NCBI RefSeq assembly: GCF_000590885.1
Contig: NZ_JFHN01000053.1
Location: 186,001 to 250,000 of the forward strand
Source: Erwinia mallotivora
Lineage (GTDB): Bacteria > Pseudomonadota > Gammaproteobacteria > Enterobacterales > Enterobacteriaceae
DNA: 64,000 bases
Direction: 5' to 3'
How positions within the stretch are numbered: the first letter of the stretch is position 1; every line of letters begins with the position of its first letter. A program made the translations under genes and the position numbers. This document shows, one piece after another, positions 1 through 64,000 of this stretch. A model generated the notes under the pieces. The model made no database searches. It worked only from the letters and a program-made list of their open reading frames with translations, and was not told the origin of the DNA.

Positions 1-246
1 ATTACAAAGCGCTGTATTAATTGCGATATGTGCGAGCCGGAATGCCCTAACCAGGCGATTTCAATGGGCGACAGCATCTATCAGATTGATGTCAACCGTT
101 GTACAGAATGCATCGGGCATTACGATACCCCTACCTGTCAGCAGGTTTGCCCTATCGTGAATACCATTATTATCGATCCGCAACATACTGAAAGTAATGA
201 CGCATTGTGGGAGAAATTTGTCCTGATGCACCACGCCGCATCCTGA
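1..246 (+). CDS. yfhL: YfhL-type 2[4Fe-4S] ferredoxin, 5' end missing
   Basis: Small ferredoxin-like protein. The frame is open from base 1, so only about four N-terminal residues are lost to the window edge. Two cysteine clusters are visible: CINCDMCEPECP near the start and CTECIGH...CQQVCP further on. This is the 4Fe-4S pattern of the YfhL/Fdx family, including the extra spacing before the last cysteine. The end (KFVLMHHA) matches E. coli YfhL as I remember it. In E. coli it also precedes acpS, which here is convergent at 284. The cytosolic electron-transfer partner is not known from the sequence. Confidence 0.9.
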   Translation: MTKRCINCDMCEPECPNQAISMGDSIYQIDVNRCTECIGHYDTPTCQQVCPIVNTIIIDPQHTESNDALWEKFVLMHHAAS

Positions 247-283
247 CTGGCGTCGGGGCGAAATGGTTTTCGCCCCTGGAGAG

Positions 284-664
284 TTAACTTTCGATTATCA
301 CCGTTGCACAGGCGTAGCAACGCTCATCTGACAGGCTGACATGAACGTGATTAATGCCAAGTTTCTTCGCCAGTTCAGCGGCTTGCTGTAAAAAACGCAT
401 CTCTGGTTTGCCCATCTGATTATTACCGACTTCAAACTGGTTAAAGGCCAGACCGTCACGTATACCGGTGCCAAACGCTTTAGCTGCGGCCTCTTTGGCG
501 GCAAAACGCCTGGCGAGGAAACGTGCTGGCTGCTGGTGCGCCTGATACTGTAACCACTCATTGTCGCTCAGTACCCGTCTTGCCAGCCTGTCGCCGGAAC
601 GGGAAATCACCCCTTCAATACGGGCAATTTCCACAATGTCAGTGCCAAGACCCAGTATAGCCAT
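284..664 (-). CDS. acpS: Holo-[acyl-carrier-protein] synthase AcpS
   Basis: 126 aa, the normal family length. It transfers 4'-phosphopantetheine from CoA to the serine of apo-ACP in the cytosol. The N-terminal GLGTDIVEI motif supplies the metal-binding Asp and [14 protein letters not shown] the second conserved motif; both are intact. The ATG overlaps the stop of pdxJ by one base (TGATG), so translation is probably coupled at the end of the rnc-era-recO-pdxJ-acpS operon. Nothing unusual. Confidence 0.97.
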
Positions 665-1395
665 CAGCTACGTGCTTCCCGCATCAGCTGTTTCATCTGC
701 CGGACGGCCTCTTCCAGACCACTCATTACTGCCCGACCAATGATGGCATGTCCGATGTTCAGTTCATGCATCTGCGGTAGTGCTGCAATTGGCTGCACAT
801 TGTGATAGGTCAGTCCATGACCGGCATTGACCTTCAATCCTTTGCCATCGGCATAGGCGGCAGCATCTCTGATCCGCCTGAACTCAGCATCACGCTCCCG
901 CCCCTCAGCCGCCTCAGCATAAGCACCGGTATTAATTTCAATATAAGGCGCACCGGAAGCCATAGCCGCATCGATTTGCTGGTGGTCCGCGTCAATAAAC
1001 AACGAAACCAGAATCCCCGCTTCCGTCAGACGCGATACTGCCACCGTGATTTTATCCAACTGCCCGGCAACATCCAGCCCACCTTCGGTAGTCACTTCCT
1101 CGCGCTTTTCCGGCACCAGACAGCAAAAGTGCGGTTTGATTTCACAGGCGATATCCAGCATTTCATCCGTTACCGCCATTTCCAGGTTCATACGGGTCTG
1201 GATCGTCTGGCGCAGAATGCGCACATCGCGATCGGTGATATGACGGCGGTCCTCACGAAGATGAACCGTAATACCATCCGCCCCGGCCTGTTCTGCAACA
1301 AACGCGGCCTGCACCGGATCAGGATAATTTGTGCCCCGCGCATTACGCACGGTGGCGATATGATCAATATTGACGCCCAACAGTAATTCGGCCAT
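664..1395 (-). CDS. pdxJ: Pyridoxine 5'-phosphate synthase PdxJ
   Basis: 243 aa TIM-barrel enzyme that condenses 1-deoxyxylulose 5-phosphate with 3-amino-1-hydroxyacetone 1-phosphate to make pyridoxine 5'-phosphate, the last step of de novo vitamin B6 synthesis. The start at 1395 ([18 protein letters not shown]) is chosen because it matches the family N-terminus; the frame is open 42 codons further upstream but that extension overlaps recO and has no family counterpart. Conserved segments [19 protein letters not shown] and [11 protein letters not shown] carry the catalytic His and Glu residues and the phosphate-binding loop. It sits between recO and acpS in one operon. Confidence 0.97.
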
Positions 1396-1477
1396 GACAG
1401 TCCTCAAATTAAAAAACTCAGGTTGCAGCAGTGTACATCGTTCCGTTTCGCGCTGCGCGCCCTGCCATCCCCTGGCC

Positions 1478-2212
1478 CTACTCTGACGATGAGGAGGGGT
1501 CTGCACGTTTTTTCGGCACAAACTGACGAAACAGCTGCTGGCTTTTCAACGGCTTTCCCCCCAGCCAGGGTTTAAGCGCCATACGGGTGAATCTCTTAGC
1601 CGCACGCAGTGTATCTGCATCAGGGAAATCACGTTCGTAAAGTGCCCGTAACTGACGACCGGTAAAAGACCTGTTATTTATCACCATGCTGGCAATAAAC
1701 CCTTTTTCTTCCCGGTAGCTGTATGTCATCTCATCGCTGACGGCAACGCCGCTGCCGGCACAATGCAAAAAATCCACGCCATACCCCAGGTGTCCAAGCA
1801 TCGCCAGCTCGAAACGCCGCAGGGCAGGCTCCGGCGACCCGGTTGCCGCAGCCAGCGCCTGGATACAGTGCAGATAATCAAAAAAAAGTTCGGTGAAAGC
1901 AGTTTCATGCTCCAGTACCCTCGCCAGCAGTTCATTAACATACAGACCGCAATAGAGGGTAATACCGGTGAGAGGTAAAGCTAATGAGATGGGTTCGGCA
2001 CCCCGCAGTGTTTTAACTTCACCACGGCCACCCCAGCGAACTAACAGCGGAGTGAATGGTTGCAGAGCGCCTTTCAGACTGGAACGTTTGCCCCGTGCGC
2101 CTTTGGCAAGGACGCGAATACGACCATAATTTTCGGAAAAAAGATCAAGCAGAAGGCTGGTTTCGCTGTAAGGGCGTCCATGCAGGACAAATGCGCGCTG
2201 CCAGCCTTCCAT
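1478..2212 (-). CDS. recO: DNA repair protein RecO
   Basis: 244 aa, close to the E. coli length of 242. RecO binds SSB and DNA and, with RecR, loads RecA on SSB-coated single strands (RecFOR pathway). The N-terminal OB-fold region ([19 protein letters not shown]) and the C-terminal helical region ([20 protein letters not shown]) are conserved. The last residues are serine-rich (SSSSE) and diverge from E. coli, which is normal for this tail. It lies 4 bases after the era stop, consistent with co-transcription and coupling. Confidence 0.96.
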
Positions 2213-2216
2213 CAGA

Positions 2217-3802
<1,586 letters not shown>

Positions 3803-3858
3803 TTACCAGTATCTGAATGCGTCAATTGTACTGCATACGGAACAGGGCTGGACTCGCC

Positions 3859-3902
3859 AACACGAAACTGTTTCGTGTGCAGTGGCTTCCCGCAGGAAGC
3901 CA
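3859..3902 (-). promoter_or_regulatory. Paired hairpins in the rnc leader
   Basis: Two inverted repeats lie between lepB and rnc: ACACGAAA/TTTCGTGT at 3860-3878 and TGGCTTCC/GGAAGCCA at 3883-3902. In E. coli the rnc 5' leader forms stem-loops that RNase III cleaves to control its own mRNA. By position these may do the same job, or one may attenuate read-through from lepB. The hairpins are seen directly; the function is inferred. Confidence 0.5.
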
Positions 3903-3921
3903 ACCTGTTTAGGCAGAAGGA

Positions 3922-4875
3922 TTAGTGGATGCCGCCGATACGACTCAGGCGAACCCCTGTCGGCCATTGTCCTTCCTGCTTTTCAAAACTCATCCAGATG
4001 GCCGTTGCTTTGCCAACCAGATTTTTCTCCGGGACGAACCCCCAGTAGCGACTGTCTGCACTGTTATCACGGTTATCACCCATCATGAAGTACATGCCTT
4101 CAGGCACCACCCAGCTCGACTGCGGCTGGCCCGGCTGCTGATAATAAGAGCTGGCCTGATTTTGCGCCTGGGTTACCAGTAAAATTCGGTGAGTAACCTT
4201 ATCCAGCGTTTCGTTACGGGTCGCCAGACGTAATCCACCCTGCATAGACTCACCCTGCGGCACCTGGTAGAAGCCATTCCCCACTTCGTTACCATCAAAA
4301 CCACTGAAGGTCTGGATAAAGTCGCTGGGTTTGACATCAGAATAGGTGACGGCCAGAGCCGTGTCACAGGTTTGTCCTGCCGTGCAGGATGGGTTGATAG
4401 TCACTGTTTTGCTTTGTGGATTATAGGTCACCCGATCGCCCGGCAGACCTATAACACGTTTAATATAGTCTACGCTGGGATCTTTAGGGTATTTGAACAC
4501 CGCGATATCCCCACGTTTGGGATGACCAGTAGGGATTAATGTTGTCTGGGTAATCGGGTCTTTAATACCGTAAGCAAATTTCTCTACCAGGATAAAATCA
4601 CCAATCAACAGCGTCGGCATCATCGATCCGGACGGGATCTGAAAAGGTTCATAGATAAAAGAACGCACAACGAATACCAGCAGCAGAACCGGAAAAACCG
4701 AGGCGGCGGTTTCAATCCAGCCGGGCTGTTTCGCTGTACCTTTCCCTGCGCTACCCGTCTCAACGCTGCTATTTTTGATCCTGCGAGCGGGCGCCCACTT
4801 AATTTTATCCACGCACCAGATAATACCGGTTATCAATGTTGCTATCGCCAGAATCAGGGCGAACATATTAGCCAT
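3922..4875 (-). CDS. lepB: Signal peptidase I LepB
   Basis: 317 aa (E. coli 324). Inner-membrane serine protease that removes Sec and Tat signal peptides on the periplasmic side. TM1 is at residues 4-22, a basic cytoplasmic loop follows, and TM2 is at about 58-74. The nucleophile lies in PSGSMMPT (Ser84) and the general base in YIKRVIGLPGD (Lys139). The box E motif GDNRDNSADSRYWG is near the C-terminus. The gene follows lepA by 26 bases and is presumably co-transcribed with it. Confidence 0.98.
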   Translation of the reverse strand: MANMFALILAIATLITGIIWCVDKIKWAPARRIKNSSVETGSAGKGTAKQPGWIETAASVFPVLLLVFVVRSFIYEPFQIPSGSMMPTLLIGDFILVEKFAYGIKDPITQTTLIPTGHPKRGDIAVFKYPKDPSVDYIKRVIGLPGDRVTYNPQSKTVTINPSCTAGQTCDTALAVTYSDVKPSDFIQTFSGFDGNEVGNGFYQVPQGESMQGGLRLATRNETLDKVTHRILLVTQAQNQASSYYQQPGQPQSSWVVPEGMYFMMGDNRDNSADSRYWGFVPEKNLVGKATAIWMSFEKQEGQWPTGVRLSRIGGIH

Positions 4876-4901
4876 TCCAGTTCCCTCGTAGCCCTCAGGC
4901 T

Positions 4902-6701
4902 TTATTTACTGTCTTTACCGACATGGAGAATAGCAAGGAACGCTTCCTGAGGTAGCTCTACATTGCCGACCTGCTTCATACGTTTCTTACCGTCTTTCTG
5001 TTTCTGTAACAGCTTTTTCTTACGGCTGACGTCGCCGCCATAGCATTTCGCCAGTACGTTTTTACGCAGCTGTTTCACGGTAGAACGGGCAATGATGTGG
5101 TTACCAATCGCTGCCTGAATCGCAATATCAAACTGCTGGCGCGGGATCAGATCCTTCATTTTTTCCACCAGATCACGCCCACGGTATTGCGAGTTGTCCC
5201 GGTGAGTGATCAGAGCCAGTGCATCAACACGCTCGCTGTTGATCAACACGTCTACCCGCACCATGTCAGATGCCTGGAAGCGCTTGAAGTTATAGTCCAG
5301 CGATGCGTAGCCACGCGAAGTGGATTTCAACCGGTCAAAGAAGTCCAGAACCACTTCTGCCATTGGGATTTCGTAAGTCAGCGCCACCTGATTGCCGTGA
5401 TAAACCATATTGGTCTGCACACCACGTTTTTCGATGCACAGCGTAATCACGTTGCCCAGGTACTCCTGCGGTAGCAGCATATGGCATTCCGCTATCGGCT
5501 CGCGCAGTTCTTCAATGTTGTTCAGCGGCGGCAGCTTGGCCGGACTGTCAACGTACAGCGTCTCACGGGAGGTGGTCAGTACTTCATAAACAACCGTGGG
5601 CGCCGTGGTAATCAGGTCCAGATCGTATTCACGTTCAAGGCGTTCCTGAATAATCTCCATATGCAGCAGGCCAAGGAACCCGCAACGGAAACCAAAACCC
5701 AGCGCGGTAGAACTTTCTGGTTCGTAAAAAAGCGAGGCATCGTTGAGGCTGAGTTTGCCCAGCGCATCACGGAAGGCTTCATAATCGTCAGAACTGATGG
5801 GGAAAAGCCCGGCATAAACCTGCGGCTTCACTTTTTTGAAACCCGGTAGGGCTTTTTCCGCCGGATTACGCGCCAGAGTAAGAGTATCCCCGACCGGCGC
5901 GCCCAGGATGTCTTTGATGGCACAAACCAGCCAGCCTACTTCACCACAATTCAGCACGTCGCGGTCAACACGTTTAGGCGTGAAAATCCCCAGGCGATCG
6001 GCATTGTAGGTCTGCCCGGTGCTCATCACTTTGACCTTATCGCCTTTACGAAGAGAGCCGTTTTTAATACGTACCAGTGAAACCACGCCAAGATAGTTAT
6101 CGAACCAGGAGTCGATAATCAGGGCCTGCAATGGCCCCTGCGGATCACCCTCCGGGGGCGGAATATCACGAACCAGTCGTTCCAGCACATCAGGTACACC
6201 GATACCGGTTTTCGCTGAGCAACGCACCGCGTCGGTGGCATCAATGCCAACGATATCTTCTATTTCCTGGGAAACGCGGTCAGGATCGGCTGCCGGAAGG
6301 TCAATCTTATTCAACACCGGTACCACTTCCAGATCCATTTCCATCGCGGTATAGCAGTTCGCCAGCGTTTGCGCTTCCACGCCCTGCCCGGCATCAACTA
6401 CCAGCAGTGCGCCTTCACAGGCCGCCAGCGAACGGGAAACTTCATAGGAGAAGTCCACGTGGCCCGGCGTATCGATAAAATTGAGCTGGTAAGTTTCACC
6501 GTCTGGCGCATGGTAATCGAGCGTTACGCTTTGCGCTTTAATGGTAATACCGCGTTCGCGCTCCAAATCCATTGAATCCAGAACCTGAGCGGCCATTTCG
6601 CGTTCGGTAAGACCACCACAAATCTGAATCAGACGATCGGAAAGCGTCGATTTACCGTGGTCAATGTGAGCAATGATAGAGAAGTTTCTTATGTGCTTCA
6701 T
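4902..6701 (-). CDS. lepA: Elongation factor 4 (LepA)
   Basis: 599 aa, the standard length. Ribosome-bound GTPase that back-translocates or remodels ribosomes and helps 30S biogenesis. The G1 motif [10 protein letters not shown]3 DTPGH and G4 NKID are intact. The EF-G-like domains and the EF4-specific C-terminal domain ([19 protein letters not shown]) follow. It is first in lepA-lepB; the upstream 302 bases contain only a terminator for the gene beyond. Confidence 0.98.
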
Positions 6702-6944
6702 TTATATGAATTTTTTCGCTTAAACGTACGGTTCGATTCCCGCGGTCGGGACAAGCATTAACCTTAGCTTCTGCCCACCCGCCTTCAATGAGCACGCATC
6801 TTACACTGTTAGCCCCCATCACGAAAGAATTCACATAGATCTGAAAGTGTCAGATTCTGTGATATTGCCAGAAAGGGTGGAAGAACATGTTCAACGACAG
6901 GTTACCTGAATGGTTAAATGAAAAAGGGCTCCAGTCGCAGGCGT

Positions 6945-6969
6945 AAAAAAGGCTGCCGGAGCAGCCTTT
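6945..6969 (-). terminator. Rho-independent terminator of the 7004-8134 gene
   Basis: The stem AAAGGCTGC/GCAGCCTTT (6948-6956, 6961-6969) with a CGGA tetraloop is followed on the minus strand by a run of T (6945-6950). It lies 35 bases after the stop of the binding-protein gene. The rest of 6702-6944 shows no gene. Confidence 0.85.
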
Positions 6970-7003
6970 AACTCGTCAGAGCCTGTGCATTCTGCCAACA
7001 GAA

Positions 7004-8134
7004 TTAGTGCGTAGCAGGCAATGTTACCCAATAACCAGGCTGGTAACTGAGCGGCAAAAAGCGCTGATGAAATTCACGGAAGGTCGCGTCCGGATCAATA
7101 TCGGCAAAAAGATCGGGATGTAACCATTTCGCCATAACCTGAATCGCAACGAAGTTATACGGGCTGTCATAGAACTGATGCCAGATGGCATGCGCATTAC
7201 CATTGGTGGCGACCGGTAATGTTCTGAACGCAGGACGGGCCATCAATGCAGTCAGGCGTTGTTTCGCCACGGTCAGATCGGCACCCGGGCCAACACCCAC
7301 CCAGCCGTTTGCCGTGTTGTAATTTTTCCAGTTTGCGCCAGTCACAATCACCACGTCGGGCCGGGCACTGATTATCTGCTCCGGATTGAGGGTGCCGAAA
7401 GTACCGGGGATCAGGTTTTTCGCAATGTTACTCCCCCCGGCCACTTCCACCATCCGACCAAAGTTTTCATCGCCAAATGACATGCAGCACTCGTCTGTGT
7501 AGCCGCCTGCACGATCGATCATCACCGTTGGACGTTTGCCGTGATAATTTTTGAGTCGGTCCTGCACAATCGCTATCTGTTTGTTACGAAATGCAATTAT
7601 TTCTTCAGCGCGCTGCGGATTTCCAACCAGCTGGCCCATAATCCTGATGCTTTTTTCCGCATTTTCGAAGGGTTTTTCACGAAAATCGATAAAGACCACC
7701 GGGATACCCAATTGATCAAGTTTTTCAATAAGTTTGCCTTCGTCTGTTGCCGCTTTGGACTCAAGATTCATCAGCACCAGATCAGGATGGAGGGTCAGCG
7801 CCTGTTCAACGTTGAAGGTGCCCTCTTTTGCCCCACCAAAGGTGGGTAATTTCACGATTTGCGGATATTTATTTTTGTAATTCTGGTAGCTGTCGAAATC
7901 GGCTTTGGGGAGATCGTCACGCCAGCCCACCACACGTTTGAAGGGGTCCTGAGTGTCAAATGCTGCCAGCAGGAAAATCTGCCGGCCTTCGCCAAGAATA
8001 ACCCGTTTAACTTCTGATTTAATTTCTACCTTGCGCCCACTAACGTCTTCCACCACGAACGGTGCAGCTAACACCTTGCCAGCCATCAGCAGACCGGCTA
8101 AAACAACACCACACCTTTTCAAAAACAATGACAT
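7004..8134 (-). CDS. Periplasmic iron/siderophore-type ABC substrate-binding protein
   Basis: 376 aa, periplasmic binding protein of the TroA/FecB-like (class III) fold. The start at 8134 gives a clean Sec signal peptide (basic start, hydrophobic GVVLAGLLMAG, cleavage after VLA-A). Upstream in-frame ATG and TTG codons overlap the Fur box, so they are less likely. Two lobes are visible: a first with FVVEDVSGRKVEI...RVILGEGRQ, and a second with GTFGTLNPEQIISARPDVVIVTGA, typical of siderophore or haem binding proteins. No permease or ATPase lies beside it, so it is an orphan component inserted between lepA and rseC. The Fur box points to iron as signal; the actual ligand is not known. Confidence 0.8.
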   Translation of the reverse strand: MSLFLKRCGVVLAGLLMAGKVLAAPFVVEDVSGRKVEIKSEVKRVILGEGRQIFLLAAFDTQDPFKRVVGWRDDLPKADFDSYQNYKNKYPQIVKLPTFGGAKEGTFNVEQALTLHPDLVLMNLESKAATDEGKLIEKLDQLGIPVVFIDFREKPFENAEKSIRIMGQLVGNPQRAEEIIAFRNKQIAIVQDRLKNYHGKRPTVMIDRAGGYTDECCMSFGDENFGRMVEVAGGSNIAKNLIPGTFGTLNPEQIISARPDVVIVTGANWKNYNTANGWVGVGPGADLTVAKQRLTALMARPAFRTLPVATNGNAHAIWHQFYDSPYNFVAIQVMAKWLHPDLFADIDPDATFREFHQRFLPLSYQPGYWVTLPATH

Positions 8135-8152
8135 AACACCCCCGCAGTCAAC

Positions 8153-8171
8153 CCTAATGATAATCATTTTC
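8153..8171 (-). promoter_or_regulatory. Fur box upstream of the binding protein
   Basis: The segment around 8156-8168 reads AATGATAATCATT, matching the core of the 19-bp Fur consensus (GATAATGATAATCATTATC). It is 20-40 bases upstream of the chosen start and would overlap the promoter, giving iron-dependent repression. Confidence 0.8.
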
Positions 8172-8297
8172 AATAAACAGCCAGCATGCTACGATGTTGT
8201 TAAAATTAAAACAATATGTGTCAGAAAATTTCATATATTTTCAGGAAAATATCCCAGCATTCAAACTGAGTGTGAATTTTGCGCAGCGGTCGAAATA

Positions 8298-8342
8298 GGC
8301 TGTGGGCTGTGGGCTGTGGGCTGTGGGCTGTGGGCTGTGGGC
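8298..8342. repeat. Heptanucleotide tandem repeat (GGCTGTG)6
   Basis: Six perfect head-to-tail copies of GGCTGTG plus a partial seventh, in the 236-base gap between the iron binding-protein promoter and the end of rseC. A 7-bp unit changes reading frame when copy number changes, but no coding frame crosses it convincingly, so any effect would be on transcription or RNA structure. Confidence 0.95.
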
Positions 8343-8409
8343 AGGTATTTTAAATCAGAAGAAAGGAAAATCCCTGGCTGGCGCTTTTACGACAGCCAGG
8401 AAATAAGCA

Positions 8410-8868
8410 TTATGACTGAACGTGCAGTACATCGGGCGGTAAAGAGACGCTCAAAATTACCGGCTTAAATGAGCTGGATTTACTCAACCATACAGAGATA
8501 CCTTTAGCCACGATAAAGCCGCCAACACCGCCCAGTAGGGCACCAAATGCTGCGGCAGTGTCGGTGTGAAAAAGCATCTGAAACAACCCTGCACAGAGAA
8601 ATAATCCAAGTAAAGGGGTCATATAAACCAGCAGTGCTGAACTGAGTAAACTTTTTTCTTCAATACCCAGTTCAATGCGCTGGCCGGGTATCAGCGGCTC
8701 AGCGCTGGCTATTTTCATCACGTGGGCATTTTTTGGCCCCAGCTTATTCAGCATCTGGCTGCCACATCCTTTACGCGCCGAGCAACTGTTGCAGGACGTT
8801 TTCATTTCGCTGTGCAGCGTTGCAATGCCGTCCTGCCACGAAACCACCGTGGCCCATTCTCTCATCAT
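8410..8868 (-). CDS. rseC: Sigma-E regulatory protein RseC (SoxR-reducing system)
   Basis: 152 aa inner-membrane protein, last gene of rpoE-rseABC. The N-terminal cytoplasmic part holds a cysteine cluster (CNSCSARKGCGS, about residues 27-38). Two transmembrane helices follow at about 73-92 (SALLVYMTPLLGLFLCAGLF) and 100-120. In E. coli it has a minor positive effect on sigma-E and takes part in reduction of SoxR. The ATG overlaps the rseB stop by 4 bases. Confidence 0.93.
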   Translation of the reverse strand: MMREWATVVSWQDGIATLHSEMKTSCNSCSARKGCGSQMLNKLGPKNAHVMKIASAEPLIPGQRIELGIEEKSLLSSALLVYMTPLLGLFLCAGLFQMLFHTDTAAAFGALLGGVGGFIVAKGISVWLSKSSSFKPVILSVSLPPDVLHVQS

Positions 8869-9818
8869 GGTGTCGACCTCAGGTCAATACTGCCCGCAAT
8901 ACGTCTGGCGGTTGATGGCGGCAATTCGCCCACCACCGTGATTTCAGTATTATTACGTACTTCCGTCTGAACCGTTCGACGTCCGGTGCGTAACAGCTGA
9001 GAACCGCTATTTTTATCAGCGGCGGTTACATTTATTGAGAAGCTGAACAGCCCGTCTGAATACAGCCGTGATTCGACAGGTTTATTAAGCGATGGGATCT
9101 GTCTGCGACTCTGCATAACTTCCTTCATGCCATCCGGCAGCCAACCCGGAGTCCAGTTGAAAACAGCATTCGTACTGACAGGTACTGAGAGTGACGGCGG
9201 TAAATTTGCTTTTTCCAGCCCCTGCATCATCTTTTGCACGCCATTATCCACTGCAAAGCTGATGACCCGGTACTGTTCCAGCGTTTCGCCATCACGATCC
9301 AGCAGATCAATACGCAGCGGTAAGCGGGTGTCGCTGTCCAGCCAGACAATATAGCTGTAACGAGTGCCATCACGCGCCACGATACGAATAACTTCACAGA
9401 TTTGATCGGCAATGCGTGTTCGACCTACCGGTACAAAATCATAAGAAGCCGCAAGCTTAGGGAAATCGGCATAAACCAATGAGGGAAGTGCATCAACAAT
9501 ATGCTCTCCGCTCAGAGTGAAAGGGGCCAGTCCTGGCTCAAAATAGCTGACTTCGTTGCCCCGCTGGATAATCTCGCGACGCGGCCCGTCCATCTGCAAC
9601 AGTTGCGCATAGACTTTGTTGCTCAAAACAGCATGTCGGTAACGTAACGATTCAATGCCAAGTCTCGATACATTGATATAGGCAAGTTCATAACTTAGCG
9701 ACTGGCTGGCCTGCTCCATTTGCTGCAACAACGCCCCGGGGGTTGTTTCCGCCGGGGCGACAGGAGAGTAAATCAGGCTGCCAGCAATAAGGCCGACGGC
9801 GTACCAGAGTTGCTTCAT
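8865..9818 (-). CDS. rseB: Periplasmic sigma-E regulator RseB
   Basis: 317 aa. A signal peptide is visible (MKQLWYAVGLIAGSLIYSPVAPA). RseB binds the periplasmic domain of RseA, protects it from DegS, and senses mislocalised lipoproteins and LPS intermediates. The large N-terminal LolA-like domain (LLQQMEQASQSLSYELAYI...) and the small C-terminal domain are both complete. It overlaps rseA by one base, so it is translationally coupled. Confidence 0.96.
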   Translation of the reverse strand: MKQLWYAVGLIAGSLIYSPVAPAETTPGALLQQMEQASQSLSYELAYINVSRLGIESLRYRHAVLSNKVYAQLLQMDGPRREIIQRGNEVSYFEPGLAPFTLSGEHIVDALPSLVYADFPKLAASYDFVPVGRTRIADQICEVIRIVARDGTRYSYIVWLDSDTRLPLRIDLLDRDGETLEQYRVISFAVDNGVQKMMQGLEKANLPPSLSVPVSTNAVFNWTPGWLPDGMKEVMQSRRQIPSLNKPVESRLYSDGLFSFSINVTAADKNSGSQLLRTGRRTVQTEVRNNTEITVVGELPPSTARRIAGSIDLRSTP

Positions 9819-10468
9819 TACTGCTGTTGCATTCCCAACGACTGATTACCCGGAACCTGAACAGCAGCCTGTTGAGCAGGATTCTGATCGAAATGCAGTT
9901 GGTCAGAATGTAAACGGCGCTGCAATTCATAATCCTGAAGCATGGCATTAACGCGACGGCGCTGTTCCTGCACCTGCTGCGGCGCATTACTGTTTATCGC
10001 GCTGTCAGACGGTACGCCAAGACTAACCGGTGAAGCCTGGCCCATCATTGGCAACGTATTGAATACCGGAGAATCAGACTGCGACTGCCCGTTTTGCGGC
10101 TGATTATAATGCTGGACGCCGACGATTACCGCCAGAGAAACACAGGCAGCAACGCCAACCTGGGTAATTTGCGCAGCCCACGGGCGCATCTTCTGCCAGA
10201 ACGGCATCCTGCTGTAACGCTGGGGAGTCGGTTGCGGTTCAGGAATCAACCGGGTGGTTTTGTTTAACGGCTCATTTTCGATCGCTGCCGCCACACGAGC
10301 TGAGATATCAAAATGAATAACCTGTCCGATATCGCCACGCAACGTATCCCGGATAAGATGATAGCTCTCCCAGTTTTGCTGCAACACGACATCTTTAGAC
10401 AATGCGGACAAAACTTCGTTATCCAAAGTTTCGCCGTCCATTAAAGCGGAAAGTTGTTCTTTCTGCAT
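9818..10468 (-). CDS. rseA: Anti-sigma-E factor RseA
   Basis: 216 aa, same length as E. coli. The N-terminal cytoplasmic anti-sigma domain (MQKEQLSALMDGE...) sequesters RpoE. One transmembrane helix is at about 102-120 (ITQVGVAACVSLAVIVGVQHY). The Gln-rich periplasmic tail is the RseB-binding part, cut by DegS and then RseP. It follows rpoE by 30 bases. The tail ends in an extra glutamine-rich stretch (GMQQQ). Confidence 0.96.
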   Translation of the reverse strand: MQKEQLSALMDGETLDNEVLSALSKDVVLQQNWESYHLIRDTLRGDIGQVIHFDISARVAAAIENEPLNKTTRLIPEPQPTPQRYSRMPFWQKMRPWAAQITQVGVAACVSLAVIVGVQHYNQPQNGQSQSDSPVFNTLPMMGQASPVSLGVPSDSAINSNAPQQVQEQRRRVNAMLQDYELQRRLHSDQLHFDQNPAQQAAVQVPGNQSLGMQQQ

Positions 10469-10498
10469 GCCTCAATACCCTTCCTGTATCCGCTATCG

Positions 10499-11074
10499 CT
10501 AGCGTTGGATAAGTGGTTGAATTTTATTATCTATAGCTTCGCGGGCACGGAAGATTCGTGATCGAACCGTGCCAACCGGACAATCCATAATAGCGGCTAT
10601 CTCTTCATAGCTCAGACCATCCAGCTCCCGCAGAGTAATTGCCATACGGAGATCCTCAGGCAATGTCTCAATGGTGCGAAAAACCATTTGTTTCAGCTCT
10701 TCCGACAACATTAAGTTCTCAGGGTTCGAAATTTCTTTCAGCCCACCAGCACTTTCGAAGTTTTCGGCATCAATAGCGTCAACATCACTGGAAGGCGGTC
10801 GGCGTCCCTGAGCAACCAGATAATTTTTCGCCGTGTTAACGGCAATTCGATAGAGCCAGGTATAAAAGGCGCTATCTCCACGGAATGATTCAAGTGCACG
10901 ATAAGCCTTGATGAATGATTCCTGTACTATATCAGGCACATCTCCTGAGGGAACATAGCGGGAAACCAGGCTCGCCACTTTATGCTGGTAACGCACAACC
11001 AGTAAATTGAATGACCTCTGATCTCCCTTCTGGACTCGCTCTACGAGTACCTGATCCGTTAACTGCTCGCTCAT
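10499..11074 (-). CDS. rpoE: RNA polymerase sigma-E factor RpoE
   Basis: 191 aa, identical in length to E. coli and nearly identical in sequence. ECF sigma factor for envelope stress. Region 2 (VVRYQHKVASLVSRYV...SFIKAYRALESFRGDSAFYTWLYRIAVNTAKN, in part) and region 4 (LPEDLRMAITLRELDGLSYEEIA) are intact. The start at 11074 (MSEQLTDQVL) is the family start; the frame is open 55 codons further upstream but that covers the sigma-E promoter. An overlapping leader ORF ends on this start codon. Confidence 0.97.
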   Translation of the reverse strand: MSEQLTDQVLVERVQKGDQRSFNLLVVRYQHKVASLVSRYVPSGDVPDIVQESFIKAYRALESFRGDSAFYTWLYRIAVNTAKNYLVAQGRRPPSSDVDAIDAENFESAGGLKEISNPENLMLSEELKQMVFRTIETLPEDLRMAITLRELDGLSYEEIAAIMDCPVGTVRSRIFRAREAIDNKIQPLIQR

Positions 11075-11172
11075 CCGAGGTAATGTCTCCCCAAATATTT
11101 TTCCACGCGACGCCGAAAACCCCGCAATAACTCGTATGTTTTGAGCAAGCATGCGCTTAGAGTGATTATCAT
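11071..11172 (-). CDS. Small leader ORF translationally coupled to rpoE (RseD-like)
   Basis: A 33-codon frame starting ATG at 11172 (MIITLSACLL...) and ending RRVEKYLGRHYLG with its TGA overlapping the rpoE ATG as ATGA (11071-11074). E. coli has a leader peptide, RseD, upstream of rpoE through which CsrA limits rpoE translation; this ORF is in the equivalent place and csrA is also in this window. The ATG lies between the -35 and -10 of the sigma-E promoter, so that promoter's transcript would lack this start. Only transcripts from further upstream could use it, or initiation is internal. Length and start are therefore uncertain. Confidence 0.5.
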   Translation of the reverse strand: MIITLSACLLKTYELLRGFRRRVEKYLGRHYLG

Positions 11173-11184
11173 ATGTGAAGTTCC
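11157..11184 (-). promoter_or_regulatory. Sigma-E promoter of the rpoE operon (autoregulation)
   Basis: Minus strand: -35 GGAACTT at 11178-11184, 16-base spacer, -10 TCTAA at 11157-11161. This is the textbook sigma-E consensus and matches the E. coli rpoE autoregulated promoter. The rest of 11185-11557, between the divergent rpoE and nadB, shows no further gene. Confidence 0.9.
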
Positions 11185-11557
11185 GTTGCGCCGTTCTGTT
11201 TCTGGTGTCGATGCCGGATAAGGTTAAATCCACGACCATTTTTATGATTTTGACGGATTGTGCGCCCCCAGCTTTTTAACTCTGGTTGTCTGCTGGTTCG
11301 TCTTACGCTGGCATGCAGCATCCTGTCAACGCCGCAGATTAACCCATGAAGACTGTTTTTTCATCTTTAAATCACACAGATTCACACCTGTTCGCAATAT
11401 TAAACCTTCTTTTACTCAAAAATGAGAAAATGCTCAGACATCTGGCCATTTTCCCTGGCATCAGTGCCTGCCCGGAGGGAAAAAACGTAAAAAGGCTTTT
11501 AAATGAACAATGCTGAATGCTATGCTCTGCAAAATTTTGTTTAGTAAATTAAACACC

Positions 11558-13159
11558 ATGAAACCTCTCTGCAATCACAGTTGTGACATATTGATTATCG
11601 GTAGCGGGGCAGCCGGTCTTTCTCTTGCGCTGCGGCTGGCTTAAAAACATCAGGTTACGGTACTGAGCAAAGGGCCGGTCAGTGAGGGCTCAACATTTTA
11701 TGCTCAGGGCGGCATTGCGGCGGTGTTTGATGAAAATGACAGTATCGGGTCGCACATTGCAGACACGCTCACTGCCGGAGATGGTCTTTGCGATCGCCAG
11801 ACTGTTTCTTTTATTGCCAGTAATGCCCGGCACTGCGTGCAGTGGTTGATTGATTACGGGATGTCATTTGACAGAGAAAGCCCGGAGTGTAATCAAAGCG
11901 CATGGCACCTGACCCGTGAAGGTGGACACAGCCATCGTCGTATTTTGCACAGTGCCGATGCAACCGGGCGTGCCGTTGAAAATACGCTGGTAAGTCAGGC
12001 GCTCCGTCACCCCAATATCCGTCTGATTGAACGTAGCAATGCCGTTGATTTGATTGTCTCCGATAAAATGGGTCTGTCCGGCGAACGGCGGGTTGTTGGC
12101 GCTTATATCTGGAATCGTGAACGCGAAAAGGTAGAGACCTGCAACGCGCGTGCAGTGGTACTGGCCACCGGTGGCGCAGCCAAAGTTTATCAATACACCA
12201 CTAATCCCGATGTTGCGTCAGGAGATGGTATTGCTATGGCGTGGCGCGCCGGATGCCGGGTGGCAAATCTTGAATTCAATCAGTTTCATCCCACCTGCCT
12301 GTTTCATCCTGATGCGCGCAATTTTTTGCTGACTGAAGCCCTGCGTGGAGAAGGCGCGTACCTCAGACGTCCTGACGGTTCACGTTTTATGCCGGATTTT
12401 GATTCACGCGCGGAGCTGGCTCCCCGCGATATCGTCGCACGAGCCATCGATCATGAGATGAAACGGCTGGGTGCCGATTGCATGTATCTGGATATCAGCC
12501 ATAAACCAGCGGATTTCATCCGTGCACATTTCCCGACGATCACCGAAAAACTACTCACGCTGGGAATTGACCTGACTAAAGAACCGGTTCCCATCGTACC
12601 GGCAGCCCACTACACCTGCGGCGGGGTAATGGTGGACCAGCATGGGCGGACGGATGTCAGCGGTCTTTATGCCATCGGAGAGGTCAGCTATACCGGCCTG
12701 CATGGCGCAAACCGTCTGGCCTCTAACTCACTGCTGGAGTGTCTGGTGTATGGCTGGTCAGCGGCAGAAGATCTCCAGCACTACCTGAAGACAGTGACTG
12801 CGCTACATCCGCTGCCCACATGGGATGAAAGCCGGGTGGATGATTCTGATGAGCGAGTGGTCATCCAACATAACTGGCACGAACTACGCCTTTTTATGTG
12901 GGATTATGTCGGCATCGTCCGCACCACCCGACGCCTGGAACGCGCTTTGCGTCGCATTACCATGCTGCAACAGGAAATCGACGAATATTACGCGCACTTT
13001 CGCATATCAAATAATTTGCTGGAACTGCGCAATCTGGTTCAGGTGGCTGAATTGATGGTCCGCTGCGCGATGGCCAGAAAAGAGAGTCGCGGATTACATT
13101 TCACGCTGGACTACCCTCACCACTTACCTGAAGCAACACCCACGATACTGGTGCCCTGA
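11558..13159 (+). pseudogene. nadB: L-aspartate oxidase NadB, interrupted by an in-frame stop
   Basis: NadB oxidises L-aspartate to iminoaspartate, the first step of de novo NAD synthesis. The reading frame from ATG 11558 encodes the FAD-binding Rossmann motif IIGSGAAGLSLALRLA and then meets TAA at 11642-11644 (codon 29). It continues in the same frame through [20 protein letters not shown] and an intact remainder to 13159 (533 sense codons plus the two stops; E. coli has 540). The next in-frame ATG (11723, 478 codons) would give a protein without the GxGxxG motif, which is unlikely to bind FAD. All downstream segments ([31 protein letters not shown]) are well preserved, so the loss looks recent. 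It converges with trmN, whose stop codon abuts. Confidence 0.88.
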
Positions 13160-13897
13160 TCAACGAAACAGGTAAAAATCGCGGGTCAGGCTGCAATGTG
13201 CCTCTGAATAACGTTGGTCCGGCCCGCGAATCGTCATGCGGTCGGTAAAGGGTTCGCCGGGTTTGGGCGATAACGCCAGTAAAACGCGATTAGGTGGTCG
13301 CCGATCATTGTCAGCAATATCTGTGCGCAAATGCAGGTACCAGCCCCGTTGTTGTGCCAGCGCGACCAGCTCGTTGCCGGCAGCTTCCGGCAGAATGACC
13401 GCGAAATAGCCCTCTTCGGCAATCAGTGCTTCAGCACATTCCAGCAGCGCGTGATGGGTCAAACCAGTGGTGTAGCGCGCCGCAGCACGTTGAGGGGTGG
13501 CACAGTCGACGCCCGCAGCAAAATAAGGTGGGTTACTGACAATCAGTGAGTATCGGTGGCTGCATGTTTGAGTCCAGGACAAAATATCGGCCTGGCAGAC
13601 GTTAATCCGCTGTGCCCAGGGAGACGCGGCAGCATTTTCCCGCGCCTGTCCGGCAGCCTGTTCGTCCAGTTCAACAGCATCGATGATCGTTTCCTCGCAG
13701 GTTCTCTGTGCCAGCATCAACGCGATAAGACCGCTGCCAGTACCGATATCCAACACCCGCTCAGCTCCCGCAACCGGTGCCCACGCCCCCAGTAGCACAC
13801 CGTCAGTGCCGACTTTCATGGCACATCGGTCATGGGCAACAAAAAATTGTTTGAAGGTAAAACCATTGGTGCGAAGCGCAACTTTCTGTTGAGACAT
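13160..13897 (-). CDS. trmN: tRNA1(Val) adenine-37 N6-methyltransferase TrmN
   Basis: 245 aa, same length as E. coli YfiC. SAM-dependent enzyme making m6A37 in tRNA-Val. The SAM-binding loop [15 protein letters not shown] is near residue 45 and the NPPY catalytic motif of N6-adenine methylases appears as SNPPYF near 121. The stop abuts the stop of nadB in a convergent pair. Nothing unusual. Confidence 0.95.
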
Positions 13898-14029
13898 TTA
13901 TCTGGCCTGTAGAGTAAACCGCGCCAGCATAGAACAACTGGTCGCCGGGGAAAAGTTATTCAGAACACACAAACAGATGAAGATCCTGTCCATTCTGTCT
14001 ATAATCAGCGCCCCAAGCTGAGGTAGACC

Positions 14030-15361
14030 ATGACTGTAACCACTTTTTCCGAACTCGAACTTGATGAAAGCCTGCTGGCTGCATTGCAGGAGAAGGGCTT
14101 CACCCGCCCTACTGCTATCCAGGCCACAGCTATCCCGCCAGCGCTGGAGGGTCGTGACGTTCTCGGTTCGGCACCAACCGGTACTGGCAAAACGGCCGCC
14201 TATCTGCTGCCGGTTCTACAACACTTACTTGATTTCCCACGTAAAAAATCAGGTCCTCCACGCATTCTGATCCTGACGCCAACCCGTGAACTGGCGATGC
14301 AGGTCGCCGATCATGCTCGTGAACTGGCCAGGCATACGCATCTGGATATCGCCACCATTACCGGTGGCGTGGCGTACATGAATCATGCTGAAGTCTTCAG
14401 CGAAAATCAGGACGTGGTGGTCGCCACTACCGGCCGTCTGTTGCAGTACATTAAAGAAGAGAATTTTGACTGCCGGGCGGTTGAAACGCTGATCCTTGAT
14501 GAAGCAGATCGCATGCTGGACATGGGTTTTGCGCAAGATATTGAAACCATTGCGGCAGAAACCCGCTGGCGTAAACAGACGCTGCTGTTCTCTGCCACGC
14601 TGGAAGGCGATGCAATCAAAGATTTCTCTGAACGCCTGCTGAATGATCCGGTGGAAGTTGAGTCGGATCCGGCACGTCGTGAACGCAAAAAAATCCAGCA
14701 ATGGTATTACCGTGCTGATGATGTCACGCATAAAACCGCCCTGCTGCTCCACCTGCTGAAGCAGCCTGAAGTCACCCGTTCAGTGATTTTTGTTCGCAAG
14801 CGCGAACGGGTACATGAGCTGTGCGGGTGGCTGCGTGAAGCCGGCATCAACACCAGCTATCTGGAAGGCGAACTGGAACAGTACAAGCGCAATGAGGCCA
14901 TTAAGCGGGTGGTCGATGGCCGCGTAAACGTGCTGGTTGCAACCGACGTTGCCGCACGTGGCATCGATATTGACGATGTCAGCCACGTGTTCAATTTTGA
15001 TCTGCCGCGCACGGCCGATACTTATCTGCACCGCATTGGCCGCACCGGACGTGCAGGTAAGAAAGGCACGGCAATTTCGTTGGTGGAAGCTCATGACCAT
15101 ATGCTGCTGGGTAAAATCAGTCGCTACATCAATGAGCCGATGAAAGCACGAGTGATTGACGAACTGCGTCCCACCACCCGCGCGCCCAGTGAAAAGCAAA
15201 ATGGAAAGCCATCGAAGAAAGCGCTGGCAAAACGCAAAGAGAAGAAAGAAAAGGATAGTGAAGCAGCAAAACCCAGGGTGAAAAAGCGCCATCGTGATAC
15301 CAAAAATATCGGTAAGCGTCGTAAACCCAGTGGAACAGGTAACACCGGAAGCGCCGAATAA
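14030..15361 (+). CDS. srmB: DEAD-box RNA helicase SrmB
   Basis: 443 aa (E. coli 444). ATP-dependent RNA helicase that acts early in 50S subunit assembly. Q motif upstream, motif I PTGTGKT, motif II DEAD (ILDEADRMLDMG), motif III SAT (LFSATLE), motif VI HRIGRTGRAG. A lysine/arginine-rich tail from about residue 380 binds RNA. It is monocistronic, followed by a strong terminator at 15406. Confidence 0.97.
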   Translation: MTVTTFSELELDESLLAALQEKGFTRPTAIQATAIPPALEGRDVLGSAPTGTGKTAAYLLPVLQHLLDFPRKKSGPPRILILTPTRELAMQVADHARELARHTHLDIATITGGVAYMNHAEVFSENQDVVVATTGRLLQYIKEENFDCRAVETLILDEADRMLDMGFAQDIETIAAETRWRKQTLLFSATLEGDAIKDFSERLLNDPVEVESDPARRERKKIQQWYYRADDVTHKTALLLHLLKQPEVTRSVIFVRKRERVHELCGWLREAGINTSYLEGELEQYKRNEAIKRVVDGRVNVLVATDVAARGIDIDDVSHVFNFDLPRTADTYLHRIGRTGRAGKKGTAISLVEAHDHMLLGKISRYINEPMKARVIDELRPTTRAPSEKQNGKPSKKALAKRKEKKEKDSEAAKPRVKKRHRDTKNIGKRRKPSGTGNTGSAE

Positions 15362-15405
15362 CTATTCGTGGCGGCCAGCATCCTTCCTGCATGGCAACTG
15401 ACACT

Positions 15406-15437
15406 AAAAAGCTCCCACTTGCGGGAGCTTTTTTTTT
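15406..15437 (+). terminator. Rho-independent terminator of srmB
   Basis: AGCTCCC/GGGAGCT stem (15410-15416, 15423-15429) with a 6-base loop, followed by nine T. The A-run on the left makes it usable in both directions, so it may also stop transcription arriving from tyrA. Confidence 0.9.
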
Positions 15438-15489
15438 GGTCAGAGCGCAACGAAAAGAATAGCCTCTGAAGTGCACGCCAGCGATCTTA

Positions 15490-16611
15490 TTACTGGCGGC
15501 TGTCGTTAGCCTGGCGTAACAGCGTCCGACTTTCCAACATGAAGCGTTGAGCATAGTCTCCAAACCAGTGCTCGACCTTGCGAAAACTGTCGATAAACGC
15601 CTGTTTATCCCCTTTCTCCAGTAAGGCTATCGCCTCACCAAATCGCTGATAATAACGTTTGATTAATGCCAGATTGTTCTCTGAAGACATAATAATGTCG
15701 GCGTACAACTGTGGATCCTGCGCGAACAACCTTCCCACCATTGCCAGTTCAAGACGATAGATCGGCGAAGAGAGTGCCAGAAGTTGCTCAAGCTGAACGT
15801 TTTCCTCAGCCAGATGCAGACCATAGGCAAAAGTGGCAAAGTGACGAAGCGCCTGGATAAAAGCCATATTCTGGTCATGCTCGACCGCACTGATACGATG
15901 TAGTCTGGCACCCCACACCTGAATCTGCTCAAGGAACCACTGGTAGGCTTCCGGTTGTCGTCCGTCGCACCACACCACCACCTGCTTCGCCAGACTGCCG
16001 CTGTCCGGCCCGAACATGGGATGCAGTCCAAGCACCGGCCCGCCGTGTGCAGCTAACATTGCCTGTAATGGCGCGTTTTTTACCGACGCCAGATCGACCA
16101 GAATACAGTCATCAGGTAGCGGCGGCAGCGCAGCAATCACCTCTTCTGTCAGATGAATCGGTACGCTGATAATCACCATACCGGCATCCGCCAACAGTTT
16201 GTCACCTTGCGCCCAGTCCTCTTTATCCAGTATTTTCACCTGATATCCGGACAGGGTAAGCATCTTTTCGAACAGACGCCCCATCTGACCTTTGCCCCCG
16301 ACGATAACCACCGGACGCAGCTCAGGACAGAGAGTCTTAAAGCCTTTATCATTTTCGCTGGAATAGGATTCGCGCATGACCCGGCGCAACACGTACTCGA
16401 TCAAATCCGGCGGCACCCCCAGCAACTCAGCCTCCCTGCGCCGGGAAGCAAGCATTGAGGCTTCACGTTCAGGTACGTAAATCGGTAAACCGTAGCGGCT
16501 TTTCACCTCACCCACTTCGGCAACCAGCTGTAATCGTCTGGCCAGCAGATCAAGCAGCGCTTTATCAACCTCATCAATTTGATCGCGTAGCGCGGTAAGT
16601 TCAGCCACCAT
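15490..16611 (-). CDS. tyrA: Bifunctional chorismate mutase/prephenate dehydrogenase TyrA
   Basis: 373 aa, same length as E. coli. The N-terminal chorismate mutase domain (about residues 1-90: [20 protein letters not shown]) is followed by an NAD-dependent prephenate dehydrogenase domain with [17 protein letters not shown] and [14 protein letters not shown]-like (GLHPMFGPD) segments. It catalyses chorismate to prephenate to 4-hydroxyphenylpyruvate for tyrosine synthesis. It follows aroF by 2 bases, the conserved TyrR-regulated aroF-tyrA operon. Confidence 0.97.
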
Positions 16612-16613
16612 AA

Positions 16614-17693
16614 TTAACCCTCTTGCGACAAGCGCGCCGCCAGCACTCCATTCAGATCCTGATAGATTTCACGCAGCAGATTCTCAGTCGTTTCCCAGTT
16701 GATGCAAGCATCAGTAACGGAAACGCCGTAACGCATTTCGCTGCGCGGTTGCTCGGAAGACTGATTGCCTTCATTAAGATGGCTTTCCAGCATCAGGCTA
16801 ATAACTGAACGGTTGCCATCTTTAATCTGCGCAACGGCAGATTCAGCGACACCAGACTGGCGACGGAAGTCTTTGTTAGAATTGCCGTGGCTGCAATCTA
16901 TCATCAAGGAAGGACGGAGTCCCGCCTGACTCATCTCTTTTTCACACAGAGCAACGTCTTCCGGCCCGTAATTTGGCTGCTTTCCTCCACGCAGGATCAC
17001 ATGACCATCCGGATTACCCTGTGTCTGCAACAGACAAACCTGCCCACTCTGATTAATACCTACAAACCGATGCGGCATCGCCGCTGCGCGCATGGCATTA
17101 ATTGCAGTGCCCAGGCTACCGTCTGTACCGTTTTTAAAGCCCACCGGCATGGACAGACCTGAGGCCATTTCACGGTGGGTCTGAGATTCTGTTGTGCGGG
17201 CACCAATCGCCGACCAGCTGAACAGATCGCCAAGATATTGTGGGCTGTTAGGATCGAGCGCCTCGGTTGCCAGCGGCAGTCCCATATCAACCAGATCTAA
17301 CAGCAGACGACGGGCGATATGCAGACCCGCCTCCATATCGAATGAGTTATCCATGTAGGGATCGTTGATCAATCCTTTCCAGCCCACAGTGGTACGCGGT
17401 TTTTCAAAATAGACACGCATGACGATATACAACTGATCCTGCAACTGGTCTGAGAGCGCTTTAAGGTGACGGGCATAATCCAGTGCGGCTTCGGTATCGT
17501 GAATAGAACAGGGACCGCAAACCACCAACAAACGATGATCTTTTCTACTAATGATGTTGGAAATTACCTGCCGTGAAGCGGCAATTTGCCCGGCCTGTGC
17601 GGCACTTAATGGGAACTGTTTTTTCAGTTCCTCCGGAGTAATCAGTATCTGTTCATCAGCGATATGTACGTTATTCAGTGCGTCTTTTTGCAT
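16614..17693 (-). CDS. aroF: Tyrosine-sensitive DAHP synthase AroF
   Basis: 359 aa. Condenses PEP and erythrose 4-phosphate to DAHP, entering the shikimate pathway. The start [15 protein letters not shown] (17693) matches the AroF isoenzyme; an ATG three codons upstream (17702) is also possible, but AGGA is better spaced for 17693. Conserved [27 protein letters not shown] and [14 protein letters not shown] carry the metal-binding and substrate residues. The isoenzyme call comes from sequence resemblance and from the tyrA neighbour. Confidence 0.96.
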
Positions 17694-17740
17694 GGTGGTC
17701 ATCCTGTTGCCGTCGTTATGCCCTTTAGCGTGGTGAGCAA

Positions 17741-17758
17741 TGTATCAGAATGAGTACA
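17741..17758 (-). promoter_or_regulatory. TyrR-box-like operator of aroF-tyrA
   Basis: TGTATCAGAATGAGTACA has the TGTA-N10-TACA arms and the G-N14-C spacing essential for TyrR binding, about 48 bases upstream of the aroF start. E. coli aroF has several TyrR boxes; I see only this one clearly. Confidence 0.6.
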
Positions 17759-18441
17759 AAACACAATGTCGATGTGTACATTTTTATTACCAAAAAAAAT
17801 GATTACCTCATTTTAAAAAAATAAACACATAAATTACAATAAGTTAAATGAAAAAAACGAAAAATTATCGTAAACTTAAGTTTACACAAACCTAGTGAGA
17901 ACACGTTGAGCGGTGTAAGAAAATGACAGTGAACTCAATGGTAAGAATATTTTATCAACCAGAAGTATTGACAAGGTAATAATGCTTGAGAGGCGAGAGA
18001 TATCAGGGGGATTGATTATATTGTCAGAAATTATCTCAGTGACTGACAGATTTCAGAACCACTTAAGCCTGTTCTTAAATTTCTACTGATGCGGGCGGGA
18101 AACTGTATACAATCCGACCATATTAAAATGATTAAACACCATTCAGCTGGTAACTGTTTTACCGGAAGACAAAATGTTTGCCAGATGAATATGATTTACA
18201 GCATGTTATTTTTCAAAAAATTTACAGCCGCAATCAATCACACAGACTGATATTTTATTTATTATGTTTTTTAAATACATGGATTTTTATTAATCACAAT
18301 AAAGAATATAGTAATTTAATTAATCCAGAAAACATCCCATATTTATAAAAATCGCCAACTTTTTCGGTACTTCTTTGCATATTTAAAAAAAAATGATAAT
18401 TTTTTCGCTCAATCGTTCTAACTATGAAAAGGATAAAATTA
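17759..18441. other. AT-rich gap between aroF and the giant toxin-like gene
   Basis: About 680 bases, strongly AT-rich, with no ORF of note on either strand. It marks the left edge of the accessory island; E. coli carries yfiLRNB after aroF. I looked for a hrp box (GGAACC-N16-CCAC), an attachment site and transposase remnants and found none that convince. The promoter of the giant gene must lie here but cannot be assigned. Confidence 0.6.
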
Positions 18442-21400
18442 ATGTACACTAGCAGTAATTGTACTATTGCCAACGCAAGCAGTACGTCAACTGGAATATC
18501 TACAGAGAAATTATCATCTCCGCATTCCCTGATACAAAGTCTCTCTCAAATTGTCAATATGCCACTTGACATAACTTCTTTAAAAGACGGCACTGTAACA
18601 GTGCCTCATCAGGAAATAAAAACTGCGAACGCGACAAGTGATATTGATTCGGCGCTATCAGAATTTTCAGATCAGACTGCATTAATTTCAGATATTGAAG
18701 CAAACAACTGCGTATCGGAATCAAGTTCGTTACCAACACTCGCTGAAAAAAAGGCGCTTTATAATGAATTTATGTATTACAAACAGTCTTTCGAAAACCC
18801 TCAGAAAATGTTAGATGAACTGAGCAGCAGACTATCATCCGAAGCCATGAAAGATATTCATTATGTAAAAGAATTAAAGGAGTTATTACCAGTATTGAAA
18901 GCGCTGGCCGGATCAATTCTGACAGTAGAGGGCAGAAAAAAACTCAAAAAATCAACATTAGAAGAAATTAATAAAAAAGAAGAAAACATAAGAGAAATCA
19001 TAACCATATCCACTATACTATCTGAAATATTGTACAATACTGACAGCAAAACGATTAGCAAAAATCTAATTGAAAGAAAAAAAATACTGTCAGGTGAACT
19101 GATTAAACGTGTTATGCAAAAATTATCAGTTTCTTCAGAAAAAAGAAGTGAAGAACAACAAAAAAAATTTAAAAACGATATTGAAACCATCATCAATACC
19201 AGACCACAAACAATATTAATTCAGGAACGGCTTGATCACTATTTTTCTTCTGCATTTAAAATAATACATGATTCCATACAGAAAAATCTGAGAGATGACA
19301 TAAAGAAAATAAACAAATTAGCCCGTGGTGTCTACAGTGACATAATCGAGCCAGAGGAGAGTATCAATACCATTTTAACAGCGGCAGGTAACAGAATTCT
19401 TCCATCACCATTTGTCCTTACAGTTAAACAGATAACAGATAAGATCGATAAGATTCTTACAACATTAGATTCCAATATTGAAGGGGTATCTCAAATACTG
19501 CCCCCCTTCAATAAACCATATAATGAGCCTGGCCAGGTATTTTATTCCGATGGAGTGCATCTGTCAGCTTTCACGGACAGGATAACCGAAAGTGCATTGA
19601 ATTTATTTCGTTATGCAGGCAATACTTTAACCGATTTTTACCATAAAAAAATCAACAGAGAAAATTTAACCCCGTTTTTACACTCTCCTCTGAGGTCATT
19701 TTCTACTATACAACCATCTGATAAAAAAAGATATTTAGTATTAAAAAGCAGGGCTGAATCACTTCATGCAGATGCAAATCAATTATGCACCGCAACAAAA
19801 CAGCTCAAATCAGCAGTAAAGTTAGCAATTAGTTCCGGATTTCAGACAATACCAGAATATAAAACAGCCAAAGAGGCGTTGTTAGATGAACTCAATCCAC
19901 ACGCGAAAAATTTACCGCAAGCCAAGTTATTCGATGCTGTACAGACTGTAAAAATTGTAGCTGACAATATTATTTATCGAAACTATGACAGCCCATTTTC
20001 AATTACACCATCTTCACTGACTGTCGAACAGAAGGATAAAGAAAATAAACTTTCAGCTATTTTTAAAGAGACATCTGGCTCACTGGATGATGCTGCAAAT
20101 TGTATAATAAAAGTTGTTGAGTTATTGCAGAGTCCCGTTCATCCGGGCAGCTATGCTTCGTGGTTAAACAGCATTAAACTTAATATTGAGAGGGTATTAA
20201 CAATTACCGTTCAGGCTCCGGATATTATATGGAGTGGTTTTGACTCTACTATTGGAATTCGTCGTCACAGCAAGTATGAATATCCGCTTAAAATAAAAAG
20301 AAATTTTCAGCAGAACTTTCACGATATCTCACTCCTGCCAAAAAAAGCGTACCGCCCATATTATGTTACTCCAAATAAAACTCGCAAGAGTAAAGAGAAA
20401 ATAGCACATTTTAGCCAGATTCATCAGTCTGTTATGCCGCTCTTGAATGAAACAGAAAAGATGATCGTTCTGGTGCGTCAGTTAGATGCAGCATTAATAA
20501 TCTGGAGAAAAAATAACGCAGAGGGGAAAAACATTCTGGAAGGTTTAGCTGAAAAATGTCAAAGTGTTAATCTGGATAATATCAACCAGTTCTGGCTTGC
20601 TGCCGGGTCGGTTATTAGAAAAAATGACATTGCTGTTTATCAGACTGGTGATGAACGGCGAACATACAAAGCCACACTGAGCTCTGTACTCCACAAGCAG
20701 ACAGAAAATATTATTGTAGCCGCAAAGAGATTGCATGATGCATCATGGCAAGCTCTGTGGGAACCCGAAGGAAATAAAATTCAGGCAACTCTCACCGATC
20801 TCAGCGGCCAGTTAGCTAATATCAAGGCAGGAATAAAAGGTGTTTTGGAAGCTGCAACAGGAGTTCGGATTGATAATAATCCGCCAGAAGGAATGGTAGC
20901 CAAAGATGCTGGAGAATGGCTGACAAAACTGAAAAAAAAATATCGCTCCATTGGTATTCCTGAAGGAGATATTGAAAATATGGTAGAAGATATTTTATGT
21001 TACTTCAGCCACACCTTTACCACAAAGGATGACCCCAAAGGAGTATTATTTCGTCGCAGAGCAGAGTTAGCTATGCAAGACGAAGAAAATGGAATTATCC
21101 CCTGGCCTGCCAGCGCTGAAGAGCATCTGGCAAAAACAAAAACCCGGCAACAATATTTGCAGTCCTGGGCAGAAAAAAGGATAACCTTCGGAATAGAAAC
21201 TGAACTCTTGTTAAATCATTCTCTGGGAAAATTGTTTTCCCCGGTTAAGCACTCTTTAATCGCTCCCCTGCGTTTACTGAAGTTGATGCTAACACCTTTA
21301 AGAATAGAAATGACGCGAAGGCAAATGGAAAAAGTCAGGCCTGGGCATGCTGTTCCTTCATCACTCATTTCTGAATACAGATCGCGAGAATATTTTCAAA

Positions 21401-24400
21401 ACTCTTTTCGTTTGCTCTCTATGCTATTACCTCAATTACCGAAGACAATTTTCGCCTCAGCACTTCTCGGCTACAACCTTAATGAGGACAAAGTATTCAG
21501 AAATCACTTTATGGATCGCTGGCTCTCAAGATTACCGGGTGATGCTTTCTGGATAACCTTTTTTGCTGCATGGCAACAAGCTACTGTTTTATCAGTAACA
21601 TCCGGCAACAGTCTGACAGCAGAAAAATTATTCGAATTGCAGCATAATTTTGAATCTGAATTAAATACATGGATGAAATATAATGAAAATAACAAATCAG
21701 CATCTTTCATTGATAAAAACCATATATCTTTGGACAACCTTCCCCTTCTCCGGAAAATTAAAAAAAGTCGTTTTACCAGGTCTCTGAAGAATGAAAACCT
21801 GTCATTACACGTCAACTTTGATGAAAATAATGCTATTTTCGATCAATTTTTAGAAAAACATTATAATGAATCAAACGATATAGATATTGAAAAATATTTC
21901 TTTGCAGCAGAGGATGTATATAGTAACAATTTTGAAAGTAAGACTATCTTTCTTGAAAAAGAAAAAAAATACCTTGAACAACGTTTGGAACGTCTTTTGA
22001 GTGAAAAAGATGCATTTTACGAAAAAAAAATAGCTAATTATGTTTACCCTGATTCTCGGAGAAGATCCTCTTTCCCACCCATACTTTTAGACGATACCTA
22101 TGAAAATACCTACATGCCTTTTCCTGAACCAAAATTACCAGAAAATTTTACTGACGTTATAGAATCAAGAGAAAAAAGGATTAAATCAGTACAAGATGAA
22201 TTGGAAAACGTCAATAAACAACTTGAGGAATTAAAAAGACACAGTACTGGTGAAAATAGTGAAGATTTAAAGTATGTAGCCGCCATTCATAAAATTGAAG
22301 AAGAAATTAATATTGAACCATCTTATTTAGAATTCAAAATAAATAAATTATTAGAAATTAAGGAATATCAGATACGCACTCTTTCATCTGATCCTGTAAA
22401 AAACAAAGATGAAATTGAAATATTGCATATTTCAATTGAACACTTGAAAAACAGACAGCTTATAAATATTTTAAGAAATGCAGTTGTCCAATCATATAGG
22501 CAGGATGCAATTAGAAACAAATTTGAACCCCAAAAGAGCTACTGGGATATATTTCAGGCTAAAATAAACACTGCAAAAATCATTGCTCAACATGATAATA
22601 TTGATATAAAAAACATGAACGATGAATCATTAATTGATATTTATGATAAAAAAATAGCTAAAGAAGATGCCGAGGCTGCTGAATTTGAATATCTCTCTAT
22701 GCTCATATTGTGGCTATCCAACGGACAATTCAGAGAAATCTATGATTCCGATCCATATAATGTTTTTTTGAATTATTATCATTTAAAAAATAAATATGTT
22801 AAGGACTTGTTTTCTTTTCAAAATGAAAGACCCTCAACATATATCCATCAGGAAGATATGAGAAAAGATTTCGAGTGTGAGAACAGGGTAGAATATACAA
22901 CGCAGTACAATGATTATATTGATAAAGGATCGAGCAAATTTGATACCGAGAATCAGACACCTTTTTTCTTGTTATCTCTGAACTTATCGGAAAAAGAGCT
23001 GATTTACCCGCCGAAATCAATAAATGTTTATGAGCCAATATATATTTCAGAAAGTGAAGAATCATCTGGGACCAATTATGTATATCATCGCCCTGGATAT
23101 CTGACATATATTGAATTATTTGATGGTGGTATTGTGATGATCAGTTCGATGAACGGAGAGTTTCATAACATCAAACTATCCAGCGCTGAATTAGACAATC
23201 TCACAAAAAATTTAGGAATGGGAAAAGATGATCCTAACTTTTTCTCCAGATATTGCACTCATAATGGAATAGAAATCACACACAACATGTCACACCTTAC
23301 TCATATCAAAGAAATTCATGCGGATAATATTCGCAACGGTTTGTCAACCGTTTTAAAAATTGAAAATGATAAAATGATGGAGTCAAGAAAATTAGCCGAG
23401 GAAAGTAGTAGCGTAACATTCAGTATAATGTCTTTTATTTTACCTTTTTACAGAGAGATATATTATGGCGCAACAGATTCTCATCATACTTATGATCTGC
23501 AAAGTCTTGTACTTGATAGCGCAGAAGTAACAATGTCGTTAATCAGTTTGGGAATTAAAATGAGTAGTATATCGGCCAAGGCAGCTTCATCGATAGCAAA
23601 ATTCATTATAAATAATAGATTGGCAGGATTTCCTCGCAAAGAAATGATTAAAATGCTTATACACGAACTGCCAAAATTAGGGATTAATGTAGCTAAGTCA
23701 ACAGGAAAAGCCATATTAAGTGAGACAATACAAATTCTCGAACCCATTCCTGTTAGCCGAATATATAAACCATTAAAAAATCACATAAAAAACAAAGCAG
23801 GCACTAAATTTTCCACTCACCAGGCCAACACAGAAAGTATTGGTGACAATATAGAATTCGATAAAACAACCTCTTTACATACCAGCCATAACAATACTAC
23901 TGCAAAAAATAATATTCACAATGAGAGTATTATTAATCAAAAAAATTCTAAATACAGATATTATAAAACAAAACAAAAAAATGCAAAACTGAAGTTTGAA
24001 TCTGCATTGAAAGAAAAAAACATTAATATACTATCATCATCAGAGGAAAAGCCAATTGCGGATGTATTTTTAGCTCTTAAAGAAAAGGACTACGATCCAA
24101 AAATAACAACCTTTATTACCCTTGATAACGAAAAAGCTGTTGATATCAGCCAGGTTGTCACTGTCGAAATTGATGAGGTTACTTTTTTTATTGATAATAA
24201 CTTTAGTAAAATAAAACCCGACTCTCTTCAAAAATCTATTTTATTAACTGAGTCAGAATGGTTAGCTTTTTATAATGAAAAGTTCCAGTCAACCAGAAAT
24301 ATAATATTAAAAAAGACATCATTTAATCTTTCTAAAACAAAGCAATATTTAGACAAAGTAAATATAAATAAAAATTATTCACTGCAATACTTAAATGAAA

Positions 24401-24885
24401 TAGATGACAAAATGAGCTTTGTAAAAATATCTACTCAAAGGCTGAAACTAATTGAAAACCAATCCGCTGCAAAGCAGATGCTTACTACTGCTATTACCCA
24501 GGACAAAATAACAGATAACGCCAGGCTAGCTCCTTTTTCAGAAATCGAAATTCGAAGTAAACTGGGGAATAATCCATCATCATTTAGCCCGGGATATTTC
24601 ACATCACTCCCCGATGAATACGGCATTCTTCATGGCATAGATGGAAAACAATATCTCCGTTTTAATGAAAATTTTTATCATTTTTCACCAATTGAAAGTA
24701 ATTTCAAGAAAGGTACATTATTAGTTGGAAATAATAAAATTGATGTAATCTACCTGAAGGATAGTTGGGTTTCGGATGATATGAGTTTTTCTGGAAAATG
24801 GCCTGTTCATACCGATATAACTATGCCCAATATCGAAAGGGTCAATAATATTTCTTATACAACGTGTGACGAAAAATACATATAA
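18442..24885 (+). CDS. Giant toxin/effector-like protein, cut short by an in-frame TAA
   Basis: 2147 codons from ATG 18442, preferred over ATG 18424 because AAGGA lies 8 bases before it. There is no signal peptide; the first 100 residues are Ser/Thr-rich and low in hydrophobics, as in type III effectors (suggestive only). The body is helical and charged, with coiled-coil-like stretches (for example the EKEKKYLEQRLERLL region). A hydrophobic part near residues 1655-1755 reads SFILPFYREIYYG...VTMSLISLGIKM, recalling the translocation/pore region of large dermonecrotic-type toxins. Near the end, a YGILHGIDGKQYLRF...YHFSPIES module resembles repeats seen in that family. The gene is far more AT-rich than the backbone, indicating transfer. 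TAA at 24883-24885 separates it from a continuing frame (next entry). I do not recognise a named family; function is inferred. Confidence 0.6.
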   Translation: MYTSSNCTIANASSTSTGISTEKLSSPHSLIQSLSQIVNMPLDITSLKDGTVTVPHQEIKTANATSDIDSALSEFSDQTALISDIEANNCVSESSSLPTLAEKKALYNEFMYYKQSFENPQKMLDELSSRLSSEAMKDIHYVKELKELLPVLKALAGSILTVEGRKKLKKSTLEEINKKEENIREIITISTILSEILYNTDSKTISKNLIERKKILSGELIKRVMQKLSVSSEKRSEEQQKKFKNDIETIINTRPQTILIQERLDHYFSSAFKIIHDSIQKNLRDDIKKINKLARGVYSDIIEPEESINTILTAAGNRILPSPFVLTVKQITDKIDKILTTLDSNIEGVSQILPPFNKPYNEPGQVFYSDGVHLSAFTDRITESALNLFRYAGNTLTDFYHKKINRENLTPFLHSPLRSFSTIQPSDKKRYLVLKSRAESLHADANQLCTATKQLKSAVKLAISSGFQTIPEYKTAKEALLDELNPHAKNLPQAKLFDAVQTVKIVADNIIYRNYDSPFSITPSSLTVEQKDKENKLSAIFKETSGSLDDAANCIIKVVELLQSPVHPGSYASWLNSIKLNIERVLTITVQAPDIIWSGFDSTIGIRRHSKYEYPLKIKRNFQQNFHDISLLPKKAYRPYYVTPNKTRKSKEKIAHFSQIHQSVMPLLNETEKMIVLVRQLDAALIIWRKNNAEGKNILEGLAEKCQSVNLDNINQFWLAAGSVIRKNDIAVYQTGDERRTYKATLSSVLHKQTENIIVAAKRLHDASWQALWEPEGNKIQATLTDLSGQLANIKAGIKGVLEAATGVRIDNNPPEGMVAKDAGEWLTKLKKKYRSIGIPEGDIENMVEDILCYFSHTFTTKDDPKGVLFRRRAELAMQDEENGIIPWPASAEEHLAKTKTRQQYLQSWAEKRITFGIETELLLNHSLGKLFSPVKHSLIAPLRLLKLMLTPLRIEMTRRQMEKVRPGHAVPSSLISEYRSREYFQNSFRLLSMLLPQLPKTIFASALLGYNLNEDKVFRNHFMDRWLSRLPGDAFWITFFAAWQQATVLSVTSGNSLTAEKLFELQHNFESELNTWMKYNENNKSASFIDKNHISLDNLPLLRKIKKSRFTRSLKNENLSLHVNFDENNAIFDQFLEKHYNESNDIDIEKYFFAAEDVYSNNFESKTIFLEKEKKYLEQRLERLLSEKDAFYEKKIANYVYPDSRRRSSFPPILLDDTYENTYMPFPEPKLPENFTDVIESREKRIKSVQDELENVNKQLEELKRHSTGENSEDLKYVAAIHKIEEEINIEPSYLEFKINKLLEIKEYQIRTLSSDPVKNKDEIEILHISIEHLKNRQLINILRNAVVQSYRQDAIRNKFEPQKSYWDIFQAKINTAKIIAQHDNIDIKNMNDESLIDIYDKKIAKEDAEAAEFEYLSMLILWLSNGQFREIYDSDPYNVFLNYYHLKNKYVKDLFSFQNERPSTYIHQEDMRKDFECENRVEYTTQYNDYIDKGSSKFDTENQTPFFLLSLNLSEKELIYPPKSINVYEPIYISESEESSGTNYVYHRPGYLTYIELFDGGIVMISSMNGEFHNIKLSSAELDNLTKNLGMGKDDPNFFSRYCTHNGIEITHNMSHLTHIKEIHADNIRNGLSTVLKIENDKMMESRKLAEESSSVTFSIMSFILPFYREIYYGATDSHHTYDLQSLVLDSAEVTMSLISLGIKMSSISAKAASSIAKFIINNRLAGFPRKEMIKMLIHELPKLGINVAKSTGKAILSETIQILEPIPVSRIYKPLKNHIKNKAGTKFSTHQANTESIGDNIEFDKTTSLHTSHNNTTAKNNIHNESIINQKNSKYRYYKTKQKNAKLKFESALKEKNINILSSSEEKPIADVFLALKEKDYDPKITTFITLDNEKAVDISQVVTVEIDEVTFFIDNNFSKIKPDSLQKSILLTESEWLAFYNEKFQSTRNIILKKTSFNLSKTKQYLDKVNINKNYSLQYLNEIDDKMSFVKISTQRLKLIENQSAAKQMLTTAITQDKITDNARLAPFSEIEIRSKLGNNPSSFSPGYFTSLPDEYGILHGIDGKQYLRFNENFYHFSPIESNFKKGTLLVGNNKIDVIYLKDSWVSDDMSFSGKWPVHTDITMPNIERVNNISYTTCDEKYI

Positions 24886-25938
24886 AATTTATCTAAGAAT
24901 TTTACACCCGCCAAAATTGATGTTCTTAAAGAAGCTAAAATTTTGAAATTATCAAGTGACGATGCTTTCAAAGAGGCTATGAATTCAATTGCAGAAAACA
25001 TAAAAAGCGAATTACCCGTCACTGAAACTCATCACATTATGAATATTCCTTCTCTTAAAAAATCATCACTAACTGTTGATTATGGAGAGGGACCAGTTTC
25101 ACTATCTTCCCTGGGCGATAATCTATGGAATGGAATTTTAAAAAAGAAAGAATCATTAGATATTACGCTAACAAGATTTAGCACTTCATCCGGACAACAA
25201 TACTTTCGCTCATATTTAAAGGTTGCTTTTCCATCTATAACGGAACAGGATATCAACAATATAATTAACAAGCTTTATTTAGAGATAAAAAGCATGTCTA
25301 ACCGGATTGATTTCGCCTTGAAAAATGAAGGAAAAATTATTTTTGGTTATATTAGTAAAAAAAACACTCATGTTGATAATAAAGATCTGGCATTTGTTGT
25401 AACCGGAGATGTTGATGAGAGGATTTTTTTTAATTTAAATGCTATAGAGTCCGGGGAGTCTTTAGCAAATTCAAATTTTTTTTCAGAAACCATTAACCAT
25501 GAACTTTCACATCAAATATCTAATACCTTAGATTCAAAATACATCACTTTATCAGATAACAAAAACATGCTCCCCAATCTCAAAGAAGCTATTATCGAGT
25601 ATGATTGTGACATCATGAAAGACATACCATCAGATAAAGAATTTTTTATTCGCAGCGTATATGGCATGGATGAAAGTTATATATTTCCTGACAATGAAAA
25701 ATTTATTGATATATCATTAATGCACGCTAAAAAAACGTACATCCAACATAAAGATGCGCTCATGCCAACCCTCATTCTCAGCAATGCAGATACACATGCT
25801 ATCATCACAAGAGATATTGAATCATCATATATGCCTGATCATAGAACCATAATCAAACGTGAAATAGCAGGCAATACTTATAATCAATATCGCTTTGATC
25901 TGGAACTTATCAAAGCTCTGCTCAAACAAATACATTAA
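24886..25938 (+). pseudogene. C-terminal metallopeptidase-like domain, same frame after the TAA
   Basis: The frame of the giant gene stays open for 350 codons after the TAA (NLSKNFTPAKIDVLKEAKI... onward) to 25938, with the same AT-rich composition, so the ancestral protein was about 2,500 aa. A TTG at 24943 could start a 331-aa product but has only a weak AAGAAG before it. NHELSHQ (His codons at 25498 and 25510) is an HExxH zinc-protease motif, and EAIIEYDCDIM about 30 residues later could give the third ligand. This is probably the toxic, cytoplasmically acting domain now cut off from its carrier. Alternatives are reinitiation or stop read-through. Confidence 0.6.
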
Positions 25939-25996
25939 GATATCAAAGAAGAATGGCATGAGACGCTTTTATTGTTAAAATGACTGTATCTTATCA

Positions 25997-26244
25997 CTAA
26001 AAGGTAGATATTAAAAAATAGCTCCTGGAGAAAATGACACTATTTATCCAGGAGAACATACCTGGCCATCTGTTGAATGAGTAGCCATAATAATATTTTT
26101 CCTCAGAAACTGCATCGAAATCACCCAAATTTTTCGCCATGACGATTTCCGTTTTCTCACCGCCAACTATTTTGATATTGCATATGTAATATTCGAGCCA
26201 AATTAATGCAGATAGACTGAATAAAATACTAATAATTTTAACAT
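25997..26244 (-). pseudogene. Small membrane-anchored protein with a frameshift in an A-run
   Basis: On the minus strand an 81-codon frame ends at 25997 but has no legal start. An ATG at 26244 followed by TTAAAATT would enter it if one A were added to the run, giving MLKIISILFSLSALIWLEYY, a good N-terminal membrane anchor. A polar tail (GGEKTEIVMAKNLGDFDAV, YYYGYSFNRWPGMFSW) follows. It is convergent with the toxin-like gene. It may be a recent pseudogene, an immunity-type or unrelated small protein, or a sequencing indel; no family recognised. The remaining bases of 25939-26400 show no gene. Confidence 0.4.
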
Positions 26245-26400
26245 ACGCATCCAGAGTTTAATACAATCAGAATTTAATTCCACTGAACACAGTTCATATA
26301 GTCAGCTTATTTTCCATCTACTTTTGTTGTGATAATTTCTTTATCACTCCCAGAACAATTGTTAGTCTGGCTGAAAAGTCATATATGAGGAAAAGTCCGG

Positions 26401-26916
26401 ATGAAAATTGTTTATCGTCCTTATCAGGAGCAGGATGCTGAGGCTTTTGCAGCGGCGGTTAATCAGTCACTGGATACCCTTACCCCCTGGCTGGCCTGGG
26501 CCCATGAAGGTTTTACCACCCTGGAGGCCCGCCAGTGGTTTGCCACTACGCATACACTGAGAGAAAGTGGCAACGCGAATGAAATGGGGCTTTTTGCCAG
26601 TGATGGCCGTTTACTCGGAAGTGCTGGCCTGCGCTATTCCGCCAGTCCGGACAATCACTGCTCAATTGGTTACTGGATACGCAGCAGCGAGCAGCGCCAG
26701 GGAATAGCTACCAGGGCAGTACGCTACCTTGTGGAGATGGCCTGGCAGAGTCCGCAACGCGATACCGTTGAAATTCTCGCCGCAGAAGAAAATATTGCCA
26801 GCCGGCGGGTGGCGTTAAAATGCGGAGCTGATTTTATCGGCATTCAGTATGGATTGATTGTGTTAAATACTGGCCCGGTAAATACCGCCATCTACCATAT
26901 ACGTCGCCCGCAGTGA
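26401..26916 (+). CDS. GNAT-family N-acetyltransferase (RimJ/RimL type)
   Basis: 171 aa. Acetyl-CoA-dependent acetyltransferase of the RimJ/RimL/SpeG-like group. The IGYWIRSSEQRQGIATRAVRYL segment contains the Q/RxxGxA acetyl-CoA pyrophosphate loop (about residues 90-110), and the ASRRVALKCGADFIGI segment is the usual last helix and strand. Its GC content is like the backbone and unlike the AT-rich gene before it. Substrate cannot be told: a protein N-terminus, an amino acid or a small molecule are all possible. Confidence 0.85.
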   Translation: MKIVYRPYQEQDAEAFAAAVNQSLDTLTPWLAWAHEGFTTLEARQWFATTHTLRESGNANEMGLFASDGRLLGSAGLRYSASPDNHCSIGYWIRSSEQRQGIATRAVRYLVEMAWQSPQRDTVEILAAEENIASRRVALKCGADFIGIQYGLIVLNTGPVNTAIYHIRRPQ

Positions 26917-27455
26917 CGAAATGTTGATTAACTGGCATGATAAAATCCGCCTTAAGGGCGGTTATGATTAATTCATTTTTAGCTTATAGCAATATTTTCA
27001 GGCTAAAAATGGAATTATTTTTTTCGTTAAGATTATAATTTATTTCTTATACAGACGTTTTTTACTAAGATGTCAGGAAATATCATTACAGATATCTCCC
27101 CCATAAAAACCCACACATCAACCCGTATCTGGCCCGCACAATAAGATATTAATCAAGATCGTCATCAAAAAAACATCCTTAATAGCTAATGATGCCTCAT
27201 AAAATACTGCATATTTTCTCTGTCGGGCAGAAATAAAATGCGAAAATACCCCTCACAATAATCCAGAAAACATTACAACAGTTATTTCAGAAAATTCATA
27301 GAGATGCTAATTTTTAAAACAAACCACGAATTATTAAAGTTGCACATCTCTTAGCAACAATCCACTGTGAGTGAGTCCAAAAAAAAAACACTTAAACCAT
27401 TAAATTACACTCACGTCATTTTAATAAAAACAATGACATTACTATGGATTAAATT
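26917..27455. other. AT-rich gap upstream of the M66-type protease
   Basis: 539 bases without a supported gene. A short inverted repeat (CCGCC/GGCGG, 26947-26961) after the acetyltransferase may be a weak terminator but lacks a T-run. An open stretch of only 24 codons at 27070 is not enough to call. The start of the next gene at 27456 is not preceded by a good ribosome binding site. Confidence 0.5.
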
Positions 27456-30400
27456 ATGACCGATTATGTGAAAAGACCAGAAAATGTCTTTAAAGTAAAT
27501 ACTGAGCTACAGGTGTTTAATGAAAGCGATAATGGTAATGACCTGAAAGGAACATTACAGGCTAATGTTAAATTTGTTCAAAGTCAGATTATTCCCGCGC
27601 ATCCAAAATCTGGCGATCAACAACCACACCTGATTGCAGGACGCAAAACACTGCTTCTGGTAAAACCACAAGGCCATTTCAGCCAGTTACATGTCTCGCT
27701 TTACGATCAATCTGGTAACTGCTCTGGCAAACTCTCCCTTCTGCCACCAGAACAACTGCCAAAGAGCGCTTACTACGTTAACAATGTTCCTGACGATATT
27801 ACTTTTTCTCCTTTACCCGGCAGCACCCTGTCGGTAAATACCAGCGCCCAGTTAACTCTGCTTAGTGATCCCACAGCCGCTTTTTTACTGTCCCAGTTGC
27901 AGAATCATTCTGTTGTCGAGATCAGAACAGCAGATGGTCGCTGGACAAGAAATATATTTTTACCGGAAAACGGCGTTTCGGAAGGAAAATTAATCCGTGT
28001 CATTTCTAACGCTGGTTACACGTCAACAATTACATTCAGTGGCCGAACAACCATAATATCCAGGGGGGATACTTTCCATTTTAAATATATTTCCGGCCAG
28101 TGGATTCTCGATACTGAACTGGCAAACCAGGGGATTACCTATGCATTAAATACCTGGAGCCTGAACATTCCCGGACGCTGGATTAAACCGGGCATATCGC
28201 TGAACCTGGAGGCGGATCGGTTATCAGGGCAACTTGATAATATTAATGTCGGAGCACCAACAGAATTACTGATCCACACCATTGATATAGGTATGCTGAT
28301 AACGCCACGCCATCAATTCTCTTTTGCCGATGATGCTGAAGCGCACAGAGAGTATTTCCAGACCGCCCCCATATCAAGAATGATCGTCAGTAATTACGAG
28401 TCCATTCATTTGACCGAAGTAAGGTTACCTGACGGTCGGCTGTTGACTGATTTCGATCCCAGTCAGGGCGGTATTTATGACGGCACAATGCGCCAGCGAA
28501 TCGGTAAAGAATTAATCTCGTTAGGAATAAATAATGCTAATTACGGCATCAATTCATCAGAAGGTGAAGGTGAATGGAGCCCTTATCTCACCGCTCAACT
28601 TACCGCCCATAACAGTCGCGGTAATTACGCGAATGGTGTAGTGATCCACGGCCTGTCTGGCGGCGGCGGTATAGTTACGCTCGAAGATTCGCTTGGAAAT
28701 GAATTCAGTCATGAGGTTGGACATAATTATGGCCTGGGGCATTACCCCGGTGGCTTTGACGGCTCAGTACACCAGTCAGCCGACTCAATCAATTCCACCT
28801 GGGGCTGGGACAGCGATCGTAATTATTTCCTGCCAAACTTCTCAACAAAAATCACCCAACGCCCATCATGCTATGGCGATCGATGCCAGCCCCCTTTTTA
28901 TGGGCGCTCATACGGATTTGATCCCATGGCCGGTGGTGCACCAATGGCCCCCATTAACCGATTCACGCTTTATACCCCTTACACTGCGGCAATTATCCAG
29001 CAATTCATGGAGAGTAAGCTGGTGTTTTCACCCGACTCTGTCACCGGATTCAGAAAATGGGATGCAACGACTCAGCGGATGCAGCCCTGCGAGCACAGAA
29101 TAAACGTTGTCAGCCCGGTAACCATATCAAACCGGGAATTGAGTGAGCAGACTTTTACATCGCTGCTTAACCATCACCAGGTAGTCAAAGTCTACATGGC
29201 TGATGGCAACTGGGCGCAGAACATCCCTGTTCCACCAGCCAGCGCGTTGAACAGGCACAAAATAATCACCGTTGAACATCACGCCAGCTGGAACAGCCAG
29301 CTTCACCTGAATGGCAAAACGATTCTGGTCACCAAAGGATTTAGCCAGAGCTATCGTTCGGAAGAAGCTGGCTGGACAGCATGCATCCTGGTAGATGCGG
29401 ATACACGCCGTATTTATGCCGGTCATAATCAACTGGGTGCGCAACAACTGAGCGATCTGCTGGCCCGCTATCAGCTGGTCACCCTTTCACCCGATGATAA
29501 GTTCAAGCAAGAAGAGATTCATCTACCCGCTGCATCCCGGGAGAATGCCGGCAAAACTATTCGTGTGGAAAATTCTACAAGCCATATGCTCACCCTGGTG
29601 GCTGACGGTCAGTCTGTTAAAACCGGACCTGGTGAAGAAAGACACTTTTTTTCAGATGGTGGAAAATGGCTTGATAACCTGACTTACCAGGATAACAGCG
29701 TTGCTGTTAAGCCAGTCTCTTTTGGTGTGCCAGTCACCACCCTGGTCGGTTATTACGATCCCGAAGGCAAGTTGCCTGCATCTGTTTTTCCAGCGCTACA
29801 TGGCGCTTATGGTTATCTGTATCAGGAGCCCCCCTCGCAGTTAACTGATGCTGACTGCCAGCTGATTGTTGAGTCTGAAAATCAGGTGCTCCGTTTCAGA
29901 CTGGAGAACAAACGGTTGAGAAGTGGAGTAATGAATAAATTCCATATCAACGTTGCAGAATCACAGCAATCCCGCACGGTTAAGCTGATGTGCAATGGCA
30001 AGGTGGTCTGTAGCAGAGTTATTCAGCCAGCCCGTACGGCGCTGAATTACACCATCAATGGGGAAGCCACGCCAGACATCCCGATGCCAGACGGACTTGT
30101 GGTTACAGAAACCACGGCTGATTCCGTATCTCTGACATGGAACAGGTGGGATGAGGCTACGGAATACGTTGTCTACCGTAATGATGGTCTGCTGGCATCC
30201 GTCTCTCTGCCCGGCTATACCGATGCCGGTCTTGAGGAAAACACAGAGTACCGCTACCGGTTTGGCGCAGTTTATGGCGACGGGAGCCACACTGCATTAA
30301 GTGATGAAATCATAGCAATCACTAAAGTCACATCGAATTTACCCCCTGCGCCACCTGTTAACCTGCGCTCTGTGTCGGCAACGGAAAACAGTATCAGCCT

Positions 30401-30788
30401 GGTATGGGATATGCCGGTCGCCACCGCGCCGCTGGCATTTTTCAACCTGTATCGCGGCGAAAATAACGGCATTATCAGCGCGCTGGCCCGCGTGCCTGCC
30501 TCGCGCTCTGACTATCACGATACCGGGCTGAGTGCCAGCACCCGCTATCGCTATTTCGTTACCGCCAGCGACATTAACGACAGCACCTCGACGCCGGGTA
30601 ATACGCTGGAAGTCACCACGGCGGCGGCGAGTAGCCTGCCTCAGTGGGTACTCGGCGGCACCTGGCAGGCGGGCGAAAAAGTCAGCTATCAAAACAGGGA
30701 GTGGATTTGTATCCAGACGCACACCGCCTGGGTTATCAGCTGGGCTCCGGGTACTGCCGATTCCGTGGCCCTGTGGCAACCAGCCTGA
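27456..30788 (+). CDS. Large M66 (StcE-like) metzincin with FN3 and chitin-binding-like domains
   Basis: 1110 aa. The N-terminal half resembles the M66 family (LQANVKFVQSQIIPAHPKSGD, DQQPHLIAGRKTLLLVKP). The extended metzincin site HEVGHNYGLGH (residues 419-429; His codon at 28710) supplies three zinc ligands and the catalytic Glu, as in the mucinase StcE. Repeated beta modules of about 90 residues follow (EIRTADGRW..., VKVYMADGNW...). Two fibronectin type III domains lie at about 873-957 and 963-1055, and a C-terminal WVLGGTWQAGEKVSYQNREW...W segment resembles CBM5/12 chitin-binding modules. No signal peptide is visible, so the secretion route is unclear. Likely a secreted protease acting on mucin-type or chitin-associated host glycoproteins (inference). 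Confidence 0.85.
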   Translation: MTDYVKRPENVFKVNTELQVFNESDNGNDLKGTLQANVKFVQSQIIPAHPKSGDQQPHLIAGRKTLLLVKPQGHFSQLHVSLYDQSGNCSGKLSLLPPEQLPKSAYYVNNVPDDITFSPLPGSTLSVNTSAQLTLLSDPTAAFLLSQLQNHSVVEIRTADGRWTRNIFLPENGVSEGKLIRVISNAGYTSTITFSGRTTIISRGDTFHFKYISGQWILDTELANQGITYALNTWSLNIPGRWIKPGISLNLEADRLSGQLDNINVGAPTELLIHTIDIGMLITPRHQFSFADDAEAHREYFQTAPISRMIVSNYESIHLTEVRLPDGRLLTDFDPSQGGIYDGTMRQRIGKELISLGINNANYGINSSEGEGEWSPYLTAQLTAHNSRGNYANGVVIHGLSGGGGIVTLEDSLGNEFSHEVGHNYGLGHYPGGFDGSVHQSADSINSTWGWDSDRNYFLPNFSTKITQRPSCYGDRCQPPFYGRSYGFDPMAGGAPMAPINRFTLYTPYTAAIIQQFMESKLVFSPDSVTGFRKWDATTQRMQPCEHRINVVSPVTISNRELSEQTFTSLLNHHQVVKVYMADGNWAQNIPVPPASALNRHKIITVEHHASWNSQLHLNGKTILVTKGFSQSYRSEEAGWTACILVDADTRRIYAGHNQLGAQQLSDLLARYQLVTLSPDDKFKQEEIHLPAASRENAGKTIRVENSTSHMLTLVADGQSVKTGPGEERHFFSDGGKWLDNLTYQDNSVAVKPVSFGVPVTTLVGYYDPEGKLPASVFPALHGAYGYLYQEPPSQLTDADCQLIVESENQVLRFRLENKRLRSGVMNKFHINVAESQQSRTVKLMCNGKVVCSRVIQPARTALNYTINGEATPDIPMPDGLVVTETTADSVSLTWNRWDEATEYVVYRNDGLLASVSLPGYTDAGLEENTEYRYRFGAVYGDGSHTALSDEIIAITKVTSNLPPAPPVNLRSVSATENSISLVWDMPVATAPLAFFNLYRGENNGIISALARVPASRSDYHDTGLSASTRYRYFVTASDINDSTSTPGNTLEVTTAAASSLPQWVLGGTWQAGEKVSYQNREWICIQTHTAWVISWAPGTADSVALWQPA

Positions 30789-30891
30789 CTGAATACGATG
30801 CCGGTGGGAGCCGGCATTTTTATTACCGTGCCAGATTGCTAACCTGCATAACACGCTGTAGCATCCTGTTTTACCTGCACAGGAAGTCATG

Positions 30892-31584
30892 ATGAAAACC
30901 TTAACCCGAATTGCACTGGTCGGTGATTTCTGTTCTGACATCGTTGCCCACCAGGCGATCCCACACTCCCTTCAACTTGCCGCCAACGCTCTCAACACCG
31001 AAGTGACCGCAGAATGGCTACCTACAGAGTCTGTTACCTCTACCGCCGTTTTAGCCCCTTTCGATGCAATCTGGGTAGTCCCCGGAAGCCCATATCTGAA
31101 TGATGACGGTGCATTTCTGGCCATCACTTACGCACGGGAAAATAACGTCCCCTTTCTTGGTTCGTGCGCCGGATTTCAGTATGCCGTAGTGGAATATGCA
31201 CGAAATGTGATGGGCTGGCGTGATGCGGCTCATGCTGAAACTGAGACAACGGGCAGGATAGTGATCAGTCCATTAAGCTGCTCACTGGTGGAGCAAACCG
31301 GGGATATTATTATCGATCCTGACACGGTTATCGCCCGGGCTTATGGACGTCTTACAACGCATGAAGGCTATCACTGCAACTTTGGGATGAATGCGGATTT
31401 CATCGCTGAACTGCGTGATTTTCCGCTGGTTATCAGTGCATGGGATTCTGAAGGTGATGTCCGCGGCATTGAGTTACCGCAACACAAATATTTTGTCGCC
31501 ACACTATTTCAGTCCGAACGTGCAGCCCTGCGCAACGAGCTTTCCCCACTGGTAGTTGAACTGATCAAAGCCGCACAGGGTTAA
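30892..31584 (+). CDS. Glutamine amidotransferase-like protein (CTP synthase C-terminal-region related)
   Basis: 230 aa. Class-I glutamine amidotransferase fold: VVPGSPYLNDDG oxyanion region, GSCAGFQYAVVEYARN with the presumed nucleophilic Cys, and a His in the C-terminal ATLFQSE region equivalent (THEGYHCNFG also present). It resembles the small proteins annotated as related to the CTP synthase C-terminal domain; the synthetase partner is absent. Two ATGs overlap (30889, 30892); AGGAA is better placed for 30892. Function unknown beyond a probable hydrolase/amidotransferase. Confidence 0.75.
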   Translation: MKTLTRIALVGDFCSDIVAHQAIPHSLQLAANALNTEVTAEWLPTESVTSTAVLAPFDAIWVVPGSPYLNDDGAFLAITYARENNVPFLGSCAGFQYAVVEYARNVMGWRDAAHAETETTGRIVISPLSCSLVEQTGDIIIDPDTVIARAYGRLTTHEGYHCNFGMNADFIAELRDFPLVISAWDSEGDVRGIELPQHKYFVATLFQSERAALRNELSPLVVELIKAAQG

Positions 31585-31631
31585 TCATTCTGACGTTGAA
31601 TCACTCTGCTTACCGGCAATAAAACAGAGAT

Positions 31632-31661
31632 AAAAAAAAGGGCCGACCTTGCGGTCAGCCC
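31632..31661 (-). terminator. Terminator of the rpsP-rimM-trmD-rplS operon
   Basis: Minus strand GGGCTGACC/GGTCGGCCC stem (31640-31648 with 31653-31661, one U-G pair), GCAA tetraloop, then eight T. It lies 18 bases past the rplS stop. Confidence 0.92.
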
Positions 31662-31678
31662 CTTATTTCACTATTAAC

Positions 31679-32086
<408 letters not shown>

Positions 32087-32857
32087 CTAACGCCGGGACT
32101 GTCCATCATCGTTATATTGCTGGCTGAATTCACAACGGAATTCGTTCAGCAACTTTGCTTGCTCTTCAGTCAGAGCCAGGTTTTCCAGAAGTTCAGGTCT
32201 TCTAAGCCAGGTACGACCCAGCGACTGTTTCAAACGCCAGCGGCGAATTTCAGCATGGTTTCCCGACAGCAGAACTGGCGGAACCTCCATCCCTTCTAAC
32301 ACTTCAGGTCGGGTATAGTGTGGGCAATCCAGCAAGCCGTCGGAAAACGAATCTTCCTCGGCCGACGCCTGTTTACCCAGCACACCAGGTATAAACCGGG
32401 CAACTGAGTCAATCAACGTCATTGCGGGTAGCTCCCCACCACTGAGAACGTAATCACCGATCGACCATTCTTCATCGATTTCAGTTTTGATTACGCGCTC
32501 ATCAATCCCTTCGTAACGACCACATACCAGAATCAACTTCTGGTTGGTCGCCAGTTCACAAACCCCATGTTGATCGAGTTTGCGACCCTGAGGTGAAAGA
32601 TAAATCACCCTGGCGCCTTCTCCTGCCGCCGCTTTTGCTGCATGGATAGCATCCCGTAGGGGCTGCACCATCATCAACATCCCTGGACCACCACCATATG
32701 GACGTTCGTCCACGGTACGGTGCCGGTCATGAGTAAAGTCACGAGGACTCCAGCTCTGGATGCTGAGCAGGCCGTTTTTTACTGCCCGACCAGTCACTCC
32801 GTAATCAGTAATCGCGCTGAACATCTCAGGGAACAGGCTGATTATGCCTATCCACAT
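32087..32857 (-). CDS. trmD: tRNA (guanine-37 N1)-methyltransferase TrmD
   Basis: 256 aa. Makes m1G37 in tRNAs reading CNN codons and prevents +1 frameshifts. The start [13 protein letters not shown] (32857) matches the family; the upstream in-frame extension runs into rimM and is ignored. Trefoil-knot SAM site: PQGRKLDQ..., [22 protein letters not shown]. The C-terminal domain ends [12 protein letters not shown]. Overlap is avoided: rimM ends at 32893. Confidence 0.97.
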
Positions 32858-32892
32858 CGACTGCACTGCTGTCTTACCGCTTTGAACGGAGC

Positions 32893-33441
32893 TCAAAAAC
32901 CAGGATCCCAATCGACTTCAATAGAGCCGGTCGTGAGATCGACATTCTTGATAACCTGTCCATCAAGGAACGGAATCAGCCGCTCCTTCGCACCAAATGC
33001 ATCCTTCAGGTTTGCCTTTACGACGAGTACGTCGTTTGAACCGGTTTCCATCAGCTCTGTGACTTTGCCAAGCTCATAGCCCTGAGTGGTGACTACCTGG
33101 CAGCCAATAAGGTCTTTCCAGTAGTAATCGCCATTTTCCAGCGCTGGCAACTGCTTCGAATCCACGACAATTTCACAATTTGTCAGCAGACCAGCAGTAT
33201 CACGATCGTCAAAACCTTTGATTTTGATAATCATGTCCTGATTGTGGCGCTTCCAGCTCTCCAGCTCGATAAGCTGCCATTGACCCGCCCGCTGGATAAA
33301 CCACGGCTGGTAGTCAAAAATGCTTTCGGCATCTTCGGTGGAGGAAAACACTTTGAGCCAACCACGGATACCGTAAGCCGATCCCATCTTTCCCAACACT
33401 AATGGGTTAGCGGGGGACGACGCGGTGAGTTGCTTGCTCAT
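32893..33441 (-). CDS. rimM: 16S rRNA processing/ribosome maturation factor RimM
   Basis: 182 aa, as in E. coli. Binds S19 and assists maturation of the 30S head. The N-terminal RimM domain ([18 protein letters not shown]) and the PRC-barrel domain with the conserved [11 protein letters not shown] are present. MSKQLTA at 33441 is taken as start; an ATG three codons upstream is possible but not supported by the family. Confidence 0.96.
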
Positions 33442-33459
33442 GTTGACCACCGTGACAGA

Positions 33460-33708
33460 TTAAGCTGCTTTCTTAGCTTCTTTGATCAGCGTACCAACGC
33501 GATCAGAGAGAGTAGCGCCCTGGCCAACCCAGTGCTCAATGCGGTCCAGGTCCAGACGCAGTGCTTCAGCCTGACCAGATGCCAGCGGGTTGAAGAAACC
33601 AACGCGCTCGATGAAACGACCGTTGCGAGCATTACGGCTGTCAGTAACGACTACCTGATAGAACGGACGCTTTTTAGCGCCGTGACGTGCCAAACGAATT
33701 GTTACCAT
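33460..33708 (-). CDS. rpsP: 30S ribosomal protein S16
   Basis: 82 aa, exact family length ([25 protein letters not shown]). First gene of the operon with rimM, trmD and rplS, 18 bases before rimM. AGAGGA lies 5-6 bases before the ATG. Confidence 0.98.
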
Positions 33709-33734
33709 AACATCCTCTTTAGTGAATAAAACAA

Positions 33735-33763
33735 CCGGGCCCCATTGAGGGAACGGGGCCCGG
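33735..33763 (-). terminator. GC-rich hairpin between ffh and rpsP
   Basis: A perfect 9-bp stem CCGGGCCCC/GGGGCCCGG (33735-33743, 33755-33763) with an 11-base loop, then a T-rich stretch on the minus strand (TTGTTTTATT). It is 27 bases before the rpsP start and 80 bases after the ffh stop. It may terminate ffh or form the rpsP leader structure. Confidence 0.65.
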
Positions 33764-33843
33764 ATGCAATATAAAAAGCCCGAAAATTTTACTCATTTTG
33801 GCGTAAAAAGCAATCTAAATCGCCTCGGTGAATTCCGATGGGG

Positions 33844-35205
33844 TTAACGGCCAGGGAAGCCCGGCGGCATCATGCCTTTCATGCCACGCATCATCTTCGC
33901 CATTCCACCCTTCTTCATTTTTTTCATCATGCGTTGCATATCGTCAAACTGCTTCAGCAGGCGGTTAACGTCCTGCACCTGCATTCCGGAGCCGGTAGCG
34001 ATACGACGCTTACGGGAACCTTTGATAATTTCTGGTTTCTCGCGCTCTTTGCGGGTCATGGAGTTAATCATCGCTTCCATCCGCACCAGCACTTTGTCAT
34101 CCATCTGGGATTTGACGTTATCCGGCAACTGCCCCATGCCCGGCAGTTTGCCCATCAGACTGGCCATACCGCCCATATTGCGCATCTGCTTCAGTTGCTC
34201 AAGAAAGTCGTTCAGGTCAAAACCATCGCCTTTTTTCAGCTTACTGGCGAGTTTCTCGGCCTGCGCGCGGTCAACCTTACTTTCGATGTCCTCAATCAGT
34301 GACAGCACGTCTCCCATACCGAGGATACGAGAGGCGATACGGTCCGGATAGAAAGGCTCCAGCGCTTCGGTTTTTTCGCCTACACCCATAAACTTTATGG
34401 GTTTTCCGGTAATATGCCGGATGGAGAGTGCCGCACCACCACGCGCATCACCATCAACTTTGGTCAGGACGACCCCGGTCAACGGCAGCGCTTCGTTAAA
34501 TGCTTTCGCGGTGTTGGCCGCATCCTGGCCGGTCATCGCATCGACCACAAACAGGGTTTCTACCGGATTAATGGCGGCGTGGACCTGTTTGATCTCGTCC
34601 ATCATCGCTTCATCAACGTGAAGACGACCGGCGGTATCGACCAGCAGCACGTCATAAAACTTCAGCTTCGCCTGCTGTAATGCATTTTTGACGATATCAA
34701 CCGGTTTCTGACTCAGATCGGATGGACAGAAATCCACCCCAACCTGCTCTGCTAAGGTTTCCAGCTGCCGGATTGCCGCCGGGCGGTACACGTCGGCAGA
34801 AACCACCAGCACTTTTTTCTTATGTTTTTCGCGCAGGAATTTACTCAGTTTGCCCACGCTGGTGGTCTTACCTGCCCCCTGCAAACCGGCCATCAACACG
34901 ACAGCCGGAGGCTGTGCAGCCAGATTGAGCGTGTTGTTTTCCGCACCCATTGCGGCAACCAGCTCATTCTGAACAATTTTGACAAACTCCTGACCCGGCG
35001 TCAGGCTCTTGTTGACATCCTGCCCCACCGCACGCTCTTTGACGCGGTTGATAAACTCCCGCACCACTGGCAGCGCAACATCTGCCTCAAGTAATGCCAT
35101 ACGCACTTCACGCAGCGTGTCTTTAATGTTGTCTTCTGTCAGCCGTCCACGGCCGCTGATATTGCGCAGGGTCTGCGACAATCTGTCGGTTAAATTATCA
35201 AACAT
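33844..35205 (-). CDS. ffh: Signal recognition particle GTPase Ffh
   Basis: 453 aa, same as E. coli. Binds 4.5S RNA and signal sequences and delivers ribosomes to FtsY. Start MFDNLTDRLSQTLRN at 35205; an upstream extension of 20 codons lacks family support. NG domain with GLQGAGKTT near residue 105, DTAGRL and TKVDGDARGG. The methionine-rich M domain (MMKKMKKGGMAKMMRGMKGM) closes the protein. Confidence 0.98.
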   Translation of the reverse strand: MFDNLTDRLSQTLRNISGRGRLTEDNIKDTLREVRMALLEADVALPVVREFINRVKERAVGQDVNKSLTPGQEFVKIVQNELVAAMGAENNTLNLAAQPPAVVLMAGLQGAGKTTSVGKLSKFLREKHKKKVLVVSADVYRPAAIRQLETLAEQVGVDFCPSDLSQKPVDIVKNALQQAKLKFYDVLLVDTAGRLHVDEAMMDEIKQVHAAINPVETLFVVDAMTGQDAANTAKAFNEALPLTGVVLTKVDGDARGGAALSIRHITGKPIKFMGVGEKTEALEPFYPDRIASRILGMGDVLSLIEDIESKVDRAQAEKLASKLKKGDGFDLNDFLEQLKQMRNMGGMASLMGKLPGMGQLPDNVKSQMDDKVLVRMEAMINSMTRKEREKPEIIKGSRKRRIATGSGMQVQDVNRLLKQFDDMQRMMKKMKKGGMAKMMRGMKGMMPPGFPGR

Positions 35206-35365
35206 CGTCTCTCGCTCAACGTAATCAGAGGTCGCCAGGCGACACAATGGTGCGAATGATAGCATGAAGACATGGCGATCTCAGCCTTCTGCGTTGAGAT
35301 CGTTTGGAGCCGACCGCCGCTGGCGTTATACTGCTTTTTTGCTTACCGGTACCAGACAACTTTTT

Positions 35366-36157
35366 ATGTCCGTATTTGCGATTCTGGCGCTGCTCGCCTA
35401 TTCCTTCAGTCTTGCTCTGATCATCCCCAGTCTGCTGCGTAAGCAGAGTACCTGGCGGCGACTGGCGGTGATTTCTGCCACCGCAGCGCTGGTTTTTCAC
35501 GCAGTAGCGCTACATCAGCGCATTTTTGCTCTGGGCAGCGGCCTTAATCTTAGCCTGCTGAATATTGGTTCACTGGTCAGCCTGCTGATCTGCGTCATCA
35601 TGACCATTGTGGCCTCACGCAATCGTGGCTGGATACTGTTACCCATTGTTTACAGCTTTGCGCTGATTAATCTGGCGTTTGCCACCTTTGTACCCAATGC
35701 TTTTATTACCCATCTGGAAACCACACCGGGCATGTTGGTACACATCGGTTTAGCGCTCTTTGCCTATGTCACACTGATCATTGCCGCACTTTATGCCCTG
35801 CAACTGGCATGGATCGACTGGCTGCTGAAAAACAAAAAGCTGGCGCTCAGCAATGATATTCCGCCGTTAATGACGATTGAGCGCAAGATGTTTCACATCA
35901 CCCAGGTGGGTGTGGTGCTGTTGACGTTGGTGCTCTGTACCGGATTGTTCTATATGCATAATCTGTTCAGCCGTGAAAATGTCGACAAAGCGGTGTTGTC
36001 GATCCTTGCCTGGTTCACTTATATCGTTTTGCTCTGGGGCCACTATCATGAAGGCTGGCGGGGACGACGTGTCGCCTGGTTCAATTTTGCCGGCGCGCTT
36101 CTGCTCACCATGGCCTATTTCGGCAGCCGTATGTTGCAGCATTTTCTGACTGCCTGA
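35366..36157 (+). CDS. ypjD: Inner-membrane protein YpjD (CcsA/ResC-like fold)
   Basis: 263 aa with about eight transmembrane helices. Start MSVFAILALLAYSFSLAL at 35366 agrees with E. coli YpjD; the open frame extends 34 codons upstream into the ffh promoter region, without homology. It belongs to the cytochrome c assembly protein (CcsA-like) superfamily, with the conserved WGHYHEGWRGRR motif near the end. Its role is not established. It faces away from ffh and is followed by corB after 25 bases, the conserved ypjD-corB pair. Confidence 0.93.
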   Translation: MSVFAILALLAYSFSLALIIPSLLRKQSTWRRLAVISATAALVFHAVALHQRIFALGSGLNLSLLNIGSLVSLLICVIMTIVASRNRGWILLPIVYSFALINLAFATFVPNAFITHLETTPGMLVHIGLALFAYVTLIIAALYALQLAWIDWLLKNKKLALSNDIPPLMTIERKMFHITQVGVVLLTLVLCTGLFYMHNLFSRENVDKAVLSILAWFTYIVLLWGHYHEGWRGRRVAWFNFAGALLLTMAYFGSRMLQHFLTA

Positions 36158-36182
36158 TCCTCAACTACAAGGAATTGCCTCG

Positions 36183-37475
36183 TTGGAACAAGTTTCAACT
36201 TCGACCCTGATTGTCATTCTGGTGATTATGGTTCTGGTTTCCGCCTGGTTTGCCGGGTCTGAAACCGGCATGATGACGCTCAATCGCTACAAATTACGTC
36301 ATCAGGCTAAAAACGGTAACCGTGCTGCCCGCCGGGTAGAAAAACTGTTACGCCGTCCAGACCGGCTGCTCAGTCTGGTGTTGATAGGCAATAACCTGGT
36401 AAATATTCTGGCTTCTGCGCTGGCCACCATTGTCGGAATGCGGATTCATGGCGATGAAGGCGTGGCAATCGCTACCGGCATTCTGACCTTCTGCGTTCTG
36501 GTTTTTGCCGAGGTTCTGCCGAAAACCATTGCAGCCCTGTATCCTGAAAAGGTGGCTTTTCCCAGCAGTCTGCTGCTGGGGCCGCTGCAACTGCTGATGA
36601 TGCCGCTGGTCTGGCTGCTGAATACCATTACCCGCATCATGATGCGTCTGGTTGGGATGAAAACGGAAGGCGCTGTCAACTCTGCACTCAGCAAGGAGGA
36701 GCTTCGGACAATCGTTTATGAGTCACGTTCACTGATGTCCCGCCGTAATCAGGATATGTTGCTGTCGGTGCTGGATCTGGAAAAAGTTAACGTTGACGAC
36801 ATCATGGTGCCACGCAACGAAATCGTCGGCATTAACATCAACGATGACTGGAAATCGATTGTTCGCCAGCTGACCCACACGCCACATGGCCGTATCGTGC
36901 TGTACCGTGATTCTCTTGATGACACCATCAGCATGCTGCGAGTGCGCGAAGCCTACCGCCTGATGACCGAGAAAAAAGAGTTCACTAAAGAGGTGATGCT
37001 ACGTTCCGCTGACGAGATTTACTATGTCCCGGAGGGGACACCGCTGAATATTCAGCTGGTGAAGTTTCAGCGCAATAAGAAGAAAGTCGGCCTGGTTGTG
37101 GACGAATATGGTGATATCAAAGGGCTGGTGACCATTGAGGACATTCTTGAAGAGATTGTCGGGGATTTCACCACCTCAATGTCACCCACACTGGCCGAAG
37201 AGGTTTTGCCACAGAATGACGGTTCCGTATTAATTGAGGGCAGTGCTAACGTGCGGGAACTGAACAAAGCGTTTAACTGGAAACTGCCTGAAGAGGAAGC
37301 GCGGACCGTTAACGGCATGATTCTGGAAGCCATTGAGGATATCCCGTTGCCCAATACCACAGTGCATATCGGCAATTACTCAATTGATATTCTCGACGTG
37401 CAGGAAAATATGATTAAACAGGTGCGCATTACGCCGAAAAAATCACTCAAGGAGTCAGTGGGATCCACGACGTAA
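36183..37475 (+). CDS. corB: CNNM/CorB-family inner-membrane protein (YfjD)
   Basis: 430 aa. TTG start at 36183, supported by AAGGAA 8-9 bases before it and by the match to E. coli YfjD from its first residue. N-terminal CNNM/DUF21 membrane domain (residues 1-180), a CBS-domain pair (about 200-330: DDIMVPRNEIVGI, DEYGDIKGLVTIEDILEEIVGD) and the C-terminal CorC/HlyC domain. In Salmonella CorB acts with CorA in Mg2+/Co2+ efflux. Membrane topology is complete. Confidence 0.94.
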   Translation: MEQVSTSTLIVILVIMVLVSAWFAGSETGMMTLNRYKLRHQAKNGNRAARRVEKLLRRPDRLLSLVLIGNNLVNILASALATIVGMRIHGDEGVAIATGILTFCVLVFAEVLPKTIAALYPEKVAFPSSLLLGPLQLLMMPLVWLLNTITRIMMRLVGMKTEGAVNSALSKEELRTIVYESRSLMSRRNQDMLLSVLDLEKVNVDDIMVPRNEIVGININDDWKSIVRQLTHTPHGRIVLYRDSLDDTISMLRVREAYRLMTEKKEFTKEVMLRSADEIYYVPEGTPLNIQLVKFQRNKKKVGLVVDEYGDIKGLVTIEDILEEIVGDFTTSMSPTLAEEVLPQNDGSVLIEGSANVRELNKAFNWKLPEEEARTVNGMILEAIEDIPLPNTTVHIGNYSIDILDVQENMIKQVRITPKKSLKESVGSTT

Positions 37476-37488
37476 GTCGATAAGAATT

Positions 37489-37513
37489 TACCGTCCCACC
37501 CTCCGGGACGGTA
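37489..37513. terminator. Bidirectional terminator between corB and luxS
   Basis: TACCGTCCC/GGGACGGTA stem (37489-37497, 37505-37513) with a 7-base loop, between the convergent corB and luxS. A/T flanks on both sides but no long T-run, so efficiency is uncertain. Confidence 0.7.
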
Positions 37514-37530
37514 AAAGAGCGAGCACAAAA

Positions 37531-38046
37531 CTAAATGTGCAGTTCCTGTAGTTTTTCTTTTGGTAACGCCAGTTCGTCGTTGTGGTTAACGCGGATGTCG
37601 TTATCAATGATATGGCGGGCAATCTCCTGCGCTTCATCTAAAGAGTGCATTTCAAAAGTGCCGCACTGGTACTCATTCAGCTCAGGGATTTTACGCTGGT
37701 CAGACACTTTCAACACATCCTGCATCGCGCCCTTCCAGGCCTGTGCCACCCGCTGCTCATCTGGTGTACCGATCAGGCTCATATAGAAACCGGTGCGGCA
37801 TCCCATTGGCGAGATGTCGATGATTTCAACCCCTTCACCATTCAGGTGATTACGCATAAAGCCAGCAAACAGATGCTCCAGAGTATGGATACCGCGTTCT
37901 GGCATCACCTCTTTGTTTGGCTTACAAAAACGCAGGTCAAACACGGTAATGGTGTCACCATGAGGCGTTTTCATGGTCTTGGCTACACGAACCGCAGGGG
38001 CCGCCATGATGGTGTGATCGACGGTGAAACTATCCAGCAATGGCAT
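37531..38046 (-). CDS. luxS: S-ribosylhomocysteine lyase LuxS
   Basis: 171 aa, exact family length. Splits S-ribosylhomocysteine into homocysteine and DPD, the AI-2 precursor, in the activated methyl cycle. The HTLEH metal motif (His54, His58) and Cys84 in [12 protein letters not shown] are present. The micA sRNA gene lies divergently just upstream, as in E. coli. Confidence 0.98.
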
Positions 38047-38084
38047 ATTGTTACCTCAACTGATGAATTTATTTTTGCAACGAT

Positions 38085-38113
38085 GAAACTTTCTTTGTCG
38101 TGCAGAGTCTGAA
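38085..38113 (+). promoter_or_regulatory. Sigma-E promoter of micA
   Basis: -35 GAAACTT (38085-38091), 16-base spacer, -10 TCTGAA (38108-38113), 5 bases before the micA start. Compare the rpoE promoter in this window, which has GGAACTT and TCTAA with the same spacer. Confidence 0.85.
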
Positions 38114-38118
38114 TATAT

Positions 38119-38199
38119 GAAAGACGCGCATTTTGTTATCATCATCCCTGACAACAGAGATGTTAATTTGGCCACAGTGATGTGGCCTTTTTCTTTTGT
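38119..38199 (+). ncRNA. micA: MicA, sigma-E-dependent Hfq-binding small RNA
   Basis: The gene begins GAAAGACGCGCATTTTGTTA, the E. coli MicA 5' end with one extra T; this seed pairs with ompA and other outer-membrane protein mRNAs. An internal stem (ATCATCCCTG...CAGAGAT) follows, then the terminator stem GGCCACAGTGATGTGGCC with TTTTTCTTTTG. It lies between luxS and gshA, on the opposite strand to both, exactly as in E. coli. It represses porin synthesis during envelope stress. Confidence 0.94.
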
Positions 38200-38204
38200 A
38201 TCAA

Positions 38205-39761
38205 TCAGCTTCTGCTTTTGAGAAAATCTTCAAAGCCAAGCGTATCACTTTCTTCGATTTCCCGCTGTTTAAGCTTTGAACGAACCGCTTCCTGCTCAAA
38301 TTGCTGGTCCGTCAGGATTTCAAATGACTCTTCAGCCAGTTGATGGCGATACTGCTGAGATAACGCCAGCCCTGTTCCCACGATCCCCTTTTCTTTTAGC
38401 AGATCCAGGAAACGGGCTGAAAAGGTCAGAGAAGGATCGTCGAAAGAGGCTTCCAGGCGATCACACATCTGCTGGTAGTGGTGGTTACTGTGCTGGCTGT
38501 CCAGCGTTTCGGCCACGCGGCGTAAATCCCTGAATAACGTTTTACCAACGTCCCGGAGCGGATGCTGAGCCTCGCCACAACCCATACCCAGCATCAGTCC
38601 CGGCTTACGACCTTCGAGTATCACTCGATTCCAGTTGGTACGGGTGCATGCAAGCTCTTCGCTACTCATTTCCGGCGCATCGGCTAACGTGCACCAGATG
38701 AGGAAAAGATCGAGGAAACGCACCTGATTTTCATCAATGCCAACAGGGGAGAATGGATTAATATCCAGCGAGCGCACCTCAATGTACTCTATGCCTCCCC
38801 GCAGCAATGCATCAGAAGGATTCTCTCCCGGACGAGTGACACGCTTTGGACGAACAGGCGCATAAAGCTCATTTTCAATCTGCAACACATTGGTGTTAAG
38901 TTGCAGCCAGTTGCCCTGCGTATCTTTAACGCCGAGCTTCGCATAGTCTGCTGATGGCGTTTTAATCGCTGCTTTCAGTGCCCGTACATAGTCTGGCAAA
39001 TTGTTAAAAGTAATACCAAGGCCACTTTGTGACTTATTGGTATAACCTAAGTCGCTTAAACGCAAAGAGGTAGCATAAGGTAGCCAGAGCATACCGTTGT
39101 CAGTCCGCTCAAACGGCAGAGCGGTTTCTTTGCCCTGTAGAAATGAGGAACAAATCGCGGGCGAAGCCCCAAACAGATAAGGAATTATCCAGCCAAAGCG
39201 ATAGTAGTTGCGAATCAGCCGCAGATAGCCATCAGAGATGGCATCCTGAATATGCACTGCATCATTACCAGTCCACGCCTGCCAGAAGGACATGGGTAGT
39301 GAGAAGTTATAGTGAACACCCGATATTACCTGCATCAGCGCACCATAACGATTTTTCAGCCCTTCACGATACAGCGTTTTCATCCTGCCGATATTAGAAC
39401 TGCCATACTGAGCCAGTTCAATATGCTGCGAGGCCTCAATCAGGCAGGGCATGCTCATCGGCCACATCAGCTCATCACCCAGTTCGCGAGCAACGTGACG
39501 ATGGATATCGCGCAGGAATGCCAGCAGATGCTCAATGTTGTCATCAACTGGCGTAATAAATTCGAGCAGCGTTTCAGCAAAGTCAGTGGTGATCCACTTA
39601 TGGGTCAGCGCTGAGCCAAACAGTTCAGGGTGTCTGGTGGTGGCCAGATGACCGTCAGAATTGACACGCAGCGTTTCGCGTTCAATACCACGACCAATAC
39701 CTTTCATTGCGTCAGGGTGCGCCTCCAGCCAGGAAAGCGCCTGTGATACATCCGGGATCAA
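38205..39761 (-). CDS. gshA: Glutamate-cysteine ligase GshA
   Basis: 518 aa, same as E. coli. First and rate-limiting step of glutathione synthesis. TTG start at 39761 ([16 protein letters not shown]), preceded by GGGAGG; E. coli gshA also starts with [16 protein letters not shown] is the ATP/glutamate-site segment and [16 protein letters not shown] a signature of this enzyme class. Nothing unusual. Confidence 0.97.
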
Positions 39762-39833
39762 ATTGACCTCCCGCTCGGGGAAAATTTATTATTGTTCAGC
39801 ATAATGTTAATCGCAGCACCGATTATTCGCGAA

Positions 39834-40262
39834 TCAGTGCCACCACTCCATGCCCTGTAATGTTACAAAAGCCAGCACAACATAGCGAAGCGTCTTACCG
39901 GCGGCGAGAAAGCACACCACCGGAAACCAGGGAAAACGCAGCCAGCCAGCCACAACACAAAGCAGATCGCCGATGAGCGGTAACCAGCTGAGCAGTAGCG
40001 CAGCGGGTCCCCAGCGGTGCAGCCACGCGCGGGCTGTGTTGTGCCACCGTCCCTGCTTCCTGAGGGGCAGACAGCGACCAATGATAATATTTGTCAGGCC
40101 GCCCAGCGTGTTCGCAAGTGCGGCGGTGAAAACAATGCCAGGCACAGAAACTTTATCGGCTACCAGCAGGCCAACCAGCAAAAGTTCCGAACTACCCGGC
40201 AACAGCGTGGCGCTGAGAAAGCTGCTGACAAACATTGCGCCATATTCAGGCCATCCACTCAC
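39834..40262 (-). CDS. yqaA: Inner-membrane protein YqaA (DedA/SNARE-associated superfamily)
   Basis: 142 aa with four to five hydrophobic segments. SSFLSATLLPGSSELLLVGLL at the N-terminus and the LPLIGDLLCVVAGWLR motif are typical of YqaA and the DedA superfamily. Transport function is suspected in the family but not shown for YqaA. It overlaps yqaB by 4 bases (ATGA), so it is translationally coupled. Confidence 0.92.
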   Translation of the reverse strand: MSGWPEYGAMFVSSFLSATLLPGSSELLLVGLLVADKVSVPGIVFTAALANTLGGLTNIIIGRCLPLRKQGRWHNTARAWLHRWGPAALLLSWLPLIGDLLCVVAGWLRFPWFPVVCFLAAGKTLRYVVLAFVTLQGMEWWH

Positions 40263-40825
40263 AGCTGGCGAACATCAACAACATCCATACCTGCGGCCTG
40301 CGCAGCACGGATGCCAAAATCAGCATCTTCAAACACCACGCAACGCGCGGGTGCAACGTTCATCAGTTCAGCGCAACGCAGAAAAGTATCCGGTTCAGGT
40401 TTATGGCGCATAACGTCATCAGCACCAACAATGGCGTCAAAACAGTCCAGTATTCCAACATGCCGTAACAGCGCCTCTGCCATTGCGTGTTCACTACCGG
40501 TCCCCACCGCCATTGGACGACGACCTGCGTATGCTTTTACGACCTCCACTAATGGCAGCGGCTTTACCGTATCAAACAGTATCTCTTTCAGAAGAGCTGT
40601 TTTCTCCGCCGCCAGAGCATGGGGATCCAGCTGACAGTGGCTGGCATTAATAATGATTTGTGCAATATGCCACGTAGGGGAACCATTCAGCCCAATGACC
40701 AGCTGTGGATCAAAATTAATATCATAACGGGCCAGCACGGTACGCCAGGCTTTGCGATGTGTCGGCTCAGTGTCGAGGATAGTACCGTCCATATCGAATA
40801 TCAGACCGTCATAGCCGTCGTACAT
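40259..40825 (-). CDS. yqaB: HAD phosphatase YqaB (fructose-1-phosphate phosphatase type)
   Basis: 188 aa, E. coli length, with the start at MYDGYDGLIFDMDGTILDTEP (40825). HAD motif I DMDGT (Asp nucleophile), motif II GTGSE, motif III HKPEPDTFL and motif IV VVFEDADFGI. Known in E. coli to dephosphorylate fructose 1-phosphate and related sugars. The 289 bases upstream, to the first tRNA, hold nothing I can support. Confidence 0.94.
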   Translation of the reverse strand: MYDGYDGLIFDMDGTILDTEPTHRKAWRTVLARYDINFDPQLVIGLNGSPTWHIAQIIINASHCQLDPHALAAEKTALLKEILFDTVKPLPLVEVVKAYAGRRPMAVGTGSEHAMAEALLRHVGILDCFDAIVGADDVMRHKPEPDTFLRCAELMNVAPARCVVFEDADFGIRAAQAAGMDVVDVRQL

Positions 40826-41114
40826 AGTTTTTTCCATCCTTGCAGCAGTGAACAAATACTGTAGCGCAAAGCACACTTTTTGTCGCTGTTGATACAGGCG
40901 CAAAAATCCTTTGAATTGACAGAGTTTTTTGATTATCAGAATTTGGCAGAAGCAGAAAATGTTGGGCTCAGCAACAGATAATTCGCTGTTTGCAAGCCAG
41001 CTTTACTTTCAAAATTACGGAATGAAACAGGGATAATAAAACAAAGCCTGAAGCGGGCTGAAACAGGTTACCAATTGTATTGCGTAAGAGCAGAAGTAAT
41101 CAGAAAGGAGAGTA

Positions 41115-41191
41115 TGGTGCATCCGGGAGGATTCGAACCTCCGACCGCTCGGTTCGTAGCCGAGTACTCTATCCAGCTGAGCTACGGATGC
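41115..41191 (-). tRNA. tRNA-Arg(ACG), copy 1
   Basis: 77 bases with encoded CCA. Cloverleaf with acceptor GCATCCG, anticodon loop CTACGAA (anticodon ACG, read as ICG) and the T-loop GGTTCGAATCC. Its sequence is identical to copy 2 at 41406. It corresponds to the argV cluster next to csrA in E. coli. Confidence 0.97.
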
Positions 41192-41405
41192 ATGACAAAG
41201 CTTTTTTACAACGTGGATGTGAGAGACATCCCCTGACGCAAGTTGTTAGCACCGTGTTGATATGCATATCGCACGTGCTGACTACTTACACTCTGCATCA
41301 GACAAATTCGCTAACTACGTTTACCTGGCCTAATCAGTCATCGCATTGATCACTGAAACTCTTAACCTGCGCCAGCTAACAAGTTGCAACCAGCCTGACA
41401 AAATA

Positions 41406-41482
41406 TGGTGCATCCGGGAGGATTCGAACCTCCGACCGCTCGGTTCGTAGCCGAGTACTCTATCCAGCTGAGCTACGGATGC
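41406..41482 (-). tRNA. tRNA-Arg(ACG), copy 2
   Basis: 77 bases, base-for-base the same as the copy at 41115. It is 3 bases downstream of tRNA-Ser in the transcript, so the order is Ser-Arg-Arg. E. coli has four Arg copies here; this genome keeps two. Confidence 0.97.
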
Positions 41483-41485
41483 AAA

Positions 41486-41578
41486 TGGCGGTGAGGCGGG
41501 GATTCGAACCCCGGATGCAGCTTTTGACCGCATACTCCCTTAGCAGGGGAGCGCCTTCAGCCTCTCGGCCACCTCACC
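41486..41578 (-). tRNA. serV: tRNA-Ser(GCT)
   Basis: 93 bases with encoded CCA, long variable arm as expected for serine, anticodon loop CTGCTAA (GCT). First in the transcript with the two Arg genes; the E. coli equivalent is serV. Confidence 0.97.
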
Positions 41579-41863
41579 ATACGCACTCTGACGAGTTGTG
41601 CTGCTGAACTTTGTTTCTGCTCATCGGCACTGCGTGGCGCACATATTACTTTCCCGGACTTATAAGTCAAACAATTTTTCCCACTACGCAGCTGTTTGCA
41701 CACTTCACACTCAATACGGATATTTTGGCGGCAAAAAGAGTGAATTATCAACAGATACTGGCACAGCCAGATGCAGCAAGTGATAAGCAGTTATGCCTGT
41801 AGCAGCGAATGGAAAGTGAGAAAATCAGAAGATCAGAACAGAAAGGGAGAGGTGAAAGCCGGT

Positions 41864-41890
41864 GGTGCCTCGCCAGATTGGCGAGGCACC
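41864..41890 (-). terminator. csrA terminator
   Basis: Perfect 11-bp stem GGTGCCTCGCC/GGCGAGGCACC with a 5-base loop, 7 bases past the csrA stop. The minus-strand flank is T-rich but interrupted. Confidence 0.75.
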
Positions 41891-41897
41891 TGATCCG

Positions 41898-42083
41898 TTA
41901 GTAACTCGTTTGCTGAGTTTTTTCGGCCTGAATGCGCTGATAGATCTCTTCGCGATGAACCGAAACTTCTTTTGGAGCGTTCACACCGATGCGAACCTGG
42001 TTCCCTTTCACTCCCAGCACCGTTACAGTCACCTCATCACCGATCATGAGGGTTTCACCAACTCGACGAGTTAGAATAAGCAT
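41898..42083 (-). CDS. csrA: Carbon storage regulator CsrA
   Basis: 61 aa, nearly identical to E. coli ([17 protein letters not shown]). Dimeric RNA-binding protein that binds GGA motifs in leaders and controls carbon flux, motility and virulence genes. Only the last residues differ (KTQQTSY). In E. coli it also limits rpoE translation through the leader ORF; a similar leader is at 11071-11172 here. Confidence 0.98.
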
Positions 42084-42288
42084 TCTTTGCTCCTTGAAAG
42101 ATTAAAAGAGTCGGGTTAACTGTATCTCCCGGCATTATCCATCATACAACGCTAAATGTAGACTATGACAAATACACTACAAGTGCATCCTCATACCAAT
42201 ACATTCTGCTGATACTTAGTTTAGCCGAAATACACACCAGCAACCTGACTTTATGTTTTATTGGGATTACACCTGGCCGGGAAACGCC

Positions 42289-42303
42289 GTGGAACCCTTC
42301 CAC
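42289..42303 (-). terminator. Hairpin between alaS and csrA
   Basis: GTGGAA/TTCCAC stem with CCC loop inside a larger GC-rich arrangement (42284-42308), 30 bases past the alaS stop. It may end alaS transcription partly. The stem also carries a GGA, so it could instead be a CsrA-binding leader element of csrA. No T-run. Confidence 0.4.
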
Positions 42304-42332
42304 AGCGCCCTCTGAGATGCTTATCTTAAATG

Positions 42333-44960
42333 TTACAGTTTTGCAACAACCCAGGCTTCGACGCCAGCCAGTGCCCCAGGCAATGCCTGAACATCGCTGC
42401 CTCCGGCCTGAGCCATATCCGGGCGTCCCCCGCCCTTACCACCAATCTGCTGGGCCAACTGCCCCACCAGCTCTCCAGCTTTCACGCGATCGGTCACATC
42501 TTTAGTGACGCCAGCAATCAGCGATATCTTGCCTTCCTCCACCGTCGCCAGCACGATAATTGCGGACTTCAGTTGATTTTTCAGGTCATCGACCATGGTG
42601 CGCAGCATTTTCGGCTCAACGTTAGTGAGCTCACTCACCAGAAGCTTCACACCCTTAATATCAAGCGCCTGACTGCTCAGTGAAGCACTTTCCTGCGCCG
42701 CCTGCTGATCTTTTAGTTGCTGTAACTCTTTTTCCAGCCCTCGAACGCTTTCCAGCATTGCCCTCACTTTCTCATGAAGGTTGCCATGGTTAGCTTTCAG
42801 CAACTGGGCGATGTCCTGCAACTGTTCGCTCTGTACATGCACCTGCTTCAGAGCGCCCTCACCTGTCAAAGCTTCGATACGACGCACACCTGCGGCAGTT
42901 CCTGACTCAGAAATAATCCGGAACAAACCAATGTCACCAGTGCGCTCTGCATGGGTTCCACCACAAAGCTCGGTAGAAAAATCGCCCATTGTCAGCACGC
43001 GCACATGATCATCGTATTTTTCGCCGAACAGCGCCATCGCCCCCAGCGCTTTTGCTGCATCCAGCTCCATAATTTGGGTGTCAACGGCAAGATTCCGGCG
43101 GATTTGTGCGTTAACAATATCCTCTACCTGGCGAATTTCCTGCGGTTTCATCGCTTCGAAATGGGAGAAGTCAAATCGCAGGTATCGATCGTTAACCAGC
43201 GATCCTTTCTGCGCCACATGGTGACCTAACACCTGACGTAATGCGGCATGCAGTAAATGTGTCGCAGAGTGGTTCAGGCGGATGCGGCCACGGCGTAATT
43301 CATCAACCTGTGCCGCCAGGTGTTCCCCAACCCGCAGATGGCCCGATGCCAGTTTGCCGGTATGACCAATCGCCTGACCATATTTTTGTGTGTCAGTAAC
43401 GGTAAACACGGCATGACTGTTTTTCAGTTCGCCGGTATCACCCACCTGACCGCCCGACTCACCATAGAATGGCGTTTCATTGAGGACAATGACGCCCTCC
43501 TGACCTGCGGTGATTTGTTTAGCGGGTTGGCCGTCAACAAAAATAGCGGTCACTGATGCCGTCAGTTCGAGTTGCTCATAGCCTTTGAACGTTGAAGCCG
43601 CGTCAACACGAATAGTATTGTTGTAATCAGTACCAAAGCCGCTGGCATCGCGAGCGCGCTGACGCTGCTGTTCCATCGCCCGCTCAAAACCGGGTTCATC
43701 TATTTTCAGATTACGCTCACGACACACATCTGCCGTCAGGTCTACCGGAAAGCCGAAGGTATCATACAGGCGGAACACGGTTTCCCCATCCAGGGTATCG
43801 CCCTGTAATTTCGCCAGTTCCTCATCCAGCAGCGCCAGACCACGCTCCAGCGTTTTGGCAAACTGCTCTTCCTCGGTCTTTAACACCTGCTCGACCTGAG
43901 ACTGCTGATTTTTTAAATCGTCACCAGCCGCGCCCATGACCTCAATCAACGGGCCGACCAGCTTCCAGAAGAAGGTGCCTTGTGCGCCCAGCATGTTGCC
44001 ATGACGAATGGCACGTCGAATGATACGACGCAGTACGTAACCCCGGTTTTCATTTGAAGGGATCACCCCATCGGCAATCAGGAATGCACAGGAACGAATA
44101 TGATCAGCAATCACGCGCAGTGATTTGCTGTTCAGGTCCTGGGCAGCGGTTACCGCAGCTACGGATTTAATCAATTTCTGAAACAAATCGATTTCGTAGT
44201 TAGAATTTACGTGCTGCAACACCGCCGAAATACGCTCCAGTCCCATGCCGGTATCAACCGAAGGCTTTGGTAGCGGCAGCATTGTGCCGTCAGACTGGCG
44301 GTTAAACTGCATGAAGACCAGGTTCCAGATCTCAATGTAGCGATCCCCATCCTCTTCCGGGCTGCCCGGAGGTCCACCCCAGATATGATCGCCGTGATCG
44401 AAAAATATTTCGGTACAGGGGCCACACGGACCGGTATCGCCCATCTGCCAGAAATTATCAGATGCAAAGGCACCGCCCTTATTATCACCGATGCGGATGA
44501 TGCGCTCACGGGGTACACCAATATGGTCGGCCCAGATGTCATAAGCCTCATCATCAGTTTCGTATACGGTGACCCACAATCTCTCTTTCGGCAGACTGAA
44601 CCATTGCGCGCTGGTCAGTAGCTCCCAGGCATATTCAATCGCTTCACGCTTGAAGTAATCACCGAAGCTGAAATTGCCCAGCATTTCAAAGAAAGTATGG
44701 TGACGAGCGGTATAGCCAACGTTTTCCAAATCGTTATGCTTGCCCCCGGCACGCACACAGCGCTGTGAAGTGGTGGCCCGGGAGTAATTACGTTTGTCCT
44801 GGCCAAGGAAAACATCCTTGAACTGGTTCATACCGGCGTTGGTGAACAGTAAGGTCGGGTCATTCGTTGGTACGAGGGAGCTACTGGCTACAACCTGATG
44901 TCCCTTGCTGTGAAAAAAGTCGAGAAACGCCTGGCGAATCTCCGCAGTGCTCTTGCTCAT
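42333..44960 (-). CDS. alaS: Alanyl-tRNA synthetase
   Basis: 875 aa (E. coli 876). Class II synthetase; catalytic core from [16 protein letters not shown], with [10 protein letters not shown] as motif 2 region and the editing-domain zinc site [12 protein letters not shown] and later [14 protein letters not shown]-terminal C-Ala domain ends [13 protein letters not shown]. Complete. It follows recX by 138 bases. Confidence 0.98.
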
Positions 44961-45098
44961 AAATATCCTGGAATCACGCTAACGAACGTTTCGTGGGGCT
45001 GACATACCGGCAGGATTGACCTTTTACCGGTAACGCACGAACAAAAAGTGGTGAATAAGATAAATTTTCTTCGATGGGAAGTAAAATCCCATCGTTAC

Positions 45099-45611
45099 TC
45101 AATCATCAAAATTTGAAAAAATGCTACGGATATCTTCGGCAAGAAAACCCTTTGTCATCAGCCAGCGCTGTACTTTTGCTTTTTCCTTCCAGTCTGATGG
45201 CAGTGGCAGGCCAAACTTTCGTTCTGCCGCTTCACAGGTTTTGCTGCGCCAGTCTATTTCTGCGCTGGACAACGCGGCAGTCGTTACAGCCTGATCCACG
45301 CCCTTCTGGTTCAGTTCCATGCGAATACGCTGCGGGCCGTAGCCTTTACGGCTTCGACCGGCAATATAGCGTTGTGCAAAGTGGCTGTCATCGAGATACC
45401 GGTTTTCGTAACACCACGCCACCACCTGATCGATTTGCTCTGGTGAAGGGCTTTCTGATGGATGATCATTGCTGACAGAGAGAGCAGCGCGCTCTGCTGA
45501 CAATGACAGCTTGCGGCGTAATTCGGCTTCGCTGTGATCACGCATGGCAAGGATACGCATGGCGCGCTCAAGCAAACGGGGAAACGAGCTACGATCTTTT
45601 GTTTCAGGCAT
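45099..45611 (-). CDS. recX: RecA regulator RecX
   Basis: 170 aa (E. coli 166). Binds in the groove of RecA filaments and limits recombinase activity. The three tandem helical repeats are visible, with RDHSEAELRRKL, the conserved YLDDSHFAQRYI and RKGYGPQRIRMELNQKGV. It is downstream of recA behind a terminator, so its expression comes from partial read-through, as in E. coli. Confidence 0.95.
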   Translation of the reverse strand: MPETKDRSSFPRLLERAMRILAMRDHSEAELRRKLSLSAERAALSVSNDHPSESPSPEQIDQVVAWCYENRYLDDSHFAQRYIAGRSRKGYGPQRIRMELNQKGVDQAVTTAALSSAEIDWRSKTCEAAERKFGLPLPSDWKEKAKVQRWLMTKGFLAEDIRSIFSNFDD

Positions 45612-45678
45612 CTTGCTCCAAAACTTTCAGCTTAATGAAATGGCGAAGGGTAAGATTAACGAGGAACAACGGAAGAAA

Positions 45679-45709
45679 CAAAAAAAGGAACGGGCGAACC
45701 GTTCCTTTT
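45679..45709 (-). terminator. recA terminator
   Basis: GGAACGG/CCGTTCC stem (45687-45693, 45699-45705) followed on the minus strand by seven to eight T. Between recA and recX, it sets the low recX level. Confidence 0.9.
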
Positions 45710-45747
45710 CGTCAGACAGGGCGGGAAGAACCGCCCATCAGGCTGCA

Positions 45748-46827
<1,080 letters not shown>

Positions 46828-46882
46828 TCACGCGGGGTAAAGCACACATACGCGGCTTTGTATCACATTCAAGATGACGATG

Positions 46883-46910
46883 ATTATACTGTATAGTCAT
46901 ACAGTATCAA
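46883..46910 (-). promoter_or_regulatory. recA: recA promoter with LexA (SOS) box
   Basis: Minus strand -35 TTGATA (46905-46910), 16-base spacer and -10 TATAAT (46883-46888), the same geometry as the E. coli recA promoter. The spacer is itself the SOS box CTGTATGACTATACAG (46889-46904; CTGT-N8-ACAG), so LexA bound there blocks polymerase. Confidence 0.95.
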
Positions 46911-46912
46911 GT

Positions 46913-47407
46913 TTAATTTTTGAGAAAATGCGCGTACAACGTCTGTAACCCCCAGCCCGTCGCCTGACGGCGCACCGCTTCTCTGTCTCCGGAAAAGATC
47001 TGACGCTGTACCTTTGTTTCGCGGTTACGCGCCGCAAAACCAAACCAGACGGTGCCCACAGGTTTGTCATCAGAACCACCATCAGGTCCGGCGATACCAC
47101 TGACTGAAATTGCAAAGTCGGCATCCGCCTCCACTCGCGCACCTTCAGCCATTTCGCGCACGACCTGCTCACTGACAGCACCGTGGCGCGCCAGCGAATC
47201 CGCAGTAACACCAATCATCTGCTGTTTAGCCTGATTACTGTAGGTGACAAATCCACGTTCAAACCAGCATGAACTGCCGGCAACATCGGTAAGTACCTTG
47301 GCAATCCAGCCACCGGTACAGGACTCTGCGGTAGTCAGGGTGGCCTGCATGCGTTGCAACTGTCGGCCAATTTCCGCACTCAATTTCATTAACTCAGCGT
47401 CCGTCAT
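46913..47407 (-). CDS. pncC: Nicotinamide-nucleotide amidohydrolase PncC
   Basis: 164 aa (E. coli 165), CinA C-terminal-like. Deamidates NMN, formed by DNA ligase and other NAD consumers, to NaMN, feeding it back to NAD. TTAESCTGGWIAKVLTDVAGSS and SVSGIAGPDGGSDDKPVGTV are the active-site segments. With nadB broken upstream in this genome, such recycling would carry more weight. It precedes recA, its stop 3 bases from the recA -35. Confidence 0.95.
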   Translation of the reverse strand: MTDAELMKLSAEIGRQLQRMQATLTTAESCTGGWIAKVLTDVAGSSCWFERGFVTYSNQAKQQMIGVTADSLARHGAVSEQVVREMAEGARVEADADFAISVSGIAGPDGGSDDKPVGTVWFGFAARNRETKVQRQIFSGDREAVRRQATGWGLQTLYAHFLKN

Positions 47408-47530
47408 CAGCGCTCAATCCCCTAATAAAAGAAACAGCAAGATTAGCACTTTTTCATTTGGGGAAAAGAAGACACTGGCTACTTTGCGGCACGCTTTCCA
47501 GTCTTAGTCCAACTTCTGCGCCAGCCTGCG

Positions 47531-48304
47531 TTAACCCCTTTGTGCCACCATAAACAGGCGGGGAAAAGGCATCAGTATGCGGCCATCATGCTGGATGCGA
47601 TAAGCCTGCTGCAACTCATGCAGGTAGCTGGCGATGAAAGACTGTTGATCATCTTCTGACAGCGGGGCCAGAAAAGGCCGCAGACCTGTTGCCCGTAACC
47701 AGTCCACCAGCGCCTGATGCGAAGGCATAACGTGATAGTAAGTTGTGCGCCAGATGTCCACTGAACAACCGGCTGAGCTGAGCAAATCATAATAATTTTC
47801 AGCGCTAAGTAACCGCTTACGCTCAGCCGCTTCCGCACCAATTTTGCTTTGCCAGGCGGGCATTTCACTGACCTTGCGCATCAGACTGTGACAGGGCTGG
47901 TCCAGATTATCCGGCATCTGTATTGCCAGCACACCGCGCGGCGAGAGCTGTGTAACCAGATGCGGCAGTAACTGAGCGTGATCGGGCAACCACTGAAGCG
48001 AAGCATTGGCGTAAATCAGATCCTGGGGCTTATCAGCATGCCAGCCGCGTATGTCAACCTGCCTGAACTGACAATCAGGCAGGCGTTTTAAAGCCTGTTC
48101 GAGCATAGCCTGTGAGCTGTCCACTCCGGTGATCAGCGCATCCGGCCAGGCTTCACGCAACAAAGCAGTACTGTTGCCCGGACCACAACCGAGATCAACA
48201 GCAGAATGCACCGTTTTGAGAAGAACGCGATCCAGTAACTCTTTGGCAGGGCGCGTACGTTCAGCCTCAAACTGACGATAGAGATCGGGATTCCAGTCTT
48301 TCAT
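47531..48304 (-). CDS. tam: Trans-aconitate 2-methyltransferase Tam
   Basis: 257 aa from MKDWNPDLYRQFEAERTRPA (48304), the start seen in E. coli Tam; the frame is open 23 codons upstream without homology. SAM-binding loop VDLGCGPGNSTALL near residue 33, acidic loop GVDSSQAMLE, and the family's IYANASLQWLPDH and DIWRTTYYHVMPSHQAL. Methylates trans-aconitate, which inhibits aconitase. Tam is not in this place in E. coli K-12, so the gene has moved or been gained. Confidence 0.88.
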   Translation of the reverse strand: MKDWNPDLYRQFEAERTRPAKELLDRVLLKTVHSAVDLGCGPGNSTALLREAWPDALITGVDSSQAMLEQALKRLPDCQFRQVDIRGWHADKPQDLIYANASLQWLPDHAQLLPHLVTQLSPRGVLAIQMPDNLDQPCHSLMRKVSEMPAWQSKIGAEAAERKRLLSAENYYDLLSSAGCSVDIWRTTYYHVMPSHQALVDWLRATGLRPFLAPLSEDDQQSFIASYLHELQQAYRIQHDGRILMPFPRLFMVAQRG

Positions 48305-48437
48305 CTCTGCCTCACGATATTTATTAACAACATCATTCACTGTAGAAGCCGGCCAGCCACGCAGAAAGAACAATATCGCAACAAGTCGTTCAGGACAGGG
48401 AAATCGCTAAAGGCCATCCGTTTTCACGGAATGCGCC

Positions 48438-49517
48438 TCAGAACCGCCCCGCATCGCGCACGGCTTCACCCAGTTGCCACACCGCCATCGCATAGTGATT
48501 GCTGTTGTTATAACGGGTAATTACGTAGAAGTTTGGCAGACCATACCAGTACTGGTAATACTGCCCCATATCGAAACGTAGCAAGCTGACCTGCTGATGA
48601 CCATTGAGCGGTACCTGAGGTGACAGTCCGGCAGCCGCAAGCTGCGCCGGGGTATAGCGGGTTTTGAAACCGTTTTCCAGCAGTGGTGCCTGCCCGCTGG
48701 CCGGAACCGCAATGGTGCCCCCTCTCTGCCAGCCGTGAGCGCTGAAATAATGCGCGACGCTGCCGATAGCATCAACCGGGTCCCAAAGGTTAATGTGCCC
48801 GTCGTTGTTAAAATCCACCGCGTACTGTTTAAAGGAAGAAGGCATAAACTGACCGTACCCCATCGCACCGGCGAATGAACCGCGCAAATCGAGCGGATCA
48901 TCTTTCTCTTCTCTTGCCATCAACAAAAAGGTTTCCAGTTCGCCGCTGAAATATTCAGCCCGGCGCGGATAGGCAAAGGAGAGCGTTGCCAGCGCGTCAA
49001 TGATTCGGGTTTTGCCCATCACCCTGCCCCAGCGTGTCTCCACACCGATGATGCCAACGATGATTTCAGGCGGCACGCCATACTGCTGCGAGGCACGATT
49101 CAGAGCATCCTGATACTGGTTCCAGAACTGCACGCCGTTTTGCACGTTATCCGGCACGATAAATTTGTTGCGGTAACGGATCCATGCGCCGTTTGGACCT
49201 GAAGGGGGCTGATAAGCCGGTGCCTGACGGTCCATCAAACGCAGCACCCAGTCCAGACGTTTCGCCTGTGCCAGCACATCATGCAGTTGCTGACGATCAA
49301 AATTGTGCTTCCGCACCATTTTCTCGATAAATGCCGCAGTAGCCGGGTTATCAGCGAAATCGCCGTCCAGCGGCGCGACATTATGCGAAGGTTCAAGTAG
49401 AAAACCGTTGTCGCCTTTAAAAGGATTACCGTGTGGCTCAGGCTGCGGAAGTGGCTTACTGCTGCTACAGGCTGAAAGCAGGGCCAGTGGAAAAAGGAGT
49501 GTGAGCAAATAACGCAT
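48438..49517 (-). CDS. mltB: Membrane-bound lytic transglycosylase B
   Basis: 359 aa (E. coli 361). Lipoprotein signal with lipobox LLSAC (Cys17). Cleaves peptidoglycan glycan strands to 1,6-anhydro-muropeptides. Catalytic Glu in IIGVETRWGRVMG (about residue 155); SFAGAMGYGQFMPSSF and AVDFNNDGHINLWDP are family signatures. Anchored in the outer membrane. Monocistronic. Confidence 0.95.
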   Translation of the reverse strand: MRYLLTLLFPLALLSACSSSKPLPQPEPHGNPFKGDNGFLLEPSHNVAPLDGDFADNPATAAFIEKMVRKHNFDRQQLHDVLAQAKRLDWVLRLMDRQAPAYQPPSGPNGAWIRYRNKFIVPDNVQNGVQFWNQYQDALNRASQQYGVPPEIIVGIIGVETRWGRVMGKTRIIDALATLSFAYPRRAEYFSGELETFLLMAREEKDDPLDLRGSFAGAMGYGQFMPSSFKQYAVDFNNDGHINLWDPVDAIGSVAHYFSAHGWQRGGTIAVPASGQAPLLENGFKTRYTPAQLAAAGLSPQVPLNGHQQVSLLRFDMGQYYQYWYGLPNFYVITRYNNSNHYAMAVWQLGEAVRDAGRF

Positions 49518-49727
49518 TGCATATCCATAGCGCGATAGAAGTAGCCATCATGTTAAAGCATGCTCTGAGCCGATGAAAAGCATATGTTGTGTAAAGGCAT
49601 TGCACGGGCAGTGTTGTTAATGCTCTGCGGCCACGGTGCGCATCTCATCAGCACCAGCATTGACAATATAAAAATAAAACGTTATTTCAATAATATTATT
49701 TAGCCATTTTATTATTCAGGAGGAATG

Positions 49728-50318
49728 ATGACTAAAGAGGCGGCAATACTGTTAGCGCCGGGCTTTGAAGAGGCAGAAGCTTTTATCATTATTGATATTT
49801 TGAACCGGCTGAAGGTAAAAGTGACTACCGTTGCCTGTCATACCGGACGTGAGGTGGCCAGTTATCATACTGTCCCGGTTGTGGCTGATGTACTGCTGAG
49901 CGACATCCAGCATGAGGAATTTGATGCAGTGGTGATCCCAGGCGGACCAGAAGGCACGGTAAATCTGGCGGCTAATCCACTGGTAAAAGCCTTTATCAGT
50001 CGCCATGACGAGGCCGGAAAATGGATAGCGCCGATCTGCTCTGCTGCCGCCCGGGTGCTGGGCGGCAATCATTTGCTGAAAGGGCGACGCTACACCTGTT
50101 CGGGTGATCTGTACAAAGCGGTGACCGATGGCGTCTGGAGCCCGGATAATGTCGTGGAAGACGGTAATCTGATCAGTGGCAAAGGGCTGGGTAAAAGTTT
50201 TGAGTTTGCCTTTCAGCTGGCGTGGCGTTTAACCGGCGACACCGAAACCGCCGATTTTCAGGCCGATCATATTTATTTTGATTACTGGCGCAGTCATCAG
50301 GGAATGAATGCCGGATAA
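49728..50318 (+). CDS. DJ-1/PfpI family protein (YajL/ThiJ-like)
   Basis: 196 aa. The nucleophile elbow APICSAAARVLG contains the conserved Cys, and the Glu after APGFEEAEA is the usual partner. These proteins act as glyoxalase, chaperone or deglycase; which applies here is not clear. Two ATGs (49725, 49728) overlap; the AGGAGG at 49718-49723 lies only 1 or 4 bases before them, so the second is preferred, with tight spacing. Convergent with the lldD homologue. Confidence 0.85.
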   Translation: MTKEAAILLAPGFEEAEAFIIIDILNRLKVKVTTVACHTGREVASYHTVPVVADVLLSDIQHEEFDAVVIPGGPEGTVNLAANPLVKAFISRHDEAGKWIAPICSAAARVLGGNHLLKGRRYTCSGDLYKAVTDGVWSPDNVVEDGNLISGKGLGKSFEFAFQLAWRLTGDTETADFQADHIYFDYWRSHQGMNAG

Positions 50319-50326
50319 AAACCCAC

Positions 50327-50346
50327 AGCGGGCCTCGCCGCCCGCT
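50327..50346 (-). terminator. Terminator of the lldD homologue
   Basis: AGCGGGC/GCCCGCT stem (50327-50333, 50340-50346), 6-base loop, then TGTGGGTTTTTA on the minus strand. It lies between convergent genes. Confidence 0.7.
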
Positions 50347-50373
50347 GCTCCTGCTCCTGCTCCTGCTCCTGCT
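50343..50373. repeat. Hexanucleotide tandem repeat (CTGCTC)n
   Basis: About five copies of CTGCTC directly after the terminator stem and 15 bases past the lldD homologue stop. Non-coding. Confidence 0.9.
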
Positions 50374-50388
50374 TACAGCAGCGTTTGT

Positions 50389-51525
50389 TCACCATGAAAC
50401 CAGTGAATCGCGGCCAATCTCCGCAATAGTTTTCGCCCCGGTCAGGGTCATTGCCACCCGCATCTCTTTTTCCATCAGCGACAGCAGATTTATCACCCCC
50501 GCTTCACCGCCTGTTGCCAGCGCGTAGACAAATGCTCTCCCCAGCAATACGCCGTCAGCGCCAAGCGCAATCATCCTTACCACATCAAGCCCGGTGCGGA
50601 TGCCGGAATCCGCCAGAACAGCTATCTCACCTTTCACCGCATCGGCAATTGCCGGAAGCGCTCTGGCTGTGGACAATACGCCATCCAACTGGCGTCCCCC
50701 ATGATTGGAAACCACAATACCATCCGCCCCAAAACCGATCGCATCCCTGGCATCCTGCGGGTCAAGAATACCTTTAATGATCATCCGCCCCTGCCAGAAG
50801 TCGCGGATCCACTCCAGATCCTGCCATGATATTGAGGGATCAAAGTTTGCCCCCAGCCAGCCAATATAATCCTCCAGCGTGGTTGGCTGCCCACGATAAG
50901 CCGAGACATTCCCCAGATCATGCGGTTTACCCTTTACGCCAACATCCCATGCCCACTGTGGATGCAGAACCGACTGCAAAATCCGTCGCTGTGTGGCATA
51001 AGGGCCACTCATCCCCGAATGCGCATCCCGATAGCGTGCGCCGGGAACCGGCATATCGACGGTAAACACCAGTGTTTTCACCCCTGCCGCCTGCGCACGT
51101 TCCAGCACATGTCGCATAAAACCACGATCTTTGAGCACATACAGCTGGAACCATATCGGGCGAGCAATCGCCGGAGCCACCTCTTCCAGAGGACAAACCG
51201 ACACGGTGGAGAGCGTGAAAGGAATCCCCTTTGCCGTAGCAGCACGGGCAGCCTGTACTTCGCCACGGCGGGCATACATCCCGGTCAGTCCAACCGGAGC
51301 CAGTATCAACGGCATCGCCAGTTGTTCATCAAACAGGGTAGTTTCGAGGCTCAGTTGAGACATATTTTTCAGGACTCGCTGACGTAACGCGATATCGGCT
51401 AAATCAGCGGTATTACGCCGAAGGGTATGTTCACTGTAGGCACCGCCGTCGAGATAATGAAACAGGAAGGGAGGCAATCTGCGTTTTGCCGCTTTACGGT
51501 AGTCCGTTGATGCAGAAATGATCAT
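50389..51525 (-). CDS. lldD: FMN-dependent L-lactate dehydrogenase (LldD family)
   Basis: 378 aa; very similar to E. coli LldD for the first 370 residues, but the last 20 or so residues of E. coli LldD are missing (ends ...DSLVSW). Oxidises L-lactate to pyruvate at the inner membrane with FMN and quinone. The active-site segment [14 protein letters not shown] with the catalytic His, the FMN loops [14 protein letters not shown] and [12 protein letters not shown], and [14 protein letters not shown] are all complete. lldP and lldR are not adjacent. Confidence 0.93.
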
Positions 51526-51921
51526 TCATTGTCACCTGTCTGTAAATATTGGCTGGGATCAGAAAGCCTGTAGCGCAGCGAAATAAATTTCCTGAGCCGT
51601 GCGCGACGGCAGCAGGGCTGTGTACAGAAGTGTAGTGGATAATCAGACGGGGTTGAGGCGCAATATTTCGACACTACAAATACGCAACACGTTTGCAATA
51701 TTTCGCATGACAGATAACAAAAGATACCGGGCTACGGAAGCCGGACGGCTTTAAAAGAAAGGGCATTTAGCGTTATTTTTTTGATGCAAGTCAGGACAAT
51801 TAAAAAAATCTGAAAAGCCAGATGCATTATTAAAAAAACAGATCGGTTTCTACTACTGGTTGAGAAAGGGTTTAAGCAAAACGAATAAAATACCCGCACT
51901 AATTTATATCTGGACATTAAA
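51526..51921. other. Divergent intergenic region, lldD homologue and yfaZ
   Basis: 396 bases carrying the promoters of both genes. No coding frame and no recognised operator. The right part is AT-rich. Confidence 0.6.
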
Positions 51922-52467
51922 ATGAAAAAAATCACTTTAACAGCGCTGATATCATTACTGATTACCTCAACATCCGCAATGGCAATGGGTGTCAGTATGG
52001 AACAAGGTAAAAACTTTACCAATCTTAATGGTGAAATCGGTAAAGACTCAGGCGGCATATTCCTGGAGAGCAACTGGTTGAAAAATACCCAGGATGGTAC
52101 TCAGGTGGGTTCAGTGGGTACGGGTTATAATCTGGAACTTGGCCCGGTTATGCTGACAGCAGGAGTCAAAGCGGCTTATCTCGGCCCCAAAAAGGGCGAT
52201 AACGGCGTGGCGTTTCCTGTAGGTGGAGGCGTGAGAATCGCCTTACCTGCTAATTTCGCCCTGTATGGTGAGGGATATTCTGCTCCACGCGGCCTGACTA
52301 ACAGCGTAAATAACTATGTTGAAGCCAATGGTGGTATCAGCTGGTCACCGCTGGGTCCATTGACCGTGAAAGCCGGATATCGTCACGCCAGCGTGGATGG
52401 CAAAAGTGGCCACCAGAATCATACGTTGATTGACGGTCCATTTATTGGTGCCGGTCTGACTTTCTGA
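51922..52467 (+). CDS. YfaZ-family outer-membrane protein
   Basis: 181 aa. Clean Sec signal peptide (MKKITLTALISLLITSTSAMA). The mature part is made of alternating beta strands with a terminal aromatic (FIGAGLTF), typical of a small beta barrel. GGGVRIALPANFALYGEGYSAP and VEANGGISWSPLGPLTVKAGYRH are close to YfaZ. Role unknown (possible pore). Monocistronic; a terminator follows at 52583. Confidence 0.88.
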   Translation: MKKITLTALISLLITSTSAMAMGVSMEQGKNFTNLNGEIGKDSGGIFLESNWLKNTQDGTQVGSVGTGYNLELGPVMLTAGVKAAYLGPKKGDNGVAFPVGGGVRIALPANFALYGEGYSAPRGLTNSVNNYVEANGGISWSPLGPLTVKAGYRHASVDGKSGHQNHTLIDGPFIGAGLTF

Positions 52468-52582
52468 TTTGAACAACATTGTAGTTTGCTGATTTTGCAT
52501 ATCAGCAGATGCCAGGCATAACAACAATCATCAGCATGACTTTTTATCAGTGATAATTTACTGATACAAACATTGCTATTAC

Positions 52583-52609
52583 GCCCCGATTTCTTTCGGG
52601 GCTTTTTTT
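52583..52609 (+). terminator. Rho-independent terminator of the yfaZ-like gene
   Basis: GCCCCGA/TCGGGGC stem, TTTCTT loop, seven T. Confidence 0.92.
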
Positions 52610-53225
52610 AATGGCCACAAAAATAAAACCATTAACAAAGAAAAAATCGCGAAACATATTTTGATAAATGCATCCGTAATTATTTACACCGGAGAGAAAA
52701 AAAATTTAAAAAGCAGTCAAAACTGGCCGAAATTAACGTCCTGTCGGCGTCGCCAGCAGGCACATTTGCTGTGGCGGATATATCCCGGAAATAGTGCTGT
52801 ATAGCGGTTATAATCCCCGAAGCTCTGTTTTCTGCACAATTGAACACCCGTTTTTATCCTGAGCTGTATTGCCATCTGTCGACTTATCAACGCCTGCCCT
52901 GCCCACATTTCAGGTCCATATTACCCTGCGAGAAATATGTCCTCTAAGCATCCCGGACACCTGTCGTAAAGCCGGTGAGCAGATGGCTTACACGCTCGGG
53001 TTTTATCGCTGGTTCTGTGTTTTTCAATAGCATTCTTCCGCATGCGGCATCCCAGAGTGAGACAGGCAGACCTCCCTGACCGCCTCGACGGAGTTCACAA
53101 TGGCGATCGCCTGGTGAGAAGCGCCACCGAAAACCGTTTAAGGTTGTAAAACATTCGGCAAATGCGTTATAGCTATGAAAGCCCACTCAGGAACATCATT
53201 TGCTATTATTGATCAGGAATATCTT
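52610..53225. other. Gap at the left edge of the eCIS cluster
   Basis: 616 bases. Minus-strand open frames of 63 and 80 codons (52717-52908, 52944-53186) show no homology or good start and are not called. No integrase, tRNA or direct repeat marks the cluster boundary. Confidence 0.55.
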
Positions 53226-53810
53226 ATGCTGGCTTTGTGCTTAGATTACTTAAAAGAAAGGATGAATCAGTCTGTCAAAAGTGTGTTTGATTTAGCCGAT
53301 GACCTGGTGATTGTCTCTCCGCCAGCGGACCTTGATGGCTCAAAGTCACCTGAAAGACAAAATAAGATCCTCATTTTTATCAACAACATCGAAAAAGACA
53401 CATTTTCAAAAAGTTACCGACCTGAGTTCAACCACACAAACAACAGAAAAGCGGTATCATCGCAGCCGCTTTTTATCACCATGACGGTGACCGTCGCAGC
53501 GAACTTTAGTACGAACCATTACTCTGACGGATTAAAAGTGCTATCCCATTTTCTTGCTTTCTTCAATCGCCATAACAGCTTCAATCGTCAGAACTCCCCT
53601 GACCTCCCTGAAAATATTGAACAAATTAACATGGAGATGGAATCCATACCGGGTGAACAATTAAACCATTTGTGGGGGATATTCGGCTCACACTATCTGC
53701 CTTCGTGCATTTACAGAGTGAGAGCACTGATCCCCGACAGTGAATCAGTTCTGTCTCAGGTAGGTAGCATTCATTTATCCGATACCACGATGGCAAAAAG
53801 AGAGAATTAA
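53226..53810 (+). CDS. eCIS terminator/cap protein (DUF4255; Afp16/Pvc16-like)
   Basis: 194 aa. The start at 53226 is chosen because AGGAA lies 6 bases upstream and the product (MLALCLDYLKERMNQSVK) then begins like DUF4255 proteins; a 17-codon upstream extension to 53175 has no such signal. Family features: an N-terminal helix, VIVSPPADLDGS, NKILIFINNIEKDTF, and the late NHLWGIFGSHYLPSCIYRVRAL segment. In Afp/PVC the homologue caps the tube and sheath and fixes particle length. Here it is first in the cluster, not last. Its stop abuts the next ATG. Confidence 0.85.
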   Translation: MLALCLDYLKERMNQSVKSVFDLADDLVIVSPPADLDGSKSPERQNKILIFINNIEKDTFSKSYRPEFNHTNNRKAVSSQPLFITMTVTVAANFSTNHYSDGLKVLSHFLAFFNRHNSFNRQNSPDLPENIEQINMEMESIPGEQLNHLWGIFGSHYLPSCIYRVRALIPDSESVLSQVGSIHLSDTTMAKREN

Positions 53811-54593
53811 ATGACAGGCTATCAATCAATCTTACTAATTAGCGTTATGCATGAGTATTACAATGCAAACAGCGATGGATTAGCGCCCTTTAAGATTATT
53901 CCAGACCGGGAAACAGCAGTGTTACTCCGTCAGTTCGGCATTCTGTTGAAATCAGCGCGGGGATTTACGCAGCTGATTGCTGAAACTGAACGGTTTGAGG
54001 ATTTGGCGGAGTTGACTGACAAAATCACCCTGAAATTTCATCTTATAAGCACGGCCCCTGCTATCAGAAGCATCACAAAAATGCCCGGGATGTTCAATAT
54101 TTCAACTGTCCATGCAGAATTTACCGATAGCCCAGCGCTGGATATTAATGCAGAAAACTGGGCTGATATAAACCCGTCGAATACAACCATCGCCAGTAAT
54201 GATGTTGCCGTCTTTAATAAAAATTTAATCAGCATACTCACTATTACTCTTCCGCAGCGTCACTTAACTCTGGAGAAGAAATCTGTTACGGTCAGATTTA
54301 ATGCCATCTCGGCCAACTGGAAATACTATATATTTTCGTCGGATGGTAAAAAAAACCTCGGTATTTCTCACTTATTTACCGAGCAGCCGAATGAAAAAAT
54401 CGCCAATAAAACGGCAAGAGTTTTTTTATCTGACAATCCAATACCCCTGAGGGAAGTTTACACAGAATATTTCTCATTATCAGATGACAAAAAAATCATC
54501 ATGAAATCCCTGCCCCTCCCTGCTCCGGATAATATTTCAACATTTATCTCCGACGGAATAAAAAAATCCATCGCTCATATTTACATCAACTGA
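53811..54593 (+). CDS. Unknown eCIS-associated protein
   Basis: 260 aa, no signal peptide or membrane segment. The N-terminus YQSILLISVMHEYYNANSDG, followed by LAPFKIIPDRETAVLLRQFGILLKSARGF, looks like a family I have seen beside sheath genes in other contractile systems, but I cannot name it. The rest is rich in beta structure (TLKFHLISTAP, VTVRFNAISANWKYYIF). It starts directly at the stop of the DUF4255 gene (TAAATG), so the two are one transcription unit, possibly assembly partners. It may be a structural or assembly factor; not determined. Confidence 0.6.
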   Translation: MTGYQSILLISVMHEYYNANSDGLAPFKIIPDRETAVLLRQFGILLKSARGFTQLIAETERFEDLAELTDKITLKFHLISTAPAIRSITKMPGMFNISTVHAEFTDSPALDINAENWADINPSNTTIASNDVAVFNKNLISILTITLPQRHLTLEKKSVTVRFNAISANWKYYIFSSDGKKNLGISHLFTEQPNEKIANKTARVFLSDNPIPLREVYTEYFSLSDDKKIIMKSLPLPAPDNISTFISDGIKKSIAHIYIN

Positions 54594-54638
54594 TCATGCT
54601 GTGGCACCAACTCCTCTGATTACCAGCCTTCATACGTG

Positions 54639-54794
54639 ATGCGGTCTGAACGTTACGGTGAAAAATGGCAGGCCGGCTGAAAACGCACACTGCGCGATCA
54701 ATACCAGCAAAAGCCAGATGGATTGTTTTTCGACTGCCCCGATTACTGTGGCCATTTTGATGACATGATAAAAGCCCTTAACGCCAGGTTATGA
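54639..54794 (+). pseudogene. Possible remnant of a coding sequence
   Basis: A 52-codon frame (MRSERYGEKWQAG, one internal TGA, then KRTLRDQYQQKPDGLFFDCP...HFDDMIKALNARL, stop) reads like protein rather than random sequence, with the TGA possibly a former TGG. It stands alone in the gap before the sheath promoter. No family recognised; it could be a toxin or effector tail left by recombination. Confidence 0.3.
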
Positions 54795-54929
54795 TTTTCA
54801 TCATAAATTTCAATGGGTTAAAAAATTAGCTCCATAAATTCCCGGCTAAACAGCACCTGCACATCCCTGTAAACAGATGGGTAATGATGAAAAATGTGAT
54901 CTGACTTTTTCGACAACTTCAGTTGATAG

Positions 54930-54958
54930 TTGACAGAAAACTCAGAAAAAGTTATACA
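54930..54958 (+). promoter_or_regulatory. Sigma-70 promoter of the eCIS structural operon
   Basis: TTGACA (54930-54935), exactly 17 bases, TATACA (54953-54958): near-perfect consensus. It gives a leader of about 108 bases before the sheath start, enough room for post-transcriptional control. No operator recognised. Confidence 0.75.
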
Positions 54959-55073
54959 AACACATCAGTATTCTTAATCAGATAGTTCTTAATCTCAGGC
55001 CTTTCTTAACAGCGTTTTTTCTGTGTGCTGGCAGTCGGCATGGTTGCAATTCAATTACATGAAGGTCCAAACT

Positions 55074-56633
55074 ATGGGCGTAATGAAAACACCTGGCGTA
55101 TATATAGTTGAGCAAAATGCATTCCCGAACTCTGTTGTTGAAGTTGCCACTGCGGTTCCCGCATTTATCGGATATACAGAAAAAGCGGATAACGGCGGTA
55201 AATCGCTAAGCAATCAGGGATGGCGTATTACTTCGATGTCCGAATATCGTCAATACTTCGGTGGAGAACCCCAGCATTTATTTGAAATAGCCGAAATTGG
55301 TAAAACTGCGGATGCTAATACCCGGGAAGCATTTAAGCAGTCGGGAAAAACTTACCAGATTACGCAATCAAATACCCGCCATCATCTTTATTACAGCATG
55401 CTATTTTTCTTTCAAAATGGCGGCGGCCCATGTTATATCGTTTCAGTGGGTAATTACTCAGACGATATCGATGCCGGGATATTAAAGGCAGGCATTATGC
55501 CTTTAATTAAAGAAGCTGAACCCACCATGCTGCTTATTCCAGAAGCAATACAGCTGGCAGAAGATGATTGTATTAATGTTCAGCAGGCTATGCTTGGGCA
55601 TTGCGGCGGTAAGATGAAAAACCGCATTGCGATTTTAGATATCTGGAATGGTTACAAAGATCGTCAGCATCCTGATGGTGACTGTATTGAAAACTTCCGT
55701 TCTAAACTGGGTACTAATTATCTCGATTATTCATCTGCCTATTACCCGTGGCTGAACACCTCAATCGTGCAGGACAGCGACGTCAGTTTCCTGAACATCA
55801 GCAATATCGATAAGCTGGCAGAATTGCTTAACAGCGAAGTTGCTGCGGTGTTCAGTGATTTAGAAGGTCTCACTGAAGAAGAACTCAGCACAGGCGGTAA
55901 TAAGCTGAGAGCGACACGCAAACAGGCCATGCTTGATGAAATTGCTAAGTTAAGCGGCCAGCTGTCAAGACCTGATGCGGTGCTATTGCATAAGATCCTT
56001 TCGAATATGAGTGCGCTGTACCAAACCATCATGGCGGACATCAAATTCCAGCAAAATATCCTGCCACCCTCTGCGGCGATGGCCGGTATTTATACCATGG
56101 TCGACAACTCACGCGGCGTATGGAAAGCCCCCGCTAACGTCAGCGTCAACGCGGTTGTCTCGCCAACCGTTAATATCAGCGATGATGAGCAGGAAGATTT
56201 AAACGTAACAACTCAGGGTAAATCGATTAACGCTATACGCCCCTTTATCGGTGAAGGTACGTTGGTCTGGGGAGCAAGAACGCTTGATGGCAACAGCCTG
56301 GACTGGCGATATATCAACGTCAGACGCACGATGATTATGCTACAGGAGTCAATTAAGCTGGCCTCCAAAGCCTATGTCTTTGAGCCCAATGTCGCCAATA
56401 CCTGGGTTTCGATGGAAAGTATGCTGGGTAATTTCCTCTACGGTATCTGGAAACGAGGCGGATTAGCCGGTTCAACGCCGGGTGAAGCTTACAATGTGAG
56501 CGTCGGTCTGGGTAAGACAATGACCGGAAACGATATCCTGGAAGGTATTTTGCGTATTACCGTGCTGGTGGCGATGGTACGACCGGCTGAATTTATCGAA
56601 ATCACCTTCCAGCAAAAGATGCAGGAATCGTAG
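55074..56633 (+). CDS. eCIS contractile sheath protein (Afp2-4/Pvc2-4-like)
   Basis: 519 aa from ATG 55074, which has GAAGG 8 bases before it and the family start MGVMKTPGVYIVEQNAFPNSVVEVATAVPAFIGYTEKA (in part). An upstream GTG at 55023 is rejected. The N-terminal PGVY segment, the AVPAFIGYTEKA motif, a variable middle domain (about 150-330), and the C-terminal INVRRTMIMLQESIKLASKAYVFEPN and GEAYNVSVGLGKTMT segments are typical of phage-tail-like sheath subunits. The final EFIEITFQQKM strand forms the inter-subunit mesh. Only one sheath gene is seen, whereas Afp and PVC have three. Confidence 0.93.
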   Translation: MGVMKTPGVYIVEQNAFPNSVVEVATAVPAFIGYTEKADNGGKSLSNQGWRITSMSEYRQYFGGEPQHLFEIAEIGKTADANTREAFKQSGKTYQITQSNTRHHLYYSMLFFFQNGGGPCYIVSVGNYSDDIDAGILKAGIMPLIKEAEPTMLLIPEAIQLAEDDCINVQQAMLGHCGGKMKNRIAILDIWNGYKDRQHPDGDCIENFRSKLGTNYLDYSSAYYPWLNTSIVQDSDVSFLNISNIDKLAELLNSEVAAVFSDLEGLTEEELSTGGNKLRATRKQAMLDEIAKLSGQLSRPDAVLLHKILSNMSALYQTIMADIKFQQNILPPSAAMAGIYTMVDNSRGVWKAPANVSVNAVVSPTVNISDDEQEDLNVTTQGKSINAIRPFIGEGTLVWGARTLDGNSLDWRYINVRRTMIMLQESIKLASKAYVFEPNVANTWVSMESMLGNFLYGIWKRGGLAGSTPGEAYNVSVGLGKTMTGNDILEGILRITVLVAMVRPAEFIEITFQQKMQES

Positions 56634-56707
56634 ATTCTGTCCTCTGCATGGCATGTGAATAGCATTCAATATTATCGAATATAACCAATTATTCTCAGGA
56701 GATACCT

Positions 56708-57178
56708 ATGGCAGATGACGGTTCAGCTCAATCCGAAACAGTATGGCCAATGCCGAAATTTCATTTCGAAGTGAAATGGGATGGTGGCGCTGGCGCTGGC
56801 ATGGTTTCTGCATTTCAGGAAGTATCCGGTCTTGATTTAGAATCACAACCCATCGAATATCGCGCGGGAAACAGCCCGGTATTTTCCACGATAAAAATGC
56901 CCGGATTGATTAAAACCGGCAACGTCACGCTTAAGAAGGGTATTTTTAAAAGTGATAACAAGTTCTACACGTGGTATTCGAAGATCAAGATGAACACCAT
57001 CGCCCGAACCGCCGTCACCATAAATCTGTTAGATGAAAGCGGGGCGCCAGTGATGAGCTGGAAACTAAAAAATGCCTGGCCGACCAAAGTTACCGGTACC
57101 GATTTAAAATCGGACAGTAATGAAGTGGCGGTTGAAACCATTGAACTTGCCCATGAAGGTCTGGAAATCTCCGTTTGA
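56708..57178 (+). CDS. eCIS inner tube protein (Afp1/Pvc1-like)
   Basis: 156 aa. Hcp/gp19-like beta-barrel subunit that stacks as hexamers into the tube propelled by the sheath. WPMPKFHFEVKWDGGAG, SAFQEVSGLDLESQPIEYR and IKTGNVTLKKGIFKSDNKFYTWY are hallmark segments. AGGAG precedes the ATG. It follows the sheath gene by 74 bases. Confidence 0.93.
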   Translation: MADDGSAQSETVWPMPKFHFEVKWDGGAGAGMVSAFQEVSGLDLESQPIEYRAGNSPVFSTIKMPGLIKTGNVTLKKGIFKSDNKFYTWYSKIKMNTIARTAVTINLLDESGAPVMSWKLKNAWPTKVTGTDLKSDSNEVAVETIELAHEGLEISV

Positions 57179-57227
57179 TTTCTGTCATTGAGCAAAAACC
57201 TATTTCCTGAATACAGAAAGAATCACC

Positions 57228-57704
57228 ATGGAAAGCCAAAAAGGTACGGGTGCAGTACAGGGCGATGGCGACTGGCCCCTTCCCGCTTTCTACTTCAGCG
57301 TTTCTGTCAGTGGCTGTGCTGATGACACAGCCTTTCAGGAAGTTTCCGGACTGGAGTTCCAGATAGAAACTGAAGAGTATCGCGAGGGGGGCAATAACCT
57401 GGTTTATCATCTGCCCAAAAATATAAAAACCAGCAATTTAACGCTAAAGAGAGCCGTGACGGATAAAACATCCAAATTACTAAGCTGGTGTCTTGGCATT
57501 TTGAATGATGAGCTGTCCAAACCGATTGTGACGAAAAGTGTGTCGATAAATTTGTTAAATGAGAAAGGGACAACGTGCAGAAGCTGGACTGCCTCAAATG
57601 CCTATCCGGTGAAACTGAAGATGGCCCCTTTTAACTCGACCCAAAATGATATCGCCATTGAAGAGATCGAAATTTGTTTTAATCATTTGAAAAGGAACTT
57701 ATAA
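57228..57704 (+). CDS. eCIS second tube protein, tube-initiator type (Afp5/Pvc5-like)
   Basis: 158 aa, a diverged paralogue of the preceding tube protein (WPLPAFYFSVSVSGC, TAFQEVSGLEFQIETEEYREGG, NIKTSNLTLKRAV). In Afp/PVC the Afp5-type subunit forms the first ring, joining tube to spike. Four cysteines distinguish it from the main tube protein. Directly before the Afp6-like small gene. Confidence 0.9.
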   Translation: MESQKGTGAVQGDGDWPLPAFYFSVSVSGCADDTAFQEVSGLEFQIETEEYREGGNNLVYHLPKNIKTSNLTLKRAVTDKTSKLLSWCLGILNDELSKPIVTKSVSINLLNEKGTTCRSWTASNAYPVKLKMAPFNSTQNDIAIEEIEICFNHLKRNL

Positions 57705-57706
57705 CC

Positions 57707-57877
57707 GTGCCAATAGAAATAAAGCAGCTTGTGATTAAGTCAAAAACAATAAATGACGATAATAAAAACGCGTCTTTCGACTCTGAACGGCCAGATTATA
57801 ATGCTGAAAAAAACCAGCCAGAGAAAACACTCCCTTATCACTTTATAAAAGCAACTGATACAGTAAGAGAAAGATAA
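57707..57877 (+). CDS. Small eCIS protein (Afp6/Pvc6-like, DUF5908)
   Basis: 56 aa, GTG start at 57707 two bases after the tube gene stop, with AAGGA upstream. It begins MPIEIKQLVIKSKT, the signature of the short DUF5908 proteins encoded at this position in Afp/PVC loci, and ends HFIKATDTVRER. Its Asn/Lys/Glu-rich middle is low complexity. It is shorter than common ORF cut-offs and has a non-ATG start, so it is easily missed. Role in assembly unknown. Confidence 0.8.
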   Translation: MPIEIKQLVIKSKTINDDNKNASFDSERPDYNAEKNQPEKTLPYHFIKATDTVRER

Positions 57878-57902
57878 GTGATTTGAATAAAGGGAGTCCA
57901 TC

Positions 57903-58556
57903 ATGGAAAAAATAACGATAAAATCAATCACCTCTAAAGGAAGTGTTGCGCAAACATTTTCGGCGACGTTGAATCCGGGCAGCATTAAACATAATTTTGG
58001 TATCAGCTATACCAACAGAGGTCCACAGCAGCAGGGGGACATTTCACCGACCACCACCTTTAAAGGCTATGACAGCGAAAAACTGGACTTCGAACTGCTC
58101 ATTGATGGAACAGGGGTAACGGGCAATACCAGCACCAACACCGTGCAGAAGCAGCTTGCCACGCTAAAAAAAGTGACCTACGCCTATAATGGTGAGCAGC
58201 ATGAACCCTATGCGGTGGTGATATCCTGGGGGACATCCGTCAGCTTTCAGGGACGTCTGACCTCTATCAGTATCAATTACTCTCTGTTTGACTCCTCCGG
58301 TAATCCATTGCGAGCGACGGTAGCGCTGAGCTTTGCAAAATATTTAACGCAAAAAGAAAAAAGCGCTTTAAAGAAACAGTCCTCTCCGGACCTGACTCAC
58401 ATTATTGAATTCAGGGCAGGAGATACGCTTCCAATGCTATGTCACAAGATCTATAACGACAGCAGTTACTATATTGAGGTAGCCCGGAAAAATAATTTAG
58501 CCAGCGCACGACAGATCAAGCCCGGTACAAAAATTTACTTTCCACCTTTAATTTAA
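57903..58556 (+). CDS. eCIS LysM-domain baseplate hub adaptor (Afp7/Pvc7-like)
   Basis: 217 aa. The N-terminal domain (FSATLNPGSIKHNFGISY) resembles phage gp53/hub adaptor proteins. A C-terminal LysM domain lies at about 168-217 (FRAGDTLPMLCHKIYNDSSYYIEVARKNNL...KPGTKIYFPPL). In Afp/PVC it clamps tube initiator to spike and baseplate; LysM here is structural. Lies between the Afp6-like gene and the spike gene. Confidence 0.92.
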   Translation: MEKITIKSITSKGSVAQTFSATLNPGSIKHNFGISYTNRGPQQQGDISPTTTFKGYDSEKLDFELLIDGTGVTGNTSTNTVQKQLATLKKVTYAYNGEQHEPYAVVISWGTSVSFQGRLTSISINYSLFDSSGNPLRATVALSFAKYLTQKEKSALKKQSSPDLTHIIEFRAGDTLPMLCHKIYNDSSYYIEVARKNNLASARQIKPGTKIYFPPLI

Positions 58557-58570
58557 ACATCGGGTTAATT

Positions 58571-60364
58571 ATGGCTATATCTCCATTAAGTGATGACAGT
58601 ACCGGGGTAACCACCTGGACCATTAAAATTGATGGCAAAGCGATTGACAGCGCCATTGGCGTTATCGCTATCCATGTTCGGTACCAGATAAATCATATCG
58701 CTACTGCGGAGCTCACCATCAGCGATGGCGATATGCCTTCTCAACGCTTTGATGTCAGCGATGCCGATACCTTTAAACCGGGAGCGACTATTTCTGTTTC
58801 TGCTGGCTATGCAAGTGATGAAAAAACAATCTTCGAAGGGATTATTATCAGCCACGGACTAGAAATTACGGCGAATAACAGTTCATTCCTGAATATTGTT
58901 TGTAAAGATCAGGCAATAGCAATGACTATTGCTAAACACAGCCAGTGTTTTCTTGCTCAATCTGACAGTAAAATAATCAGCGCGCTGCTGGCTAAATACC
59001 CCAACATTACCAGCTCCGTCGGCAGCATTACCGACCCCTGGCCTGAGCTTGTCCAGTTTAACAGCACTGACTGGGACTTTATCCTTACGCGCGCCGAAGC
59101 AAATGGCTTTGTGGTCACCAACCAGTGCAATAAGGTGACGGTTGATAAACCTGCAACAAGCACTGCGGCGGCCCTCGTGGTGACCTGGGGCACAGATTTA
59201 ATCTCGTTCTCGGCAAAAACAGATGCGCGAAACCAACTCAGTTCTGTCACCGCGACCGCGTGGGATTCTGCCAGTCAAAACATGGTAACAGGCTCCGGTT
59301 CAGCTCAGTCCATCGCAGGGCAAGGCACCTTCACCAGCGCAGATTTAGCGAAGGTATTGGGCATCAGTGATTACCGGCTACAAACCGCCTCAACCATCAG
59401 CACTGATGCTCTGACTCGCTGGGCTAATGGTCATCAGGTAAAAGCCATGCTGAGTAAGGTTCGGGGCAGCGTCACTTTTCAGGGAAACGCCAGCGCCACC
59501 ATTAACAGCTTACTGGAGCTCTCAGGTGTGGGTGAGCGCTATAACGGTTCACACTATGTTGGTGGCATTCATCACAGTATTGAGAAAGGTCAGTGGATCA
59601 CCACGGCTGAACTGGGGATGTCGCCGATGTGGTCGGCGGAACATCGTGATATCGCCGCCCCGCCAGCGTCAGGGTACTTACCCCCCGTCGATGGGCTGCA
59701 AATCGGCATCGTGACCAAATTAGATGGCGATCCGGATTCCAGTTATCGCATTCAGATAAAACTGCCGACGCTGGATAACGACTCCAGTTTAATCTGGGCG
59801 CGATTAGCCAGCTTCTACGGTTCATCAGGCTGCGGAAATTTTTTCATTCCTGAAATCGGTGATGAGATGATTGTGGGCTTTATCAATCAGGACCCCAGCA
59901 ATCCCGTTATTCTTGGCTCACTGTACAGCAGTAGAAATATAATGCCTGAAGAGATTACGGCCGATAATTATATTAAAACCATCGTAACCAAAAGTAAGAT
60001 GAAAATTATTTTTGACGATGAAACCAGCATCATGACCTTAATAACACCCAACGGCAACTCTGTGGTGATGAGCGATAAAGACAAATCTGTCACGCTGACC
60101 GATCAAAACAGTAATACGATAAGCATGGGTGAAAGCGGTATTGCTATTAACAGCAGTAAAGATATTACTATTACCGCGAAAGGGTCGGTCAGTATTAACT
60201 CCACACGCGATACCATCGTTAAAGCGACAGGCGATGCTAACATCTCCGCTTTAAATGTTTCAGCGCAGGCCAATACCGGGTTAACGCTTAAAGGAAATAC
60301 AACCGCTGAACTTTCCTGTTCAGGAATAACGACCATCAAAGGCACGCTGGTCAAAATTAATTAG
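58571..60364 (+). CDS. eCIS central spike protein (Afp8/Pvc8, VgrG-like)
   Basis: 597 aa. gp27-like N-terminal part (about 1-360; IFEGIIISHGLEI, WDFILTRAEANGFVV) followed by an OB-fold gp5-like domain (about 375-455; GIVTKLDGDPDSSYRIQIKLPTLDND...WARLASFYGSSGCGNFFIPEIGDEMIVGF, in parts) and a repetitive beta-helix tail (NSNTISMGESGIAINSSKDI..., SINSTRDTIVKATGDANIS). It forms the trimeric puncturing spike. The following PAAR gene caps it. Confidence 0.93.
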   Translation: MAISPLSDDSTGVTTWTIKIDGKAIDSAIGVIAIHVRYQINHIATAELTISDGDMPSQRFDVSDADTFKPGATISVSAGYASDEKTIFEGIIISHGLEITANNSSFLNIVCKDQAIAMTIAKHSQCFLAQSDSKIISALLAKYPNITSSVGSITDPWPELVQFNSTDWDFILTRAEANGFVVTNQCNKVTVDKPATSTAAALVVTWGTDLISFSAKTDARNQLSSVTATAWDSASQNMVTGSGSAQSIAGQGTFTSADLAKVLGISDYRLQTASTISTDALTRWANGHQVKAMLSKVRGSVTFQGNASATINSLLELSGVGERYNGSHYVGGIHHSIEKGQWITTAELGMSPMWSAEHRDIAAPPASGYLPPVDGLQIGIVTKLDGDPDSSYRIQIKLPTLDNDSSLIWARLASFYGSSGCGNFFIPEIGDEMIVGFINQDPSNPVILGSLYSSRNIMPEEITADNYIKTIVTKSKMKIIFDDETSIMTLITPNGNSVVMSDKDKSVTLTDQNSNTISMGESGIAINSSKDITITAKGSVSINSTRDTIVKATGDANISALNVSAQANTGLTLKGNTTAELSCSGITTIKGTLVKIN

Positions 60365-60383
60365 CAACGAGCGGAATTGATAT

Positions 60384-60683
60384 ATGTCCTTTGCAGCAAG
60401 AATTACGGACCTACAGATGTGTCCGATGGCTACCCCGGCGCTTCCCCCTGTTCCTCATGTTGGTGGCCCAATTGCAGGACCGGGTGTCCCGACGGTGTTA
60501 ATTGGATCGTTACCCGCCGCGGTGCTGGGGGATAGCTGCGTCTGCGTTGGCCCGCCATCTACCATCATCAAAGGTTCTGCCACCGTGCTGATTGGCGGCA
60601 AACCTGCGGCAAGAATGGGTGACAGCACCAGTCACGGAGGCACTATCGCGCTGGGGTGCCCCACGGTCATTATTGGCGGTTAA
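60384..60683 (+). CDS. eCIS spike-tip PAAR protein (Afp10/Pvc10-like)
   Basis: 99 aa. PAAR repeat fold: MCPMATPALPP, GPGVPTVLIGSLPAAVLGD, GSATVLIGGKPAARMGDSTSHGG, GCPTVIIGG. Cys and His residues at the usual places can bind zinc at the tip. Effectors often attach to this protein. It precedes the gp25-like gene, the reverse of the Afp/PVC order (Afp9 then Afp10). Confidence 0.93.
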   Translation: MSFAARITDLQMCPMATPALPPVPHVGGPIAGPGVPTVLIGSLPAAVLGDSCVCVGPPSTIIKGSATVLIGGKPAARMGDSTSHGGTIALGCPTVIIGG

Positions 60684-60711
60684 TTATCGCCAACGGGATA
60701 GCGTGAAATTT

Positions 60712-61161
60712 ATGGCAAACAACAACGCATTTTTAGGAACAGGCTGGGCATTTCCCCCCAGCTTTACCGGGCCTCATCACCAGGTGGTGATGAGTTCTGA
60801 TATTCAGGATATTGAACAGAGTTTAACCATTCTCCTCTCCACCACGCCTGGGGAGCGCCTGATGACGCCCGATTTCGGCTGCCGGATTAATCATTTTGTC
60901 TTTGAGGAGCTCACGCAGACGGTATTAACCCAGCTGACAGCAGAAATTCGCCATGCCATTTTATTTTTCGAATCACGCATTAATGTCGAAGATGTGCATT
61001 TTTTACCCGATCCGCTCTCAGGGAAATTACTTATTCAAATTGACTACAGCGTTATTACCACCAACACCCGTAGCAATATGGTTTATCCCTTCTATTTAAA
61101 CGAAGGCACCTTAATATCGCCGCAGCTACTCCCGTTATCTGACGAGTGGGATATCGCTTAA
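60712..61161 (+). CDS. eCIS gp25-like baseplate wedge protein (Afp9/Pvc9-like)
   Basis: 149 aa from ATG 60712 (MANNNAFLGTGWAFPPSF); GTG 60703 three codons earlier is possible. The longer open frame from 60592 overlaps the PAAR gene and is rejected. gp25 signatures: IEQSLTILLSTTPGERLMTPDFGCRI and FFESRINVEDVHFLPD. Its lysozyme-like fold initiates sheath polymerisation in contractile systems. Its TAA overlaps the next ATG (TAATG). Confidence 0.92.
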   Translation: MANNNAFLGTGWAFPPSFTGPHHQVVMSSDIQDIEQSLTILLSTTPGERLMTPDFGCRINHFVFEELTQTVLTQLTAEIRHAILFFESRINVEDVHFLPDPLSGKLLIQIDYSVITTNTRSNMVYPFYLNEGTLISPQLLPLSDEWDIA

Positions 61162-64000
61162 TGACCTCACGGCAACAGCGGCAGGATGAGGCGATAAACT
61201 CATCCATGTTTAATCCCCATGAACTCAGCTTTGAGCAATTAGTCGTTTGGGCGTATCAGTTTGCTCAACAGTTGCCGTTCAGAAACCTGGCGGATCAGCC
61301 TGACGGTCACTGGGGGAATTTGTTTCAACAAAGTGAAATCGTGGTCTGTGCCGCGATAGCCACCTGTAATACAAAACATATTCAGGCAGAATTTAAGCAA
61401 GCCCTGGCACGTGGTGAAAACGTGACCGTCGAGTTTTTACTCATTTTGTTAAAACGGATGCAGGAGTGGTATCAACATCTGCCAGACACCCCGGAAACCG
61501 CTTACCAGCTTAAATATCATCTGCTGCATGAATATCAGTATCACCTTTCATTACCGCTAAGCCTGGTGATAACCCGATTACCTGAGCAATTCCGTCACAG
61601 CCTGCAATCGCTTGATCCGTTATGGAATCTTGATCAACACACGCTGGATAGCGCATCGCCGGTATTGCAGCACAGCAGCTTTGGTGAACAGATGCGCCAC
61701 TGCTTTGCCAAAATAGTCTATGTCATTGAACAGATAAAACAGCAAAGCCAGCAGGTATTGCAGGCCGCTTTAATGCATCAGGAAAATAACCCGCAGCAGG
61801 CGCTTTATTTTGCCTTCCTGAAGTTGTTCGAACGAGCACAACAGAGCCTGAATCAGTTCACGGAAAAACATCTGCAATTTTATTATCAGCAGGTTTTGCA
61901 ACAGGATAAGAATCCGCCACCAGAGAATTCGATCTACCTGAAGCTCTCATTAAACAACCGAACCCAGAATACCCTTCTGTTTGAGCAAGGTGCCGGGTTC
62001 AGTCCAGGCGATGACCCTGACTTTAAGCCGATCGTTTATCGTAGCCTTTACCCGATTGAAGTCACGGATGCCGAGGTGTCGCACATCTTCAACCTGACCT
62101 TACAGCGCGACCCGCTGGTTTCACCCGAAAAGGAATCGGGCCTGGTGTGCGGCGTCAGCGGACAGCGTCTGCGTATAGCAGCAGCTGCCGCCGGGGACAA
62201 TTTCCCGAAAGAACAGCAATTTAATATATTTAATAACAAGTACAAAACCGAAGACAGCACGCAGCCGATGGGGCTGGTCATCACCGATCCCTTATTTTCG
62301 ATGCAGCAGGGCAACCGCAGCATCGATATCGTGATTCATCTCAAGGAGGTACGTTCAGGCATTGTTGCCCAGGAATTACTGGCGGTGGATGATGATGATA
62401 AAACCAGCGCAGCCCTGACGCGCGTATTCACCCATTTACTCACTCTGCATGCCCATCTGCTGGAAGACTGGTCCGCGCGGATAAGCGCTGTCAGGCTGGC
62501 AGAGCAGGTAAAAGCAGAGCAGCTCAGCAGGTTTCGGCATCTCAAACCGTCACAGCGTGTCTGGGGGGCCTGTAAATTATTTTTTCTGCAAATGCTCCAG
62601 TTTATATGTTCAACCCCGGACGAAGGGATGCAATATGGCCTTGCCAGGACAGAGCTGCTGTTTCGGGTCATCGGTCAGATAGTCAGCCGACGCGCACTGT
62701 ACACGGTACCGTGGTTAACCGAATCCGAGAGCGCAGAGGTCCTCAGCGGTTTAAAACCCATTTTTGCAGAAGATTCAACGGCTTACACTACGATAAAAGC
62801 GCTGCTCTGCCACTCGGCCACGGCGACTTTTTATCAACTCTTTGAGGGTGTATTCCATATTGAAGCCTCAACCGAAAATGGTTGGGAGGTGCTTGATAAT
62901 GTGGAAATTTATCCCTGCGCCCCCCACGAGTGTGAAACGGGATTCAGGGTGAAATGTCATGTGGATACCGGCTTTGCGCCCGTCATCTCCCGCCATGCGC
63001 ATCTGCTGCACAGTGCATCGCTGAGAATAACCCTGAAGCGACAAAGCAACTGCTTTCCCTACGCTATTTTCCGCGATTTTGAATTAGCAAAACTGGCGAT
63101 GTCGGCACAGGTCAGCGGCGTAACCCGGATGCAATTATTTAACCCTGAGGGGCAAATTGATTCCTCGCAGCCCTTCTTCTTATTTGGTTCCCAGCCTTAT
63201 CCCGATGCTTATGCGGTGATAGCTAACGAAGAAATTGCCCGGAAAAACCTTAACCAGTTGCTGCTGCACCTTGACTGGGGGAATCTGCCGCGAGGTTCAG
63301 ATGGCTTCAGCGAATACTATGCTGAATACCCTTATCCCTACACCAACGCCAGTTTCCAGATTCGTGCAGAAATGCTCAGTAACGGGCAGTGGGTTGAACC
63401 CGCCCCGACTACCTTACCGTTATTTACGCCAGCCAGCGGCGCACTTCACCATCACAGACATTTTCATTTTCCGCATATCAAAAACGGCTACACGCCGGTG
63501 ACCCACCCCTGGCCAAAGACGCCCTACAGTAACCAGTCTGGGTTACGTAATGGGTTATTTAAGCTGAAGTTAACCGGCCCGGAGCCGGCATTTGGCCACA
63601 AAAGCTACGCCCCGTTGCTGAGTGAGACACTCACTTACAACGTCAGCAAAAAGCATAAAAGAACGCTGCCCGCTCCGCCTTATACGCCGCTGGTCACCCG
63701 GATTGCCATCGACTATTCCGCGGAGTCGACCATTGATTTATTAAGCGTCGACGGTCACAGCCAGAGTGAAATTGTGCACCTGCACCCTTTTGGCGAAAAC
63801 GTCATTTATCCGCCAAAGCAGACTCACCAGCTCCACAGGCCGCGATTCTTTCCGAATTACGAAGAAGACAGCCACTGCTTTATCGGGATCACCGCGACCG
63901 AATTATCGGGATATTTAAATATTTTCTTCGTGTTTGACGGTAACTCCCGCCTGCTGACGCCCTTTCCGTCTACCGCTTATCGCTGGTATTACCTGGTGGA
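61161..64000 (+). CDS. Large eCIS baseplate protein (Afp11/12-like), truncated by the window end
   Basis: ATG 61161 overlaps the gp25 stop; the frame stays open for 946 codons to the end of the window. The N-terminal 300 residues are helical and Gln/His-rich. SIYLKLSLNNRTQNTLLFEQGAGFSPGDDPDFKPIVYRS (about residues 258-296, in parts) and QPFFLFGSQPYPDAYAVIANEEI, LLLHLDWGNLPRGSDGFSEYY and TRIAIDYSAESTIDL resemble the large gp6-like wedge component of eCIS baseplates (Pvc11/Pvc12 group). Which of the two it is, or whether the two are fused, cannot be decided without the remainder. It would form the baseplate ring around the spike. Confidence 0.85.
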   Translation, partial: MTSRQQRQDEAINSSMFNPHELSFEQLVVWAYQFAQQLPFRNLADQPDGHWGNLFQQSEIVVCAAIATCNTKHIQAEFKQALARGENVTVEFLLILLKRMQEWYQHLPDTPETAYQLKYHLLHEYQYHLSLPLSLVITRLPEQFRHSLQSLDPLWNLDQHTLDSASPVLQHSSFGEQMRHCFAKIVYVIEQIKQQSQQVLQAALMHQENNPQQALYFAFLKLFERAQQSLNQFTEKHLQFYYQQVLQQDKNPPPENSIYLKLSLNNRTQNTLLFEQGAGFSPGDDPDFKPIVYRSLYPIEVTDAEVSHIFNLTLQRDPLVSPEKESGLVCGVSGQRLRIAAAAAGDNFPKEQQFNIFNNKYKTEDSTQPMGLVITDPLFSMQQGNRSIDIVIHLKEVRSGIVAQELLAVDDDDKTSAALTRVFTHLLTLHAHLLEDWSARISAVRLAEQVKAEQLSRFRHLKPSQRVWGACKLFFLQMLQFICSTPDEGMQYGLARTELLFRVIGQIVSRRALYTVPWLTESESAEVLSGLKPIFAEDSTAYTTIKALLCHSATATFYQLFEGVFHIEASTENGWEVLDNVEIYPCAPHECETGFRVKCHVDTGFAPVISRHAHLLHSASLRITLKRQSNCFPYAIFRDFELAKLAMSAQVSGVTRMQLFNPEGQIDSSQPFFLFGSQPYPDAYAVIANEEIARKNLNQLLLHLDWGNLPRGSDGFSEYYAEYPYPYTNASFQIRAEMLSNGQWVEPAPTTLPLFTPASGALHHHRHFHFPHIKNGYTPVTHPWPKTPYSNQSGLRNGLFKLKLTGPEPAFGHKSYAPLLSETLTYNVSKKHKRTLPAPPYTPLVTRIAIDYSAESTIDLLSVDGHSQSEIVHLHPFGENVIYPPKQTHQLHRPRFFPNYEEDSHCFIGITATELSGYLNIFFVFDGNSRLLTPFPSTAYRWYYLV

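What the first reader, a model, noticed from the sequence alone, without database searches (positions are those of the whole stretch)
53226..64000. Extracellular contractile injection system with a non-Afp/PVC gene order
All core modules are recognisable: cap, sheath, two tubes, Afp6-like, LysM, spike, PAAR, gp25 and large baseplate. Afp and PVC instead run tube-sheath x3-tube-6-7-8-gp25-PAAR-11...15-cap. Here the cap gene and an unknown gene lead, there is one sheath gene, and PAAR precedes gp25. This suggests a distinct eCIS lineage with possibly different length control and cargo loading. The cargo genes must lie beyond 64000.
Basis: partly seen in the sequence, partly recalled or inferred. 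Interest (0 to 1): 0.85.

Follow-up and report, generated by a model that had tools for sequence, protein, structure and literature searches.

The report
Enterobacterial SalCIS-type contractile injection system
The locus is a complete spring-loaded protein injector, related to an enterobacterial machine whose structure is already deposited; its least expected part is a membrane-anchored protein that may dock the injector inside the cell and whose relative seems to have been listed elsewhere as a toxin.

Summary
The window holds the left part of a complete contractile injection system (CIS); the rest (baseplate, fibre-like protein, tape measure, membrane protein, cargo, AAA+) lies in the next 14.6 kb, before mutS. 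The gene order is not Afp/PVC. It is the order of CIS clade Ib (AlgoCIS-like); the "unknown gene" is the cap adaptor Cis16B. The lineage is not new: Protein Data Bank chains, two of them named SalCis12 and SalCis16b, are close orthologues. A sheath tree puts it with Bacteroidota sheaths, outside Afp/PVC. Loci of the same order sit sporadically in Mangrovibacter, Cedecea, Symbiopectobacterium and others.

New here is a reading of the operon's last gene. It has a signal-peptide-like start, a peptidoglycan-binding-like part, a degenerate GH18 (chitinase-fold) part and three membrane helices, and is related to GH18 membrane proteins in Bacteroidota CIS loci. It co-occurs with one well-conserved fibre-like protein. 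By gene order the Dickeya "toxin" EAT3 is this protein. I infer docking at the inner membrane rather than a classical extracellular system; this is not shown. The window's own cargo gene appears broken. New member of a known kind.

The parts
53226..53810 (+). cap protein Cis16A (Pvc16_N/DUF4255), 194 aa
   Evidence: Pfam PF14065 9.7e-28; 9r9n_B 383 bits, AlgoCIS cap 50 bits, tCIS All3327 43 bits
   Evidence: 9r9n_C 'SalCis16b - cap' 357 bits; match in 7 of 392 family genomes including this one
55074..56633 (+). single sheath protein Cis2, 519 aa
   Evidence: PF17482 5.3e-10; 9r9h_T 1117 bits
56708..57178 (+). inner tube Cis1
   Evidence: PF06841 9.2e-50; 9r9h_B 324 bits
57228..57704 (+). second tube protein, Cis5 by position
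   Evidence: PF06841 1e-37; not itself searched against deposited chains
57707..57877 (+). Cis6-like small protein, GTG start, 56 aa
   Evidence: DUF5908 4.7e-5, below curated cut-off
57903..58556 (+). Cis7 (CIS_tube domain)
58571..60364 (+). spike Cis8 (VgrG-like)
   Evidence: PF04717 7.5e-20; 9rce_F 1095 bits
60384..60683 (+). PAAR tip Cis10
   Evidence: PF05488 5.1e-25
60712..61161 (+). baseplate wedge gp25, Cis9, 149 aa
   Evidence: PF04965 4.5e-23 for this start
61161..64000 (+). Cis11 large baseplate protein, cut by the window edge (ends at 65132 in window numbering). Further parts lie outside the window (window numbering = L004 position + 64000): fibre-like F306 65125-65970 +; Cis12 from about 65930 to 68341 +; CIS_TMP tape measure 68338-72441 +; membrane protein MEM 72453-75167 +; cargo piece 75311-75880 -; eCIS_core cargo 75832-77160 -; AAA+ Cis15 77238-78611 -; then mutS from 79287
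   Evidence: 9rce_A 2535 bits; for the rest

Best explanation
This is a complete clade-Ib CIS, orthologous to the deposited 'SalCIS', sitting as an island between an lldD-like gene and mutS (confidence about 0.97; shown by sequence). Proposed working: a CIS_TMP ruler sets tube length; the cap Cis16A and adaptor Cis16B close the distal end; an AAA+ ATPase and the eCIS_core protein load cargo bearing an N-terminal signal into the tube (inferred from known systems). The particle is assembled in the cytoplasm. Instead of a variable receptor-binding fibre it has one conserved fibre-like protein (F306). I infer that F306 or the baseplate docks on MEM, which is held in the inner membrane by three C-terminal helices, with a peptidoglycan-binding-like and a degenerate GH18 part in the periplasm. 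Contraction would then happen from inside, on contact or at envelope damage or lysis (inferred, confidence about 0.45). The window's own cargo gene looks broken, so this copy may carry no working payload, or one that is encoded elsewhere. The overall confidence below is for the whole statement and is not exclusive of a recent loss of function.
For: Orthology: sheath 1117, spike 1095, Cis11 2535, Cis12 1304 (chain named SalCis12), Cis16A 383, Cis16B 357, tube 324 and MEM 1438 bits to deposited chains. The sheath score lies within that of the six close relatives, which are 89-95% identical (1085-1154 bits). Lineage: in the tree of 28 sheaths the window, 9 same-type loci and 3 Bacteroidota form a set with 100/100 support. 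Same gene order in Bacteroidota blocks. MEM: three C-terminal hydrophobic helices in 10 of 10 rows of A1 by hydropathy (in two rows the first is barely over the threshold), and three plus an N-terminal segment in 5 of 5 homologues from other families. PG_binding_1 over its cut-off (1.9e-6) in one of three of those five that were scanned. Profile match of 15 MEMs (14 used) to 3 CIS-linked GH18 membrane proteins: probability 96.9, E 1.7e-10; reversed control E 0.1. F306 is present in 17 of 17 testable MEM loci and 3 of 3 GH18-membrane-protein loci, and gave no hit in 3 loci without MEM. In genus g122 F306 stays 51-52% identical, like the spike (48-50%), while Cis11 and Cis12 fall to 32-34%. Island: 5 of 36 other genomes of the genus have the lldD-like gene and mutS on one contig 9.6-21.4 kb apart; none of 35 same-genus genomes searched has a close sheath, three have distant ones.
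Against: Docking is not shown. Pfam found no GH18 in 8 of 8 MEMs scanned, and the profile match was not significant with single GH18 sequences (E 0.12, 0.11). The window's own MEM shows no N-terminal segment over the hydropathy threshold; its signal peptide is read by eye. Predicted topology leaves only short cytoplasmic segments to bind a baseplate. The F306-MEM link is confounded by descent, and Chromobacterium has a weak F306 hit (8.5e-5) without MEM in 26 kb. F306 has no significant deposited relative. AlgoCIS, of the same clade, is extracellular and was never seen anchored (PMC8894135 passages). No structure prediction was possible. Outside the family the eCIS_core ORFs are larger (213-544 aa in G518, G688, G647) and none was found in Vibrio L055, so a stand-alone core is not general.
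Confidence: 0.6

Rival explanations
1. A classical extracellular CIS: particles are freed by lysis and bind targets through F306; MEM is the lysis or release factor (periplasmic wall-binding protein with membrane helices), not a docking platform.
For: The closest characterised clade-Ib relative AlgoCIS is extracellular (PMC8894135 passages). One distant MEM has a peptidoglycan-binding domain over cut-off. EAT3, by gene order the Dickeya MEM, killed E. coli and yeast on expression (PMC8213781 passages).
Against: F306 is not variable as receptor-binding fibres tend to be (77-84% in six close relatives, 51-52% in g122, against 32-34% for Cis11 and Cis12). GH18 catalytic residues are degenerate in MEM (the motif is recalled), which speaks against wall hydrolysis.
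Confidence: 0.3
2. MEM is an injected toxin (chitinase type), as Geller et al. listed EAT3, and the CIS delivers it.
For: EAT3 = Dd1591_0669, 'Chitinase?', toxic to E. coli and yeast, three gene numbers from the fibre gene; MEM is GH18-related.
Against: Three membrane helices, with an N-terminal segment in many homologues. It lies in one fixed place in the same-type loci, unlike the variable cargo. A homologue has a deposited structure of its own (9r9a; that it belongs to the SalCIS set is inferred from orthology and neighbouring entry codes). GH18 motif degenerate.
Confidence: 0.07
3. A decaying, non-functional island.
For: The cargo is split into two overlapping frames whose parts each match one C. 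violaceum gene; a relative, G172, has its Cis11, tape measure, AAA+ and Cis16B in pieces.
Against: The 12 structural genes compared, MEM and AAA+ are open and align over nearly their whole length with G308; Cis6 and PAAR were not compared.
Confidence: 0.1
4. Afp/PVC relative with rearranged genes, or a prophage tail.
For: Shared core folds; an Afp/PVC-type locus occurs in the same genus (G027).
Against: Sheath tree and bit scores; one sheath and two cap genes; no head or integrase gene seen by eye in the ORF lists.
Confidence: 0.02

Closest known systems
SalCIS (Protein Data Bank 9r9h, 9r9i, 9r9n, 9rce, and by inference 9r9a; chains 'SalCis12', 'SalCis16b - cap')
   Same: Orthologues of cap, cap adaptor, sheath, tube, spike, Cis11, Cis12 and an 864-aa MEM protein
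   Different: Fibre-like F306 has no match among deposited chains, the AAA+ search listed no CIS chain at E up to 1e-20, and cargo was not compared. Source organism and paper not seen (the single 9rce hit is unrelated). That 'Sal' means Salmonella is my guess
AlgoCIS, MACs, T6SSiv (clade Ib)
   Same: Short cap plus separate adaptor; higher bit scores than Afp/PVC for AlgoCIS (PMC8894135 passages)
   Different: The AlgoCIS main text has no occurrence of GH18, chitinase or glycoside/glycosyl hydrolase and describes particles as never anchored; T6SSiv is attached to the inner membrane through the Alg11-like cage (passages)
Thylakoid-anchored CIS of Anabaena
   Same: Two-protein cap (PMC8894136 passages), strong spike and Cis11 similarity
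   Different: Anchored through Cis13 with its own membrane helix (passages); here F306 has no helix by hydropathy and the membrane part is a separate protein
Streptomyces CIS with CisA
   Same: A separate membrane protein serving a CIS, encoded after baseplate genes (PMC12237407 passages)
   Different: CisA is bitopic with a cytoplasmic N-terminus; MEM looks mostly periplasmic with three helices. No sequence comparison was made
Afp and PVC (clade Ia)
   Same: Core folds
   Different: Several sheaths, one long cap protein, other gene order, separate in the sheath tree

Membership tests
SalCIS type | Orthologues of the deposited structural proteins including Cis16B and MEM | tested here: met
   Eight chains matched, 324-2535 bits
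SalCIS type | Same mode of action as SalCIS | not testable with these tools
   No paper found
CIS clade Ib | Sheath groups with clade Ib rather than Ia | tested here: met
   AlgoCIS itself was not a row, its relation rests on bit scores
CIS clade Ib | Cap and separate cap adaptor | tested here: met
   feature from PMC8894135 passages
Afp/PVC (clade Ia) | Three or more sheath genes and one long cap protein | tested here: not met
   One sheath ORF in the locus and a 194-aa cap; cap lengths of 293-295 aa from PMC8894135 passages
Afp/PVC (clade Ia) | Sheath inside the Afp/PVC clade | tested here: not met
Extracellular CIS (mode) | Particles released and bound to targets by receptor-binding fibres | tested here: inconclusive
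   One conserved fibre-like gene only; release not testable
Membrane-anchored CIS (mode) | Baseplate attached to a membrane protein | not testable with these tools
   MEM has three helices; contact not shown
Prophage tail / R-tailocin | Head, integrase or phage lysis genes nearby | tested here: inconclusive
   None seen by eye in ORF lists; no dedicated search
GH18 enzyme (MEM) | Catalytic DGxDxDxE motif (recalled) | tested here: not met
   ADGITLDID in the window; D in place of E in 10 of 10 A1 rows; degenerate in 5 of 5 others, with R or D in that place
Canonical type VI secretion | TssJLM membrane complex | not tested
   No search made

The most novel reading that the evidence does not exclude
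A widespread branch of clade-Ib CISs, from Bacteroidota to Vibrio, Dickeya and enterobacteria, works as a membrane-docked injector. A GH18-derived pseudo-enzyme with three membrane helices and a cell-wall-binding part is the docking platform, and a conserved fibre-like protein is its baseplate partner. The 'toxin' EAT3 would be this platform in Dickeya, not a cargo. In the enterobacterial loci a stand-alone eCIS_core protein beside the AAA+ ATPase would act as a loading adaptor in trans for cargo that lacks the core.
Probability: 0.4. Interest if true: 0.75.

Novelty: new member of a known kind. Interest (0 to 1): 0.5.

Why it matters
How CISs that look extracellular choose between release, cytoplasmic firing and membrane attachment is open. 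This locus type has a specific candidate docking protein that can be deleted and tested. If right, one published eCIS toxin (EAT3) should be reread as a machine part. The stand-alone eCIS_core protein bears on the unsolved role of DUF4157: Danov et al. (PMC11297309, passages) suggested it may act as a chaperone in cis or in trans, and the window and its six relatives show both arrangements at the same place beside the AAA+ gene.

Tried and rejected
Rejected: Afp/PVC with rearrangement, prophage tail, new CIS lineage, new length control. Led nowhere: genome-contig scan with Cis16B (no relative; the genome search later found 6 others); MEM in viral contigs and plasmids, no relative; E. coli genomes, no match for DNA from the sheath to the start of the spike gene. 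Direct repeats: each edge searched on its own gave only weak pairs; between the two edges the longest shared word is 9 bases, which shuffles also give, so no attachment-site-like repeat was found. Anti-phage library: the AAA+ protein resembles IetA-type ATPases (2.3e-33), which I take as shared AAA+ ancestry; four structural proteins gave nothing. Papers on SalCIS and on GH18 in CISs (listing only): nothing on this protein. Single-sequence comparison of MEM with the GH18 proteins was not significant (E 0.12 and 0.11); it became so only with more rows (6.3e-5, 1.7e-10). One arbitrary stretch (L071:8500-9300) was scanned and not used. A promoter or terminator scan was not run.
Full report
What is there. 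The window is bases 186001-250000 of a 396,747-base contig of a 4.64-Mb, 75-contig genome. Reading 20 kb past the edge (L004) completes the locus. On the plus strand: Cis16A, Cis16B, sheath, tube, tube, Cis6-like, Cis7, spike, PAAR, gp25, Cis11, a 281-aa fibre-like protein (called F306 here), Cis12, a 1367-aa CIS_TMP tape measure (PF19268, 5.9e-90) and a 904-aa membrane protein (MEM). On the minus strand: a 189-aa ORF, a 442-aa eCIS_core protein (PF13699, 5.3e-13) and an AAA+ ATPase (1e-25). Then mutS, rpoS and nlpD follow; these three were named by eye from the translations. The fibre label for F306 rests on its place and on weak, not significant similarity to other proteins, among them tCIS Cis13 (All3316, E 0.49) and a chain named bd2133 (E 0.37).

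Relation to known systems. Deposited chains match eight of the proteins as close orthologues: sheath 9r9h_T 1117 bits, spike 9rce_F 1095, Cis11 9rce_A 2535, Cis12 9rce_B ('SalCis12') 1304, Cis16A 9r9n_B 383, Cis16B 9r9n_C ('SalCis16b - cap') 357, tube 9r9h_B 324, MEM 9r9a_B ('Uncharacterized protein') 1438. After these, the best CIS matches for sheath, tube, spike, Cis11 and Cis12 are AlgoCIS and Anabaena tCIS, well ahead of Afp/PVC: sheath 350 and 328 against 196 or less; spike 408 and 479 against 159; Cis11 215 and 227 against 78; Cis12 153 and 133 against 44; tube 173 and 169 against 81 (same calls; AlgoCIS figure first). I found no paper on SalCIS in a library that lacks most subscription journals and bioRxiv, so I do not know its published mode of action.

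Tree and order. In a tree of 28 sheaths the window joins nine same-type loci and Parabacteroides, Aureibacter and Persicobacter with 100/100 support. The ten sheaths from Serratia entomophila, Mycetohabitans and the same-genus genome G027, which have three or four sheath genes each, fall outside. The Bacteroidota plasmids show the same blocks: cap, hypothetical, sheath, tube, tube and sheath, tube, tube, small, Cis7, spike, PAAR, gp25 (labels from annotation). AlgoCIS passages describe a short cap and a separate cap adaptor.

Distribution. MEM, used as query, gave a match in 12 of 392 genomes of the family, ten of them essentially full length including this one. Five more of 369 genomes drawn from the class have a more distant MEM; in all five the order is tape measure, AAA+, MEM on one strand, whereas in the window type AAA+ and cargo are inverted behind MEM. 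Named carriers are Mangrovibacter phragmitis and M. plantisponsor, Cedecea neteri, Candidatus Symbiopectobacterium sp. NZEC151, Enterobacteriaceae bacterium 89, Vibrio maritimus (two records) and Dickeya oryzae. The ten family loci keep one gene order as far as genes were called. Gaps in that table: G339 lacks a called second tube and Cis7, G400 lacks gp25, the ORF in the Cis16B place of G266 has no significant match, G172 is broken, and PAAR was not in the reference set. The flanks differ: mutS for G000 and G172, pth/ychF-like genes for G308 and G324 (named by eye). Of 36 other genomes of the genus, five have the lldD-like gene and mutS on one contig 9.6-21.4 kb apart (G003, G033, G018, G025, G008) and no sheath match, so the CIS looks like one tenant of a variable interval; I did not read those intervals. 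Geller et al. reported no eCIS in Salmonella and 86% carriage in Dickeya (passages).

The membrane protein. Hydropathy finds three helices at the C-terminus in 10 of 10 A1 rows (in two rows the first scores 1.61 and 1.63, barely over the 1.6 threshold). An N-terminal segment passes the threshold in 4 of those 10, not in the window's own protein, whose signal peptide I read by eye. The five distant homologues have the three helices and an N-terminal segment. One of three scanned distant homologues passes Pfam's cut-off for PG_binding_1 (28.4 bits, 1.9e-6); the other two fall below it. Pfam reports GH18 in none of the 8 MEMs scanned. Aureibacter and Persicobacter psychrovividus encode, within their CIS loci, proteins that Pfam calls GH18 (1.1e-18, 8.2e-40) and that have the same plan: N-terminal segment, GH18 part, C-terminal helices (three in Persicobacter, two found in Aureibacter). 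With a 70% relative from Persicobacter sp. JZB09 they make the profile A3. MEM profiles match it: not with single GH18 sequences (E 0.12, 0.11), E 6.3e-5 and probability 64.5 with 10 against 3, E 1.7e-10 and probability 96.9 with 15 (14 used) against 3, while the reversed control gave E 0.1. One control is thin. The GH18 catalytic motif (recalled as DGxDxDxE) reads ADGITLDID in the window, with D where the acid E should be, and is degenerate in all 15; Persicobacter keeps the E. I take MEM as a wall-facing pseudo-enzyme held in the inner membrane.

EAT3. Geller et al. list Dd1591_0669 of Dickeya zeae Ech1591 as toxin EAT3, 'Chitinase?', active on E. coli and yeast, with the tail fibre gene numbered three higher (passages). 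In Dickeya oryzae L057 MEM is the third gene after F306, and the genes after it lie on the other strand. By gene order EAT3 is therefore MEM. I could not fetch Dd1591_0669 to prove it.

F306. It is found in 17 of 17 testable MEM loci (10 family loci, two Vibrio, one Dickeya, G768, G518, G688, G647; G575 is cut by its contig end) and in the three Bacteroidota loci with the GH18 membrane protein. It is not found in G054, G049 and Afp-type G027. Chromobacterium has a weak hit (8.5e-5) in a long ORF and no MEM in 26 kb. Parabacteroides and the viral contig L078 were too incomplete to judge. F306 stays 77-84% identical in the six close relatives and 51-52% in g122, where the spike is 48-50% and Cis11 and Cis12 are 32-34%.

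Cargo. In 6 of 6 family relatives with AAA+ beside the locus, the eCIS_core protein is a stand-alone 141-149-aa ORF next to it, 77-84% identical over 142-149 aligned residues to the start of the window's 442-aa protein. Eleven neighbouring cargo-like ORFs share, read by eye, an N-terminal stretch ending in a DNR motif; none has HExxH at the core position, one has it elsewhere. Some have deaminase or nuclease matches, and one an acetyltransferase match just under cut-off. The window is the exception: core and cargo are fused. Outside the family the picture differs: larger core ORFs in G518, G688 and G647 (213-544 aa), a 201-aa one in Vibrio L056 and none found in L055. The window's cargo part and the 189-aa ORF give weak matches (E 1e-4 and 4e-5, covering 15% and 30%) to two parts of one 1140-base gene of a Chromobacterium violaceum plasmid that also carries an eCIS. 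The match of the 189-aa ORF begins at its second residue, in the stretch that overlaps the other ORF. So the gene appears split by a frame change; an intact copy exists there. A separate small gene, such as an immunity gene, is not excluded. In g122 no AAA+ lies by the locus: a 69-70% homologue sits elsewhere in G400, G266 and Dickeya G447, but G339 has only a 34% match.

Reading. Shown: a complete clade-Ib CIS of SalCIS type with open structural genes. Well supported: MEM is a GH18-related membrane protein of CIS loci. Inferred: docking of the particle to MEM by F306 or the baseplate, and the loader role of the stand-alone core. The main rival is an ordinary extracellular CIS in which MEM serves release.

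Noticed in passing
G027 contig C112 (L067, L068): A genome of the same genus carries an Afp/PVC-type locus with four sheath ORFs, so both CIS types occur in the genus.
   Followed up: partly
G000 contig C40:3756-4253: A second sheath gene in the same genome (PF04984, 114.6 bits), probably a prophage or tailocin.
   Followed up: no
window 27456-30788: A 1110-aa protein with an HEVGHNYG motif, recalled as typical of StcE-like M66 metalloproteases; not searched.
   Followed up: no
G172 locus (L040, L041): The same system in pieces: Cis11 in four ORFs, tape measure, AAA+ and Cis16B split; a decayed copy.
   Followed up: partly
L078 (IMG/VR contig UViG_3300010151_000064): A contig classed as viral encodes a relative of the CIS-linked GH18 membrane proteins, perhaps a CIS taken for a phage.
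   Followed up: no
L058 (NZ_OY725765.1): A Parabacteroides distasonis plasmid carries a cap-adaptor-sheath-tube-tube block; its sheath is the best match in the plasmid collection (53%).
   Followed up: partly
L035:6909-18930 (Mangrovibacter phragmitis): The interval between MEM and AAA+ has swollen to about 12 kb with three cargo-like ORFs, a XylR-like regulator and other metabolic genes, a cargo hot spot.
   Followed up: partly
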